Source of the DNA: Actinernus sp. WN-2022
Lineage: Eukaryota; Cnidaria; Anthozoa; Actiniaria; Actinernidae
NCBI GenBank assembly: GCA_030867875.1
Contig: JAOWCC010000019.1
Span: 29,532,966-29,596,965, forward strand
Reading direction: 5' to 3'
DNA length: 64,000 nt
Below, piece after piece: positions 1-64,000 of the stretch. The first letter of the stretch is position 1. The number at the start of each line of letters is the position of its first letter. The translations under genes were made by a program, and so were the position numbers. The notes under the pieces were generated by a model. It did not search any database. It was not told where the DNA came from and was given only the letters and a program-made list of their open reading frames with translations.

Positions 1-2
1 GT

Positions 3-137
3 ACGTACTGTAAGATCCATTTATATAAAATAAGGCAGGGAAGGCCTATTCCAAGACCTTGTCGCGGGTGCGGAAAGGGAACTCAGAGCACTTTCTATAC
101 TTGTGTTGGGTGCGGCTCGGGGTCTCTACGCGTATAA
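3..137 (+). CDS. C-terminal fragment with a zinc-ribbon-like motif
   Basis: A reading frame open from the window edge ends at the TAA of 135-137. The last 25 or so residues contain two CxxCG pairs about 13 residues apart (CRGCG and CVGCG), the spacing of a small zinc ribbon, preceded by a basic, proline-containing stretch. It lies just upstream of the polymerase gene on the same strand, so it may be the end of another Polinton gene. The start is outside the window and no family can be named; with 45 codons this could still be a chance frame. Confidence 0.3.
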   Translation, partial: TYCKIHLYKIRQGRPIPRPCRGCGKGTQSTFYTCVGCGSGSLRV

Positions 138-251
138 CTATCTAGGAAGAAAAAGGCAGCAAAGCGGCAGTTCTTAGAAGTACTACAGGAGCTGTTGCGT
201 ATTCGAAAACCCATTTAGAGATATCAGTTGTCTAGTACATACATATGAAAC

Positions 252-3200
252 ATGGTTGCTATAGATGAACCTAAAAACCTTACGTTTATCGAAGCACCCA
301 GGGCCATTAAGGGTTATTTACGAGGATGGAAGATGGACATTTTAGATGGTAATCCTCTAGAAGCAGACCCAGCTGCTTTCCTATCCGGCGTGCGAAAGCA
401 GACTATCGAAAAGATCGATGAAGAGCTACGAGACTTAAATAGCATTAAGGTTCAGTTAGCTTTGAATATAACTCTTCGTCTAGACAAACCTGAGGGTTCA
501 GAATACCAGATAGTTACCTTTCGGAGTTCACAAAAAGTTTTGATCAACAGTTCTGAGACCCGTGGAGTAATTGTAGAAGCGCATGCTCAGATCCATAACT
601 ACATTGAGAAGTGGATCAGTAGAGGATCGAACTGGGTTATAGATAAAGTAAACATTCTATGGTTAAACGTTGCTAAGTATCAACCACTACGTGGAGGTTC
701 ATACTTACCGCTACCTAAAGAAATCGCTAATAAGAAAGCGGTGATAAACGTGAAAAACTATGATGACCATTGCGCACTTTGGTCGATATGCGTAGCACTG
801 TTTCCAGTCGAAAGAAATCCTCAGAGGACATCAAAGTATAAGAAAGATGATGTGAAATCCGAAGGGGTGGACTCACCAACACCAATCTCACAAATACCAC
901 GTTTGGAGAAGCAAAACGAGATCTCTATCAACGTATATGGTTGGGATTCTAATGAAAAGTGCTTGATCGTACGTCACATCTCAAAGGAGACTTTCTCCAA
1001 GCGCGGTAACCTCTTGCTCATAGAAGACCCAAAGAGTGGTAAGCAGCACTACTGCTGTATCAAGGATTTCAACCGTCTCCTATTCGATCAGACAAAATAT
1101 AAATGTAGGAAGCACTTCTGCGAACGATGTCTACATGGATATACTACCGAAGCTCTTCTTGCGAAGCACATCCCAGAGTGTAACGGAATTAACGACCGAG
1201 CCATACGCATTGAAATGCCCACCAACGAGAATAACAAAGTATCGTTTCAGAATGTACACAAACAGCTCAAAGTTCCCTACGTTATCTATGCAGACCTCGA
1301 GGCCTTAACTACTAAGATCGAAGGACCTGCCCAAGACCCCACAAAAAGCAATACGCTTAAAACGGAAGAACATATTCCTTGTGGATTTTCCTACATCGTT
1401 GTGTGTTCTGATGGTCATAGCGAACCACCAGTACTATATCGAGGTACGGATACGATCGAGCGCTTTCTACGATGTATCCAAGAAGAAGAAACAAAGATAA
1501 AAGCCCAAAAGGCCAAGCCACTATGTATGTCAATGAAAAACAAGAGGGAGTATGATAGGTCAACTATTTGTCATATCTGCCAGAAACCTCTTGGTAAAGA
1601 TATAGTATGTGATCATTGCCACATTACAGGAGAGTTTCGGGGTGCCGCACACAAGGTATGTAATCTCAAATTACGTATCTTTCCTACTATCCCAGTCGTA
1701 TTCCACAATTTGCGTGGTTATGATTCTCACCTATTGATGCAATCCATCTCCAAGACAGAGGGCGCTATCTCTTGTATTCCAAACAATATGGAGAAATACA
1801 TTTCATTCTCACTTGGTAACCTACGGTTCATCGATAGTGCACAATTCCTACTATCTTCTCTCGACAAATTGGCTTGTAGTACTATAGATGCAGCTGCAGA
1901 CAAAATATAATGTAAGCGATGTAATAAGACCGAGCTTGTTGTAATTAATGAGGCTTGGGAGCTAGTGGGGACTTGCCCAAAGTGTGGAGAAGGGAGCATA
2001 AAGCAACTCGACCCATCTCGCCTCCCAATAACCACCACATACACACCCACGAATGCACATCTTCTTGGACGCAAAGGTGTCTATCCATATGAGTATATGG
2101 ACTCTTGGGATAGATTCGCAGAGACTTTTCTTCCACAAAAAGATGCATTCTATAGTAAGCTAACTCTAGAGGGCATATCCCACGAAGACTACGAACGCGC
2201 ACTAAAAGTTTGGGGGGCATTTAGTTGTGAAACGTTAGGAGACTACCACGACCTTTACCTACGAACCGATGTACTTCTTCTAGCAGATGTGTTCGAGACC
2301 TTTCGAACGGCATGTATGCAAAACTACGGGTTAGACCCGGCTCACTATTACACTAGTCCAGGACTTTCGTGGGATGCATTGTTAAAGAAGACTGGAGTGG
2401 AGCTCGAACTATTAACTGACTATGACATGCATCTATTCATCGAAAAAGGTCTACGCGGTGGAATATCTATGGTATCTCATCGTTATGCCAAAGCAAACAA
2501 CCCAAACGTACCCGACTTAGATCCAGATAAGCCAAATAGCCATATAATATACCTCGACTCCAACAATCTATATGGTTGGGCCATGAGCCAATATCTACCA
2601 ACGGGAGGATTTGAGTGGTGTACGCCAACGGAAGAACGAATCACCCAACACGAAATCGATTCTGACGTAGGATACATCCTCGAAGTTGACCTTGAGTATC
2701 CTCGAAAGCTCCACAACTCACACAACGACTACCCACTCGCCCCCGAGAGAATGCAAGTGAATAAAGGTTGGTTATCAGATTATCAAATCGATCTATTCGA
2801 GAAACTATATGAAGGCAATGGATCTTTGAAAGTGGAAAAACTCATACCTAACCTATACAACAAAGAACGATATGTGCTCCACTACCGCAATCTACAATTG
2901 TATCTATCTCTTGGAATGCGTTTAACGAAGATTCACAGGGCATTACGATTCGACCAATCACCATGGATGGAGCCATACATACGAATGAATACAGAACTAC
3001 GAAAACAAGCGAAGAGTACATTCGAGCAAGACCTCTACAAGCTAATGAACAATAGCGTTTTTGGTAAAACAATGGAGAATCTACGTAAGCGTGTAGATGT
3101 CAAACTAATTCGCTCTTCAGAAGGAGTCAAACTACAACGTTTATTGAATAAACCTAGTTATGCTCGATCCACGATCTTCGACAACGATCTAGCCGCCGTA

Positions 3201-3848
3201 CACAACTACAGAAGTAAGTTACTTTTGAACCGTCCAGTATATGTCGGAATGTCGATTCTAGATCTTTCGAAACATCTGATGTACGACTTCTACTATAATG
3301 AGATAAAGAATCAGTATGGGCAACGTTGTAATCTACTATATACTGACACTGATAGTCTATTACTTCACATTGAAACGGAAGACATCTATACAGACATTAC
3401 CACCAATAAACATCTATACGATACGAGCAATTACGACAAAGATCACCCTTTATACGATACGAACAACAAGAAAGCACTCGGTAAAATGAAAGATGAATGT
3501 GGAGGTATTCTCATTGTCGAATACGTTGGACTACGATCAAAGCTATACTCGATCTCGAAAGTAGGTGGTGGCGAGATTCGGAAAGCTAAAGGTACCAAGA
3601 AGGCAGTCGTTAAACATCGTATTCGCCACGAACAATACAAAGAGTGCTTACGAGATAAGAAAGTATTTCGCCACGGAATGGATATGCTTAGAAGTGAAGG
3701 TCATAGGATGTATGGAATGCATATGAATAAAATATCTCTCTCGCCATTCGATTCTAAACGTTGTATTTTGGCAAACGGAATTGATACATTAGCCTATGGA
3801 CACACAAACTTAGATATGGATGATTTTATTTACGAGTTACTATCTTAG
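252..3848 (+). pseudogene. polB: Protein-primed DNA polymerase B, interrupted by one in-frame stop
   Basis: Replicative polymerase of the Polinton; this family primes synthesis from a terminal protein. The frame runs 1198 codons with a single TAA at 1908-1910; the same frame reopens at once and a GTG at 1965 begins the next open stretch. Visible in order: an N-terminal region with a CxxC..H zinc finger (residues about 285-310), exonuclease motif YADLEAL near 347, an embedded HNH-like finger with CHIC and DHCH near 440-475, exonuclease motif FHNLRGYDSH near 484, CxxC pairs just after the stop, motif A YLDSNNLYG near 766, motif B NNSVFG near 930 and motif C YTDTDS near 1030. All catalytic motifs are intact, so the stop is the only lesion I see. 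It separates the exonuclease from the polymerase domain. The 3' end overlaps the integrase tail to tail by 23 bases. Confidence 0.92.
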
Positions 3849-4902
3849 ATCGGTTGGATACGAATGGAATTCCCTTTGGTGGTAGTTCAGTATCTGACGG
3901 TACGACTTGTAGCTCTTCACGTACAAATCCACGCTTAGGTGGTTTCTTCGAAACGGTTTCCCCTTCTTGCTTCGCAAGGTAGTACAGAACTGGTTGGTTA
4001 GGAGATATAGCACTACGTGAAATGATATATGTCTGTAAACTCCACACAGGATCGGTTGCTCGCTTGGTTCCACCTTCCAACTCTCCAGGCGCATAGAGAT
4101 ATCGAACTAAAACGTCGAATGGTAGTCGCTCTTCTTTCAATCCAACAGTTCGAGAATATGTAGGAGTTTTTATGTTTACTTGTTGTATCGCTACAGAATT
4201 CGATGGGTTCTTTCCTGTTAGCCGAGTAACTTCGTTATTCATGGCTTTGACGACATCTGGAAGTCGCAATACCCATTCTCTACTACGTACATCCGATCCT
4301 TCAGATATGAGTACCATTTCCTGTGCATATTGATATCCGAACAATCTCTCAGCTAGCGTTCTATTTGCTCGTTCGACAAAACTTTGTGCCCTATGATTAC
4401 CAGCTTCACCTCGTTGAACTTTCGTACCACGTAGTTCTAAGGTTTCAGACATACGTCCCATGAATTCTCTCCCAGGATCGACTTGCAATGTTTTTGGCCA
4501 TTCTAGTGGACTACGTTTGTAGATTCGCTCAAATGCCGCAGCCACTTCTTCACTATCTTTCGATGCCAAGGGCTCAGCCTCTTTATATCTAGAAGCTACA
4601 TCGATTACGACTAAAGCATACTTATATAGTTTCCTTCCACGTCCAGGTCGATCGTGTGGTAGGAATATCAAGTCGGCTTGGTGAACCTCGTTTGGTTTCG
4701 ATACAGTCCAATGTGGTCGTGGTATGTAGCGTGGTGGTGATAGATATATTTGCCATATGGCTTGCTTTTCCAACCAACTCTTAGCTACGTCTTCTGATAC
4801 CTTTGCCGCCACTGAGAGTTTGCTAATTGCTGCTCGGCCTTTCCAATAGCCCATAGGGCCGTAGAAGGTATTCGCAAGTTTAGTGTCCATTAATATGTAC
4901 AT
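3826..4902 (-). CDS. int: Retroviral-type (DDE) integrase of the Polinton
   Basis: Catalyses insertion of the element into host DNA. The 358-residue protein has an N-terminal region of about 70 residues, then an rve-type catalytic core: first acidic residue in HQADL near 75 followed by VVIDVASRY near 100, second in LQVDPGREF near 144, and the glutamate in FVERANR near 177. The C-terminal 120 residues are basic and may bind DNA or chromatin, but I cannot identify a chromodomain with confidence. The frame is open throughout and starts with ATG at 4902. It converges on the polymerase gene. Upstream of its start lies an array of TCTAGTAA-like repeats. Confidence 0.88.
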   Translation of the reverse strand: MYILMDTKLANTFYGPMGYWKGRAAISKLSVAAKVSEDVAKSWLEKQAIWQIYLSPPRYIPRPHWTVSKPNEVHQADLIFLPHDRPGRGRKLYKYALVVIDVASRYKEAEPLASKDSEEVAAAFERIYKRSPLEWPKTLQVDPGREFMGRMSETLELRGTKVQRGEAGNHRAQSFVERANRTLAERLFGYQYAQEMVLISEGSDVRSREWVLRLPDVVKAMNNEVTRLTGKNPSNSVAIQQVNIKTPTYSRTVGLKEERLPFDVLVRYLYAPGELEGGTKRATDPVWSLQTYIISRSAISPNQPVLYYLAKQEGETVSKKPPKRGFVREELQVVPSDTELPPKGIPFVSNRSKIVTRK

Positions 4903-4967
4903 ACATATATGTGCATTCTAAGCTTCAATAAGCAGAAAAGTTACTACCTATTAGTCGCATTTCATGC

Positions 4968-5034
4968 GGAGTAATTACCTAGTAATACTCTAGTAATGCT
5001 CTAGTAATCTAGTAAGTGATCTAGTAATTACGTT
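4968..5034. repeat. Short tandem array of CTAGTAAT units upstream of the integrase
   Basis: The octamer CTAGTAAT or a close variant occurs about five times in some 65 bases between the integrase start (4902) and the end of the next minus-strand gene (5080). Clustered direct repeats in a gene-compact element suggest a protein-binding or promoter site, but no function can be shown from sequence. Confidence 0.45.
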
Positions 5035-5079
5035 AAACGTAAAAAGCTCGTTTTTTAAAAGCATAGCTATAACCAATTC

Positions 5080-5502
5080 TTATAAGAATCGAGTGGCAAC
5101 GTATCCAGTCGCGAATACACTACCACCTAAGGCCACCAATTCGGCAGTTTTCCTCGAATTAGATGGTCGATAATAATCTGAGAGTTTAGGCTTTTCCAGT
5201 TTCATTTGCAATATGTGATATATATGGAGTTTTCGCATTGCATCGATTCTATCTTTAAGTCCAACGTGTGCGTTATTTTCTTTCCAGTGGTTCCAGGTGG
5301 CTTGTGCTTCTAGTCGTTTTTCTCGATTTTTCTCATAGGTTGCCAGAGCGGCATTTGCCTTCTCCTGGGCCTTATCATGTCTTACCATCTCTGCGGCAGC
5401 CGCATTCGGCCCGCTAGTTGCTTTTTCTATTTCGTGTGCGGCAATACTAGCGGCAGCACTCATTATGGCGAAGACAAATCCCATAAATATTATCGATGCC
5501 AT
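5080..5502 (-). CDS. Small membrane-anchored coiled-coil protein, unknown function
   Basis: I do not recognise the family. The 140-residue protein begins with a hydrophobic segment of about 20 residues rich in Ile, Met and Ala (IIFMGFVFAIMSAAASIAA), consistent with a signal anchor, followed by a charged Ala/Glu/Lys-rich helical region (about 25-80) and a second weakly hydrophobic stretch near the C terminus (LGGSVFATGYVATRFL). It is one of four small minus-strand frames between integrase and ATPase. In Polintons and related viruses such cistrons often encode virion membrane or minor capsid proteins; that role is inference from position only. Confidence 0.6.
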   Translation of the reverse strand: MASIIFMGFVFAIMSAAASIAAHEIEKATSGPNAAAAEMVRHDKAQEKANAALATYEKNREKRLEAQATWNHWKENNAHVGLKDRIDAMRKLHIYHILQMKLEKPKLSDYYRPSNSRKTAELVALGGSVFATGYVATRFL

Positions 5503-5532
5503 GGCTTCGAAGGCGAGGTAGAGTCGCCCCCG

Positions 5533-5750
5533 TTACTCAACAGGCTTCCAATACCCTTTGTCCTTTAGGTATTTCTTAGCTGCAAGGCCACCAGATAGAA
5601 CCGCTATCCACTTCACGAAGTTCAAAATACTAGATGAAGGATCGTTAGTCAAATGCTCTTTGATTGCTTTTTTCCGACCCAACCGATGCCTGCCGCAAGT
5701 CCAGTCAATATAGTAGCTTCCTGTATTGTGTTCATAAGTTCGTTAACCAT
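5533..5750 (-). pseudogene. Small hydrophobic protein gene broken by a 1-base frameshift
   Basis: An ATG at 5748-5750 opens a minus-strand frame that stops after about 30 codons, but a second frame downstream stays open to a TAA at 5533-5535. The two meet at a run of six A on the minus strand (T at 5668-5673); the total length is one base short of a multiple of three, so a single-base loss in the homopolymer would explain the break. The N-terminal part has a GLAAGIGWVG stretch and the C-terminal part a hydrophobic WIAVLSGGLAA segment, so a small membrane protein of about 72 residues is likely. It sits in the row of small membrane cistrons. A sequencing error in the homopolymer is an alternative. 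Confidence 0.5.
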
Positions 5751-5808
5751 CTTATTGGAACAACGTTTACATCGCCGATAATATGTGTCTACGGCGTGGC
5801 TTCAAATG

Positions 5809-6180
5809 CTATATCATGCCTTGAGTTTTTAGGTTACGACCTTTTGGGGTTTCTTTGGTAGCGGCAGCTGAGCTGTCTGTGGCTTCAGCGGAGCTGTGGT
5901 TAACTCGTTGCGTTTGTTTGTATTGCTTATACTGATAGTACAAACCCACAAATGCTATGCTTACCCCAATTACAGCAAGTGTGGTATTAGTTGATATCAA
6001 ACTTGGCTTATCGGTATGACTGTCTACCTGCGCCTGCGTTACCGCCACATTGGCGATATTTTCTTTCCTTCTTTGCGCTATGAGTTTGCCTGCAGCAACT
6101 CGTTTTGGATTTGGTGGGGGTTTTACTGGTTCTTTCGTGATGGGATCATTTCGATCTTCGGAATGGTTATCAACTTCCAT
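5809..6180 (-). CDS. Small single-span membrane protein, unknown function
   Basis: No family recognised. The 123-residue product has a basic, proline-containing N-terminal third (residues 1-45), one clear transmembrane segment (TTLAVIGVSIAFVGLYYQY, about 64-83) and a low-complexity Ser/Ala/Thr tail. Its layout, a charged domain followed by one membrane helix and a polar tail, matches a minor virion membrane protein, but that is inference. It lies in the minus-strand block with the packaging ATPase and capsid gene. Confidence 0.6.
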   Translation of the reverse strand: MEVDNHSEDRNDPITKEPVKPPPNPKRVAAGKLIAQRRKENIANVAVTQAQVDSHTDKPSLISTNTTLAVIGVSIAFVGLYYQYKQYKQTQRVNHSSAEATDSSAAATKETPKGRNLKTQGMI

Positions 6181-6234
6181 CTTGTTAAGAGTAATTACTT
6201 AGTAGTTGAGGTAACTTCAATACGTTAATTACAT

Positions 6235-6894
6235 TTAAGATTCTTTTAAATTTGAATATACCTCAAGTACTTCATCAACTTCGTTTTCGCTCGGCAATAC
6301 TTGCGCCTCGGAGTCCTGTTTAGTGGGCATAGAATGGTTAACAACGTGACAAAGGGCACTAGTTAGTGCTACAAGTGGACCTGCTTTGTAGGCCAATCGG
6401 CCAGCCAGTGCAGATATCTCGTTTCGGACTAAGCGGTCTTTCTTTAGAGCTTTCAACAGCCTTCGTTGTTGTTGAGAATCTAGAGTCCTCACATATGCGA
6501 CTACACAAGTTGCTACACTTAGTGCTCTATCCACTAAGCAGTCATTTATTTGCTTCGCTAAGACGGCTTGGTATCTACGATATAGGCGTTCTATGTCTTT
6601 ATCAGGTAACTTAGAAATGTCCCCAAGAGAAAAATTCTTCCCTAGATATTCTTTTGTCGTACCAGTCACGGCTAGAATAGAAAGAGATTCCCTATGTTCG
6701 CTGATTTTTATACTACGATCTTCATCGGCGGTAGCGCAGTGTACTGCATGGCAATTTTTGCAGGTAGCTCCGATGGCAGCTTTGCTGCCGCTACTGCGGT
6801 AGCCGCATTCGGCCCTTGGTGGAGGACCTGTCACATCTATTTTGCCGGATTCAGCTAGTATGTTCATTAATTCGTCATCCAAATCTTTATCCAT
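6235..6894 (-). CDS. Hypothetical Polinton protein with a CxxCHxxxC motif
   Basis: A 219-residue protein whose ATG (6894) lies one base from the stop codon of the upstream packaging ATPase, suggesting coordinated expression. Near residues 30-50 there is a TCKNCHAVHC motif that could bind zinc. The middle (about 80-160) is helical and charged, followed by a moderately hydrophobic stretch (LAYKAGPLVALTSALCHVV) and an acidic C terminus. I cannot assign a family. It does not show the His/Asp/Cys pattern of an adenain-type protease. Confidence 0.6.
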   Translation of the reverse strand: MDKDLDDELMNILAESGKIDVTGPPPRAECGYRSSGSKAAIGATCKNCHAVHCATADEDRSIKISEHRESLSILAVTGTTKEYLGKNFSLGDISKLPDKDIERLYRRYQAVLAKQINDCLVDRALSVATCVVAYVRTLDSQQQRRLLKALKKDRLVRNEISALAGRLAYKAGPLVALTSALCHVVNHSMPTKQDSEAQVLPSENEVDEVLEVYSNLKES

Positions 6895-6895
6895 C

Positions 6896-7531
6896 TTACT
6901 TCAACGTATTGTGACATACCATAGGTGAAGGTATCTCTAATAATGTGAAAAATGGATGTCGCAAACAGAAACATATATGTGCAAACTTAGTCTCAAGTTC
7001 TGAAATGAATAGCTTCTTGTCATCTAAGGATATGCTAGCGCCGTAGTCATCGAATAGATCCTTTAATCCCGGTGCGCTTGCGATGCGAAATGCCACAATG
7101 ATTGCGCAATTCTCGCGAAAGTTCTTGCATATACTTTTTTGTGTTTGCGATGAGGCCCAAATCGAAATACCAATGTGGCGTGCAGAAAAGGCTAAATCGG
7201 ATATCTTATTGGTCCTTCCCTTAACATCCTTGCTTGCCGCACAATCATCAAGGATAATAAGTGTATTTGTTCCTTCGAAAAAACACGCACAGTCGCCTAG
7301 GGTTGCATCAATATCGTTCTGAGAAGGCGCTAGGACAATGAAGCGAGGATCTCCCTTACCAACGCCTTTATAGGTTTTATTGTTAGCATAGGTGGGACAA
7401 ATTAATACGATATATTCAAACTTAAAACGAAATGGACCTCTCAATTGATCGACTATGAACTGAGTCTTTCCGCAGTTTGTGGGGCCAATTATGAGTGCGT
7501 TAAAGGGAATTTGTTCTGTCAATGTGTCCAT
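6896..7531 (-). CDS. Genome-packaging ATPase (FtsK/HerA, A32-like)
   Basis: P-loop ATPase that in Polintons and related viruses pumps DNA into the capsid. The 211-residue protein has a Walker A motif GPTNCGKT at residues about 16-23, a Walker B motif LIILDDCAAS near 90, and an Arg-rich AFSARHIGISIW sensor segment about 30 residues later, the order expected for the A32-like branch. Length fits this family. It precedes the 219-residue gene by one base and follows the capsid gene on the same strand, the usual morphogenesis block. Confidence 0.88.
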   Translation of the reverse strand: MDTLTEQIPFNALIIGPTNCGKTQFIVDQLRGPFRFKFEYIVLICPTYANNKTYKGVGKGDPRFIVLAPSQNDIDATLGDCACFFEGTNTLIILDDCAASKDVKGRTNKISDLAFSARHIGISIWASSQTQKSICKNFRENCAIIVAFRIASAPGLKDLFDDYGASISLDDKKLFISELETKFAHICFCLRHPFFTLLEIPSPMVCHNTLK

Positions 7532-7579
7532 GTTAATGAGTACATTAATGAATACGTCAAGATTACATCAACGAATACG

Positions 7580-8830
7580 TTAGTGATAAACATTTTGTAG
7601 CATTCCCTGTTCAATAGTTGCCTGTGCATCAGAAAGCACGAATATGTGCATGTTCACCTTACCTGAGCCTCCCGCGCGATGAATCCTAAGGCGAATGGAT
7701 GCTCCAGCATCTTGTTGGGCTAAACCATCTCCATGAACTATACTGGTTTGAGAAGTGCGGCAATCGATGAGTGCAGCAAACTTGTTCTCAAAGAACTTCT
7801 TATGCGTCATGGATGTAGCGGCGGCAGCCTCTCCGAAACGCGGGACAAACCAATTCTTTGCGGACTTCCATAAATCCTTTGGTAGCATCCCAAAAGAATA
7901 TAGAGCGTTAGGAATGCCATTGACGTGTACCTCGACCTTGGTGATTCCTGGATTTACGAATTTCTCACTATCTCTAGTGCCTGCCACATGAGGATCCACA
8001 AATAGAAGAAGAATGCCATTGAGAGAGAGACGAAGTACGTTTATGCTTTCAGATACGAGTGTGTCGGTTCCTAGATCGATCGAGACGGTTTTGAAGTACT
8101 CATAATGGTTATACAGAAAGGCTTTACCGCTGGCGTAGGTACTATTGGCCTGCGACGCAAGATCGAGACTTTCGATGACTTCATATTCTAGTTCAATGTT
8201 CGATAGTTTGTACGTTCCTACTTTCGTACTGTCGGATCCGACTATGACGTCTATGGCCGGTGCCAGTGTCAAATGAAATGACATCTTATCTCGAATCGCA
8301 TGTGGATAAAAGACGCCATGGGTTGTGATAACTTCATGATCAATAGGTATCTTATATACGCTACCGTATGCCGCTAGTGTCGCATTATCAGCCGCATTAG
8401 ACGTAGATGCGTTACTGGCCTTTGAACGAAGTTTGTTCACATTAGCAGATTGAATGCCCCGCTCTACGCTATTCTCTCGTTCTACATCAGATAGGTATAG
8501 ATCGCTATATACCTGTAGTAGATCGGGTCGACTTAGATCTTCTAATCTAGTAGTTCCCATCCATACGACTCGCTTTGAGACTATGCAACGTCCAACATTG
8601 GCCACCAAATAGTTGTCGGCATGACCCCCGGATAGAGTGATATTGGCACTAAGGGCTAGACTACCAGGTACTAGAAGTCTATTTTCGCCTAACGTAGGAA
8701 CATTAACAATTAAAGTTTCCCCCGGATTGGCTGATGAAGGAGTGAAAGTTACACGATGGAACACACGACTGGCTTTAAGAGATCTACCTTTTCTAGGAGA
8801 ATAGTCAGGATGGAACTTCGTTGATATCAT
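7580..8830 (-). CDS. Probable major capsid protein (double jelly-roll)
   Basis: The 416-residue product is rich in predicted beta strands, has no transmembrane segment, and carries features I associate with capsid proteins of cnidarian Polintons: a LSGGHADNYLVANVGR segment near 65, DHEVITTHGVFYPHA near 170 and NVLRLSLNGILLLFV near 265. It lies directly upstream of the packaging ATPase, the usual place for this gene. The double jelly-roll fold is inferred from family resemblance and context; a structure prediction would test it. The frame is intact, starting from ATG at 8830, with the divergent gene at 8884 only 53 bases away. Confidence 0.68.
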   Translation of the reverse strand: MISTKFHPDYSPRKGRSLKASRVFHRVTFTPSSANPGETLIVNVPTLGENRLLVPGSLALSANITLSGGHADNYLVANVGRCIVSKRVVWMGTTRLEDLSRPDLLQVYSDLYLSDVERENSVERGIQSANVNKLRSKASNASTSNAADNATLAAYGSVYKIPIDHEVITTHGVFYPHAIRDKMSFHLTLAPAIDVIVGSDSTKVGTYKLSNIELEYEVIESLDLASQANSTYASGKAFLYNHYEYFKTVSIDLGTDTLVSESINVLRLSLNGILLLFVDPHVAGTRDSEKFVNPGITKVEVHVNGIPNALYSFGMLPKDLWKSAKNWFVPRFGEAAAATSMTHKKFFENKFAALIDCRTSQTSIVHGDGLAQQDAGASIRLRIHRAGGSGKVNMHIFVLSDAQATIEQGMLQNVYH

Positions 8831-8883
8831 GTTTGTTCCACAATTGAATATATCACCAATACTAATAGTATATCACATATCAA
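8831..8883. promoter_or_regulatory. Divergent intergenic region between capsid gene and 345-aa gene
   Basis: Only 53 bases separate the two start codons. The stretch is AT-rich (about 70%) with TATAGTATATC-like sequence, so both promoters must be packed here or overlap the coding regions. Confidence 0.4.
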
Positions 8884-9921
8884 GTGTTCAATATGGAAGA
8901 AACTTTAGACTTCGATCCTATATCTGAAGAAGGTAGAGCCGATGTGAATGATCTTACTGCCGAAGAATGGGCGGAGATTAGACCTGATGATGGCGAGGCA
9001 GAAATGGATTGGTGGAATAGAGCTAAGCATAGCTTCAAAAATACGACGAAAAGCATACGCGATAGGTTATGGAAAAATCGTAGTAACTGGGGAACCAGTT
9101 CAGCTGAGTATATAGAATTAGTCAATCAAGGTGATGATGCGGAAACGCAGTTTACGGCAGGCAGTAGTACTGCGGAAACGCCATTTGAAAGACTGGAAAG
9201 ACGGACTGAAAATGCACAGGACCAAATAACTATAAAGTTTCCAAAAGCAGATCTAACGAAGTTCACTGCTAGTTTGGATGACTATGATAGGGTCGTGATA
9301 AAACTCAATCGTAAAAATGCTGGATCATACTTACTGTCGGATGCCGTAGACACTCCCAATGTATTACCGAAAACGCTTAAAAACGCTCTTGGACCTACTG
9401 CGGAAAAGGAGATTAGTATGAAAGAGGATATGGCCACCGAAAAAGATAAACAAAAGGCCGAGGAAATAAAAAAGATGGATTCATTAACTAAGGGAACTCC
9501 AGAATATGAAGTGGCAAAGAATAAAGTAGTAGCACTAGAGGATCAGAAACAGGAGATCGAGGAAGAAATAGAAGCCATCAAAGATCGTATGTCGTTACGA
9601 GACCGCATAAAAGCCATCTTCAAGAAACATGGATTTACGGTGATTGGAGTGTTAGCTGTCGCTGGTGCCGTAATTGGTACTGTCGTTAGTATATTGACAA
9701 AAGGCTTGGCTTCCGTTGCTAAGGGAGTTGGTGGTGCTTTGAAGGATCTTGGAAAAAAATTGGCTAACGTGCTGCCTGCGGCGATAGGCGCTATTGCGAG
9801 TTTCATATTCCGTACAGCTGGAGAAGTTTTCGGCTTCCTTGCAAAGAATGCCTGGCTACTCATTGTAGCTGTGGTCATATTCCTAGTAGAGCAATATAAA
9901 TCGTCGAAACGTCAGCGCTAA
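8884..9921 (+). CDS. Acidic/coiled-coil protein with C-terminal membrane segments
   Basis: 345 residues, not assignable to a named family. The N-terminal 60 residues are acidic with Trp-rich patches (EEWAEIRPDDGEAEMDWW), the middle (about 175-235) is a Lys/Glu coiled coil, and the last 110 residues contain hydrophobic segments (VIGVLAVAGAVIGTVVSIL near 254 and WLLIVAVVIFLVEQY near 323) separated by an amphipathic Gly/Lys/Ala stretch. Such an architecture would suit a virion membrane or entry-pore protein, but this is inference. It overlaps the convergent 499-aa gene by four bases at its stop codon. Confidence 0.65.
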   Translation: MFNMEETLDFDPISEEGRADVNDLTAEEWAEIRPDDGEAEMDWWNRAKHSFKNTTKSIRDRLWKNRSNWGTSSAEYIELVNQGDDAETQFTAGSSTAETPFERLERRTENAQDQITIKFPKADLTKFTASLDDYDRVVIKLNRKNAGSYLLSDAVDTPNVLPKTLKNALGPTAEKEISMKEDMATEKDKQKAEEIKKMDSLTKGTPEYEVAKNKVVALEDQKQEIEEEIEAIKDRMSLRDRIKAIFKKHGFTVIGVLAVAGAVIGTVVSILTKGLASVAKGVGGALKDLGKKLANVLPAAIGAIASFIFRTAGEVFGFLAKNAWLLIVAVVIFLVEQYKSSKRQR

Positions 9922-11417
9922 CGAAATATCATCCATGAGGCTACGCCGGCCACAATACCCACGATTGCTAAATTGGTTTCGTGATTCGTTGGCGATGCGC
10001 CGCGACTTTGTCGACTGTGTGGTATCGTATCAATCGTAGCGGTCGTATCAGTCGTGGCTCCGCTGTCTGTAGCAGGTTTATTCGTCTTTGGTTTCGAGCC
10101 TTCCATAGGGGCTGGTGGTGGAGATTTTTCGTTAAGATTGATGTCGTCGTTTATTCCTAAACTGATACCAGGTTTATTTGCCGTTCGTAGGCTGTTTACA
10201 TACGTAACGCCCTTGAAGATAATCATATAGCTAGGCATTAACAGACAATCCTTCGCAACTGCTAGATCTAGACGAGAACTAATATCCTTAATAGATTCTT
10301 GGTATTGGGCTAGAGTGTCTGAAGCCGATTCTATGATGACATTTTCAAACATCGTATCGAATTTATTTTGGGCGGCTGAGGACTTCGATCCTACGATTGG
10401 TGAGCCGGTTGAAGCCTGGGATGATAAGACACAAAACAAATATACCATTATTGACGCATTAATTCGGACCATCCCGGCCTTTGTCAATCCTTTCCCATTC
10501 TGTGGAACGAACCAGTTGTAGTGCTTCTCATTCATATCATTTCGACGTGTGGTAAAGTCGATTTCATAAGCACCGAACTCTCTTCTGATCTTGTCATATA
10601 TGACGTAATTCCATGGAACGTTGTTGAACTTATTGAATATGCTTTCCCTGGGGAGTGGGACTCCCAATTCAAACAGTACTCGCCTGATCGTATAGTATAC
10701 ATGAAATCGATAAAAACTCCGAATATTGTCGATGATTGGCGCATTGTCTGAAAGATGGTCGTCGAATGATACGCCACAGCCTGCCGTAGCACACCAAACG
10801 GCGAAACATAATTGGTGCTGCCAAAGTTTCATTGGTTCAACATCGAACCACTTATTCGTTTTTCCTATTCTATCGTCAGCATTAGCAATACTGTCTAGCA
10901 GGGCATAGCTCGGATCTTTATTTTTTATTTTATCACTAAGATCGAGCCCCAGATCTTGAAAAATATGTCGCGGCTCATACGTAAATAGTCGATCTTTTGC
11001 TACGTAGATCCTTAGAGTTTGTACGATTGGGTATATGTCTTTAGCGACATGTGCCCAGGAAACGGCTGGAACTGGATACTTTAAATCAGTCCTTCTGAAT
11101 GGAAGTGGAAAACCCATGCCGAATGCGGCCACCGCATGTTTTTGCGTTGTCACGCGTAACGCTTCGTGTAGACGATTTCGTACATCTACTGGTATGAGAC
11201 CACTTATATTCCAATGCTGCCCACCATCGTAAAACATGATTCTAGTCTCGTATGTAGACTCATCATGTATGTCGGATGCCGTTGTCCTAGCTGAGAACTT
11301 ATCGAAGTCCGCGTGAGGATAATTTTCCTTAAAGGACGCGAAAGCCTTTGCATTGCGAGGTGCGATATAGTCACCCCAATCACCGTCGAAATGAACTCTC
11401 GCTTGGAGACTAGGCAT
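9918..11417 (-). CDS. Large tail-anchored protein, unknown function
   Basis: 499 residues, frame intact. The first 400 residues look like a soluble globular domain with many aromatic residues; then comes a Pro/Ser/Thr-rich spacer (about 435-475) and a single C-terminal hydrophobic helix (LAIVGIVAGVASWMIF), so the protein is probably tail-anchored. I recognise no enzyme motif. A long ectodomain with a disordered stalk and one membrane anchor resembles surface or spike-like proteins, but nothing in the sequence proves this. It ends tail to tail with the 345-aa gene and diverges from the probable penton gene. Confidence 0.62.
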   Translation of the reverse strand: MPSLQARVHFDGDWGDYIAPRNAKAFASFKENYPHADFDKFSARTTASDIHDESTYETRIMFYDGGQHWNISGLIPVDVRNRLHEALRVTTQKHAVAAFGMGFPLPFRRTDLKYPVPAVSWAHVAKDIYPIVQTLRIYVAKDRLFTYEPRHIFQDLGLDLSDKIKNKDPSYALLDSIANADDRIGKTNKWFDVEPMKLWQHQLCFAVWCATAGCGVSFDDHLSDNAPIIDNIRSFYRFHVYYTIRRVLFELGVPLPRESIFNKFNNVPWNYVIYDKIRREFGAYEIDFTTRRNDMNEKHYNWFVPQNGKGLTKAGMVRINASIMVYLFCVLSSQASTGSPIVGSKSSAAQNKFDTMFENVIIESASDTLAQYQESIKDISSRLDLAVAKDCLLMPSYMIIFKGVTYVNSLRTANKPGISLGINDDINLNEKSPPPAPMEGSKPKTNKPATDSGATTDTTATIDTIPHSRQSRGASPTNHETNLAIVGIVAGVASWMIFR

Positions 11418-11591
11418 GGTTTCTTATCCTTGGCGCCGGGCCAATCAATCCGTTCGATTCATCCACTTGACTAATCTGTTTGATATTGATACGTATTAAA
11501 GTTACGACATATGTTAATATCGTGAAGTAAAGAACGTACGTTAGTACCATAATATGTTAATATCATATCGAAGTAAACTTCAGGCTTTAAT
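11418..11591. promoter_or_regulatory. Divergent promoter region with repeated ATATGTTAATATC
   Basis: The 174 bases between two divergent start codons contain the 13-mer ATATGTTAATATC twice (near 11509 and 11552) in otherwise AT-rich DNA. A duplicated motif in a divergent promoter may be a regulatory site; its factor is unknown. Confidence 0.4.
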
Positions 11592-12257
11592 ATGGTAATC
11601 TTAAATGTGACCACTAACTCGACTGATCATACGGTCTACTTTCAAGAACCTATTTACATCCATAATATTTCTCTAATCGAGGTCTCTTTTGAGAACGGTT
11701 GGTGGAACCTATCAGAGAAAGCTTCATTCACTTGGAATACCCCAGGTGAGATACGGATTCCTTATGAACTTAAGCCGGGGAATTACAATATAAACATCTT
11801 GATGGACGCCCTCAAACCCGCGGTTACTGCTGGTTTATTGGAATTCATAGACCACGACTATAGGAAGTTTTGGATTCTAAAAATTAAGAAACCAATCCTG
11901 TTCAGTAAGAATCTCTGCGATTCGTTTAATATCAAGGGTACTCCAGAAGGGAATAATGTGTCACTCAAAGTAGGAGAATACAAACTGGTGGTACAACTTC
12001 TTCGCTATGTATATATCTATTGTGATGTGGTGGATCCTAGCTTCTCAATTATTAATGGAAAGCAATCAAACGTACTGGCTATCTTTAATCTCGAGGGCTT
12101 TAGGTTTACAGAATCTACTTACAATCAATGGCTTCCCTTGCCCATACGATCTCTAGGGACAAGACGAAACAGCCTTCGCCTGACACTTAGAGACGAAGAA
12201 GGAAATATTATAGACTTCCGTGGTCGACCTATACGATACGTATTGAAGATTGAGTAA
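11592..12257 (+). CDS. Probable penton / minor capsid protein (single jelly-roll)
   Basis: 221 residues, beta-rich, no membrane segment. The C-terminal half shows the pattern seen in Polinton and adintovirus penton candidates: YVYIYCDVVDPS near 135, a loop, TYNQWLPLPIR near 180, and a final strand block LRLTLRDEEGNIIDF leading to the end. Pentons close the vertices of the capsid built by the major capsid protein. Assignment rests on length, strand content and neighbourhood. The next gene starts 16 bases downstream on the same strand. Confidence 0.55.
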   Translation: MVILNVTTNSTDHTVYFQEPIYIHNISLIEVSFENGWWNLSEKASFTWNTPGEIRIPYELKPGNYNINILMDALKPAVTAGLLEFIDHDYRKFWILKIKKPILFSKNLCDSFNIKGTPEGNNVSLKVGEYKLVVQLLRYVYIYCDVVDPSFSIINGKQSNVLAIFNLEGFRFTESTYNQWLPLPIRSLGTRRNSLRLTLRDEEGNIIDFRGRPIRYVLKIE

Positions 12258-12273
12258 GTTATGATATAACATA

Positions 12274-12906
12274 ATGGCAAGCGATTCGATTCAACTACTT
12301 CCAACGGCACCAGGTATTTATCCACCGCTGGCTAGCGGGGCTAGCGGAGATAATTTTCGGTTGCAAACAGTCCGAGATACTCTTTCAGATATCGAAACTC
12401 AAGAAAAACACTATGAAGGTGTGCGTAAGAAATACGCCCGCGCACAAGGAATTGTCCATGGTGTCGCTGTGGTAACAGGAGGTCTATCTGTATTATTATC
12501 GGGTTCAGGATTAGCAGTAGCTCTAACTGGTTTTGGTATAATAATAGGCCTACCATTCGGTGTTATTGGTGGGGTCTGTGGGATGATTTCAGCAGCTACG
12601 ACCATTGGGGCTAAAAAGATCGGAAAAAAAGTTTCTAAACATGAGAAAACCGCTATGTTAGCTAAAGCGAAAATTAATACGATTCGCGATCTAGTATCAA
12701 AGGCCCTTCGCGATGAAAATATATCTGACTCTGAATACGGCCTCATCCTCGCTGAAGCAGATAAATATGAGATTATGAGGGCTGAAATTCGCCGCAAGAC
12801 TTCGACGGCCACGGGCGGTGAAAAAAACATGGAACAAATTCGAGCCGAACTCAAGCAAGAAGTGCAAAAGGAAATGCGAGCACAACTTGGCAGTCTAGTG
12901 GGATAA
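12274..12906 (+). CDS. Membrane-active helical protein, unknown function
   Basis: 210 residues. A charged helix (about 30-55) is followed by a long glycine-rich hydrophobic block (VAVVTGGLSVLLSGSGLAVA and LTGFGIIIGLPFGVIGGVCG, about 62-105), enough for two membrane passes, and then by a basic and Glu-rich C-terminal coil. No family name can be given. Glycine-rich paired hydrophobic segments occur in pore-forming and apolipoprotein-L-like proteins; the resemblance is of composition only. It follows the penton gene in a two-gene plus-strand cluster. Confidence 0.58.
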   Translation: MASDSIQLLPTAPGIYPPLASGASGDNFRLQTVRDTLSDIETQEKHYEGVRKKYARAQGIVHGVAVVTGGLSVLLSGSGLAVALTGFGIIIGLPFGVIGGVCGMISAATTIGAKKIGKKVSKHEKTAMLAKAKINTIRDLVSKALRDENISDSEYGLILAEADKYEIMRAEIRRKTSTATGGEKNMEQIRAELKQEVQKEMRAQLGSLVG

Positions 12907-13015
12907 AAATCAAAATTTCCTATGAGAGGAACAAACATGGGTTTTATTTTCACTTTGCTAAGGAGGAACTTAGGAATGTATATATCTTAGTACCCTTGGC
13001 TAGCAAGCTGTCAGA

Positions 13016-13438
13016 ATGAGTTTTTCGGGCTCTGAGCGTATTCTAATTTCAGTCAACGCTAGAGCTATTTTAGCCGTCTACGTAATTATTACATCAGCTG
13101 CGTCTTATATAGCTGAGGTTCTACCGGCTTCGTCAGACGTATTCTCAGCAGTAAGATCGAGCGACATGGAAGGAGAGCAACCGAGAAAACTTGTCCATCC
13201 GTTTCTTGAGAAACTTGTCAGGGAAACTAAAGTTTCAAGATCACAAGTCGGGGTAAAGCTTTACAGAAAAAAAGCGGAGAGATCTCGCTTGTTACGGCAG
13301 CGAAGAAAACTACGAGAAAGACTCAGAGCCCTGGTAAAAGACCTAGAGACGAAGGAAGCCGAAGTACTGCTCGTAGAACAAGACATTCGGCTGCTAGAAA
13401 TTGCTGTCAACGAGGGGACTGATGATGAAGATGACTAA
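13016..13438 (+). CDS. Small basic coiled-coil protein
   Basis: The open frame is 140 codons; an internal ATG at 13166 beginning MEGEQPRKLV is a plausible true start, because the residues before it are poorly conserved in character. The C-terminal 80 residues form a strongly basic then leucine-spaced helix (KAERSRLLRQRRKLRERLRA) ending in an acidic tail, similar in layout to a basic leucine zipper without a clear DNA-contact motif. It may bind nucleic acid or pack DNA, which is inference. Confidence 0.5.
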   Translation: MSFSGSERILISVNARAILAVYVIITSAASYIAEVLPASSDVFSAVRSSDMEGEQPRKLVHPFLEKLVRETKVSRSQVGVKLYRKKAERSRLLRQRRKLRERLRALVKDLETKEAEVLLVEQDIRLLEIAVNEGTDDEDD

Positions 13439-13707
13439 GCGATATCTAGATGATCCTTCGTGTAGGAATAAAACACCCGCGTCAGGGGTATGGCTCAAAC
13501 GATCCTTCTCCGATCTGGTGTCGGTGTTGCTTACAGCACTCGAATAAACAACTCTTACCACAAATAGTTGTCCTGCCTATTGTTAACCATCGGCACTGAT
13601 TTTGTCCTCGCATCTTATGGCTGATAATATAACGGTACTCATTAATGGTTGCATAAAATTGGCCGTTTTTATTGGGGGGTAGTTCTTAGTAAGGGAATAA
13701 TGGGGGG
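13439..13707. other. Non-coding Polinton spacer
   Basis: No reading frame of note. Two G-rich stretches (near 13672 and 13699) sit just beyond the end of the ankyrin gene. I see no terminator or repeat that can be named. Confidence 0.4.
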
Positions 13708-14466
13708 TTATATGAGGTCTGAATATTCGTTCTCTAGTTCGTACTGGAAGAAGTACTCAACGAGACACTTAACGATACCGTAATGACCATTATCGTAGGC
13801 ATAACGTAGTGCGTGGTCGGCGTCCGTATCATAATCGAAGGGATAAAAGTACTCAATAATCAATTTAACAACGTCAAGAAAGCCATTTCTAGTGGCCTTG
13901 AATAGCATACCACCAACGTCCTCATATAATTCATCATAATCATATTTGGGAATCTGGGAGTGCTTAAAGAGAAACTTGACGATATCGATATTACCATTTT
14001 CGCATGCGTAGCAAAATGCACAGGTGATGTGTATGGCTAGTATATTGAACTGGAAGCGCTTAATTAGCCACTTAACGATACCAAAATGATTATTCCTACA
14101 GGCATTGATTAGTATGTCCCCATCGTAGTTATACTCGGTTTCATCGTCGTCGTCTTCATCGTAGTAGTATGCCCTAAAATTACCATTATCAGTATGGCTA
14201 TATCCTACTACGATACCATATTCGCAATCGTATACGTCATCCTCGGAAATATTGAATTTCTTAACCAAATTATCTCTCTCATCATCGTTATGAGCAGACA
14301 TAAGCCTTAATAGGACTACTCGTCTACGGAATTCTTTGTCTACGTTTTCGTAACGTGCTATAGATGCGGCATCATTTAGCTGTTTTGAAGTCAAAGCAAT
14401 AGCGGCAAATGATGATGGGCCGGCATACTCTATGATCTTAGTCAAGATTTCTATAGGAAGGTACAA
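13708..14466 (-). CDS. F-box plus ankyrin-repeat protein
   Basis: 252 residues. The N terminus has an F-box-like motif (LPIEILTKIIEYAG followed by IALTSKQLNDAA, residues 3-33), and residues about 115-245 contain four ankyrin repeats visible as NHFGIVKWLIK, GNIDIVKFLFK, GFLDVVKLIIEYF and GHYGIVKCLVEYF. F-box/ankyrin proteins couple target binding to SCF ubiquitin ligases and are common in poxviruses and giant viruses, where they rewire host degradation. That role is inferred from domains. It lies at the right margin of the Polinton, so it may be element cargo or a flanking gene; its compact intronless form favours cargo. Confidence 0.72.
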   Translation of the reverse strand: MYLPIEILTKIIEYAGPSSFAAIALTSKQLNDAASIARYENVDKEFRRRVVLLRLMSAHNDDERDNLVKKFNISEDDVYDCEYGIVVGYSHTDNGNFRAYYYDEDDDDETEYNYDGDILINACRNNHFGIVKWLIKRFQFNILAIHITCAFCYACENGNIDIVKFLFKHSQIPKYDYDELYEDVGGMLFKATRNGFLDVVKLIIEYFYPFDYDTDADHALRYAYDNGHYGIVKCLVEYFFQYELENEYSDLI

Positions 14467-14655
14467 TAATTTATATTAGCCATAGTATACGGGATGTTTT
14501 ACAATTTGGTACCTCAGGTATACATTATATATACATACCTCTAATTGAAAATATTATGTCATCACAAATTTTCTGGGGGGGGGATGGGGCCATCCGTAGG
14601 GTTAGCGGGGGCTACCAAAAAGGTGTTGTGCCAGTCCCCTTATTTTCTATACTAC
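14467..14655. other. Presumed right margin of the Polinton
   Basis: No gene. Contains a G9 run at 14576-14584 within a G-rich stretch. The terminal inverted repeat should end here or nearby, but without the left end I cannot place it. Confidence 0.4.
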
Positions 14656-14764
14656 TGGTTCTCATTGTCTAAATGCAATGTGATTGGTTCTCATTGTCTA
14701 AATGCAATGTGATTGGTTCTCATTGTCTAAATGCAATGTGATTGGTTCTCGCTGTCTAAGTGGC
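14656..14764. repeat. 29-bp tandem repeat, three copies plus a diverged fourth
   Basis: Units start at 14656, 14685 and 14714 and are identical (TGGTTCTCATTGTCTAAATG and nine more bases); a diverged copy starts at 14743. The array abuts the snurportin exon 4 splice donor about 50 bases away. Confidence 0.9.
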
Positions 14765-14815
14765 GCTGCGGTTACTGTTGTCACACTGTAAGTGGCTATG
14801 ACACCATTTACTTAC

Positions 14816-14920
14816 ATTTGCAGCTATAATGAGATTTCTTTTGCCAATGGGGCAGATGACCATTGACCACTCCTCAGCAAGATCTTCAGGAACTTCAACC
14901 ATCCACTCAGAAAGCATTAA
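14816..14920 (-). CDS. SNUPN: SNUPN coding exon 4 (start of cap-binding domain)
   Basis: 35 codons from TTA (acceptor CAG at 14921-14923) to AAT followed by the strong donor GTAAGT at 14810-14815. Residues [14 protein letters not shown] and [17 protein letters not shown] match the opening strands of the snurportin cap-binding domain. The linker usually found before LMLSEW is short here; an undetected small exon between exons 3 and 4, or a slightly more 5' acceptor, is possible. Confidence 0.88.
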
Positions 14921-17900
14921 CTGTATTACAGACATTGTAGGAAATCGGATAAGTGAAAAAAAATTAATAATTTATTATATTATATTATATCTAAATCTAT
15001 GCAATAATTAAAAGTATATTAAATTATTGTTAAACATGTGAAGAATTAATGTACCACTTTCAATACTAAAAGGTGAACATACCAGTATTTTGAAGATATA
15101 CATTTGTACAATTTTTTAAAGTTTAAGGAAAATAGTAGATTGAAGGGAGCTTCAAGTACATGTACATGTATATGATGTAAAACTACAAACAATATGAATG
15201 TTGAACGAAAAGGAGGATGTTTAAATGTCTTCATCTGACAGAGACAATAATAATTACGGTAATTGATTTGAGACATTCAGATCAAAGCCTGGTCAGAGCC
15301 TGATTCGATCACAGGAGTACAAACAATAGGACTAAGGTCCCTTCTAGGCCTGCCTCTGTCAGTGGACCTGGGATACAAGAAGAAGTGATAACCATTTGCA
15401 GATGTTTCACCAAGGCAGCACCTAAGTTCTACTCAGCTATTTTAAGACCCTGAGTGTTGGTCTGGTCGGGGTTTGAACCTATGACCTCCTGCTCAACAGA
15501 CCAGAGCTTAACCACCGAGCTAATCAGGTGACATAAATACCTCTTATTAACTGAGCATGATGTCCATACCATAAGTTATGGACCAAGTTGTTTTCCCCTT
15601 GATGGCTCTAGAGCATAGTACACAGGCAATAAAATGGGGGGAAATGAGGATCCATAACTTATGGTATGGACCGAGCAAACAAGGTTAATAAGATGTTTAT
15701 TATATGGCTTAGAATTCATTTTCTTTGATACCAGAAGTGGGTGGAAGGTCCGTACAGGAAGTTGTGGATCACAAATTCACCAATCATAGCTCGTGAAATG
15801 AATTAGCTATATATTAATAAACATGTCAATTATTTGATGTTTTTATTATGGCACCTGATAAGCATATGGGTTAAATCTCTTCCTTCTTGTTTTGTAGCTT
15901 TCACAACTTGCAGCATCCATTTCCTGGATTAATGGGGAAATAAAGATCATAATTATTATGTTATTTATTGGCCATTAAGTCCATATCATAGAGAAAAACT
16001 AATAATGAAGGGTTGTGTGGAAAAAGGGCTTAGTGTCTCCTGATCACATTCTAAATTCTCCTTGAATTTCTTTGTTTTCTAAGGGAGAATTTAGAACCTG
16101 CACTATAAAAGGGCCACAACCTGAGGTTAAAGACACTTTCATTGTCAATCAGCCTTTGTCATCTCTGTGACATGCGATGTTCTGCTTGAGTGATCTCCAA
16201 CCTTTTGCATCACACAAAATTCAAATCTTGAATGTCTAACAATACACTAAAAGAGTTTGTAAATTGTTCGAAAACACAAATGAAAGGCAAATTAACTTCA
16301 GTAGCAACTACAATAATACAGACATGAGTTGTTGGGACACTCCAGAATTTTTTTCAGCTGTGCGGTCTTTTTCCTCCTCCTCTCCTCCCTCAATGTTGGG
16401 ACTCAACAGGCCCAATCGTTCTACCCAACATTGGGAAGGAAGAGGAGAAAGTGTCTCAACACTTGTGTCCGCAATTGTAGCTTCCTGCTATTTTTTTTCT
16501 CAGCTTCATTTTCATTTTGCCATCAGCAATTTAGTATTCTCACAGGAGAAGACTGATTACTTGCTTACTGGCTTGACTGTTCTGAATTTGAAATTCAAAT
16601 TTCGAGGGCGACAAGAGGAGGGTCTTTTCCCTTTTATAGTGCAGGTCCTTGTTTAACTGAAAAACAAAATTACCTACAACATACATGTACATTCCTCTTA
16701 TGGACAATGCAATTCTCAACAGCAGGGAGGAAGGTGGAGGGAAGGGGTGAGGAAATTGAACTCAGAATCAAACCTCAAATTGCGACAAACCTCACTCTCT
16801 GGAGCCTCCAAATCTTCTTCTTGAAGGTTGCCATCTACTAGTTTTCTCGCATAATTTACAAAGTCACTTCTCCTCCTGAAAAAGTTATAGTAGAGCATGG
16901 TAACATTAGATTATTTTGTAATACAGAGAAATGGTTCACATCTGCAAAAGGTATAAATTTTAAAGGTACCATAAGTTTTCAAAGGTACTGTACATGTACA
17001 TTAAATACTTATTCTGTAGAAATAATTTTTCAAAATAACAGGAAAGAAAGAAATCCTGTTTCAAATATTATTTTTTTCAATTAAGATTCACCCAATGGGT
17101 AGGTGTAGCACAATAGGCCACTTTAGAAATGAGTAGGGGGCTGGGGCGAGTTTGGTTTTAATATGCAAAGGTGCTTGGGATCGTTACTGGGGACATTAAT
17201 TGCAATATATTTGCCATGTTTCTTTGTATTCTGTAATTAACTGTCCTCATGCAGTAGTGATCGCAAGCGCCTAAAGTTGCAAAACCGAACTCGCCCCAGC
17301 CCCTTACTTGTTTCTAAAGTGGGCAATAGGGACACCACATCCCCTTCAAGATACAACATATTGCATCCCTGTACATGTAAAGGAACACAAATTATCTAGC
17401 TTCATCCTAACAATACAACCAAATGCCCAGGGTCTTCTCTGTCAGATCCAAGATGGCGGCTACTGACTGAGAGAAGACCCTGGTAAAGGCCGAACTATGA
17501 CGTATTCTGATTGGCTCTTCGGTTATGATGCAAATGTTGTTCGAACAATGCTTTTTATTGGCCAAATGGACAGAAACCACAAAGATGATTTGTATACGGT
17601 TTAATTTTCTCAAATTTTATCAATAAAATGATTTTATATAACCTTAAAACAGATTCAATAGATGAAGTGTATTACTCAGTACGTTTCTGGTAAGTTCCAT
17701 CTGTGGGAAAGCCAGGATAAGCTATTAAACCTGAACATGTGCTATCGATCACTTCGCTTCAACGCTAACGGAAAATAAATGGCTTTTTAGAATTCTCTTC
17801 TAGCTTAGATACATCCTGGTAGCATTGTGATACCCTTTCACTGTTTCTTTATCCAAGTAAACTCCATTTCGAGCCATTTAATAGACTTGTTTTCAATGCA

Positions 17901-20900
17901 TCATTCGCTGCATGGAAATACTGTTAATTGCTCCTCGCTCACTCGGGATTGGGATACCTATGGTTTTAACATGATTGTCATGAAATATTCCCATATTTAG
18001 CTAGGCCGCCATCTTAGTTTGCCAAATCACGTGCCGAGATTCTGGAAGTATTTGATCATGTGATCCAGCCTTAATACTACAGGGCTTCTGATACGGTGCG
18101 AAAAAAAAAAGCCAAAAGTTGCGGGATTTTTTGGGTAAAAGTTGCAGGAAAAAAGGCCGAAGTTGCAGGTTTGTTGCGGGATTTTTAATTTGCGAAAAAT
18201 GCGGAAAACATCAATGGAACACGTCCAAATTTACTGTTAATTGCCACTATAAGAGAACAACAAAGCAGAGAAGCACAATGGGGCAGGATTTTTACATCAG
18301 AATATGATAAATTATCAGTGAAAGCGACTTTTTATGTGCTGGATATTTGTTGTGAGATATTGCATTTGAAATGAGGTAAATAAGTGTCTAGTGTTCGTAA
18401 AAATCAGCGAATCAGAATTGTCGTTGTTCCCACGCTCTCCAACGTTAAGTGCGTGGTTGTTCCCATGCTCTCCAACGTTAAGTGCGTGGTGTTTCCGTGC
18501 AGAAGGAACCAAATTAGGCCTTAGCACACTTGCAAGTTTATGCGAAATACTCGAACTACAAATAAAATCATTTCTGACCCAAGTTGACTTTGTTGCCGTT
18601 AATTGCTTTGCCTAGTTTTCTTTTCAGACTTTCCTGAGATGGGCGACCGAGGCTGCCGTGGGGGTAGTGGACTTCTGGCAAGTTGCGTGGATTTTGTTTT
18701 ATATTCAAAGCAGGTTGCAAATTTATCAACACTTCTCAAACGTGCGTTACCAAGGTCCCGATAGCAAACTCCTGATATTTAGGCCAATTCTAAACTTGTC
18801 ACATTGTCACTGATTTAGCTGATCAGTAGCACGCAGAATCCTTGTGCATGTCACTTTAACGCATTGAATATGAGGCAAGTCTGTGACCAACAAAAAACAA
18901 TATCACTAAAAATTCAGACACATTTTGCAATTTCCTAGCAATGTTCTGCAAATATGTGAAGCAGTTCCTCAGTTGTCTATAACCATATCACACGTTATAA
19001 ACTGTGAGGTTACGTTCACTTTTGGCTTTTCTTTACAGAGCGATAGACTTCGTCAATCTCTGCAAGTTTGGTGACCATAAAGGGGCCATTGCCCACTATA
19101 CCAATTGGCCCATAGAATACAGACGCATGAGGAAAACTTTCAATGTCATCACGCTTCGGCCAATCGAATACGAGTGCACCTGCTGAATACAGTAATTTGA
19201 ACTTAACTAGAGATCCCTCTCCGTCTTCCATTGCCCTGCCAACATAAAAACGTCGCACGTATTGCACTGCGTAGTACTTTCCCTTCACTATTGCAGGCTT
19301 CTCGTATCGGTGGATTTCCCCATCGTGCAACTCAACGATCATTAAGTTTCCTAATACCGGAGATTCTTTGACTACCAGTGACGACTGGTGATTCCAACAG
19401 CAAACACCGCGCATATAAGCAAACGAAAACGCCACAGTCGAATCCGTTATCTTGTTGCCCTATGCCCTGTTCTGAATTACAGGAAAAGCCCCATTCCAAT
19501 GAATCAAGATTTGGGCTCAGTTCCTCTAGTACAATGTAGGTGCCACATCTTTCTTATTGCGCTTTCAACCGTTGGTTTGATGAATGCGCCCGCTTTGCTA
19601 TCTAAAGCAAGAATGCGCTTTTCTTTCGGTAACACCACTAATAAAAACCAGTGGTTGCCTCAACCTGGATTGCAAGGTACTAAAATTGCATCTTGGTCAA
19701 GTAGCGGTGCTGTTGCCTTGAACACCTCTTTCATCGGCTTCTTCCCTACAGCATTCTCAAAAGTTTCCCACTCAATGACTTCAGCTTTGATTTCCGTGGT
19801 TTCGGCGAGGAGCTTTAGATGCGCATCTATACCGAAATTATTGAGATAGTTATCGTCGTCGCGAAGATGGCCTCCGAGAAGACTTTGGAGATCCCCCTCG
19901 TCTATAATGCTGCTGTGGCTGTTGAACTTGACAGCACCATCAAGTAAGCAATTCAACAAAGGCTCTTTGTGTTCCGGGAAACAGAAACTGGCCTTTGTCT
20001 GTCGCTGAAGCTTTGAACGTGTCGCTGCATCTAGCCCAAAGTGCACAGCTGGTTCAGCTTTTGACTTTGAGATGTCAGCATTCGGATCTTTATCCTTCTT
20101 GCTTGCATTAGAAAAATAGCCTTTGAGCACAGACCTGAATTTTTTTCCAGGTGCCTGTTTCCCCTTTTTGGCTGCAGCATTGCTTTTCTGACTTGTAAAG
20201 ACTTTGCATTTCTTTGCTGTTGGTTCATGGTCATCCTCTGCTGTATCTTCTCGGTTCTGACTTGCAGAAACATCGAACTTCTTTGCTGTTAGTCTACGGC
20301 CATCCATGACACTAGTACTTTTGTCAGGTTCATGCTGGGACGCTATTGAAGGGGCAGGGTTGGTGTGTGTTGAAGATTCCGGCTTACATGTTCCACTTGA
20401 TGGCCTTGCTTTATCACCAGCGTCTTTCTTCAACGATTTCTCTGTATCTCTGATGGTAGCCATCCCCATTTCAGTAGCAGATCGCTTCTTTGTCTTCTCA
20501 GGCAATGGCATGCAACATTCATCATTAAAGGTACGCTCCATTTCTTCTTCAACCACAGACTTCACTCGAAGATTCCAATTAAGGAAATGGAACGCCTTCA
20601 TAGAATTGTGAGCCAACGACCTTCTCTTTGCGTCTAATATGTTGTTATAAGCGGAAAATTAACGTTCCACGTCATACGACCCAATGGTTGTGGTACAATA
20701 AGTGGAAGCTATCTTGTACAGTTCAGGAAGGGCAACTGCCTTAGCCTTCCAGAATTCCTTCAAATCTAGTTGTCCTGTATTGATATTCTTGACAGCTTGG
20801 GGGGCTATCTTGTTCACATACAAGTTCCACTCTTCCCTTGACACAGAATCCATGCCTGGAACACTGTCAATCGAGCCGTAGGTGCGGTCACAGTCAACAA

Positions 20901-23900
20901 GAATGATTCTTAGGGTCTAGAACTCGAACTTGCTCCAAAAATTGTGATGCTGGTTGGGCACCATCGATCACATACTTTGACAATTTCGTATGTGCGGCTT
21001 TAAAGGCAGATTTAGCTAGAACGAGTATTTCCGCCTTCTCGTCACTAGAATAGTCATATGGGCCGTCTTCAAAGCAAAATTCAAAGTCTTCCTACTTCCC
21101 TTCGGCATTCACTTGCAAGAAGTAGAGGAGATGCCCCATTGTTTCATGCACTGCTGTTACATGTGGCATAGCTTCTTGAAAAAAGTTCAGGCAGCTCAGT
21201 AAGGTGGGAGCCTTGATTTTAACCAAGGCGAGTTTTGCATGGAGTTTCTTCATAAATGCCGGGTCGTCATATATTTCTTCAAGGCGAAGATTAAGGGAAG
21301 CGCTTGCTGAACTTCTATCTCAATTGATTTCATCGGCGATAAATTCTTCAAGGATCTGGTAGTTGTCAGTGAAGTAAATGGCGGAATCGAACCAAGCGCT
21401 CCATTTCTTGGTCATCGGGTTTGGTGGCATTCTTGCATTTTCACCGGTGCGACGTTGCAGGAAATTAAGCAACCTGCTTTTCCTGCCACTTGGGATAAAG
21501 AACAAATTTCGAAAACATTTAATGAACTCGTTAAGCTCAGTAAATTTCTTCTTGAAGTCGCCGGCTACGAGATTAATTATATGACTGTTGCAGGTTATAT
21601 GAACAGCAAGCGGAAAAAGATTTGACAGTGTATCCTTGAAGGCTTTCTTCATATAGGCAACGTTATCGGAATTAAAAACGCGTACACTGTCAAATTAAAG
21701 TCAATGCCAAACTCATTAACTGTCCTTACTACCGCTTGAGAAACCGTTTTGTTGTTGGTCGCGGTCAAAAAATGAGTGTCAAGTAAATATTAAGCTACAG
21801 ATCGGCCAGCTGGTGAAAGTTCATCAAAATCCAATATCACCGCCATTACATCTAGAACGTATCTTCCTTCGTCGTCACTCAACTCGTCCACCATCAAAGC
21901 GACATTTTTACATTGAAGTCGTTCTTTCAGCTCCGCCTTCTCCAACTCATAAACATAGAAAAGATAATAATCTCTTAGCTGTGAGCATTTGGGAATTGCA
22001 CCTCCATTAGTAACCCTGGATTGGAGAAAGTTCCTTATAAGTTCCTTGTTGTCCGACTTGTGCAGAGGTACATGTATGTTTGCCGCGCAGCACGCCTTTA
22101 TCCATTCTTGGCAAATCTTGATTTTCTCCGATTGTGCTGGTGTCTTGCATTCGAAGGACGTTTTGAGTGTCTGCTGTTTCCCTACTGCTGTGCGTGACTT
22201 CTGAATATGTGCAGACGTGTTGAGATGCTTATCGATCGTGTACTTTCTTGTGTGATCGATTACGACATTGCAGGCAGAACAGAAAAGAAGGCCGCTGTCT
22301 GCATGCAGTGTCCCTTTTGGATATTGCCTGGCTCTGTCCGCTGAGTTAATTTTCACTGAAGTGTGGCTATCTTTAACTTTCACAAATTTGTCCATAATAT
22401 TGCCGTGGATTACAATTAAAACACCGTCATGTCACACCATAGAATAGATCGAAATACGAGAGCTACATACTTCAGTGTGGCTATTTTCTACATTGTAAAT
22501 TCTAGATTTGATTCGAATCGACAATAATTTTCACTGATAAACCTGAGAATTCCGCTGATCGATTGATAGCACTTGAGAGAAGGAATAACATTATTCCTGC
22601 CCCAGTGAAGACCACGAGGAGCTATATAACAGACATTTTGATTCGCTTTCTAAAACAATGTGTCAAAATTCAGCCAACCAGAAAACGCGTTAGACTAAAT
22701 GGTCCCAGGCCTTCGCGATAATATTGGCAGGAACGCCTATAGTTGTTAATATTCGCTGACTCTGTGGCGATATTATTTCGATTTGAAGCTCTTTTCGCGA
22801 GGAAAATTGCATATGAAACCCCTAAAAAGGTAAGAAAAATATAGTTCCCCATGCTGAATACCTTCTTCAAGCAAAGTTTCATGAAAATATACCGTTTTGT
22901 CACGGGATTTTGCAGGTTTTATTGGATGTTGCGGGAAGTTGCGGGTTTGGGCAAAAGTTGCGCGGCCGCACCACCGCACTTTATCAGAAGCCGTAATACT
23001 AGGGTCTGAAGTTGCTGCCATCCTGGATCTGACCGAGAAGACACTGGGGACGAGGTTGCCTAACATGCATGTGCAGGAACAAGGAATCAGGGTTAGGTGG
23101 GTTTTCATTTCCAAATGGTGTATCCTTTTCCGAAGATGTATGTTAGCAAAATTTGGACCATGTTCAGAATATGTTCAGGATATGAGATTTTCATGGCTAA
23201 CTCGCTTAATATTACTGGCAGGTGGCTCAAACCTGGATAGACATGGTAGTGGGTCCCTATCAATCACTTAGTGATGATGAAGTAACGATGATGTCATCTG
23301 TCACATGACCATACATGTATCTCCCTCATTTCTAATGCCAGACAGTTCAAACTTGGGACAGGCATGGTATTGGGTCCCTGCAAATCACTTAGTGGGGATG
23401 ACAGTATGATGACATCTGTAGGATCTAGTTCCATTGATTGACATTGGTACGGATTGAATTCTGTTTTATCTGTACCCGTAAGATTTATTGTTTTGTTCAG
23501 CGGTATCTCGCGGTAGATTAGCACCCAGACCCCGGTGCTCGGGGAAGGAGATTCGGAACAGCCATGTTTTGGGGGTTGTTTCGTGGTAATAGTTTATCCT
23601 GTGCATCGGGCACAATTTTCTGCTTATAGCATGCCATGTATATATAATTTGGATAGTTAACACATCAAGGAAGAGCCAGATGGCAATATTTCGTACTAGG
23701 CTGAAGTGTATTAGAGCTCAACGTGTTTGTAAGTATGACATGTTATGCACGATTGTTACGGTTCACACTGTATATGTTTGTGAGTTAGTTTTAGGCGATT
23801 TACTCTCGTTGTATGCCAAGATTATGATGATGCTTAGACTAGTTGTAATTCTATGCTATTCTAGAAACCGTTTGCGTCGAGATGGGAGAAAGTAAAGAAC

Positions 23901-26900
23901 ATTTAAGGACAAAAACTGTTTGTTTTTGTGTATGCTCAACTCGCGCACGTGTTTGACACGAGAGACTTTGGACTTCAAGAAAACCTGTGGTTCGCCAAAT
24001 AGTAGCTGGAGATTGGCGACTACATTAAGTTTAAACACGAGTCTATTAAGGATTCACGGAATTGTCAAGCCATCTACTGTATAATGAGTGCATCCGGATC
24101 TACACATACTTCTGAAATCGAAACTCCCGTTGTGGATGGAGAACGTGGCTCTCGCGTGAGAGAACCGAGCAAGATTTTAGATCAAGAAGCTGTGCTAGCT
24201 GAAAGGGCTGTTCAACTTAGGAACATTAGATCTGGTCACAAGGCATGCCTCACGAAGAAAAGAAACCAATTGATTGATTTTATGTCAAATGAAGGAAATG
24301 TTGAGGGTGTTAAGAGTAAAGTTATTGAGCTTGATGCAGCTTTTCAGATGTTTGCTGGGGCTCATGAACAGTACAGTGAATTGAGTGAACGTCTTCTTGT
24401 TGGGGACAGTGCTCAGGAGTTGACTGAGTATTTCTATAATGAAGATCGTTTAGTTAGTGGCTTAAAGGAGAGAGTGGTTGGTTGGATATCTGGAATGGAG
24501 TTTGTTGATGTTAGGCCTGGAGACTCGGTTAGTAATGTAAGTTCCAGTGGCAGGTCAAGGGCGAGTAGTACAAGGTCTAAGGCCTCAAAGTCCAGCAGCA
24601 CTGCATCTAGTTCAGCAAGGTTGCGATTTGTAGAAGAAGCGGCGAGACGAATGGCGCTAGAAGCTAAGGTAAAGCTGTTAGAGGAAGAGCAGGCATTGCA
24701 AGAAAGGAAATTTCGCCTAAAACAGCAACAGGAGTCATTGAAGTTAAAGTCAGACTTAGCACAAACGGCAGCCAGAGAACAGGTGTATGCAGAAGCAGAT
24801 GCTGTGGAGCGTGGCAGTGGATCAAATGCTAATCCCCATTTTCAACCCTTTCCTGGCTGTGAGAAACAATTGCAGACTAAAGAGCATCAAGGACCAGTAA
24901 AGACAGAAACACTGAGTTACCCCCTGCTTGACCCTAAAGCACCCGAATGGCAACCCGAGAGGGTTATATCTCCTAAAGATGCCAAATACCAGCCCATGCA
25001 CAGTAGTGACCGTGGTGTGCTGGACAAAGATGAGCCAGTTTCGAATTTTGTTGCACTTCAAAGGATGATTGAAGTTCAAGAAAGACAGGCCAAGTGCATG
25101 GAAAATCTTGTGATGCAGCAACATCAAAGTGCACTTGTGCTGACTCTCCCTAAACCAGAGGTTCCACTATTTAGTGGAGACCCGATCGAGTACTGCAATT
25201 TTGTGAGAGCTTTTGACTGTCTCATTGAGGCAAAAACCACCAGTGCTAGTGCTAGATTATACTACCTAGTGCAGTACACAAAGGGAGAGGTACAGGAATT
25301 GATGCAGAGCTGTTTATCCATGAATCCAGAGACAGGGTATGACGAGGCGCGGAAGTTGTTGAAAAGGAAGTATGGTCAGAACTACAAAATTGCTGCTGCA
25401 TATGTTGACAAAATCACCAAGGGTCCTGTACTTAAGTCAGAAGACAGTAAAGGGTTACAGAACCTTTCAGTCATGTTGATTAGTTGTAGGAATACTTTGA
25501 GAGAAGTTGGGCATATTAGCAAGATTGAGAATCCTGACAGTTTAAAGGGTATCATTGAAAGGTTGCCATATGACATGAGGAAGAGATGGCGTTCTGCTGC
25601 AGATAACATATCAGAGAATCAAGATAGAGAAATTAGATTTGATGACATTGTTAATTTTATTGAGAAGGAAGCCCGTGTCACTGCTCATCCTCTGTTTGGG
25701 GACATTTCTAGTAACTCCCGAGAACAGGACAAGGAGAAGAAAGGTCACAGTCCTCGAACCAAGGGACAAAGTTTTGCCACCCAAGTTAAAGAAGAAGAGA
25801 ACTGTTCTGGCAATAATCCAAATAGGGTCCTGCCCACCTATGGGAACAAGAGCTGTTTCATGTGTAGTAAAGATCACAAGCTAGAGGAATGTGGAGAGTT
25901 TAAAGGCAAATGTTACGATGACCGTATTAAGTTTGTTTGGAGCAAGGCTCTCTGTTACAATTGTCTAATCCCTTATCATAGAGTAAAAGAATGCAGGAAA
26001 AGAGACACTTGTAAAGACTGTGGCAGGAAGCATTCGACATTGCTGCACCGCCCTACTTTTGCCAATTCTGATAGAAATCCAGTTAGAGATGTTGGTCATA
26101 AACCTGCGATTAAAGAAGGTCAAAGATCAGGCACTCAAGCCAACAACGGGTTCATTGAGGTTGGAGAAAAAAGGTGTGGACTGACCGAGACCGTGAAATC
26201 AACTATCGGGCTCCCAATCGTGCCGGTTAGGGTGAAGGCTAGAGGAATTGGAGACTCTGTCACCACTTATGCTTTCCTAGATAATGGGTCCAACTCCACA
26301 TTTTGTACCAATGCACTCCTGACACAGTTGGGTCTAGAAGGCGAGAAGACAAGGTTCTCCTTAACGACGCTAGAGAAAGAAAATAGCCAGGTCGAATGCA
26401 GTGTCGTAAGTCTAGAGGTGTATGATCTTGAGGAAAATGAATTTGTTGATCTACCTGTGGTGTTCTCTTCCCCCATGCTACCGGTCTCATCTGATGACAT
26501 TCCTAGGCAGGAAGATGTAGAAAAATGGGCTCATCTACATGGTGTCTATGTGCCTCAAGTCAATGCACAAGTCGGTTTACTGATAGGGAACGACAATGTC
26601 AAAGCCCTCGAGCCGAAGGAGGTCAAACAGAGTCGGGGAGAAGGACCATATGCAGTGAGGACTATCTTCGGTTGGACTGTCAATGGTCCATTGGGTCGTG
26701 AAGGTAGCAGAGCGAGACACACTGCTAATTTTATTAAAGGGGACATTGACTTAGATCAACAGTTCAGGAAGTTCTGTGAACAAGAGTTCAATGATTCAAT
26801 GGCTGATGCTACAACACAAATGTCCCAAGAAGACCATAAAGCAGTTGAGATAATGGAAAGAACAATAGAACTGAAGGAGGGTCATTATGAAATAGCATTG

Positions 26901-29900
26901 CCTTGGAAAAGTTATCCCCCATCTCTACCTAACAACAAGCCCCTGGCAGAACATCGATTGAGACATCTAAAAAGGAGGTTCTGCAGAGATTCTGAGTTGC
27001 ATGGAAAGTATGCAGCAGTCATTGAGGATTATCTCCACAAGGGGTATGCTGAGAAGGTCCCACAGGATGCACTGAATCGCTCAGATGGATTGGTGTGGTA
27101 TTTGCCTCATCATCCAGTATTTCACCCAGAGAAACCTGACAAGACCAGGGTTGTATTTGACTGTGCTGCTAAGTACAGGAACATTTCTCTGAATGACTGT
27201 TTGTTCCAGGGTCCTGACTTGAACAACACCTTAGTCGGAGTGTTAACAAGATTTAGACAAGAACCTGTAGCTTTGATGTCTGACATTGAAGCCATGTTCA
27301 ATCAAGTTTGTGTTACGCCAAATCAATGTGATGCTCTAAGGTTCTTATGGTGGCCAGGGAATGATATGGATCAAGTACCACAAGAGTTCAGGATGAAAGT
27401 TCATTTGTTTGGTGGAGTGTCATCACCTAGTTGTTCCAGCTATGCGCTGCTTAAGACAGCTGAGGACAATGAGAGCACATTCGCCCCAGCCACTATAGAG
27501 ACAGTGAGAAAGAACTTCTATGTGGATGACTGTCTGAAGGCAGTCAAAGATGAAAGTTCAGCTATTATTCTTATGCAAGAACTCTGTGAGCTCCTATCTA
27601 AGGGAGGATTTCGTCTGACCAAGTGGTTGTCCAATTCTCAACGGGTGACGTCATCTGTTCCTGAATCTGAAAGAGCTAAATCAGTGAAGGACTTAGATCT
27701 CGAAGGCCTGCCAGTCGAACGAGCTCTGGGTGTCAACTGGGACATGGAAACGGACAAGTTTGGATTCAAGATCAAGATCAAAGACAAACCTTTTACACGA
27801 CGTGGCATCCTATCGATTGTGAGCTCAGTATATGACCCTTTGGGGTTTGCAGGTCCATTCATACTACCAGCCAAGGCTCTACTGCAAGACCTTTGCAGAA
27901 GAAAGTTGGGGTGGGACGATGCTATTCCAGAAGAGTATTTAGGCTGTTGGCAGCAGTGGCTCCATGAGCTCCCAAAGTTAGCAGAATACTCTATTGATCG
28001 CTGTGTTAAGCCAAGTGGATTTTCTGAAGTTGTGTCCTGCCAACTTCATCATTTCAGTGATGCCTCCCAGACTGGTTATGGTGCAGTGACCTACCTTCGA
28101 CTTGTGGATAAGCAAGGCCACATTCATTGTGCTTTAATGATGGCTAAATCAAGGCTAGTCCCTTTAAAGGCAATCACTATACCACGACTAGAATTATCTG
28201 CTGCAACAGTGGCTGTTAGACTAGACAAGATGATGAGGAAGGAATTGGAGTTGCCCATTGACATCTCACACTTCTGGACCGACAGCACTACAGTACTCAA
28301 GTATATCCACAATGAAGACAAGAGGTTCCACACATTTGTAGCCAACAGAATAGCCATTATTCGTGATGGCTCGGAGCCCTCGCAGTGGAGACATGTGGAG
28401 ACAAAGCTGAATCCAGCCGATGATGCCTCCAGAGGACTTACAGTGGATGACTTTCTTGCTGCTACACGATGGGTGAAAGGGCCACCATTTCTGTGGCAAC
28501 CTGAAGAAACTTGGCCTTGTTCATCGTCAGGCATAGATGAGGTCTCCAACAGTGATGCTGAAGTAAAGAAGGAAGCAAGAACTTGCACCATAGTTGTCAG
28601 TGACACAATTATTGAAACAGACAAGATACTGGAAAGATTCTCCTCATGGCAGGATTTGAAGAAATTTGTTGCCTGGATGCTCAGATATAAAGGAAATCTA
28701 CGCGAAGCGAGTCAAAGAAAGTCTGGAGCCACAAAGCAGAACGAGTTGAAGTCAACGTTGGAACCAATAACGGTAGATGAGATAAAAGTAGCTGAACTTA
28801 GCATTGTGAGATATGTTCAAGGGAAGCACTTTGCAGAAGAAATTAACAGCCTCAAGAGAGTCCAGACCAAGGATGGTTGTGAGCCAAGTGCATGTATGAA
28901 GGCAAGTGCAGTAAGGAAGGGCAGTAGTATCTTCCACTTGGATCCAATCCTCATTGATGGTGTTTTGAGAGTTGGTGGACGATTACGGCGTGCTTCATTA
29001 CCTGTAGATGCCATGCACCAAATACTTCTGCCCAAAGATCACCATGTTACGAACTTGATAGTTCGCTATTATCATCTCATGTCTGGACACTCGGGGAGAG
29101 AATATGTGCTGTCATTGCTACGAGGAAAGTTTTGGGTCATAAAGGCAAATACAACAGTGCGGAAACTCCTGGCAAGTTGCTTTGACTGTCGTCGGAGACA
29201 AGGCTCAGTGAGTGAGCAGAAGATGGCAGATCTACCCAAGGATCGTGTGACGGCAGACCTACCTCCATTCAGCCAAGTGGGTGTTGATTTCTTTGGCCCA
29301 TTCATGGTAAAGCAAGGGCGTAGTCAAGTGAAAAGATATGGCTGCATATTTACCTGTTTGGCCATCAGAGCAGTACATATTGAGGTGACTCATTCACTCG
29401 ATACTGACTCATTCATCAATGCTTTGCGTCGTTTCATTGCAAGAAGAGGGAGGCCGGTGCTGATAAGAAGTGATAATGGTGGCAATTTTGTTTGTGGAGA
29501 GAAGGACATCCGTAATTGCATTGCTCAGTGGAACAATCAGCAAATCCATGAAGCTCTGCTGCAGCAAGACGTGCAGTGGATTTTCAATCCTCCAGCCGGG
29601 TCTCATCATGGTGGTATTTGGGAGCGATGCATCAGAACCACGCGAAAGATCCTGAATGCCCTTCTCAGAGAGCAGATTCTTAGAGATGAGGCTTTGCTGA
29701 CTCTGATGTGCGAGGTGGAGGCGATTATAAATGGACGGCCCATTACAAAGGTTTCTAGTGACCCTAGAGATCTAGAAGCTCTCACTCCGAACCACTTACT
29801 TCTGCTCAGATCTGGATCCATCCTACCACCTGGAAGCTTCAGGAAGGAGGATTTATATTCACGTAGAAGGTGGCGTCAGGTTCAGTTTCTGGCAGATCAG

Positions 29901-32900
29901 TTCTGGAGACGTTGGACCAGAGAGTACCTCCCATTGCTGCAGCAACGGCAGAAGTGGAACCACCCTCACAGAAATTTGGCCATTGACGATATTGTGCTGA
30001 TAGTCGATGATACTTCCCCACGAAGCTTCTGGCCGATGGCAAGAGTAGTTGAAGTGATGCCCGGCAGAGATGGCTGTGTACGACGGGTGAAAGTTAGGAC
30101 CAGGACATCCGTGTTAGACCGCCCTATTGACAAGTGTGTGTTACTGGAAGCCAGCAATGCTGAACACTAATGAGAGTATCAACGATGCTTACACCGCAGA
30201 ATATCAACGATGCCTGCACCACAGAATATCCATGATGTCTATATCTAAATCAGGGGATTTCAATTATGAACACTGAACTTTGAACATTGTTTAAATGTGT
30301 CACCTCTGTCACATTTAATGGGGTGGGAATGTAGGATCTAGTTCCATTGATTGACATTGGTACGGATTGAATTCTGTTTTATCTGTACCCGTAAGATTTA
30401 TTGTTTTGTTCAGCGGTATCTCGCGGTAGATTAGCACCCAGACCCCGGTGCTCGGGGAAGGAGATTCGGAACAGCCATGTTTTGGGGGTTGTTTCGTGGT
30501 AATAGTTTATCCTGTGCATCGGGCACAATTTTCTGCTTATAGCATGCCATGTATATATAATTTGGATAGTTAACACATCAAGGAAGAGCCAGATGGCAAT
30601 ATTTCGTACTAGGCTGAAGTGTATTAGAGCTCAACGTGTTTGTAAGTATGACATGTTATGCACGATTGTTACGGTTCACACTGTATATGTTTGTGAGTTA
30701 GTTTTAGGCGATTTACTCTCGTTGTATGCCAAGATTATGATGATGCTTAGACTAGTTGTAATTCTATGCTATTCTAGAAACCGTTTGCGTCGAGATGGGA
30801 GAAAGTAAAGAACATTTAAGGACAAAAACTGTTTGTTTTTGTGTATGCTCAACTCGCGCACGTGTTTGACACGAGAGACTTTGGACTTCAAGAAAACCTG
30901 TGGTTCGCCAAATAGTAGCTGGAGATTGGCGACTACAACATCATTGTTCACATAATCTTAACCTGAGTATCAGTCCCTCTCTCCCTTCCTTTTCACCACC
31001 CCTACCCCCTAAGGAAGGAAGGGAAAGAGGGCCTGACACAATTCTTTTCCTGGCCGCTTGCTAAAAAGCCATATTCTGGACTTTTCCTTCATTGGACTTT
31101 TCCTTCACAAAAGAAACAGGATGTTGCATTCAAACATGACTTTTGATTGACATAAACGTCAATCATATTTCTGGATTTAATTAAAACCATTCAAACAAAT
31201 TAGACAAAAACGTCAATCACATGTCAATCACAAAGATTTTGGGTAAAAAGCTGCTGCTTATCTGCCACTGTTAACAGTATGTTGTTTTTAATATGACTCC
31301 CCCAGAATAAAGCTTTTTATGTTAGCATCCCCCTGGCACTAATCCTTTCCAAAATTTTATTTCAGGTTGAAATTTTTAAACTAGGTTGAATTTTTTAAAC
31401 TAGTAAGGTTGAATTTTTTTAACCTACATGTAGGTTATAATTTTTAATCTAGGTTGAAATTTTTTAACCTAGGTTGAAATTTTTTAACCTACACCTGTAG
31501 GTTATTTTTTTCAAACTAGTTGTTCTGCTAAGTATGTATGAGTTTTAGTGACTACATTTTGTAGCTCTAATCACCCAAATTAGTGAGCACTCTTTGTGGA
31601 CGGTTAGGGTGTTTTTAAATGTAGGGGTAGGGTTTGTATTAGTTCACAGGACCATCGAAGAAGCATTATTTTTCTGTGTTGTTCAGTGATCTAAATTTAG
31701 TGACTATAGCTCTAAAAACCATAACTTTAAGTGAGCACCCTTTGTTGATGGTTAGGGTGTTTTTAAATGTAGGGGTAGGGTTTGTATTAGTTCACAGGAC
31801 CATCAAAGAAGCATTACCGTATTTACCCGTGTATAAGCCGCACCCGTAGATAAGCCGCACCCCAGGAAAAAAACTTTTTTTGAAAAATACAAAAAATAAT
31901 TAGAAAATCTTTTGTCCGAGTTCATAAACGCTTGTACTTGATGCCAAACTTCTTCAAAAAAAGAATCTTTTGTTGGAGTTCATAAACACTCATACTTGAA
32001 GCAAAACTTCATCAGATTGTCATAAATAAATAATCACAACTTTAATTTCAACTTGCCTTGTCATTTCTTGTGTATATTTTAACCTGCAGTCTTTAAATCA
32101 CTCCAGAATTCTTCCGCATTTATTCCCCAATTAACTAACAACAATTCCAAAAAACCGCTTTCCTTTAATTGCTAGAGCAAGAAAGGTTTTCTGGCATAAC
32201 AATACTTGCACGAGTAGGTCAGGTCCGCCATCTTGGATTTTAATTAACTAGTGCCAATCTCCCACGTGTAAAATTGCGAAGAATGCCTGGTTGTTTAGAT
32301 GCATGCTTTGACAAGCACTGCAAATCAGCATGTTTTGGAAGGTAAATAAGCTTGATCACGTTTAAATATTCACGAAATTCTAATATATTAGGTCTAAGGT
32401 AGGTCTTAGAAGAGTTTTTGCTTTCATTCTTTCAAATTGCGTGTGTATTTTCAATGATTATACTTAAATTGCTATATTACACGATCTTTCTCTGTTATTT
32501 GTTTTACTTTTTCTTCTTCTTTCAGATGAAAACAAACGGTAATTTATGCAAATTTTTGATACCTTTTCTAGGTGTTCCCGTAGATAAGCCGCACCCCCGA
32601 TTTTTAACGAAAATTTTGGGTGAAAAAGTGCGGCTTATACACGGGTAAATACGGTATTTTCTGTGTTGTTCAGTGATCTAAATTTAGTGACTATAGCTCT
32701 AAAAACCCTAATTTTAAGTGAGCACCCTTTGTGGATGGTTAGGGTGTTTTTAAATGTAGGGGTAGGGTTTGTATTAGTTCACAGAACCATTGAAGAAGCA
32801 CATACAGCGTTTGGGTAGGGTATTCTGCAATTGCCCCAATAAGGCTTTTGTTACTCTTTGACTTTATCGTACTTAAGACTTAATTCTTGTGCAGGTAAAT

Positions 32901-35900
32901 AATCGTGTAGTCAGGTGTACAGTTCACTCATATTTTGTTCACCTAATTATACAGACAGTTGCGAAAATCCGTAATATCCACAAGTTGTTATCAATGTTAG
33001 GGACAATGGTGCTTGCCGGTGAACTGATTTTACTATGGCTATGCTTTTAATCGGATATTGTTGGGCATGAGAATGGTACAAATTATGTAACAAAACTGAC
33101 ACTGACAGCTGATAACTTTTTGAGTTTTATACATGAGAATGATTTTATTCACGGCCATTTTTGGCAGTTTTTCTTGTCCTCGCTTTATAATTCTATAGAT
33201 CTAAAGCAACCTTCCTACACAACTTCTTTGCTGTCAGGTTATTTACAGAAGCTGATTTATAAACTTACTTCCATAATTTTCTTGTCAAGTCAGAGATTCT
33301 CTTTCATCGCTTTTGACAGATATCGCTTCATTCTTCCATAGAAATTTTCTTCTAAATATAAAGTGAGAGTTGAAATCCTATTATCTGGTTTTCTTTTAGT
33401 TCGGTTTTAACTCTATAAAAGTCGGTTTGGTTCAGTTTCCCGTGCCCGCTTCTAATCGTGCAACTCAACGAAGTTTTCAAAGTCCGACTTTGTTAGTAGT
33501 GCACATGCGTGAATAAAATTAAATATGGAAATGAGTTACTAGTCCCCTCTTGGTTAAGAAAAGCTATATTATTCCAAAAACGTGACTGGAACTCCAACGC
33601 AAGTCTCTGTGGCGCAGTTGGTAAAGCTCTGTTCTTCCAAGGCATTCTTCCAAGCGAAGGGTTGCAGGTTCGAGTCCCACTAGCGGCGGTGAACGAAAAA
33701 AAAAAAGTAAGTAGTAATGATGTGTAATTAATGAGCGAATTACAAAGTTGGTTGTGGGGGATAGAGAAGGATAAAGGAGTTAGGGAGGGGGAACGGTGAG
33801 TACCGTAGAGAGGGAGGGGAGAGTAGTCGATTTTTTTTTCTCAGGGGAGGGGAGGGTGGAATTTTTTCTTCTTTTTAAATTCTCCCCCCCAAAAAAATAA
33901 ACCCCTTTTTTTTTATGAATCCCAAAAAATTGGAAAATCCCTTTTTTAAATCTTGAAAAATTTAAACCTAGGGTAAAAAAAATCAACCCAGGTTAAAAAA
34001 ATTCAACCTAGGTTGAAAAAAATTTGACCTGAAATTTATTTTGACCTGCAACATATATACTGTATATATATATATTTATATTATATATGCAAACCCAGCA
34101 TATCAGAAGCATAAGTTTACAGAATTAGCCGGTAACAAAACGAGCGGGAGACTGGAACCGAGTCAGTAAAACTAATTCAATTAATAACCAGTTAAAGTGA
34201 GCATTGTTTTCCAAAAGAACAGATCAAACTTAGCTAGTCTGGAAAGTTTGATGAACTTTGGTTCAATATTGACGATGCTAGAGGGATCAAATATGTAAAT
34301 TTTCCCATATAAACTCTCCTATATTTTAACGTTGTCCCTCCAAACCATGTCAAACTTGGCACACATGCTAATTTCAACATGCTCTATCATGTGATGAACT
34401 TCATTTTAGAACAAGAGCCCATCTGGGCTTTCACTCGGGCCACATGAGATTGAAGATGAAATACACTTTCATTTGAAATCCTCTTAGTATCAAGTCGTGC
34501 TTTAATTCGCCAGTGAGAACGTCAAAAAAACAGACTGGTCTATTAATCGCTTTTATGGCATGACTATGATAACGCAGGATTCGAACAACAGAATACTGGC
34601 AATTCAAGTGTATAAATGCAATACAATGACATATTCAGACTTTGAATTTGATTGAAAATAGATCAAAAACTCGGGGAAATGTCCGGCTAAAACTGTATGA
34701 ATAAATGTGAAATGAAACATAAATTTCATAGCAAGAAAAAAAATTGTAATTCCTATAAATGAGAAAGCTCTTCTATTAAGCCGCTTCTCATATACACAGA
34801 CTGTTTCACAAAAAAACATTTGCGCTTATCGACACAAGAATTCAGTTGACCTTTCAAATAATTTATTCTGAGGTACGCATACTCTAAATCACAGATGTTA
34901 AATAAAGCGATAATTAGAAGAAAAAGTACATTAACAGACAAACTGAGAGGAAATTTATTCAAATCAAAAAGAGTTTACTTACAGTACTTACGTAACTGAA
35001 CTTTCGTTTTGGATCTTTTGGTAGTATTGTTGACAGCACCCACCTTCGTGCACATATGCACTGAATCGGAATGAAAGTTGAAGCCTACCTCGAACTTAAC
35101 TTTCAGCTAACCTGTTTCCTTTCATTCCACAATGAATAATAATCTCATAAAGTAAGCCCGTAGCTTTCAATAAATTTGCCAGTGTCTGAATGAAACAGCT
35201 AGATCTTTTCCAATTTCTCTCACGAGTCACGGCAGAAGACAGTCTGAAGCTACAAAACTAGAATTTTGATCCTCTTCACAGTAACGTAATTTAACGTCTC
35301 AGATATTATATATATGCCCTATTTCAGCTAGCGCTGTGCATTTCAAATACTTTTTCCTCTCTCTTTGCTGGCAGTTCATGCTTCTTGTTCGTGTAGTTGC
35401 CGCATTTCAGTTGGCATACACTGAAAACATCTGCTTAACTAAGATTTGTAAAAATCTTAGCGGATCATGTAAATATTCCGCTTGGCTCAATTGAGGGTTT
35501 CTGCCGTCAAAGTTCATTTTTTGTTTCAGTTTTCCCCATATTAGCCAACATGTATAATGTCTCGAGCTCTCAATCCAGTAGAAAGACTCTGGTTATTCTG
35601 TCGTAAAACATGCCTTAGCTGTACAAGACCGCCCACGATGGAATAGATTTCTGACAATGACTCATTGAACGTGATATCTCCTTGTCTCGCCTTGTCTGAG
35701 AGCTTTGAACTTTCTTATCTGAGCGCGCCTGACGAGATCTAACCTTTGATGATAATTCGATACCCGTTGATATCCAAATGTGTTTGGATATTGTATTTCG
35801 CTTACGTTTCTAAATGTACATTGGATCTGGCCAAACAGCGCTGATCGAATGTATTACGGCTCCTGGTTGTTCATGTATTTTTATGGTCAACAAGAGCGCC

Positions 35901-38900
35901 AGTTGAAATATCCTGAGCCTGTTGGAAGGCTTTCGCCCTCGCGGGTCGACCATTTTGATTTACTGTATTAAATTCTGTAAATACATTAACCTGGCGATTG
36001 TTGCGTGACCAGCACAGTGCAATCTGATTGGTGTGAATTTGACCTTTAACGCATGCGCAGATCGCGTGCTACACTGAATATAAAAAAAATAAAAAATAAC
36101 GACTTGCATTTTAAGACTCGGCGCTGCCACAGGCAGCCCGAGTAATTAGAGCAATTCTGATAAACTCGGTCCCAGTCCCCTGCTCGTTTTGTTACCAGCC
36201 AATTGTCATTTCGGGCTGTGAAACTCAGTTACAAAAAGAAGGTGTATGAATAAAATATTAAAGTACTGTTAAATATTATTACTTTCAATAATTGGTGTAT
36301 ATGTACCCCGGGGGGGGGTACTCTACCTAAAGTTGGGTAGGGGTGTGCCGCTGGGGCTCTGAAACCCTTACCATGTTTAAGACAAAAAAACTCAAATTTC
36401 CATACCCTGTTCAAGACAAAGTGTTAAAATTTTCCCTCTATAAGACAAATAACAAATTATCTATACTTGGATGTCAGTGTTTATAAAAAAAATTGTGATC
36501 TTGCATAATGAGTGTCATAACTAAATAAGTCTTCAGCAAGCACTAGACTAAATAACGGCACTAGATAAATACCATACCCTGTTCAAGATCTGTCGATGTG
36601 AAAATGGATACCCTGTCTAAGATCAGAAACTCGAAAAACCATACCCTGTCCAGCGGATCATCCCCGTATAGCCCATATATGGGAGTACCCCCCCCCCCCC
36701 CGGGATATGTACACTGTACATGTATGTAAAAAGTATTTGTTGCTGGTATTTCAAACTACATAAGATACATGTAGTATGAAACATTACCAATTCCTTACAT
36801 CATACAATCTGCAAGCCCTAAAGATTGATTTTTTAGGGATGGCCAGCAAATGTTTTAAACTTTTTAAATTTTAGATTATCAGAACTGCATTCTCCTGCAT
36901 TTCCTACATGTACATGTAGCTCAATTTAGTAATTTATCTGTTTCTATCATTGCTGCCACCTACCATTTTCAATGTACATGTAAGTCTTTGTTACATAATG
37001 AATGCAGCCTAAGAAATGAAGCTATTAAACAAGGAATCCTTTGTTAACATCCACCAACATAGCGATGCAATAACATAATGTGCAACCCAGTACTGAATAA
37101 CATTATTACTGTATTCACTTTTTTTGCTGTTCAAGCATGCGCTGTCGTCTAACACTCTGGTCAGGAACATTGAGTGGCTTTACTTTATGTTGACCAAGCC
37201 TATAAATGAAATCATACTGTATTAGTCTACCATTAAAAAAACGTTTTGATTACCATCCTCTTGTCTCTGTTATTTTAATAATACTGAGTGACCCTGTCTG
37301 CAGTCAACACACATGCTACATGTAAAATGTAGATCCCAATAATTATTGGCATACATGTACATTTGTACATACAAATGTAGTTACTGTTCCTTATCCAACC
37401 CCATTGTTCTCTCTATGCACTATAATTTATCAGAGATCTAAATATATGTACTGCCATATATAGCTTAAAGTGCCTATGAACAATACATTTTTATTTTAGA
37501 TATCGATTCTAAATCAAGTGAATAGTAGAATGGTAAAATATATTTTGCTTTGAATGCTGTGCTGCTGAGTTAAGGAGGTTTTAATATCCAAAATGCTAAT
37601 TACATGATGTCAGGGGAGGCATCTATTATTATACAAAAATGTTTGTTACAATGAAACACATTTTTCAAATTATCAGTGTTATACCCATGGTTGAAATAAA
37701 ATGTTAGAAATTTGTTTTCCTATATCAGCAGAAACACCCATTCACAACCACTAAGAAGTGATTGCAAATACCTCCCCTGACGTCATATAATTAGCATTTT
37801 GGATATTAAAACCTCCTTAACTCAGCGGCACAGCATTCAAAGCAAAATATATTTTACCATTCTACTATTTACTTGATTTAGAATTGATATCTAAAATAAA
37901 AAAATATTGTTCATAGGCACTTTAAAGCTAATCCTGGCAGGAGGCTGGTACAGTGGTCTGTGTCGGTGGCCAGTTCTAAAAACTACTAACTAAAGTTAAT
38001 TCACTATATTAATTGTCAAGTGACAGAAAATTAAATTAGAAATAAATAATCAAATATTACAAAAATAATAAAGTTAAGTGATTCAGAGGGAGGCATCAGC
38101 TTGGGCTTCAAATGCGGACAGAGTGGTGGCAGTTACAGCATAGTGCGGAGGTAGAAAGAATGTCTAAATGCATTTACAGATGACTGTAGATGGCGAAAGT
38201 TCTCAGGATTACAAGATCTGGTTCTAGGATCTGATATCACCATCTCTGGAGGAAATTTAAGGTTCACCATGCCTGAGTGAATTTTGTAGAACATCGTAAG
38301 GTCAGTGAGTGTTTCGAGATAGCAGCCTAAACACTGCAATTTTATTATTACAGCCAGAACTTGCCGACTAGCTCCATTATTAATATCAGTTACTGCCACA
38401 ATTCTAGGTAACAGGGACATCAAAGATATACATGTATAGGAAATAATGAATATGGAAATAAAAACCAGCATATTGAGCATGTCTCAAAACATCAACCTTA
38501 CAAACACGAACTTCTAGTCCTCTCTTCTACCCACTACACTATTAGACAAGTTTGTTGAAAATAATGTGGATGAGAAAATAACAATTACTGTATGCAACAA
38601 AATACACAGCAAACAATACTTCATATGACCAAAGAAAACAAGTATTGGTTTTATTGTATAGCAATTCCCACCTGAAATGATAGATATGCTAATTGTATTG
38701 TTTTGTATACATGTACATTGTACATGTATTATGCAGAATAAATATGTAGAAGAGGTGCTTTTAATCTCTAGATCTGATATATATGTATAGTGCATAGAGA
38801 GAACAATGGATTCAACTGGATCATTGGGGAACAATATTATTATTATAACTATACCAAATAGTTACTTTGACCAACAGCAATATTAATTAGATAAATTGCA

Positions 38901-41900
38901 GTCAGCTGAGGACATAAGCCTCAGTAACTATCTAATACATGTACATATCATGTAAGTCACAGCAAGGGGCTTGGTGATCTCTTTTCAGATATTTCTCTTT
39001 AGTCACTACTTAAACAGTTGGAAATAGAAAATGTACAAGGATCAATGATGGTTTGTGGGTAATTAATAATAATACATAATAATAATAATTATCTCTATAT
39101 TCCATTGATAAATACTACAACTGTACATACAGTATCAATCATTATTTAAAATCAGAATGCTAATATTAAAAAGAAATTACAGATGTACTGTAAGTAATTA
39201 ATCTAATTAATAGCTAGTTTATATATACTTACATGTAGTATTAATTTATTTACAATTGTACATTTGAAATACTGGTACTCTATATAAACTTTATGTAGTA
39301 GATTGCTTTTATTTCTAAGCCTGAGCAATGATTCTTAATGACAACTATGTGCAAAATGGGTGAGCGACTCCTGATCACATTCTAAATTCTCCTTCAAATT
39401 CTTTGTTTTCTAAGGGAGAATTTAGAACATTATCAGGAGTCACTTACACCCTTGTTCACACAGCCCTTCAATTAATGATTAACCAGGAAATGAGCCAGGC
39501 TGCACCATTCCCACTTTAAAAACACATTTGTCCCTTGAAAAAATTTGACAAGGGTCAAACTGTCCCACTTCCAAAGAAATTAAATGGCAAAAGGGCCAAA
39601 TTGTCCCTTCTGGCTCAATCACAGGCAGCCCAAGCTCAAGTTACGAAAATATAACTTAATAAGGGTTTGTATGGGAGCATAACCAACTCTGTTTACGAGC
39701 CAGAAATACTGTAAAATTCTTGAATAAAAATGACTTGCCTTGTTACCACTGTGATGTCTTTGTCATGTTTCTCTCTTTGTTGTGTGGTTTTAAGCTGATT
39801 TTAGTTGGGGGGTTTTTTGGAGCCCCTTCTTCCTAAAAAGAGGGAAGGCTGCACACTCGATCTTGACAATGCTAGCCATCCGGAGCGATAAATTCCACTT
39901 CAAAATCATTCAGAGTTCACAAAACCTCTACGAATTCCCAGCCCAAAGATTGTTAATTCCATATAATGCCACTGTTAATCCATTCCTATATTATCAAGCT
40001 TGCACACACGACTACATTCTTTCTCAAACTCCGTCCATTTGAACTCCTAACCACCGTCAAATATCAATTGCCGATACCACAGGAAACCCAAGCTCTGTTT
40101 GTGTTTTAAATTATAAGGGTTTGTATGAGATTTTAAACGAGTATTTGGTTGTATCCGTTAGGCCAGAAATACTGTGCTTAAAATAGAGGAAAATTAAGAT
40201 GAAATAAAACTGAGAAAGGAGAAAAAGAAGTAAAAAACATTTTTAGTTCCTGGTGTAGGAATCCAACTCCGGTCGTTCAAGAGTGCACATTCCAAACCAC
40301 TTTATCAAAGAGCGGATTCACAACAAAACCGCTTTCAAAATAAGGTATGTATAAGTTCTGAGCCTGTGAAGTTTGGGGTAACTTAGCCGTTGCATGTCAA
40401 GTGCAATCTTAATTTTCCTCTATTTTAAGCACAGTATTTCTGGCCTAACAAATAAAACCAAAAACTCGTTTAAAATCTCATACAAACCAGCCTTATAATT
40501 TAAAACACAAACAGAGCTTGGGTTTCCTGTGGTATTGTCAATATTGATACTTGATGGCAGTTAGGAGTTCAAATGGAGTTTCAGAAAGAAAATGCAGTTG
40601 TGTGATAATACAGGAATGGATTAACAGTGGCATTCTATGGAAGGACCAACCTTTGGGCCAGGAATTCGTAGAGGTTTTGTGAACTCTGAATGATTTTGAA
40701 GTGGGATTTATCGCTCTGGGTGGCTAGCATTGTCAAGATCGAGTGTGCAGCCTTCTCTCTTTTTAGGAAGAAGGGTCTCCAAAAAAAAACCTGGCTAAAA
40801 TCAGCTTAAAACCACCCAGTGGCAAAGTAAGTCATTTTTATTCAAAAATGTTACAGTATTTCTGGCTAGTAAACAGAGTTTGTTAGTCGCTCTCATACAA
40901 ACCCTTATATTTTCATAACTTCAGCTGCCTGTGGCTCAATCTCTGATTAACCATTAAAAGGTATAAGGGCATCACTATTAGGTTTCTATTAGATGCCCTT
41001 CACCATCTGAAATGTATTTAAATGTTGTGGTTTAGGCATCTTAATGTGTATTTTTCTATTTGCTGTTATTGTTTTGTGTGTGTTATAGTAATAATCTAGA
41101 TTGTAATTTAGTTGTCAATGAAATGTAATTAATTGGTGTGGAAATAAAATTAAAATTAGGGTGAAACAGCAGGGGTGGGTTGGAGCTTCTCAGAAACCAT
41201 GATTGATCCAAATAGAACAGTAAAGAGGCTGTTGGTAGAATGTTGGAGCCGCGGGGTGGTGCAGTGGGGAGCTGGGGTGGCGCAGTGGTTACATGTAAGT
41301 ACTTCACCTCTCACCTCTGTGGCCTGGGTTCGATCCCCGGACGTGGTACCATATGTGAGTTGAGTTTGTTGGTATCTCGCCATTGCTATGAAGGTTTTTC
41401 TCCGGGATCTCTAGTTTTCCTCCCTCCACAAAAACCAACACACTAAATTCCAATTCAATCTGTGAATTAGCCGGATCCTGGCATTGGTCAGCCTCTTAAG
41501 GTTTTTTCAGGTTCAGTGTTGGTTTGGAGCAACTACAGCATTTAGGGCCAAATTTTGGAAGGAAAAATATATTGTATGGCCTCACTGACTCCTCAGTGAA
41601 TGGTGAATATGCAATGTCATCAAGGGCTACAAAGATATATGAAGGGCTGTGTACAACAAGGGCGTAACAGACTCCTGATCATGTTCTAAATTCTCACTTA
41701 GAAAACAAAGAACTTGAAGGAGAATTTACATGTAGAATGTGATCACAAGACATCTATGCCCTTGTTGCACACAAACCCATGCCATCTTGGAAGAGCCTCA
41801 TTTCCACACTCCCTGAGTGAGGTTAAGGAGCCTGGGAAGGTCCAGGCCATCATTGAGCTTCACTGAGCAACTAAATACACAGCATACTCCCCCCTTGAAA

Positions 41901-44900
41901 TGAAGAAGATTACAAGTGTTTTGCTATTCCACTTCAAAGAAATATGCTGTAGATTTGTCAGGCACTGATCCAACATTCATTGAAACTGTAAACAGTCATT
42001 TTATGAAAATCTGCTGGGAGGGGAGTCCCAAAGCAAGCATAAAGAAGTTGGCTGCTTTCGCAGGCTAAGCTGGCATTAGTTTATCCTTTTACTCACCCGG
42101 GTTGCTTCCCAGGCTCCTTTACCTCACTCGGAGAGCATGGAAACAAGGCTCATCCAAGAATTGGCATCAAACATTTGACTGTTTTTTCTAACCTACATGT
42201 AAATGACCAGCTAGTGTCATATAAAACAACACATTGAATACAGACAGAATATTAACTGGTTTATATTTTAGCGGTCAAAAATACTGTTTCAAAGGTCACG
42301 TCCTGCATTCCCGTCCCCAGTCTCCCAACCTCGGATTGGTCTGAAAAGTCACATGATCTAACTCAAACCCTTACCATCACAAAACAAGTTTTCTAGTATT
42401 TAGGGCTAGGACTCACAGGTAAACAATAAAATAGCTTGTTGAACAAAAAGGATAATGCTAAAATGGCCATTATCTTTTTTAGGACTCTCCCAGTTCGAAC
42501 ACACAACCTCCTGTGTGCAAGGCTGAAGCGATAACCACTACACTAACCAGCCGTTGTGTTAAAAATGTAGTAAATTTATTTTATTATAAGGGGTTGTCAA
42601 CAAATTGAAAAAAGTTTTTATGTCATTTGGATGTTGAGCTCTGACCCCCCTCCCCCCTTAACGTCCACTGCATATAACATTGTACAAAAAGGTTATTCCT
42701 AAAGTTCAAAAAATATTTCCTTAACATCCAGGGTCTAGTTGTTCAAAGGGTTAAGCCCGGTTGGGGGGGGAAGGGCCAGCAAGGGGTGGGGATTTGACAT
42801 TTTCTCCCAAGAGTGTGTCACATTCCTCACCCTCAGGACAACACAATTGGTCAAAAATATCTGCCATATCTTCCTTATGTTGCCTATAAATAGCCCCACT
42901 GTGGGCAGGCAGCATACACGTATGTCAAAATCCCCACCCTCAGAGTAGCCCTGCCTATCAAATCCCCACCCTTTGAACAACTGGACCCAGTCCAATACCA
43001 GCTCCCCCCTTAACGTCCAAAGGACATTAAGATTTTTTTAAATTTGTTGATGACCCCTAACCTTATGCATTGTTCTGAATTAAAGCTCGGTTCAAACATT
43101 GTATTTCTGCCGTATCTTATTCAATTCAATTACATTCGGCAGAAATGCGAATTCATACATGTACATCGAATTTTTAGTGCGGCAAAAATGAAACTTATTA
43201 AATTCAACGTATGAATCAACTGTCGCATTTCAGCCGAACTTTATACAATTGAATTCGACTCGGCAGAAATTCGACATTTGAAATAAGCATTAGTTTCGAG
43301 AGAATTGACCACATACAATATGTATGGTACCCTGGGTGAGAACCTGTTAGGGTTTTAGGATTATGAATTATTAGGGGTTTCAGGATACGGATTATTGGCA
43401 ACTAAATAAAAGGATTACAGATTATTTGGGTTGGATTTTAGGATTAAGGATTATTATCACATCGATGACTTACGCCTTTACGGATATTCGCGTTTATAAA
43501 TAATGCATCAGTCAATTCCAGCAATGCCCATCCCCTCCCCGGGACAACCCCCGGGCATTAGTCATTTTCGTTATTTTTTTCCCAAATTCCCCACGGTGGG
43601 GACAAGCATGGTGTTCAAATGCCCCACAGTGGAGCCAAAGAAGTAAGGAAAATGCCCCACCCCCGGGCACATCCATAACGATATACTGCCCAAGTTTAAT
43701 TCTATGCAAATGCACAAGGCGCAGAGAAGTGCTACTTCTCTATCTATTCATTGATAGTTTCCGTTACGGTTTTGTAGATCCGCCATCTTGTTTTGTATTT
43801 GTATTTATACTCACTGCTGTATCAGTGATTATGCTATTGAGCTGCCTGGAACAAAATGGTATTAATTTACATAGTTTATATTTCATTCCTATAAATAATC
43901 ATTCGCACCGCGGTTAACGTTATACAATAAGCGCTTATTAAAACCACATGACAGACTTTTATAATAATAGTGTGACTTCTGTTCGTCCGGTGGACAGCAG
44001 CAAACAGTGTATATTTGTAAACAAACTACTTGATATCGTTTCCAACTCGGACCAGCAGAGCTTGGGCCCCGAGTGCCTCCTGAATTTTAATTAATTTTAA
44101 TTAATGTTAAAACATTTTAGCGTAGCGTAGAGTTAAGAATACAGGATTGCAGATCAGTGTTAGATGGGCGCCGGGGGCGGGTGAACGTACGAGAACTGCT
44201 ATTTTCTAGCTATATTGTAAAAATTAAACATCCATAGGTTTCCCGGCTTTTTCGTGTCCTAGCGTATACAAATAACGTGGATAAGACGGTATAAACTGCA
44301 GGTTTCTAGGTTTAGAGAAATAGATAGAATCCACAGGCAGCTGGAATAATTACAACAACTCAGATTTATTGGTTTCTTTTACTTGATACAGTATGACGTC
44401 GTTACCACGAGACCTGCAGTCTCTTTCCCAGAATTATTTTCGGCAGTGTCAAATGCCCCACCATATGCCCCGTGGTAGAATAATGCCCGACCCCCGGGCC
44501 GATATAAGGTTACAAATGCCCCACTCCCGGGATCTCAAAGTATGCAAATGCCCCACCATATCCCGGGAGGGGGATGGGCATTGCTGGAATTGACTGATGC
44601 ATAATTAAGGATACTTTCCAAAATTTACCCATTTACGGATTATTCAGACCCCCCTAACAGGGCCACTGGGTACCAGAGTCCCAAAGCTTCACTCGTTTAC
44701 TGACCGGTCTCACAAACCGCCGCGTAAATCAGTAAACGAGTGAAGCTTTGAGACTCTGGTACCCAGGGTACATGTTTTGATTTATGGCTACGACTACGAG
44801 TATCAAACACAGCACACGCGAGAATATGTCAGCTAGTCTGCCAATTTGCCTTTGCCAAGTTGTACCATTGTCACGTCCAGCATGTAAAAAATATCTGGTT

Positions 44901-44985
44901 CTTACCTTGGGTGTGGGGCTGCCGTATCATTTGGATCACTAGACACAGAGAAGGAAGAAGAAAAATGATCTGCTAAAAGCTCCAT
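14816..44985 (-). CDS. SNUPN: Snurportin-1 gene, 5' part (exons 1-4 of the coding region)
   Basis: Snurportin-1 is the adaptor that binds the trimethylguanosine cap of spliceosomal U snRNPs in the cytoplasm and imports them through importin-beta. Four exons were found on the minus strand: 44906-44985, 37119-37199, 16791-16875 and 14816-14920. All have GT/AG borders and consistent phases (2, 2, 0). The translation follows the family: a conserved first segment ending TAAPHPR, a basic importin-beta-binding helix, an acidic linker and the MLSEW...ICPIGKR start of the cap-binding domain. Introns are 7.7, 20.2 and 1.9 kb and filled with transposons. The remaining exons are not visible to the right of the Polinton, so they should lie left of the window, which places the Polinton inside the next intron. 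Loss of the 3' part cannot be excluded. Confidence 0.9.
15285..15533 (-). repeat. tRNA-derived SINE
   Basis: Read on the minus strand, the head has an A-box-like TTAGCTCGGTGGTTAAG and a B box GGTTCAAACCC at tRNA spacing (about 15459-15533), followed by an unrelated body of about 170 bases. A complete cloverleaf does not form, so this is a retroposon rather than a working tRNA gene. It lies in SNUPN intron 3. Confidence 0.65.
15543..15692. repeat. Short inverted-repeat element (MITE), 150 bp
   Basis: Ends are inverted copies (CTTATTAAC at left, GTTAATAAG at right) and the arms include CCATACCATAAGTTATGGA and its inverted partner near 15650. No coding capacity. Confidence 0.65.
16008..16095. 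repeat. Hairpin MITE family A, copy 1 (right arm truncated)
   Basis: Contains TCTCCTGATCACATTCTAAA and the inverted stem TTCTAAATTCTCC / GGAGAATTTAGAA. The same unit recurs at 39345-39480 and 41645-41770. Its right arm is cut where the next inverted-repeat element starts. Confidence 0.7.
16096..16646. repeat. 551-bp inverted-repeat element inserted in MITE copy 1
   Basis: The 18-mer ACCTGCACTATAAAAGGG at 16096-16113 recurs inverted at 16629-16646. An inner hairpin around CCAACATTGGG lies near 16390-16437. No target duplication found and no coding potential. Confidence 0.6.
16791..16875 (-). CDS. SNUPN: SNUPN coding exon 3 (basic helix end and acidic linker)
   Basis: The acceptor reads CTATAACTTTTTCAG, with a good branch point and pyrimidine tract; the exon completes the AA left by exon 2 to give AAG and continues [16 protein letters not shown], then an acidic [10 protein letters not shown] linker. 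The donor GAG/GTTTGT is weak. The residues match the snurportin region after its basic helix. Ends in phase 0. Confidence 0.85.
17114..17327. repeat. MITE with about 45-bp inverted repeats
   Basis: Left arm contains GGGGCTGGGGCGAGTT and right arm AACTCGCCCCAGCCCC, with TAGGCCACTTTA / TAAAGTGGGC at the outer edges. No coding capacity. Confidence 0.7.
18421..18489. repeat. Two-copy tandem repeat of about 34 bp inside the hAT element
   Basis: TTGTTCCCACGCTCTCCAAC and the following 14 bases are repeated once with a single change. Located in the non-coding part downstream of the protease. Confidence 0.75.
19016..19435 (-). pseudogene. C-terminal module downstream of the Ulp1 domain
   Basis: A minus-strand open stretch of 139 codons in the frame one base away from the Ulp1 catalytic Cys frame, which it overlaps at its start. 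Beyond the overlap it reads [28 protein letters not shown] and [14 protein letters not shown], a compact beta-rich module ending in a Lys-rich tail (stop at 19016). It is probably the C-terminal domain of the same element protein, displaced by a frameshift, or a separate exon. I recognise the pattern as transposon-associated but know no function. Confidence 0.45.
19332..20616 (-). pseudogene. Ulp1/SENP-like (C48) cysteine protease domain fused behind hAT transposase
   Basis: The frame continues directly from the transposase C terminus, separated only by an in-frame TAA. It has a Lys/Ser-rich linker of about 200 residues, then a C48 protease region: [18 protein letters not shown] near 19850, [10 protein letters not shown] (catalytic His) after an in-frame TGA at 19660, LALDSK (catalytic Asp) near 19595, and, one frame over, [13 protein letters not shown] (Gln and catalytic Cys) near 19440. 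Ulp1 enzymes remove SUMO or related modifiers. All four active-site positions are present although the frame is broken at least twice. Ulp1 domains are known in plant Mutator-like elements; I do not recall one fused to an animal hAT transposase. Confidence 0.78.
20617..22395 (-). pseudogene. hAT transposase with CGGBP1-like BED zinc finger, decayed
   Basis: Cut-and-paste transposase. From ATG at 22395: [20 protein letters not shown] and a BED finger (FCSACN..H..H, residues about 38-62) closely resembling vertebrate CGGBP1, a known hAT-derived protein. The first acidic residue is in [13 protein letters not shown] near residue 172. Then an in-frame TAA (21790-21792), a one-base shift near 21690, the VFNSDN and [12 protein letters not shown] core near 21650-21570, a TGA at 21320, another stop near 21100, a shift near 20910, and the C-terminal dimerisation segment [19 protein letters not shown] ending in TAA at 20659-20661, after which [19 protein letters not shown] continues the hAT C terminus. 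At least five lesions, so inactive. Confidence 0.85.
23215..23416. repeat. Diverged direct duplication of about 120 bp
   Basis: Two segments share GGCATGGTA(T/G)TGGGTCCCT-like sequence followed by ATCACTTAGTG (near 23245-23275 and 23364-23394). The BEL retrotransposon inserted just after the second copy. Confidence 0.6.
23417..24024 (+). repeat. 5' LTR of the BEL/Pao element
   Basis: 608 bp with TG...CA termini, offset exactly 6913 bases from the 3' copy. It should carry the promoter and start of transcription; I could not single out a TATA box with confidence. Confidence 0.95.
24084..30170 (+). CDS. BEL/Pao Gag-Pol polyprotein, complete
   Basis: 2028 residues, single open frame. In order: charged Gag N terminus with a Ser-rich patch and coiled coil (about 150-230); the DUF1759-type Gag core ([20 protein letters not shown] near 352); CCHC-like knuckles ([35 protein letters not shown], about 591-655); an aspartic protease site [11 protein letters not shown] near 730; reverse transcriptase with [10 protein letters not shown] near 1066 and FYVDDC near 1146; RNase H with [11 protein letters not shown] near 1325 and FWTDSTTV near 1398; integrase zinc site [10 protein letters not shown] near 1652-1710, then DFFGP, SDNGGNF and GGIWERC (D, D, E near 1733, 1797, 1844); and a DUF5641-like C terminus. 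All catalytic residues are present. Start ATG lies 59 bases after the LTR. Confidence 0.95.
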   Translation: MSASGSTHTSEIETPVVDGERGSRVREPSKILDQEAVLAERAVQLRNIRSGHKACLTKKRNQLIDFMSNEGNVEGVKSKVIELDAAFQMFAGAHEQYSELSERLLVGDSAQELTEYFYNEDRLVSGLKERVVGWISGMEFVDVRPGDSVSNVSSSGRSRASSTRSKASKSSSTASSSARLRFVEEAARRMALEAKVKLLEEEQALQERKFRLKQQQESLKLKSDLAQTAAREQVYAEADAVERGSGSNANPHFQPFPGCEKQLQTKEHQGPVKTETLSYPLLDPKAPEWQPERVISPKDAKYQPMHSSDRGVLDKDEPVSNFVALQRMIEVQERQAKCMENLVMQQHQSALVLTLPKPEVPLFSGDPIEYCNFVRAFDCLIEAKTTSASARLYYLVQYTKGEVQELMQSCLSMNPETGYDEARKLLKRKYGQNYKIAAAYVDKITKGPVLKSEDSKGLQNLSVMLISCRNTLREVGHISKIENPDSLKGIIERLPYDMRKRWRSAADNISENQDREIRFDDIVNFIEKEARVTAHPLFGDISSNSREQDKEKKGHSPRTKGQSFATQVKEEENCSGNNPNRVLPTYGNKSCFMCSKDHKLEECGEFKGKCYDDRIKFVWSKALCYNCLIPYHRVKECRKRDTCKDCGRKHSTLLHRPTFANSDRNPVRDVGHKPAIKEGQRSGTQANNGFIEVGEKRCGLTETVKSTIGLPIVPVRVKARGIGDSVTTYAFLDNGSNSTFCTNALLTQLGLEGEKTRFSLTTLEKENSQVECSVVSLEVYDLEENEFVDLPVVFSSPMLPVSSDDIPRQEDVEKWAHLHGVYVPQVNAQVGLLIGNDNVKALEPKEVKQSRGEGPYAVRTIFGWTVNGPLGREGSRARHTANFIKGDIDLDQQFRKFCEQEFNDSMADATTQMSQEDHKAVEIMERTIELKEGHYEIALPWKSYPPSLPNNKPLAEHRLRHLKRRFCRDSELHGKYAAVIEDYLHKGYAEKVPQDALNRSDGLVWYLPHHPVFHPEKPDKTRVVFDCAAKYRNISLNDCLFQGPDLNNTLVGVLTRFRQEPVALMSDIEAMFNQVCVTPNQCDALRFLWWPGNDMDQVPQEFRMKVHLFGGVSSPSCSSYALLKTAEDNESTFAPATIETVRKNFYVDDCLKAVKDESSAIILMQELCELLSKGGFRLTKWLSNSQRVTSSVPESERAKSVKDLDLEGLPVERALGVNWDMETDKFGFKIKIKDKPFTRRGILSIVSSVYDPLGFAGPFILPAKALLQDLCRRKLGWDDAIPEEYLGCWQQWLHELPKLAEYSIDRCVKPSGFSEVVSCQLHHFSDASQTGYGAVTYLRLVDKQGHIHCALMMAKSRLVPLKAITIPRLELSAATVAVRLDKMMRKELELPIDISHFWTDSTTVLKYIHNEDKRFHTFVANRIAIIRDGSEPSQWRHVETKLNPADDASRGLTVDDFLAATRWVKGPPFLWQPEETWPCSSSGIDEVSNSDAEVKKEARTCTIVVSDTIIETDKILERFSSWQDLKKFVAWMLRYKGNLREASQRKSGATKQNELKSTLEPITVDEIKVAELSIVRYVQGKHFAEEINSLKRVQTKDGCEPSACMKASAVRKGSSIFHLDPILIDGVLRVGGRLRRASLPVDAMHQILLPKDHHVTNLIVRYYHLMSGHSGREYVLSLLRGKFWVIKANTTVRKLLASCFDCRRRQGSVSEQKMADLPKDRVTADLPPFSQVGVDFFGPFMVKQGRSQVKRYGCIFTCLAIRAVHIEVTHSLDTDSFINALRRFIARRGRPVLIRSDNGGNFVCGEKDIRNCIAQWNNQQIHEALLQQDVQWIFNPPAGSHHGGIWERCIRTTRKILNALLREQILRDEALLTLMCEVEAIINGRPITKVSSDPRDLEALTPNHLLLLRSGSILPPGSFRKEDLYSRRRWRQVQFLADQFWRRWTREYLPLLQQRQKWNHPHRNLAIDDIVLIVDDTSPRSFWPMARVVEVMPGRDGCVRRVKVRTRTSVLDRPIDKCVLLEASNAEH
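30330..30937 (+). repeat. 3' LTR of the BEL/Pao element
   Basis: 608 bp, by eye identical to the 5' LTR, followed by the ACATC target duplication. Presumed to supply the polyadenylation signal. Confidence 0.95.
30943..31362. other. Intronic DNA without recognisable features
   Basis: SNUPN intron 2. A pyrimidine/purine-biased stretch (30975-31035) and a short direct repeat around AAACGTCAATCA (near 31153 and 31208). No gene seen. Confidence 0.4.
31363..31510. repeat. AACCTAGGTTGAAATTTTTT tandem palindromic repeat (left arm)
   Basis: About six degenerate copies of AGGTTGAAATTTTTTAACCT. A similar array in inverse sense (TTCAACCTAGGTTGAAAAAA) lies at 33964-34050, so the two may be the arms of a foldback element of about 2.7 kb. 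Confidence 0.6.
31545..32801. repeat. 152-bp tandem repeat, three copies, the second split by a transposon
   Basis: Copies start at 31545, 31697 and 32684 and share GGTTAGGGTGTTTTTAAATG and TAGGGGTAGGGTTTGTATTA. Copy 2 is interrupted after GAAGCAT by the TA-flanked element at 31817-32654; copy 1 shows the uninterrupted sequence at the same place. Confidence 0.85.
31817..32654. mobile_element. 838-bp Tc1/mariner-type non-autonomous element with TA duplication
   Basis: Perfect inverted ends CCGTATTTACCCGTGTATAA (28 bp in all) flanked by TA (31815-31816 and 32655-32656). The sibling repeat copy at about 31665 preserves the empty site with a single TA. AAGCCGCACCC motifs recur several times near both ends. 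No coding frame for a transposase. Confidence 0.85.
33603..33690 (+). repeat. tRNA-like SINE head
   Basis: GTGGCGCAGTTGGTAAAGC (A box) and GGTTCGAGTCCC (B box) are present but 52 bases apart with extra sequence between, so not a functional tRNA; followed by an A-run (33700-33709) as in a retroposon. Confidence 0.55.
33964..34050. repeat. AACCTAGGTTGAAAAAA repeat (right arm)
   Basis: Inverse-sense partner of the array at 31363-31510; three degenerate units followed by an AT-rich ATATAT stretch. Confidence 0.55.
34131..36196. mobile_element. 2.07-kb non-autonomous inverted-repeat element
   Basis: Left end GGTAACAAAACGAGCGGGAG (34131) matches, inverted, the right end ...CTCGTTTTGTTACC (36196) over about 33 bases with few mismatches. 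AGCC lies outside both ends and may be a short target duplication. Interior is AT-rich with no supported gene. Confidence 0.6.
36306..36704. mobile_element. 399-bp MITE with G-run termini and 7-bp duplication
   Basis: Starts CCCCGGGGGGGGGTACTC and ends, inverted, GAGTACCCCCCCCCCCCC plus GGG; ATATGTA flanks both sides (36299-36305 and 36705-36711). The interior has repeated CCATACCCTGTTCAAGA motifs. No coding capacity. Confidence 0.75.
37119..37199 (-). CDS. SNUPN: SNUPN coding exon 2 (importin-beta-binding helix)
   Basis: Acceptor CATTTATAG at 37200-37208, donor GTGAAT at 37113-37118. The first G completes AGG with exon 1, then [10 protein letters not shown] and the basic [11 protein letters not shown], the importin-beta-binding segment of snurportin. 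Ends in phase 2, joining correctly to exon 3. Confidence 0.87.
37469..37921. mobile_element. 453-bp palindromic MITE flanked by TTAA
   Basis: Arms of about 165 bp begin AGTGCCTATGAACAATA and end with the inverted copy; TTAA lies on both sides (37465-37468 and 37922-37925), the target of piggyBac-type elements. The termini do not show the usual piggyBac CCC start, so the superfamily is tentative. Confidence 0.75.
38100..38480 (-). pseudogene. Remnant of a non-LTR retrotransposon reverse transcriptase C terminus
   Basis: A minus-strand frame reads [40 protein letters not shown] and SFYLRTM, the conserved tail of LINE-type polymerases (FYKI, RTR, FRTP/WN region). A stop follows near 38130 where the WN.LP motif should be, so it is decayed and 5' truncated. 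Confidence 0.65.
38810..39344. other. AT-rich intronic DNA
   Basis: SNUPN intron 1. Contains AATAATAAT microsatellite-like DNA near 39065-39090 and several ACATGTAC palindromes. No gene seen. Confidence 0.4.
39345..39480. repeat. Hairpin MITE family A, copy 2
   Basis: Complete palindrome: GACTCCTGATCACATTCTAA on the left and TTTAGAACATTATCAGGAGTC on the right, with outer arms GGGTGAGCG / CTTACACCC. Same family as 16008-16095 and 41645-41770. Confidence 0.75.
39615..40945. mobile_element. 1.3-kb foldback element with arms of about 550 bp
   Basis: Left arm (39615-40200) and right arm (40405-40945) are inverted copies: for example GAGGGAAGGCTGCACACTCG at 39841 with its inverse near 40760, and ACCACAGGAAACCCAAGCTC at 40077 with its inverse near 40530. 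Divergence is modest, about one difference in ten to fifteen bases. The loop holds a weak tRNA-like B box. No coding frame. Confidence 0.8.
41271..41520 (+). repeat. tRNA-derived SINE
   Basis: Head has A box GGTGGCGCAGTGGTTA and B box GGTTCGATCCCC at tRNA spacing (41271-41345), then a body with GGTTTTTCTCCGGGATCTCT as seen in common cnidarian SINEs. A partial second head (GGGGTGGTGCAGTGGGGA) lies immediately upstream. Confidence 0.78.
41645..41770. repeat. Hairpin MITE family A, copy 3 (rearranged)
   Basis: GGGCTGTGTACAACAAGGGC and GACTCCTGATCATGTTCTAA at left; GGAGAATTTACATGTAGAAT and GTGATCACAAGACA at right. The central loop is inverted relative to copies 1 and 2. Confidence 0.7.
42481..42556 (-). 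repeat. tRNA-like sequence (SINE head or pseudo-tRNA)
   Basis: On the minus strand: TTAGTGTAGTGGTTATC (A box) and GTGTTCGAACTGG (B box) at tRNA spacing with a GGCTGG 5' end. The acceptor stem does not pair well, so a retroposon or pseudogene is favoured. Confidence 0.5.
42589..43057. repeat. Nested inverted-repeat element, 469 bp
   Basis: Outer ends GGGGTTGTCAACAAATT / AATTTGTTGATGACCCC. Inside lies a second palindromic unit with GGGTCTAGTTGTTCAAAGGG and CCCTTTGAACAACTGGACCC (42731-42990). Non-coding. Confidence 0.7.
43504..44601. mobile_element. 1.1-kb element with 40-bp inverted ends and TAA duplication
   Basis: TGCATCAGTCAATTCCAGCA at the left end recurs inverted at the right end, continuing through ATGCCCATCCCC. 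TAA lies on both sides (43501-43503 and 44602-44604), compatible with a PIF/Harbinger-type target. CCCCAC(C)/ATGCCC motifs recur inside. No transposase frame. Confidence 0.72.
44666..44766. repeat. 101-bp hairpin MITE
   Basis: Arms CTGGGTACCAGAGTC...CAGTAAACGAGTG of about 40 bp pair almost perfectly around a loop of about 20 bases. It lies 140 bases downstream of SNUPN exon 1, in intron 1. Confidence 0.75.
44906..44985 (-). CDS. SNUPN: SNUPN coding exon 1
   Basis: ATG at 44983-44985 followed by 26 codons and AG, then the donor GTAAGA. The peptide [20 protein letters not shown] and TAAPHPR matches the start of snurportin-1, including the invariant SSFSVS and TAAPHPR. This opens the importin-beta-binding region. 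The start is supported by family agreement from the first residue. Confidence 0.9.
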
Positions 44986-45126
44986 ATTTGCAAAAAAAAG
45001 AGCGCGCGAACGTTTTGACGTTTAACTTCAGGCTCATAGATCAGCGGAAGGTGTGTCAGCAAGATGCGCACATATTTTTTTTAACGATACCGCTGACCTG
45101 GAGAATTGCCTGCAGTCAGTGCCGCG
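44986..45126. promoter_or_regulatory. Probable bidirectional promoter between SNUPN and a divergent gene
   Basis: 141 bases separate two divergent candidate first exons. The stretch has local CpG-containing motifs (GCGCGCGAACGTTTTGACG near 45001) in a generally AT-rich region. No TATA box is evident. Function is inferred from arrangement. Confidence 0.45.
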
Positions 45127-45171
45127 ATGTCACTGGGTAAGCGATTACTGGGTCAAAAATCGAAGCGAGAG
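45127..45171 (+). CDS. Candidate first coding exon of a divergent host gene
   Basis: ATG at 45127 followed by 15 codons (MSLGKRLLGQKSKRE) and a consensus donor GAG/GTGAGT. An upstream in-frame ATG at 45106 would add seven residues. I do not recognise the protein and found no second exon, so this rests on the start codon, the splice signal and the head-to-head placement with SNUPN. Confidence 0.4.
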
Positions 45172-46183
45172 GTGAGTTCGACTTGTTTCACTTGCAGGAA
45201 ATTGAATCGGGGGATTATGTTTTGGCGCGAAAACACATTTCAGGGGCGGAACTTACATTTCGCGCCTTTGACAAACTCTTTCCGCAGTACAATCAAATTG
45301 TAAATACCACATCCACGGTCGACTAACTCAGTGACACGTTGAGTGCAAACCATCTATTATCTTTCCGTATGAATAAAGTGCGGTGGAATCTCATTAGTGG
45401 TGAGGATATATATATATTAGGGGGGAATAAATTATCTATTGTCTGGGGCTCATTAATAATGCATTTGAGGTGCGCTTATAAATTCAGATGACGTCATGGA
45501 TCTATTGTCTTTCCGCATGAACTATAAAAATTAAAGTGTGGTGGCATCTCATTATATAAAAGTAATAAAGTGCGGTAGTATCTCATTATCTATTGTTTCT
45601 GTGGATGAGATGCTTCAATCTATTTTTGGGAGTCTATTGTTTGGTGCGGCTATGAAGTCAGGACCGACCACCTCCGAATTCATTAATTAAGTAATACAAA
45701 CCTTTCAATCGGTCAGTAGCAAACAAAGGAGAAACAAGTATTCATATAAACTCTTTACCGCATCCAACAACAATACAACTGTATAGAGTGTGTTATTGTA
45801 CTGTCGCCGAGGTGTGCAACGACAATAGTAGATTTATTATAACGTACAAACAAACAAGTACTATAACTTCCACAAAGAGTTCCCGCCCTTTACGTCTATA
45901 ATAATGAGCCTATAATTCACGTGTGTCACAATGACTAGAGGCTTTCCAACGTAACAAAGTGAGTTGGAAAGCGTCTTCATTACGACACGTAGCTATTTGT
46001 TTATCACTTAAGTGATAGTTCATTAGTTTCTTTTCTTGTACATATGTTTAATATTCATATTTGAGGTATATAAAGACCAATCAGTTTAGAATTCTTTCTC
46101 TCGCTTGCTGGACAGCCACAAGTTAGCCAAACTTTAGTTTTAATGTTTTAAATTATTATTCATCAAGATATAACCATTTTGGC
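45172..46183. other. Host DNA with a short degenerate repeat
   Basis: ATCTCATTAT(A/C)TATTG-like units recur about five times between 45385 and 45620, mixed with AAAGTGCGGTGG(A/C)ATCTC. No gene beyond the short exon. One isolated TCACGTGTGTCACAATGACT at 45917 matches the minisatellite further right. Confidence 0.5.
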
Positions 46184-46189
46184 TTTAGC

Positions 46190-46695
46190 CAAGGGCACCC
46201 AACGAAGTTTTCGGTTTAAAAGCTGTTCGGGAGAGTAAGTTAGCCTAAAACTTTCGGATTTGAAAAAAAATTCCCTTGAAAATTGTTTTCTGAAATACTG
46301 GCTAGAAAATTTGTTTTCAATCCCTAGAAAATTATAGAAGAAAAGGGAGACTAAAAGGTTTCCCCTAAAATATTCGTACGTCCCAATTCGTCTGATCAAT
46401 AGAGTCAGAACAGGAAAAAAGAATCCCTAAAAAATTCGTACCTCCACAAAACTTTGCAACATGAAGTTACTTGGGCTAGAAAATTCTTGTTATGTTCTAG
46501 ACTACTAACAAATTCGTATGCCGGGAATATTTTGCCGTAGTATTTTCGGTTGACGCGATTTCCACCTAGAAAATCCGAACAGCTAATAGCTTTCTAGAAT
46601 ACGTCAAAAGACATAGTAGGCGCCATAAAATGGCTAGATAAGCTGCAGACAACTGGTTTCAAACGAATTTCAAAAGTACTCGTTGGGTGCCCTTG
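46190..46695. mobile_element. 506-bp MITE with CAAGGGCACCCAACGA ends
   Basis: CAAGGGCACCCAACGA at left and its inverse TCGTTGGGTGCCCTTG at right; TTTAGC flanks both (46184-46189 and 46696-46701). The interior repeats TAGAAAATTC-like words. No transposase. Confidence 0.75.
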
Positions 46696-46701
46696 TTTAG
46701 C

Positions 46702-47440
46702 CCTCGGAGCCTTGCATATACGACTTATTGCATTCGGTCGAGGAGTACGTTTCCAGAAGTTCTTCCATGTAGCAAGACGTGGTTTTTTACGATGGTTTTT
46801 CGTACCGGGCAACGTACATTATTTTCTTTAGATATCGATTTTTCGGTATTATTTGATTTAAGCATGTGAAAAGCTACTTATTATCATGTGATAACGTCAT
46901 TTGATTGTTCAACCATCTTTTTAGGATGATGTGTGGTTATGGAATGTTTTCTTCATTCCTTCATGTCCTGTTAGGGCGGAGGTCAAAACAATGGATTTCG
47001 AATGGGACCCACTTTTGTCAGGGGAGGTAGTGGGTGGCGGGTAATACCCCCTACCACTTATTTCGAGGGTGATTTTCTCGCGTATTAAAATAGGGATACC
47101 TGATTTTAATGCAGACACACGTTCTTCTCAGCCTGTAGAAACTAGAAATATAGTTACTTCTTCAATAAGTATTTTATTCAAGAGGATATTTGTGGTCAAA
47201 AATCTAGATTTTGCCAAAATTGGTGGTGGGTTCCGGGTACAACCCCCCTTCCCTCAAAATTGGGTTCCGCCAGAGTACCATTGTTTTGACCTCTTCCCTT
47301 AAATATTATGATTTTGTAATATTAGAACTAATATGTCATGATTTGTAATACCGTAGTTTATTAAAGAAACCGTTTCGGCTGCTGTCCACCAGGCATCCGG
47401 CACTGTCACACTCCACTAGTTGTAGTGTTATTATTATTAT
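46702..47440. other. Host DNA, no supported gene
   Basis: Only short frames. A pair of related words GGGTACAACCCCC / GGGTAATACCCCC occurs near 47038 and 47236. Nothing else recognised. Confidence 0.4.
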
Positions 47441-47454
47441 CTTGTACGCTTTGG

Positions 47455-47604
47455 GCGTGTTGCGTAGTATAGGAATGACTTTACACTTCACGTGTTATAA
47501 TAGATTACACTTCGTGCTATAATAGCTCAGGCTTCACATCTGTCACAATGACTTACGCTTCACGTATGTCAGAATGACTTACGCTTCACGTGTGTCAGAA
47601 TGAC
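47455..47604. repeat. Degenerate minisatellite, left part
   Basis: About five units of roughly 26 bp built on GACTTACGCTTCACGTGTGT and CAGAAT. The array continues on the other side of the Academ insertion. Confidence 0.7.
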
Positions 47605-47769
47605 TTATAGTCCAGGGAATCTATGAATTTTTGTAGGTCCTGCTCAAACAAATTGCAACAGAATTTTTCTCAACGCCCAGAGGTTAAGATTGTTGTCCTA
47701 AACAATATACTAAAAGTACCAAAGAATCCCATTGGTGGAACTTGCCGAAATTGAGATATGAAAATTGAC

Positions 47770-48062
47770 CGATTTTACCACAGGGAGCCCGAGCCAAAAC
47801 ATTTTCGGAAAATCAGAGAAAAATAGCTAATTTGTAATATATTAGGCTTAATTGTACAAAACCTAGAGTTTTGTGTAGAAACCAAGTGACAGAGCTCCCA
47901 ATTAAAATGGATCGATTTTACCACAGGGAGCCCGAGCAAAAAACAAAAAAAAAACGAAAAATGAAAGAAAAATAGCTTATTTGTAATATATTAGGTTAAA
48001 TTGTCCAAAACCATCTAGAGTTTTAAGTAGAAACCAAGTATCAGAGCTCCCAATTAAAAGGC
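47770..48062. repeat. Two-copy repeat inside the Academ left end
   Basis: GATTTTACCACAGGGAGCCC followed by TAGCTAATTTGTAATATATTAG-like sequence occurs twice (from about 47773 and 47913), unit about 145 bp. The reverse-sense motif CGGGCTTCCTGTGG occurs in the right terminal repeat near 53622. Confidence 0.7.
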
Positions 48063-48589
48063 TTTACGTTGAAAAATATTACCATTGTTTTATATTATCC
48101 ACAGGAATCCCAATTAAATCAGTGTATTTTTGTCAAATTTGCCTATGGACAACAGTGTTTTTTAGATATTGTTGTATATTTGGGGTTTATCAGTTGTATA
48201 TAGTTCTCATAAGTGAAAAATAATCTAGGTATTAAGCCTATCTCAAGCAAACAAATCGGTGATGATTGGCTTAGCTCGCCCCATGCTTTTCTCTCCTTTA
48301 ACAAGGAACGCCTAGACGATTTTGTAGTTCTACAATGTCTGCAAGTTTGGATTTTGCAAAGAAAAGCAAATGATTATACTGGTTTTATTGTATTCTTTAG
48401 TTATTCTCAGGCAATTTCAATGTGCTTCGAAAAGGTAAGATAGCTATCATTATTGTGCAATAAAATGCGAATTTCAACTCAAAATGATACCTGATTGTAA
48501 GAGGTATTAAACACTCGATCGCTAAAATCTTTCGAATCAGTTTTAACTCAACTAGATTATCTTATTCTTGTTAATTTGAAAGCGAGTCT

Positions 48590-51500
48590 GTGCCAATGGA
48601 GAATTGCTGTATCTGTGGGAAAAGCTTTGAAGATGGGGATTCTAGTTCGGTGCTTACTCAGAAGGGTGTTAACAGCATTATACATGTGAGCGGTTCCATC
48701 AATGCTCAAGTTGGCGACCGAGTGCACCAAAAATTTCGGCGTGACCTTGTTAGGCCCTCTTACATAAGAGGGTCTAAATGGGGTTAACTGCCTACTGACA
48801 AACGGCCTTAAAAATTACTGACAACTGACAAATGACGATATTTTTACTGACAACTGACAACCGAAAAATAACTGACAACTGACAAATTCGGTTTTTGTGG
48901 GTCAAACTTTGTAAATTTTCTTTAGTAATGATTAATTAGAGCTAACTGACAACTGCCAAATGGCCAAAATTTTAACTGACAACTGACATGTAGACCCCCC
49001 CCATTCAGACCCTCACATAAAACAAAGTTTTAGTCCGGGTGTGTTAGTCTCCCAAGAAGCCACTGTAATAAGTCGTCATTCAAAAACGTCCAAGTACAAC
49101 CCAAAAGATAAGTGCGTTTTATGTGGCCAAACAGCGAAAATGATGGCAAAAAGAAATGTTTCGACACCATCCCTGTGAGAACCAAGGACTTCCAGGACTC
49201 AATAGCGAGCGTATGTAAACGAAGAAATGATGAATGGTCGGATGTGGTGTTAGGTCGGTTGGAATACGCACAAGATCTCCATGCAGCAGACACGGTATAT
49301 CATCAGAGTTGCAGCGTTAGCTTCCGAACGGGTAAGGCCGGAATCCCAAAACAGTATAGCAGTGTGTATGAAAAGGGTGCCAAAAAGGCAAAACAAGGAA
49401 GGCCAGTGGTACCGCGAAGAATTCAGCGTTTATGAAGGTTGAAGAAAATGATGAAGAGCAAACAACAGTGACGGATCTTACACGGATCATGGGAGAGTTC
49501 TTGGAGGGAACAGGTGAAGAACCATACAGCGCAGGGTATATGAAAACTAAACTACAAGAACATTTCGGAAACAAGATCATGATAACCACAATACAGAGCA
49601 AATCTGATGTAGTAACCTTTCAACAAAAAGCAGCATGTCTTATAAATGAGTTTTATTGTAAGCCAAGGATCAAAGATGACGAAGACGAGAGAAAGAGAAT
49701 AATAGAGACCGCCGCGAAGCTTATAAAGAGTGACATAAAAAACATCGATGTTTCTAGCGATGTTTATCCAACGAGCGCTGAAATGTCTGACATCGAGGAG
49801 GCATTGACATTTATTCCTGATCTTTTACAGACTTTCCTTAGGACTCTGTTTGTTGGAAAAGATGTAAGTCTGAAACTTGCTTCCGTTGGACAGGCAATTG
49901 TGCAAGCTGTCAGGCCAAGAGTAATATTGGCTCCTTTACAATTAGGTCTTGGGGTCCAAATGCACCATCATTTCTCATCCAAATTTCTCATTGACTCTCT
50001 AAACTCACATGGATTCTGTGCCTCCTATAAAACTGTCAAGAAATATGAAAGAAGTGCTGCGGTTGCACAAGGAACGGACATTCCGGGGTACACACCTGGC
50101 TGTTTTGTACAGTACTCTGCTGATAATATCGACCATAACTTGAGAACCCTCAATGGCACAGGGACATTCCATGGTATGGGGATAATAGCTACCATTACAC
50201 CAGGCACTAAAGCTACAATCCCCATCCCGAGAAGAAAGGTGACAACTGAAGATATCGCAAGGGCAGGGCGAATAGAAATTCACCCATTCATAGGGCCAGT
50301 TGAGAACACCCCACTACAGTATCGAGAGTTAAAAAACTTACATGTTGAAGATTCCACAGCAAATCTGGACTTGTTATGGAAGCATACTCAGTCACTTATA
50401 CAGTCTCCGCGACCTGCGTGCTCCGGTATGATGCAGCTAACATGTAGTGGAACGTATCCTGGCAAGTCATCAGTGCACTTTCTTCCAATGATTGACTTGG
50501 ACCCTGGTGGCAGGACTTGTATTTACAGTACACTCTCGTTTATCTCGGAACAAGCAAGCCGCTATGAGTATACGCCGATTGTTACATTTGACCAGCCATT
50601 GTGGTGGAAGGCGCTAATGATCATTTCAAATGAGCCCCAAGACAGCAAATTCAAGTCCATTGTCCTGAGGTTAGGTGGTCTTCACGTTGAAATGGGCTTT
50701 CTTGGCTGCATTGGACACATCATGAGGAAGTGCTCGAGTTAGTGTATGCTAAAAATGCGGTTTCACATATTCTCAGTGGAAAGGCAGTGGCCCTGGCTAT
50801 CCGAGGACATTTCTTGGTTGATGCAGTGCTGAATGCACTGCTGGTGTCGGATACATTTGACCTCACTCTGTCAGCTCCCTTAGATCAAGTAGATGCAGAA
50901 GAACAGCAAGAAGTGCCGGACGTGCCACACCCTATCGACCAAGATCTGGAATCAGCTAGGATACTCTATAACAGGCTTGTAGAAAATCCAAGTGTGAGCA
51001 AAGAAGTATGCTCAGCGGAGGCTATTGATAGAATAGCAAGAAAGCTTGAAGAAAAGAAACAATCCATGGCGAACAATCGCACTGCTGTTCTATGGATTGA
51101 ATACATGAAAATGGTGGACATTCTAAGGCTATTCATAAAAGCTGAGCGCACGGGCAACTGGATGTTGCACCTAAATGCAATTCAAGAAATGTTACCCTAC
51201 TTTGTACACAAAATCGGCTTACGTCTACTGCCAGCAAATGCAAGACCTCCAGAAGACTCACCCAGAAGTTTACAGCAGTTTCCTGGATGGTCTCCATGTT
51301 CCGCGTCGGAGCGATCGGTTCTGGGCTGGCATGTCCACTGGTATGATGATCGAGCAGGTGTTAATGCGTAGTGTAAAGACAACAGGAGGGCTCACGAGAG
51401 GACGGGGGATGACCGAAACCCAGCGTTTGGTGTGGCTAATGTCCATGCCTACATGTGCTGATGTCAATAATGCTATGCAGAATTTGACAGACATTAATTT

Positions 51501-53194
51501 TCACACCAGCTAGCAGCACAAGGACACAACAAAAGCAAGAAAAGAGCGCGATCATAAGGACACCACCACAATCATCGACTATCTTTTCCAAAGAAATCCT
51601 TTCGGTTCTGATCCAACTCTGTGCAACATTGCCACTGGCGTCGTAGCAGAAGCACAAGTTAACTGTGATAAGTCCAAAGAAGAAGGGGAGAAAATTCTAA
51701 AGTCGCTGATAGGTAAGAATGTGCACCAGCATACGTTTCGGAAGAAAGACCAAGTCATCACTCTTGCATCCAAGACATCAGTGCGACTAAGCGATGGCGA
51801 AGTCCAGGTCGACCTGCAGCTTATGTTCCAGAGACTAAGCATCGTGGCCACCACGGGACGATACGACAACCCTGAGCAATTTTTTGAGTACGAGATGTGC
51901 AGCTATCCGCCATCTCTTTTCGACGCATCCCTCCTCCCACGGAAAGCTAATAAGCCGGTATTAGCTGATGCAATCTGGTCTATCACGAAAGAGAGCCAAA
52001 CAGCTGGTCCAAGTGGAAACGTGCATTTCGTTCTCGATGGAGAAGCGTTGCTACATCGAGTCCTCTGGCCCCGTGGATCGACATATGACGCCATTTGTCT
52101 GCTGTACATACAGTATATACAGCGCAGATATCCCCAGGCTACTATCGTATTCGATGGCTATGATGACGGCCCATCGACCAAAGACTGCACCCACCAGAGG
52201 AGAGGAAACGCATGCGGACCCGCTGTTTTGTTCGAACCCGATATGGTTCTCACCTTAAAGAAAGAAGAATTCCTATTTAACAAGACAAACAAGCAGAGGT
52301 TCATCAAACTGCTATCCGAAAAGCTAACGCACGCTGGATATTCCACTATTCCGGCTGCAGGTGATGCTGATGTACTGATCGTCAACACTGCAATTGCAAG
52401 GTTAATAACTGATACTTCCGTCCTCATCGGCGATGACACCGACCTGCTAGTACTTCTGTTGTATCACGGAGAGATGGACGCCAAAGACGTGTTCTTCAGA
52501 CCTGAGCCGCGTCAACGAGACAAGACCCGGAAAGTGTGGAATATCAAGAAGACAAAGGCTGCGCTTGGTCGTGACGTCTGTTCGAACATCTTGTTTGTAC
52601 ACGTGCTTCCAGGTTGTGATACGACCTCTAGAGTCCATGGCATCGGAAAGGGCGTTCCACTGAAGAAGCTGAAAGCAAGCGAGCAGTTCTGTGAGGTAGC
52701 AGGCGTCTTTAACCGCGCCGATGCCACAAAAGAGGAAATTATCGCTGCGGGTGAAAGGGCATTGCTGCACCTATATAATGCTGAGTCAGCGGCTGAAAGT
52801 CTGAATTCTTTGCGTTACACAAGATTTTGCCAGAAGGTCGCAACAGGAAACGCAAGTCTGCATGCAGCCAGAGAATCTATCCCCTACGATTTCAGCAGCC
52901 AGCTTTCATAGCCTTAGAGTGTACTTGCAAGTGCAAGACTGGAAAGGCAACCAGTTGCAGCCCCAAGACTGGGGATGGATGCTTACTGATGGCAAGCTGC
53001 TACCAATCCGCACAGATATTCCTCCAGCACACGAGACTCTATTAGAAATCATTCGGTGCAACTGCAAAAAAGATTGCAACACCCAAAGATGCTCCTGCAA
53101 GAAGCATGGGCTTGAATGTTCTTCCGTATGCAAAGGTGTAAGTTGCATGAACACGAATGCCCCAGACCTTGATGAAGGATTGGACGACGTTTAA
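48590..53194 (+). pseudogene. Academ transposase with XPG-like nuclease, multiply frameshifted
   Basis: Pieces in order: zinc finger CCICGK near 48602; a second CVLCGQ finger near 49110; a helical region; a core with QYSADNIDHN near 50111 and FDQPLWWKAL near 50590; then an XPG/FEN-like nuclease with VLDGEALLHR near 52033, IVFDGYDDGP near 52146, GDADVLIV near 52362, IGDDTDLLVLL near 52427 and PGCDTTSRVHGIGKG near 52612; and a CXC tail RCNCKKDCNTQRCSCKK near 53056. The frame shifts near 49130, 49425, 50720, 51190 and 52880, and there is an in-frame TAG at 51511-51513. The acidic nuclease residues remain. Introns cannot explain all breaks. The copy is inactive but its domain order is clear. Confidence 0.8.
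48785..49000. repeat. ACTGACA-rich insertion in the Academ gene
   Basis: The heptamer ACTGACA occurs more than ten times, mostly as ACTGACAACTGACA, between the two zinc-finger segments. Its flanks share CCCTC(T)TACATAA / CCCTCACATAA, hinting at a separate insertion. Confidence 0.6.
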
Positions 53195-53796
53195 ACGCGA
53201 CGAGACTACAGACTACGGGATTCAAACAAATATAAACAAGCGAGATACACCAAAAAGACACCAAGATAATACCTCCACATATATTATTACAATATCAATA
53301 TATTCTTGAGTTCTTTCACGCACAAAAATGTCACAAAAAGATGAAACGAAATGAAGGAAAAATCTCGCGTCCACTTTTACTGAACATCTTGAGTTAAATA
53401 TAGAGAAAATATCAATGAATAGTTTATTTTGCTATCAAAATCACTTTTACTGACGTGGGTACCCTGTGGAATGAGGTGCATTACCGTGCAGAATGGGGCA
53501 TTGGCTCGATAGAAATGTTGTTTGAAGAAAGACATCCAACTTTTTGCTGAAATATGCAACTATTGTAAAATAAAACGGCAAAATTTTACGTGTTTTTAGG
53601 CTTTTCAATTTTCTAGACTCGGGCTTCCTGTGGAAAAAGTCCGAAATTTTCAAATTTGAATTTAGTCAAGTTCCACCAACGGGATTATTTGGTACTTTTA
53701 GTATGCTGTTTAGGACAACAACCCTAACTACAGCACGGTGAGAAAAATTCTGTTGCAATTTGTTTGACCTCGAACCACAATTTCCCTGGACTATTA

Positions 53797-54600
53797 GTAC
53801 ACTTTGTGTTGTTGCGTTCGACGAAGGAGAACGCAACCTAATCTGGTCCCTTGTCTATGAAAGCACAGGTAGCCCACAATCACCACACTGCTGGCTAAGC
53901 GGCAAGAATCGAGATTCACGGGCAGGCGGTGTTCCACGTGTGTCTACAAAGACTTGCACTCACACGTGTATCTAAAACAGCTTTACACTTACATGTGTCT
54001 AAGCACTATGACTTACATGTGTCCACAAAGACTTACTCACATGGATATATAATAGCATATAACATCTTATGTGTGTCTATGCACAATGATTTACATGTGT
54101 CCAGAATTACTTACGCGTGTCCACAATGATTATTACTTGCGAGTATATATGTATCTATAATAGCTGTACCCGGCTTACGTGTGTCCACAACGATTTACAC
54201 ACCACGTGTATCTATAATAGCTTACCGACTGCGTGTGTCTGTGCACAATGACTATATATATATGTGTGCCACACTGACTTACACTCTGATGCATCTATAA
54301 TAGCTTTACACCTTACGTGTGTGTCTATGCACGTGTGTCTACAATGACTTTACGGCACTCCACATGCATCTATAGTTGCTTTACACCTTAGGTGTGTCTG
54401 CACAAATTAAGAGTTAATTGTGTCGATAATGACTTCACATGCATCACAATAGCTTACAGTGTACATGTGTCTATGACTTCACGGTTTACAGGTGACAAAA
54501 TAACTTCACACGTAACTGTATAATAGTACGTTTTACAGTCCTAGAGTATCCAATGACAACACTAATGAATTCACACTTACGTGTTTTATACTATAATAAG
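53797..54600. repeat. Degenerate minisatellite, right part
   Basis: About 20 units of 25-40 bp on the theme ACACGTGTGTCTATAATGAC and TTACACTT, most regular from 53930 to 54560. Continues the array interrupted by the Academ element. Confidence 0.7.
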
Positions 54601-55009
54601 TTTACATCAGTCAGATTGTCTAATGGTAATAACATAATCTAAAAACGTGCTCCGCCCGATACGAAAAACCCAGAGATAAAAACCTTCTTTAAGCAAAAAA
54701 CCTCTGGGAAACGTATTCCCCGATCGAATGCAGTAGCACAGGGTCTCGGGATTAAGACCTTAAAATAATTCTCTAGTAAATAATTACAAGTTGAATAAAA
54801 TTTGCCTTCCAAATGCTGCACGAACGGCGAGAGATGAATTACTCTCTCACTGCCCGTGATATACATGCACCATTGCATGCCGGCCTCTTGTCACCAATGA
54901 CATGCCAAATATAAACAAAACTACGACACCTTACTACACTGATGCTCTTAAGCTATTATGAATACGCTTTCCGACTTCACTTGTTCCGTCGGAAAACTTC
55001 AAAACATAT

Positions 55010-55613
55010 CTCACAATATCTGAAACCCCTTTGAAGCGTAAACAGTAAGAACAGACATTCAACTCTTTTCGAGGAACTTGGCTGGCAAAAACTTAAAACA
55101 CAACGCCATATCCACAAAGCTGTCATGGTTTATAAATCTATTAACGGACTTATCCCTGATTATCTACGTACCAAATTTGTCGACCGAAGCAGACTTGTTG
55201 TTCCTTTCCCGCGCACTAATTTTTTGAAAAACAGTTTAGCTATAGTGGTGCAGTGATATGGAATAGCCTCCCTGTACTGGCTGTAGAATTGCGGCAAGCT
55301 AGAACTCTAAGCAATTTTCGCTCTGCCTGCAGCAGTTACTTTTCTGACATCAATTAGATTATTAAGTAGAAGCACGGCACTCATGTAAAGCAGGTCCTTT
55401 TGTTGATGTTTGTAGTCATTTAGAGTTAATTATAAATTAGAATTAAAGTTGAATATTTGTAGTTTAATAGTTCTTACAATATTTTTATCGCTTATGGTCT
55501 GTATATAAGCTTATAGTCTAATTATTAGTAGTATTTTTATTGTAGTTATCTTACGTTATTTTCATATGTAAAAATCCTGATGAGTTTACCGTGGGTAAAT
55601 AAAGTTAATATAA

Positions 55614-55653
<40 letters not shown>
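55010..55653 (+). mobile_element. 5'-truncated CR1/L2-like LINE
   Basis: The 3' end of a non-LTR retrotransposon. The frame reads LFEELGWQKL, VMVYKSINGLIPDYLR and, after a one-base shift near 55230, FSYSGAVIWNSLPVL and ELRQARTLSNFRSAC to a TAG at 55355-55357, the typical C terminus of CR1/L2-type polymerases. A 260-base untranslated tail ends in (ATT)n at 55618-55652. Dead on arrival by 5' truncation. Confidence 0.8.
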
Positions 55654-55656
55654 GCT

Positions 55657-55684
55657 CTGACGAAGGGCTAGCGCTCGAAACGTC
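55657..55684 (+). other. Hammerhead-like core motif, unproven
   Basis: CTGACGA, a pairing GGGC-TAGC-GCTC stem and CGAAAC followed by GTC appear in the order of a hammerhead ribozyme core. The flanking bases do not give a convincing stem I, and GAAAC and GTC are adjacent, leaving no room for a normal stem III. Confidence 0.2.
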
Positions 55685-55689
55685 TCTCT

Positions 55690-56200
55690 TTCCATGGCGG
55701 TTAGCATACAGCAATCGACTTTAGTTGATTATATACCAGTGTTTATCTTCCCCGCCGACGCAGACCAACACTAGTTTTTTACAGGAACTAGTTACCTATC
55801 GTACTCTTGATAGGCTCTAAAATGACTTTGGATAGTGATTCCTCGAAGAGAAAACGTGACGAAACGTTCATGATAGTGTATACATCATCAGTCAGTCGTC
55901 TTTGAAAAGAGAAGGATCCACTGTCTGGTTCCGGCGGCATAGCCTGCGTCACATCCGAACTGGGCTACTGGTTCACAGAGTGCTCCGTGTCCGCCATATC
56001 ATGAATGACTTTGGTCACCAACCACTGATTTTATGTAGACATTCAGTTAGTGATTAAATTCGACCCCATCAAATTCGAATTAGTTATTTGGGTCGATCCA
56101 AATAAGTATTAGATTAGGCACATGAGATGAGAAGTTCGGCGTTTCAACTGGGCCTAATATTCATAAAGTCTGGTATAGCCGCTAAACGAGAATCCACCTA
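55690..56200. other. Host or repeat DNA without recognisable gene
   Basis: A short repeated theme ACGAAACGTTC near 55860 echoes the motif at 55675. Nothing else seen. Confidence 0.35.
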
Positions 56201-57565
56201 CATGCCGAGCCAGAGGAGGGTGATCACGCGTCGCAAAGGATCATGGTTGAAATCGACTTTTCAAGTCAGTCGTCAGATGCAGTCGATGTGTGCGGAGCTC
56301 TAGCATTTGGTGTCTTTTTGAGTTTCTCTCATTCATTTTTCTTAGCCAGAGTATCCAGTCCTCCTTAAACTCACTCATGTAACCGAAGGTGAGATAAACT
56401 TTCATCTTGGCTTAATTCCACTGCATTTATATTGCTTCAAATAACGGCTTCATTCGAGTTTTCGGGAAGTTTTTTAGTGCTCTTTCACGAGTGAGTCTCC
56501 CCTTTTGCCTAGGTGCGAGAATTTAGCCAAAAATGACAACTTTTAGTTTCTCGTTTGCCTCCCATATCCTTTGGAATGTTGATTACAGTGAACGAGCTAC
56601 GTTTTTACCGAGAAACCATGGCGGTACCGCGAGGTAAACACACACAAAAGCTACCTTGAGACTGCTAAATTTTCGGCGATTTTCGTTTCTAATTTAACCT
56701 ATTATTGACTAGTTTACTTTGATCGCTACTAGTCGTATAACGAAGAGGGCTATTGCCAATGTTTTTCTTTCTTCGCGTCTTTAGTAGTTGTGACAGTTCC
56801 TTTCGAGTTTCACTATTTTTCCTGAAAATCGACTGAACATGTCCGTTGTTGACAAGCCTACTATCGGCCAGAAAAACCCACTATCGGCCAAGCAATACCT
56901 ATTATCGGCCACTCGATGTTTGTTCGCTTTTATATAACCATAGAAAACCTTTAGAACGTGTTTGGATTGAGGTTAGAGTTATTCAGCGACTATTTAGGCC
57001 TGTAAAACGTACTTTATTTTGGGCAAGCGTGGCGGGATTCCAAAGGGACATCCCCATAGGACAGATAAGGTATTGGTGTCCAGGAGATTAATTATATGCA
57101 AATGCCGAGCTCTTTTTTCATGTATTTATTTATTTTCGACTATGGAGCAATGCAATATGATGCACTAGAATGCAATATAATGCACAAATTAACAGTACAA
57201 TTTCAAGTACCCATCTTGGAAGGAGGTTAGAGATTTCCAGAAGAATATATGTATATGTATGTTTTGTACTAAACAAAGGTAATGTATCATGGAAAATACC
57301 ATAAATCTAGAAACATTAATATTAAATTTAATAGATTACATGTATATACAGTTTGTGTTTTTTCTATCTTTTTTTTTTTTTGGGGGGGGGGGGGTCAATA
57401 AAGGTTTGAGCAATTTTAGAGGGGGTCATCTAAGTTTTAATTTCATTCATGAGGGGGGGGGGCTTTTTTATTTTTATTTAAATAGCATTTTCCCTTTACA
57501 GTCCATACTTAGTGTTTGTTTGCTACAGAACTGACTTAATAAAACATCAGTGTTTGTATATTTGA

Positions 57566-57742
57566 ATATGTAGTTATGATATTGAATCATGTTTGCCGCG
57601 TAGCACTAGTAAGTGTAAAGAATGTGATATAAAGTGGTAAGCTGTAGTGCTAAGTGTGCACTACAGCTTACCACTTTATATCACATTCTTTACACTTACT
57701 AGTGCTACGCGGCAAACATGATTCAATATCATAACTACATAT
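57566..57742. repeat. Perfect palindrome with 84-bp arms
   Basis: Arms 57566-57649 and 57659-57742 are exact inverted copies around a 9-base loop. A third, partial copy of the arm sequence CACTACAGCTTACCACTTTA lies at 57915-57947, beyond the tRNA-like sequence. Confidence 0.9.
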
Positions 57743-57799
57743 ACATATATAATCGCCGTGACCCCATATAACGCACCAATACCCACGATTGCTCTCATC

Positions 57800-57874
57800 T
57801 GACTCGATAGCTCAGTTGGTAGAGCGCCAGACATGTAACCTGGAGGTTGTTGGGTTTGAGTCCCACTTAGGTCA
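57800..57874 (+). tRNA. tRNA-like sequence, anticodon TGT (Thr-like), probably a pseudogene
   Basis: 75 bases with a good D arm (AGCTC..GAGC), anticodon stem CCAG/CTGG with loop reading CA-TGT-AA, and a T arm TGGG-TTTGAGT-CCCA. The acceptor stem pairs in only about five of seven positions and the T stem is short. It is set between copies of the palindrome arm, so it is probably a SINE head or a degenerate tRNA. Confidence 0.45.
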
Positions 57875-58516
57875 GAGATTTTTTCTCTTTCCCTCGTAGG
57901 GCGTGCACACTTAGCACTACAGCTTACCACTTTATATCACATTCTTTGTATATTTGATACAACACTAATTTATAAAACATCAGTGTTGTATCGGATATAC
58001 AGATACTGTTGATTAATAAAACATCAATGGCCATATCACTGATACTCTTGTATCACAGATACAGATGCTGTTGTTTTAATAATTGTCAGTTCTGTAACCA
58101 ACAAGCACTATGCTAGTGTCTGTTGGTGGGAGGTTTCAACTGGTCACTGACTTTCCCTATCCCAGTTTCATACGAAATGTCCATGTACAATTTCTCTATT
58201 CATGCATAGACTGTCCAATCAATGTGGGAGCTGTTTTTGTGCATACTGTGCATGACTGGTAAACCATAGAGCTGAACTCAATTTTTACATTTTCCATCAA
58301 AATTTAATGTATTTTTTTTGTGTGGTTCCAGAAAATATCCATACCCCTCTCATGGAAGGGATTTATCTTAAGACCCCCACCCCAGGATTTTCCAATACCA
58401 GGGTTTAAGTTGTAATCCCCCACCCCTCCAGAAATGCCTTGTTTGTATTACAGCAAACCCCCCTCCTCTCCGGAAATTCCATTACTTAATAACATGAACC
58501 AAAAAACTTAAACTAA

Positions 58517-58760
58517 TTAACTCTTTCACTGCCATGGGCGACTTTTGTCCCCTACCCATTGGCCGACATGGGCAACTTTTGTTGACTTACATTTTTTTAA
58601 ATGAAGATATGAGGATGGCCATGCAGCCAGATGGTATTTTAAAAGAACTTACAATATAAATACAAAATAATTTAATACAAAATAATTTAATACAAAATAA
58701 CTTCAATGGCGGTTTAATAGGCTTATGTAATTTTAAAAGAACTTGGCAGTGAAAGAGTTA
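58517..58760. repeat. MITE with TTAACTCTTTCACTGCCA ends
   Basis: Left end TTAACTCTTTCACTGCCA, right end TTGGCAGTGAAAGAGTTA. TTAA at left and TTAC at right suggest a TTAA-type target with one later change. Contains a short tandem AATTTAATACAAAAT repeat. Confidence 0.65.
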
Positions 58761-60452
58761 CCTTCCCCTCATGCTTGGCAGCCATCTTGTGGTGAAGTCA
58801 AGGTAATGCAGAAACCAATATGGCTTTTTGGTCGGCTATATTGGATTACAGGTCTGCTTTACACTTGCAACCACATGCATACATGCACAAACTCTTTAGA
58901 AATGTATTGTTTTTGTAGTTTTTAGAACAGATAAGAAAGCTGGCAAGAAAATGACTGCAAATTTTATTCTCTGGGCTCAACGATCAGTAAGGTCTACCGT
59001 ATATTATTTTTATGCCATCGTGACTTGTTTGGCGAGTTAGATTTTGCATGGAAAATCCTCTGGAAATAATTATAATTTCTGGAACCACACAATATTATAT
59101 AGTTTCATTTAACGTGTATAGTTTACAACATTTGCATGATGAGTGTTGTTATCGTTCTATACAATCTCTCACCTCCGGCTTGAGCAATTTCTCACCTCGA
59201 GATCACATAGGCCGATAAAACGCTCCAATTCGTATTGTAAACACTACAGTTGTTTACCATTTACATGAAAATTTTGGACATTTCGGTTGGAATATAAATG
59301 GTAAACATTTTTTCGGTTTGTACCGTGGAAAATTTCCAAAATTAATGGAACATGTAAAAAATTAGTCCAAAATTCCCAACCGGAATTTCAAATCTGGAAA
59401 TCGGATACCATTATTTTACAATTCCCAGTCCGTCGTACCAGTTCCAGGCCTTATGCTTAGTTTTTTCATCTGAAACGGTTAATTGTTTACAAATTGTAAA
59501 CGTTTTTCCGATTGGGAAATTCCATTTGAAATCTATTTGAAATCCCCCCCCTTCTCTGTCTTGCTTCTAGATCATTTGGCTCATGAAAAAGTGCAATACA
59601 ACAGCTCAGTTCCTTGAATTGCTGTCTTTGATCCTGCTGACCACCAGTAGATACTTGACAATGCCTAGCAGACAAATACAGTATTGGTATCAGACTTTTC
59701 ATGAATAAATTCATGCTCTTTAACAGTTTAACTCGAACAATAATGAGTGATTTGAGATCCAATTTGGTTCAGTAGGGCAGTAGGGTTTGTTGAATGTTTT
59801 TGAATGTTCGTATGACAAAAATGAGAACATTAATTATTAAATAGCATCTGTCAGGGTACTCGATACAATGAAGTTGTTCCCAGATATTTATGAATAGCCT
59901 TAAGTCTCATATAAAGTGTTTTATAGCCATTCCTCGTTTGGAATGTTGCTATACAGGTACTCACATGTCGTTCTTGTTTGTCCGTATCGGTGTCACAAAC
60001 ATGGCCACAGAAAATGCAAAATTGCAAGAAAACGGTGAGAGGTTCAAGGGGGTACTTGTGGTTTAAATTGTTTAACATGGACTAAAGCATTGATATATGA
60101 AAAATGAAATAGGTTTCCTCAATCGTTTCCTTAGATATGGAAGGATGAAAATGGGCTAAATCTTCATTTTACGAAATCAAGAAAAATATGAAGGCTTCAC
60201 TTTCACAAATAAAAAATACCAGTAATCCCTCTTACCTTGAAGTGATAATTCACATGGCTGATGTTCTGATAATATTCTGTCGATATACATCCACTTCAGC
60301 TTCTAAACTCCAATATTCTGGACGCACATAGCAATATTTTCCCCTTTCATGGATATTCTCGAGGCAAAACTCAGACAAAATTTCCCTTGTTCTGATTGGC
60401 TGAAAATGTCCCGTGACGCGTGATCACCCTCCTCTGATGCCGAGCTAAGGGT

Positions 60453-60678
60453 GCGTTTCTTTGGGAGAATCCAAAATTGGATTCATGCTCTGGATCATAC
60501 GGATTTTGTGGCGCCCAAAGAAACGATGATCTGAAAACGGATTATTTTGCCATGGCAACTCCCGTTGAAATGCATGTACACGGCCCACAAAAACCACAAA
60601 AATGGCAGCCGCCAGTAATTTTGTTTGGTATGCCGCTAGCCACAAGTATTCTTTTCGAATCTTTTCCCAAAGAAACGC
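60453..60678. repeat. MITE with GCGTTTCTTTGGG ends
   Basis: GCGTTTCTTTGGGAGAAT at left matches inverted CTTTTCCCAAAGAAACGC at right. Only eight bases from the right duplication of the 4.2-kb element. Confidence 0.65.
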
Positions 60679-62556
60679 TTCGGATCCACGAGCATTTCGC
60701 GCGCCAATCTAATCAAAATTTCAAGCATGTAACGCGGGCTCATTTTGTGAAGTAATTTATGCGTGCGCTATTATTTGATTCTTTATTTTCGTGGTCAAAG
60801 CCGCGTTGCCGGCCGGTTTGTAGTTATATATCGAGTTTTTCTTTACGAAATAAAGGTAAAATGTGTGATCCGTCAAACATTAAGTAGCTCTAGGTTCATA
60901 CATTTAACAACGTTTCCTGTCGAGGAGCTTTACTTGGCGATGTTTAGTTGTTTCGATCGCTCGGAAATAATCTTAGACTTCAGTCATTTTGTCGATTATC
61001 TCGGTCAGTAAAACGCAAATTGTAGGGCTAAGGTAACCGAGTTTTGGTGCAAGGAGAAGTGTACGGGAAGAGATGGCTAAGGAACGCAGGTTGAGGAGAT
61101 GGATCATCTTGCAATTGTTACCAGTATGTCGGCAGCAGTTGAAGTGGTCGTCATTTATACCTCCAGAAAAAGTGGTGATTTTTAGTCGTCTAGATGTATT
61201 CGTAGATCTGGTAGTGGTTGTCATAAAACATGTACAGCATTATATATCTTGATTGTGTTGGGAAAGAAATGGTAAATATTCTTACCCTGACTCTTCATAT
61301 TTTGTCTAAATATACTCTTGGAGAAACATATCACAAACTGTTACACAAAAGCAATGAAAGGTTTAGAGTAGTTGTGTTTTTGGAAAAGAGAAATGATTTT
61401 ATGAAAGCCTCAAAAATATTTCATTCAAAAGGTTCCATGAAAATTAATTGTAACTAAATTTTTGAGAATAACTGATATTAAAGAGGTTATTTCAAAGACA
61501 GATGTAGCTATAAAATTTAACCGACTTCGAACTGAAGAACTTCAGTTTAAATGACAAGGGTGCTTCTACTGGTATATCCCAAATAACAGCCATCAACATT
61601 TGAGTTTACTAATTTGTGGTGACAAAGGCATTTACATCAACAAAACTTCTCCTACAGTTTAATAATACAAAGAAACATCAGTCTATAAATAGAGCTATAA
61701 AATACTGGGAACTTTTGAAGGACTTCTTGTCCTATAATTAAACTTCCATGCCCCACTCCCTAGCCAGCAACTGCTAATATAAGCAAAATTAGTACAAGGA
61801 AGCACTCAAGACCTGTAGAAATAAAACCAAAAACTACCTTAAATGCATCTAGATTCAAACAATAAAATTCAAAGACTTTTGTGCAAGTATTGCAAACAGA
61901 TCTTGAGACCAACAACACAATCTGAATCAACTGAATATTTTTGTTGTCAGCAAATGCTGTTTTAGTGGAGACTATAGCCCAGCTACTTGGTCTCACTTGG
62001 CTATCAGATGTGCCTTAAGGCATACCTCATGCTCCTCTAATTATTCAAAAATATCAAAATAAGAATGTACCTGAACAAAAGCTTGAAACTCTAATGGCAA
62101 TTAAGAACAAATGAAGTTTAAACAGAGTTATAGTTGCAAGAATCCAGCTCTATTCCACCTCTTTTTCTTGTTTGAGATAAATGATCATGAGATGCAGACT
62201 TTGATTAGCCATTATAGTTGTTTCAAGGCTTATTAAACTTAAGTGTTTTTTAATCCTGTTCACAGGGTCACATAGCTCTAATGGCCTAGGTCTAAATAAT
62301 TGAATGCATTTGGTGTATATATACCACCATTCAAGAAAAAGAAGCTCATATGTCACTATAAACTGCTCAGTAGCAGTACATGTAGCTTCACAGCAATCCC
62401 AGTGCCAAATCTGAAGAAAACAGAGGAAATGTTCCAAATACAGCAACTTAAGTCATCTTTTTAAGTGTAAACAAGCTAATGCTTCCTTTAAAAAAGAATT
62501 TATTGCTTAAAGAATAGCAAAATATAAAAATACAAAGACTGTACTACTGATGTTAA
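60679..62556. other. AT-rich DNA without a supported gene
   Basis: Only short frames. The plus-strand stretch 61085-61250 stays open and has coding-like words (LQLLPVCRQQLKWSSF), but has no clear splice signals or family match. Confidence 0.35.
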
Positions 62557-62695
62557 AGTGATTTTCATAAACCTGTGAAACAATTATTGCTTGTTAACAT
62601 CTAATAGTCAAATATACACAAAAGAAAACAATAGAATTAGCATTTAATTGCACTAAATATTTTAGTATCTGTTTCACAGGTTTATGAACATCACT
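62557..62695. repeat. Inverted-repeat MITE, 139 bp
   Basis: AGTGATTTTCATAAACCTGT at left and ACAGGTTTATGAACATCACT at right, 25-bp arms with two mismatches. Confidence 0.7.
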
Positions 62696-62853
62696 CTATA
62701 ATAATCAGATATTGTTAAGAATACTCAATACTCGGATAAAACAATTATAGCTGAATTTTGTTTGAATCTTTTCATTTTCATATCAATATACATGATATGT
62801 GCATGTTGCCCAAGAGCATGCAGGTGTACAAATTGTGTTCATGCAGCGAAATC

Positions 62854-62958
62854 TACCCTGCGAGCAGAGGTTTCTCATCTCTTTGCCTGTCCCATCCGCC
62901 GAAAGAAAGGGAAAGTACAGCAATGGCAAAGAGATGTGAAACCTCTGCTCGCAGGGTA
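62854..62958. mobile_element. 105-bp hairpin MITE with 9-bp target duplication
   Basis: TACCCTGCGAGCAGAGGTTT and its inverse form arms of about 33 bp. AGCGAAATC flanks both ends exactly (62845-62853 and 62959-62967), which fits a Mutator-type element. Confidence 0.85.
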
Positions 62959-62967
62959 AGCGAAATC

Positions 62968-64000
62968 AAATCATAAACAAATTGGCTGGCGGTCATATTT
63001 TTTGTAAACTGACACGCCAAATAGTAAGAATGTGTTGTTTAGCTTTCAACAAAATTAATGAATGAGACAGACAAAATAAATAATCAAACTATAAACACTA
63101 AATATCACAATCAGCGCAGCTACCAAAATTAAGTAATATTTACAATGTCTGGGGCATAAATCGCGCGTGTAAACACAAGCAAATGATAATTTGCATATTA
63201 CAGAATTTAAAAGAAACTAACATGATATGGAGAGTGCCTCATACCTGTTCAGAAATGATGAAATATTCTGGTGTTAGCCATCAGCAACGATAATCCGACT
63301 ATAACAATGTTGCCCAGTGTGTAAAGTAAAATATATTTTTACATATGTTAAAATGGTTCTCCTTACAGTTTTCCATCCACAAAGCCACAATATAGTGACA
63401 TTTATAGTACAATGCTAAAGTTGTTAATAACAAAATTCGGTCGAATTAAATTCCAGTGTGAAGCAGTCTCTAAAGAACGTTACCAAAACTGAATAGCTTT
63501 CAGTTTTGTCTCGCAACTCTTCCTCAAGCTATCCATCGTATTGCCTCTGAAATCGAAACACTTTCTAGCCAGAACTTCGACTTGGATACTCCGTTGTATT
63601 GAAAACGCCTGAAAATGAAGTACCTTTCATCACAGAAGTTTTAATCCAGAAAAAGGTTATCTTCTCCATCAGATCAGAAAAGAGTCCCAACTTCATCTGA
63701 TTCCTCTGAAGAATGGTGAGAGAATGCGAAATTCTGACAGTGGTTCTTCTTGTAGTTTAGTTGTTATTCAAAAGGCAAAATATCCCGTGTTAGTTCATGT
63801 TAATTTCGACGTTAACCTTCGTGACAACTTTTCGTTGCAAATAACCAACTCAGTTAAGGCTATGAAGATCCGATAAATGTGGCTAAAGTAGGTTGAAAGT
63901 GTGATACAAACTTCGCCAGTGACAGTTAACTTTCTCCTCCTTTTGATCGCGCACATGCGACGAACACAATCCAGACGTTGCACGAACGCTCTGCGAACAA
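62968..64000. other. AT-rich DNA without a supported gene
   Basis: No frame above 65 codons with coding character and no recognisable repeat. Confidence 0.35.

Follow-up and report, generated by a model that had tools for sequence, protein, structure and literature searches.

A hAT-type transposon gene with a C48 (SENP/Ulp1-type) protease domain in Actinernus sp. WN-2022

The window analysed here, a stretch of 64,000 nucleotides from Actinernus sp. WN-2022, contains a hAT-type transposon whose gene carries a C48 protease; the copy in the window is inactivated, and intact relatives encode transposase and protease in one frame. We regard this anatomy as practically certain. The intact gene reads from a zinc finger and N-terminal region through an RNase H-like transposase with its dimerisation region and a linker to a SENP/Ulp1-type cysteine protease and a C-terminal beta-barrel, the disorder of the linker and the barrel both being predicted.

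The whole element in the window, a dead copy of family A, spans 18080-22995 on the minus strand (4,916 bp). Its inverted ends, CAGGGCTTCTGATA / TATCAGAAGCCGTA, show 2 mismatches to the motif in total across the two 14-nt ends, and it is flanked by the target-site duplication ATACTA on the left (18074-18079) and on the right (22996-23001). The terminal inverted repeats (inverted repeat I15) occupy 18080-18100 (plus strand) on the gene's 3' side and 22975-22995 (minus strand) on its 5' side. Subterminal repeats GTTGC[G/A]GG at 18115-18190 and GTTGCGGG repeats at the opposite end, 22913-22950 (both plus strand), were located by counts and by reading of the sequence; GTTGCGGG occurs four times in the first 400 plus last 600 bp of the element and is absent from the middle.

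On the minus strand, the coding region opens with MDKF at 22395, followed by a C-C-H-H zinc finger and a putative N-terminal DNA-binding region (21694-22395; 73.8% identity to residues 91-323 of the intact relative P0001, one stop) and the hAT core (20906-21694; 69.2% identity to P0001 322-583, two stops). The C-terminal hAT dimerisation region (approximately 20595-20901) holds a TAA at 20659-20661 and leads into a Lys-rich linker (approximately 20010-20595), predicted to be disordered in a relative (P0004 model). The C48 protease, placed by Pfam Peptidase_C48 and the relatives' alignment, lies at 19332-19935 (domain start estimated), with catalytic codons for His at 19651-19653, Asp at 19600-19602, Gln at 19452-19454, and Cys at 19434-19436. 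All the parts named in the first-pass annotation are therefore present, but the unit that it delimited (19332-22395) was too short, as the protein reaches 19019 with an additional conserved domain of about 100 aa, predicted to be a beta-barrel plus helix (19019-19342; within 19019-19423, 44.5% identity to P0001 1015-1151), and the element itself extends to its ends and 6-bp duplication. In the window piece, Peptidase_C48 is matched with an E value of 8.5e-07 and 29.4 bits (cut-off 20.7), and Dimer_Tnp_hAT (PF05699) reaches 17.1 bits, below its cut-off of 21.4, in a piece interrupted by the TAA.

Decay of the window copy is evident along its length. An in-frame TGA (19660-19662) stands directly ahead of the catalytic His, three stops precede the dimerisation region, and the frame shifts at least four times, once ahead of the Gln and Cys, which are in a different frame from the His and Asp. 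The TAA is likewise decay of this copy, and readthrough as biology is unneeded to explain it. The earlier description of a single TAA in an otherwise continuous frame understates the damage to the window copy; in the intact relatives transposase and protease do share one frame.

A search for intact copies, as the first-pass annotation had proposed, recovered nine single-frame copies with both domains, distributed over four families. The relative P0001 clears both Pfam cut-offs (Peptidase_C48, 53.5 bits; Dimer_Tnp_hAT, 33 bits against 21.4), and the match is therefore far beyond chance; a chance frame was rejected on the Pfam matches in the window and P0001 and on the conserved catalytic residues in the relatives. 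Since the fused proteases form one clade (quick tree, no bootstrap) and near-identical intact copies exist, the fusion is both old and recently mobile. Given the unbroken frame, a single transcript over both domains would follow. Named relatives come from Acropora palmata and Actinostola. A domesticated host gene was rejected for this genome, where many copies have ends and duplications; the rejection does not extend to Acropora LOC141879906 (P0005), which was seen as a protein alone.

The ends of the relatives were examined as well. Of the 12 family-B loci, 10 have exact 21-nt CAGGGCTTCTGACAGGGTGCG ends; the inverted ends measure 17 nt in L010 and 26 nt at 96% in L028. An exact 6-bp target-site duplication accompanies 13 of the 20 copies with both ends, and paired ends were sought and not found at L021, L022, L027, L031, L032, and L033. 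By eye, the family E 3' end in L032 reads CAGATGCCCTG. The open frame of L030, L032, and L033 begins past the first residues or past the zinc finger, possibly because the start has been lost or lies in an exon further upstream. In the four elements examined, which belong to families A, B, and C, TGCGG-core repeats cluster towards the ends (counts without shuffle control).

Among the copies, pN lies far under pS in the A-versus-B rows and three family pairs, in a set made up of the window and L020-L026, without L027, in which L021 and L022 give nearly equal values that may not be independent. Because synonymous sites are near saturation, no proper dN/dS is given. Three of the 20 fused proteins (P0021, P0022, and P0025) fall below the 300-residue limit, and the transposase tree (quick, no bootstrap) covers the remaining 17. 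In P0016 a B-like transposase is combined with a protease that sits with those of C at the end of a long branch (quick trees, no bootstrap); this protein is either a chimera or an artefact.

The transposase is RNase H-like and of Hermes type, with a match to Hermes for the corresponding part of the P0004 model. The C-terminal dimerisation region (PF05699 in P0001) and the short terminal inverted repeats are further hallmarks of hAT elements. The duplication measures 6 bp in these elements instead of the 8 bp of hAT; 8 bp is customary for the superfamily and not defining, as some subgroups have shorter ones, and we file the elements as hAT because of their transposase type. The zinc finger and N-terminal region presumably resembles CGGBP1 (C-C-H-H pattern, NGG-IPK-QL block), a likeness that would be shared with CGGBP1-type hAT elements. 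CGG-core subterminal repeats may also be common to both, as far as the available part of Yellan et al. 2021 (PMC8097297) describes that group (hAT-19 subclass). The elements here differ by adding the linker, C48 domain, and barrel after the dimerisation region, and the same part of that paper mentions no protease. It gives 62 CGGBP genes for the Latimeria genome, and P0059, a DUF659 protein of this coelacanth, is a relative at 32% identity. P0051 (622 aa), a C48-less relative, looks complete by eye and stops directly after the dimerisation region.

The protease model has the C48 fold, and the comparison of the C-terminal half with SENP/Ulp1 suggested earlier bears out the likeness, SENP1/SENP2 being nearest in both fold and sequence. 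The catalytic His, Asp, Cys, and Gln are present in 18 of 18 fused rows of the relatives' alignment. The WLND motif of SENPs, which contacts SUMO and is not required for C48 membership, is absent; its place is taken by Y-L-x-N in 16 of the 17 fused rows with letters there and by Y-L-S-A in P0016. The C-terminal barrel domain was modelled with a pLDDT of 78.7, and structural comparison of this domain gave no confident relative. The same lineage has a second transposon type, unclassified and with 4-bp duplications, that also carries the protease-barrel module.

A C48 fusion to an animal hAT was not known to the first-pass annotation, and this agrees with the literature matches listed (titles and abstract starts; Repbase reports and most subscription journals lay outside the scope), among which no paper deals with such a fusion. 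Plant Ulp1-bearing MULEs were reportedly the subject of work by van Leeuwen in 2007. According to the parts available of PMC13317346 and PMC2528002, these elements (Kaonashi/KIU) are, like those here, transposons with a long-conserved C48/Ulp1 domain, and KIU has been linked to hypomethylation of related elements (PMC13317346). However, KIU belongs to plants and to another transposase superfamily, and its Ulp1 domain is encoded by one of the element's three genes, which is of VANC type, and is not part of the transposase chain. For CACTA-ULP (grapevine, rice), the accessible text of PMC2528002 reports rice proteins in which Tnp2 transposase and ULP1 domains occur together, but these are plant elements with a CACTA transposase, whereas the transposase here is of hAT/Hermes type, neither MULE nor CACTA. 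CryptonF and CryptonS of oomycetes likewise bring a C48 peptidase onto a DNA transposon, and domain shuffling among element groups has been considered, yet they use a tyrosine recombinase and the peptidase is an additional protein in some CryptonS (PMC3212892, in part). The VTD/OTU deubiquitinases of Helitrons similarly place a ubiquitin-family protease within an animal transposon, and several cnidarian genes combine VTD with transposon-associated domains; both the protease family (with an Asp-x-His active site in VTD) and the transposon class are different (PMC9741609, in part).

Our preferred reading, to which we assign a probability of roughly 0.45, is that the transposase-tethered protease strips SUMO from host factors at the element's DNA and keeps the element active. 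The zinc-finger part would bring the protein to the CGG-core repeats close to the element ends, where the dimerised transposase would cut and rejoin DNA and the tethered protease would free the host's silencing factors and histones of SUMO (or, with lower probability, of NEDD8 or ubiquitin), leaving the element still transcribed and its ends still open. A possible role of the C-terminal barrel is to help anchor the protein on chromatin or substrate. More tentatively, and with the odds against it, the protease-barrel module could serve animal DNA transposons as a movable cassette against silencing, acquired within one lineage by two or more transposases of unrelated type (hAT and the unclassified one with 4-bp duplications); SUMO would be removed exactly at the element's site because the module is part of the transposase, which itself binds the ends of the element. 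Such a cassette would mirror the hosts, which are thought to silence transposons by SUMO deposition.

Should the protease instead act on the transposase itself, taking SUMO or ubiquitin off its own protein or dimer partners, stability or activity would rise with host chromatin unaffected. The tether makes this the simplest chemistry, and Helitron VTD deubiquitinases are proposed to protect proteins needed for transposition (PMC9741609, in the part available). However, each of the 8 proteins counted has fewer SUMO consensus motifs (0-3) than its shuffled sequence has on average (means of 3.3-4.8; related proteins, crude count), which lends no support to the earlier idea that the element's own SUMO marks are the target, and we consider self-action unlikely. 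SUMO is the putative modifier, in line with the nearness to SENP1/SENP2 but not with the replaced WLND motif; removal of NEDD8 or ubiquitin, with transposition helped via replication or repair control, seems quite improbable.

C48-like proteases of some viruses act in maturation cutting, and a similar role here, with the fusion protein cleaved to release the transposase from its accessory parts, would be consistent with the viral proteases among the folds matched by the protease model and with the long, predicted-disordered linker between the halves (pLDDT below 50 at residues 558-741, P0004 model). We nevertheless judge a maturation role very improbable. The stops and frame changes of the window copy, together with plant Ulp1 captures described as transduplications (PMC13317346, in part), would suit a neutral or decaying passenger, recently acquired or belonging to another element that is nested downstream of the transposase. 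Against this stand the nine intact copies, their conserved catalytic residues, the low pN, and the single clade of fused proteases. A nested or downstream element was rejected, as ends and duplication enclose both domains and the relatives are single-frame, the opposite of the separate protease element that the first-pass annotation had set against its own proposal; a passenger is hardly credible.

SUMO-dependent silencing of transposons is established in flies and mammals, and how animal elements respond to it is, to our knowledge, largely open. A SENP-type protease within a transposase that has survived recent transposition intact offers a direct and testable candidate counter-measure to SUMO silencing. 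Ready controls exist in its separable protease, in its catalytic Cys, and in the protease-less relatives. The proteins may also serve as DNA-targeted deSUMOylases, and the occurrence of the module on a second type of transposon points to a benefit for elements of more than one kind.

The element in the window covers 4,916 bp of the minus strand (18080-22995). Its termini are inverted, reading CAGGGCTTCTGATA and TATCAGAAGCCGTA, and a copy of the 6-bp duplication ATACTA flanks it on either side. Protein comparison with the intact relative P0001 reveals a single decayed gene inside this element. On the minus strand, the MDKF start, zinc finger, and N-terminal region (22395-21694, 73.8% identity to P0001) are followed by the hAT core (21694-20906, 69.2%), the dimerisation region, linker, and first protease part (20901-19543, 48.0%), the protease Gln/Cys part (19532-19305, 50.0%), and a C-terminal stretch (19423-19019, 44.5%). 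Within the stretches matched to P0001, the gene has six stops, the last of which runs into apparently non-homologous letters, and at least four frame changes, so that this copy is dead. The first-pass annotation had the transposase read past one TAA into a protease in the same frame; the single TAA holds for the step from the dimerisation region to the linker, but a TGA ahead of the catalytic His had been overlooked, and the Gln and Cys sit in a different frame. A 49-nt inverted repeat (82% complementary; 17416-17464 and 23010-23058) lies outside the element on both sides, and given this repeat the copy may have inserted inside or beside another repeat. Elsewhere in the window, an uninterrupted 2,054-codon frame on the plus strand (24006-30170) has by eye the appearance of a BEL/Pao-type retroelement polyprotein, and a tRNA match at 57801-57874 scores 42.7 bits, over the Rfam gathering score, with none reported there by ARAGORN.

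Searching the 1.39-Gb genome with the window DNA gave at least 46 matches (40 of 69 candidates scored), comprising copies of the same family A at 89-98% identity, a second family, B, of many near-identical members and ∼65% identity in the protease part, and short matches to element ends. Among the first 20 loci fetched (12 of family B and 8 of family A), L010, L012, L014, and L015 have an open frame of 1,151-1,153 codons spanning transposase and protease; counted from a Met at codon 91, which in the alignment matches the relatives' MDKF start, the protein has ∼1,063 amino acids. The eleven remaining family B loci lie at different places and are 98.1-99.6% identical to L010 across the element, with L011 matching in two pieces. 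Searching the genome at the protein level returned at least 54 matching rows (40 of 889 candidates scored), some covering the N-terminal part only. In all five further loci fetched, which represent three further families, both domains likewise share one frame, of 1,100 (L029), 1,059 (L030), 1,134 (L031), 1,052 (L032), and 1,035 codons (L033). The frames of family E (L032 and L033) start downstream of the zinc finger, so that this family has either a further exon upstream or a protein that is shorter.

Both ends were located in 20 of 26 copies (the window copy and L009-L033). An exact 6-bp duplication flanks 13 of these 20, and L025 matches at 5 of 6 positions; in L009, L010, L015, L016, L024, and L029, the duplication had no match in register. 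Of the 12 family B loci, 10 have ends that match CAGGGCTTCTGACAGGGTGCG exactly across 21 nt. Two elements lying side by side are excluded by the single-frame loci together with the ends and duplications shared around both domains, and the same intact copies bear out the proposed transposase-protease fusion: one gene in one frame, in near-identical copies with a conserved active site.

The first protein search identified 26 homologues, of which 16 have both the C48 (PF02902) and hAT dimerisation (PF05699) domains, six the dimerisation domain only, three C48 only, and one both C48 and a ubiquitin hydrolase domain. Those with a named source come from Acropora palmata (P0005) and Actinostola sp. 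(P0015, P0023, and P0025). With the transposase half alone as query, 45 proteins were retrieved (7,998 candidates scored), including P0050, P0051, P0058, and the coelacanth P0059, which lack C48 and are 32-37% identical; P0051 runs 622 amino acids from Met to ...LEFLYWNLNTGP. The contigs carrying P0050, P0051, and P0058 span 2.2-3.7 kb, which makes absence of the protease there likely rather than certain. Plain transposases therefore occur outside the fused group, and the protease seems to have been appended to one at its C-terminus.

When 29 C48 domains are placed in a tree, the 20 hAT-fused domains form one clade, on one side of a branch with an SH-aLRT of 100. A second tree, built on the transposase halves of 21 proteins (17 fused and 4 without C48), recovers the same close groups, both being quick trees without bootstrap: B with P0006/P0012, adjoining P0003/P0004 and D; C with P0007/P0008; E with P0010/P0017; and P0005/P0009 with P0015/P0023. 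P0016 is discordant, grouping with P0006/P0012 by transposase and on a long branch with C by protease, possibly a module swap or an artefact. The second difference concerns the E group, which by protease joins C (87) but by transposase falls outside every other group (88). The simplest reading of these trees is a single old capture followed by joint inheritance, with later protease exchange in single lineages still conceivable.

The protease and C-terminal region as query retrieved P0029-P0035 (912-1,061 amino acids), for which C48 is listed but a dimerisation domain is not. The N-terminal part is unrelated to the hAT-fused proteins in all six examined (P0029-P0032, P0034, and P0035), and C48 was the only Pfam family above cut-off in the four of these six that were scanned, in P0026, and likewise in P0035. 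P0030 gave at least 49 genome rows (43 of 1,331 candidates scored); among those listed, 25 of 49 span at least residues 29-1016 of 1,061 stop-free. Two loci at different places, L034 and L035 (691-5234 in each; G000:C540 and G000:C1312), are 99.96% identical across 4,544 bp, with ends GGTCAGTTCCAT and ATGGAATTGTCC and the 4-bp duplications ATTA and ATAT in the two copies read (boundaries by eye). They represent a second, unclassified DNA transposon in which the C48-barrel module follows an N-terminal part of unrelated sequence; thus, one protease-barrel module is common to two unrelated transposon types. P0028 (1,326 amino acids) combines a ubiquitin hydrolase domain and C48 with what we take, by eye, to be a MULE-type transposase and a SWIM-like motif, and may represent a further transposon that carries proteases of this kind.

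The association of transposons with Ulp1 is already known. Passages of the respective sources describe Ulp1 domains in plant MULEs, with KIU linked to hypomethylation of related elements (PMC13317346), in CACTA elements of plants, where some rice proteins combine transposase and ULP1 domains (PMC2528002), and in oomycete Cryptons (PMC3212892), as well as other ubiquitin-family proteases in Helitrons (PMC9741609). A full-text literature search gave, among the matches listed, no hAT element, animal or other, with Ulp1/C48, in line with the earlier view that a fusion with an animal hAT was not previously known. What is new, as far as searched, is that hAT and SENP form a single polypeptide, that this polypeptide occurs in at least two named genera of anthozoans, and that the module is common to hAT and a second transposon.

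Transposon repression in flies requires SUMO pathway components; for SetDB1 to be recruited, KAP1 or Su(var)2-10 must SUMOylate itself, and one proposal is a "SUMO spray" that reaches many proteins at transposons (PMC9406493). The whole anthozoan frame is presumably transcribed and translated, and its C48 domain is probably proteolytic, with SUMO the putative modifier removed. The chief rival reading is that the protease acts on the transposase itself; however, SUMO consensus motifs are few, 0-3 per protein versus shuffled means of 3.3-4.8 (eight of eight below), which argues mildly against such self-action. In the reading that we prefer, in which silencing is the target, the protein would bind the end repeats and so tether the protease to the element's ends, where it would be suited to undo SUMO-dependent silencing and may thereby relieve silencing of the element.
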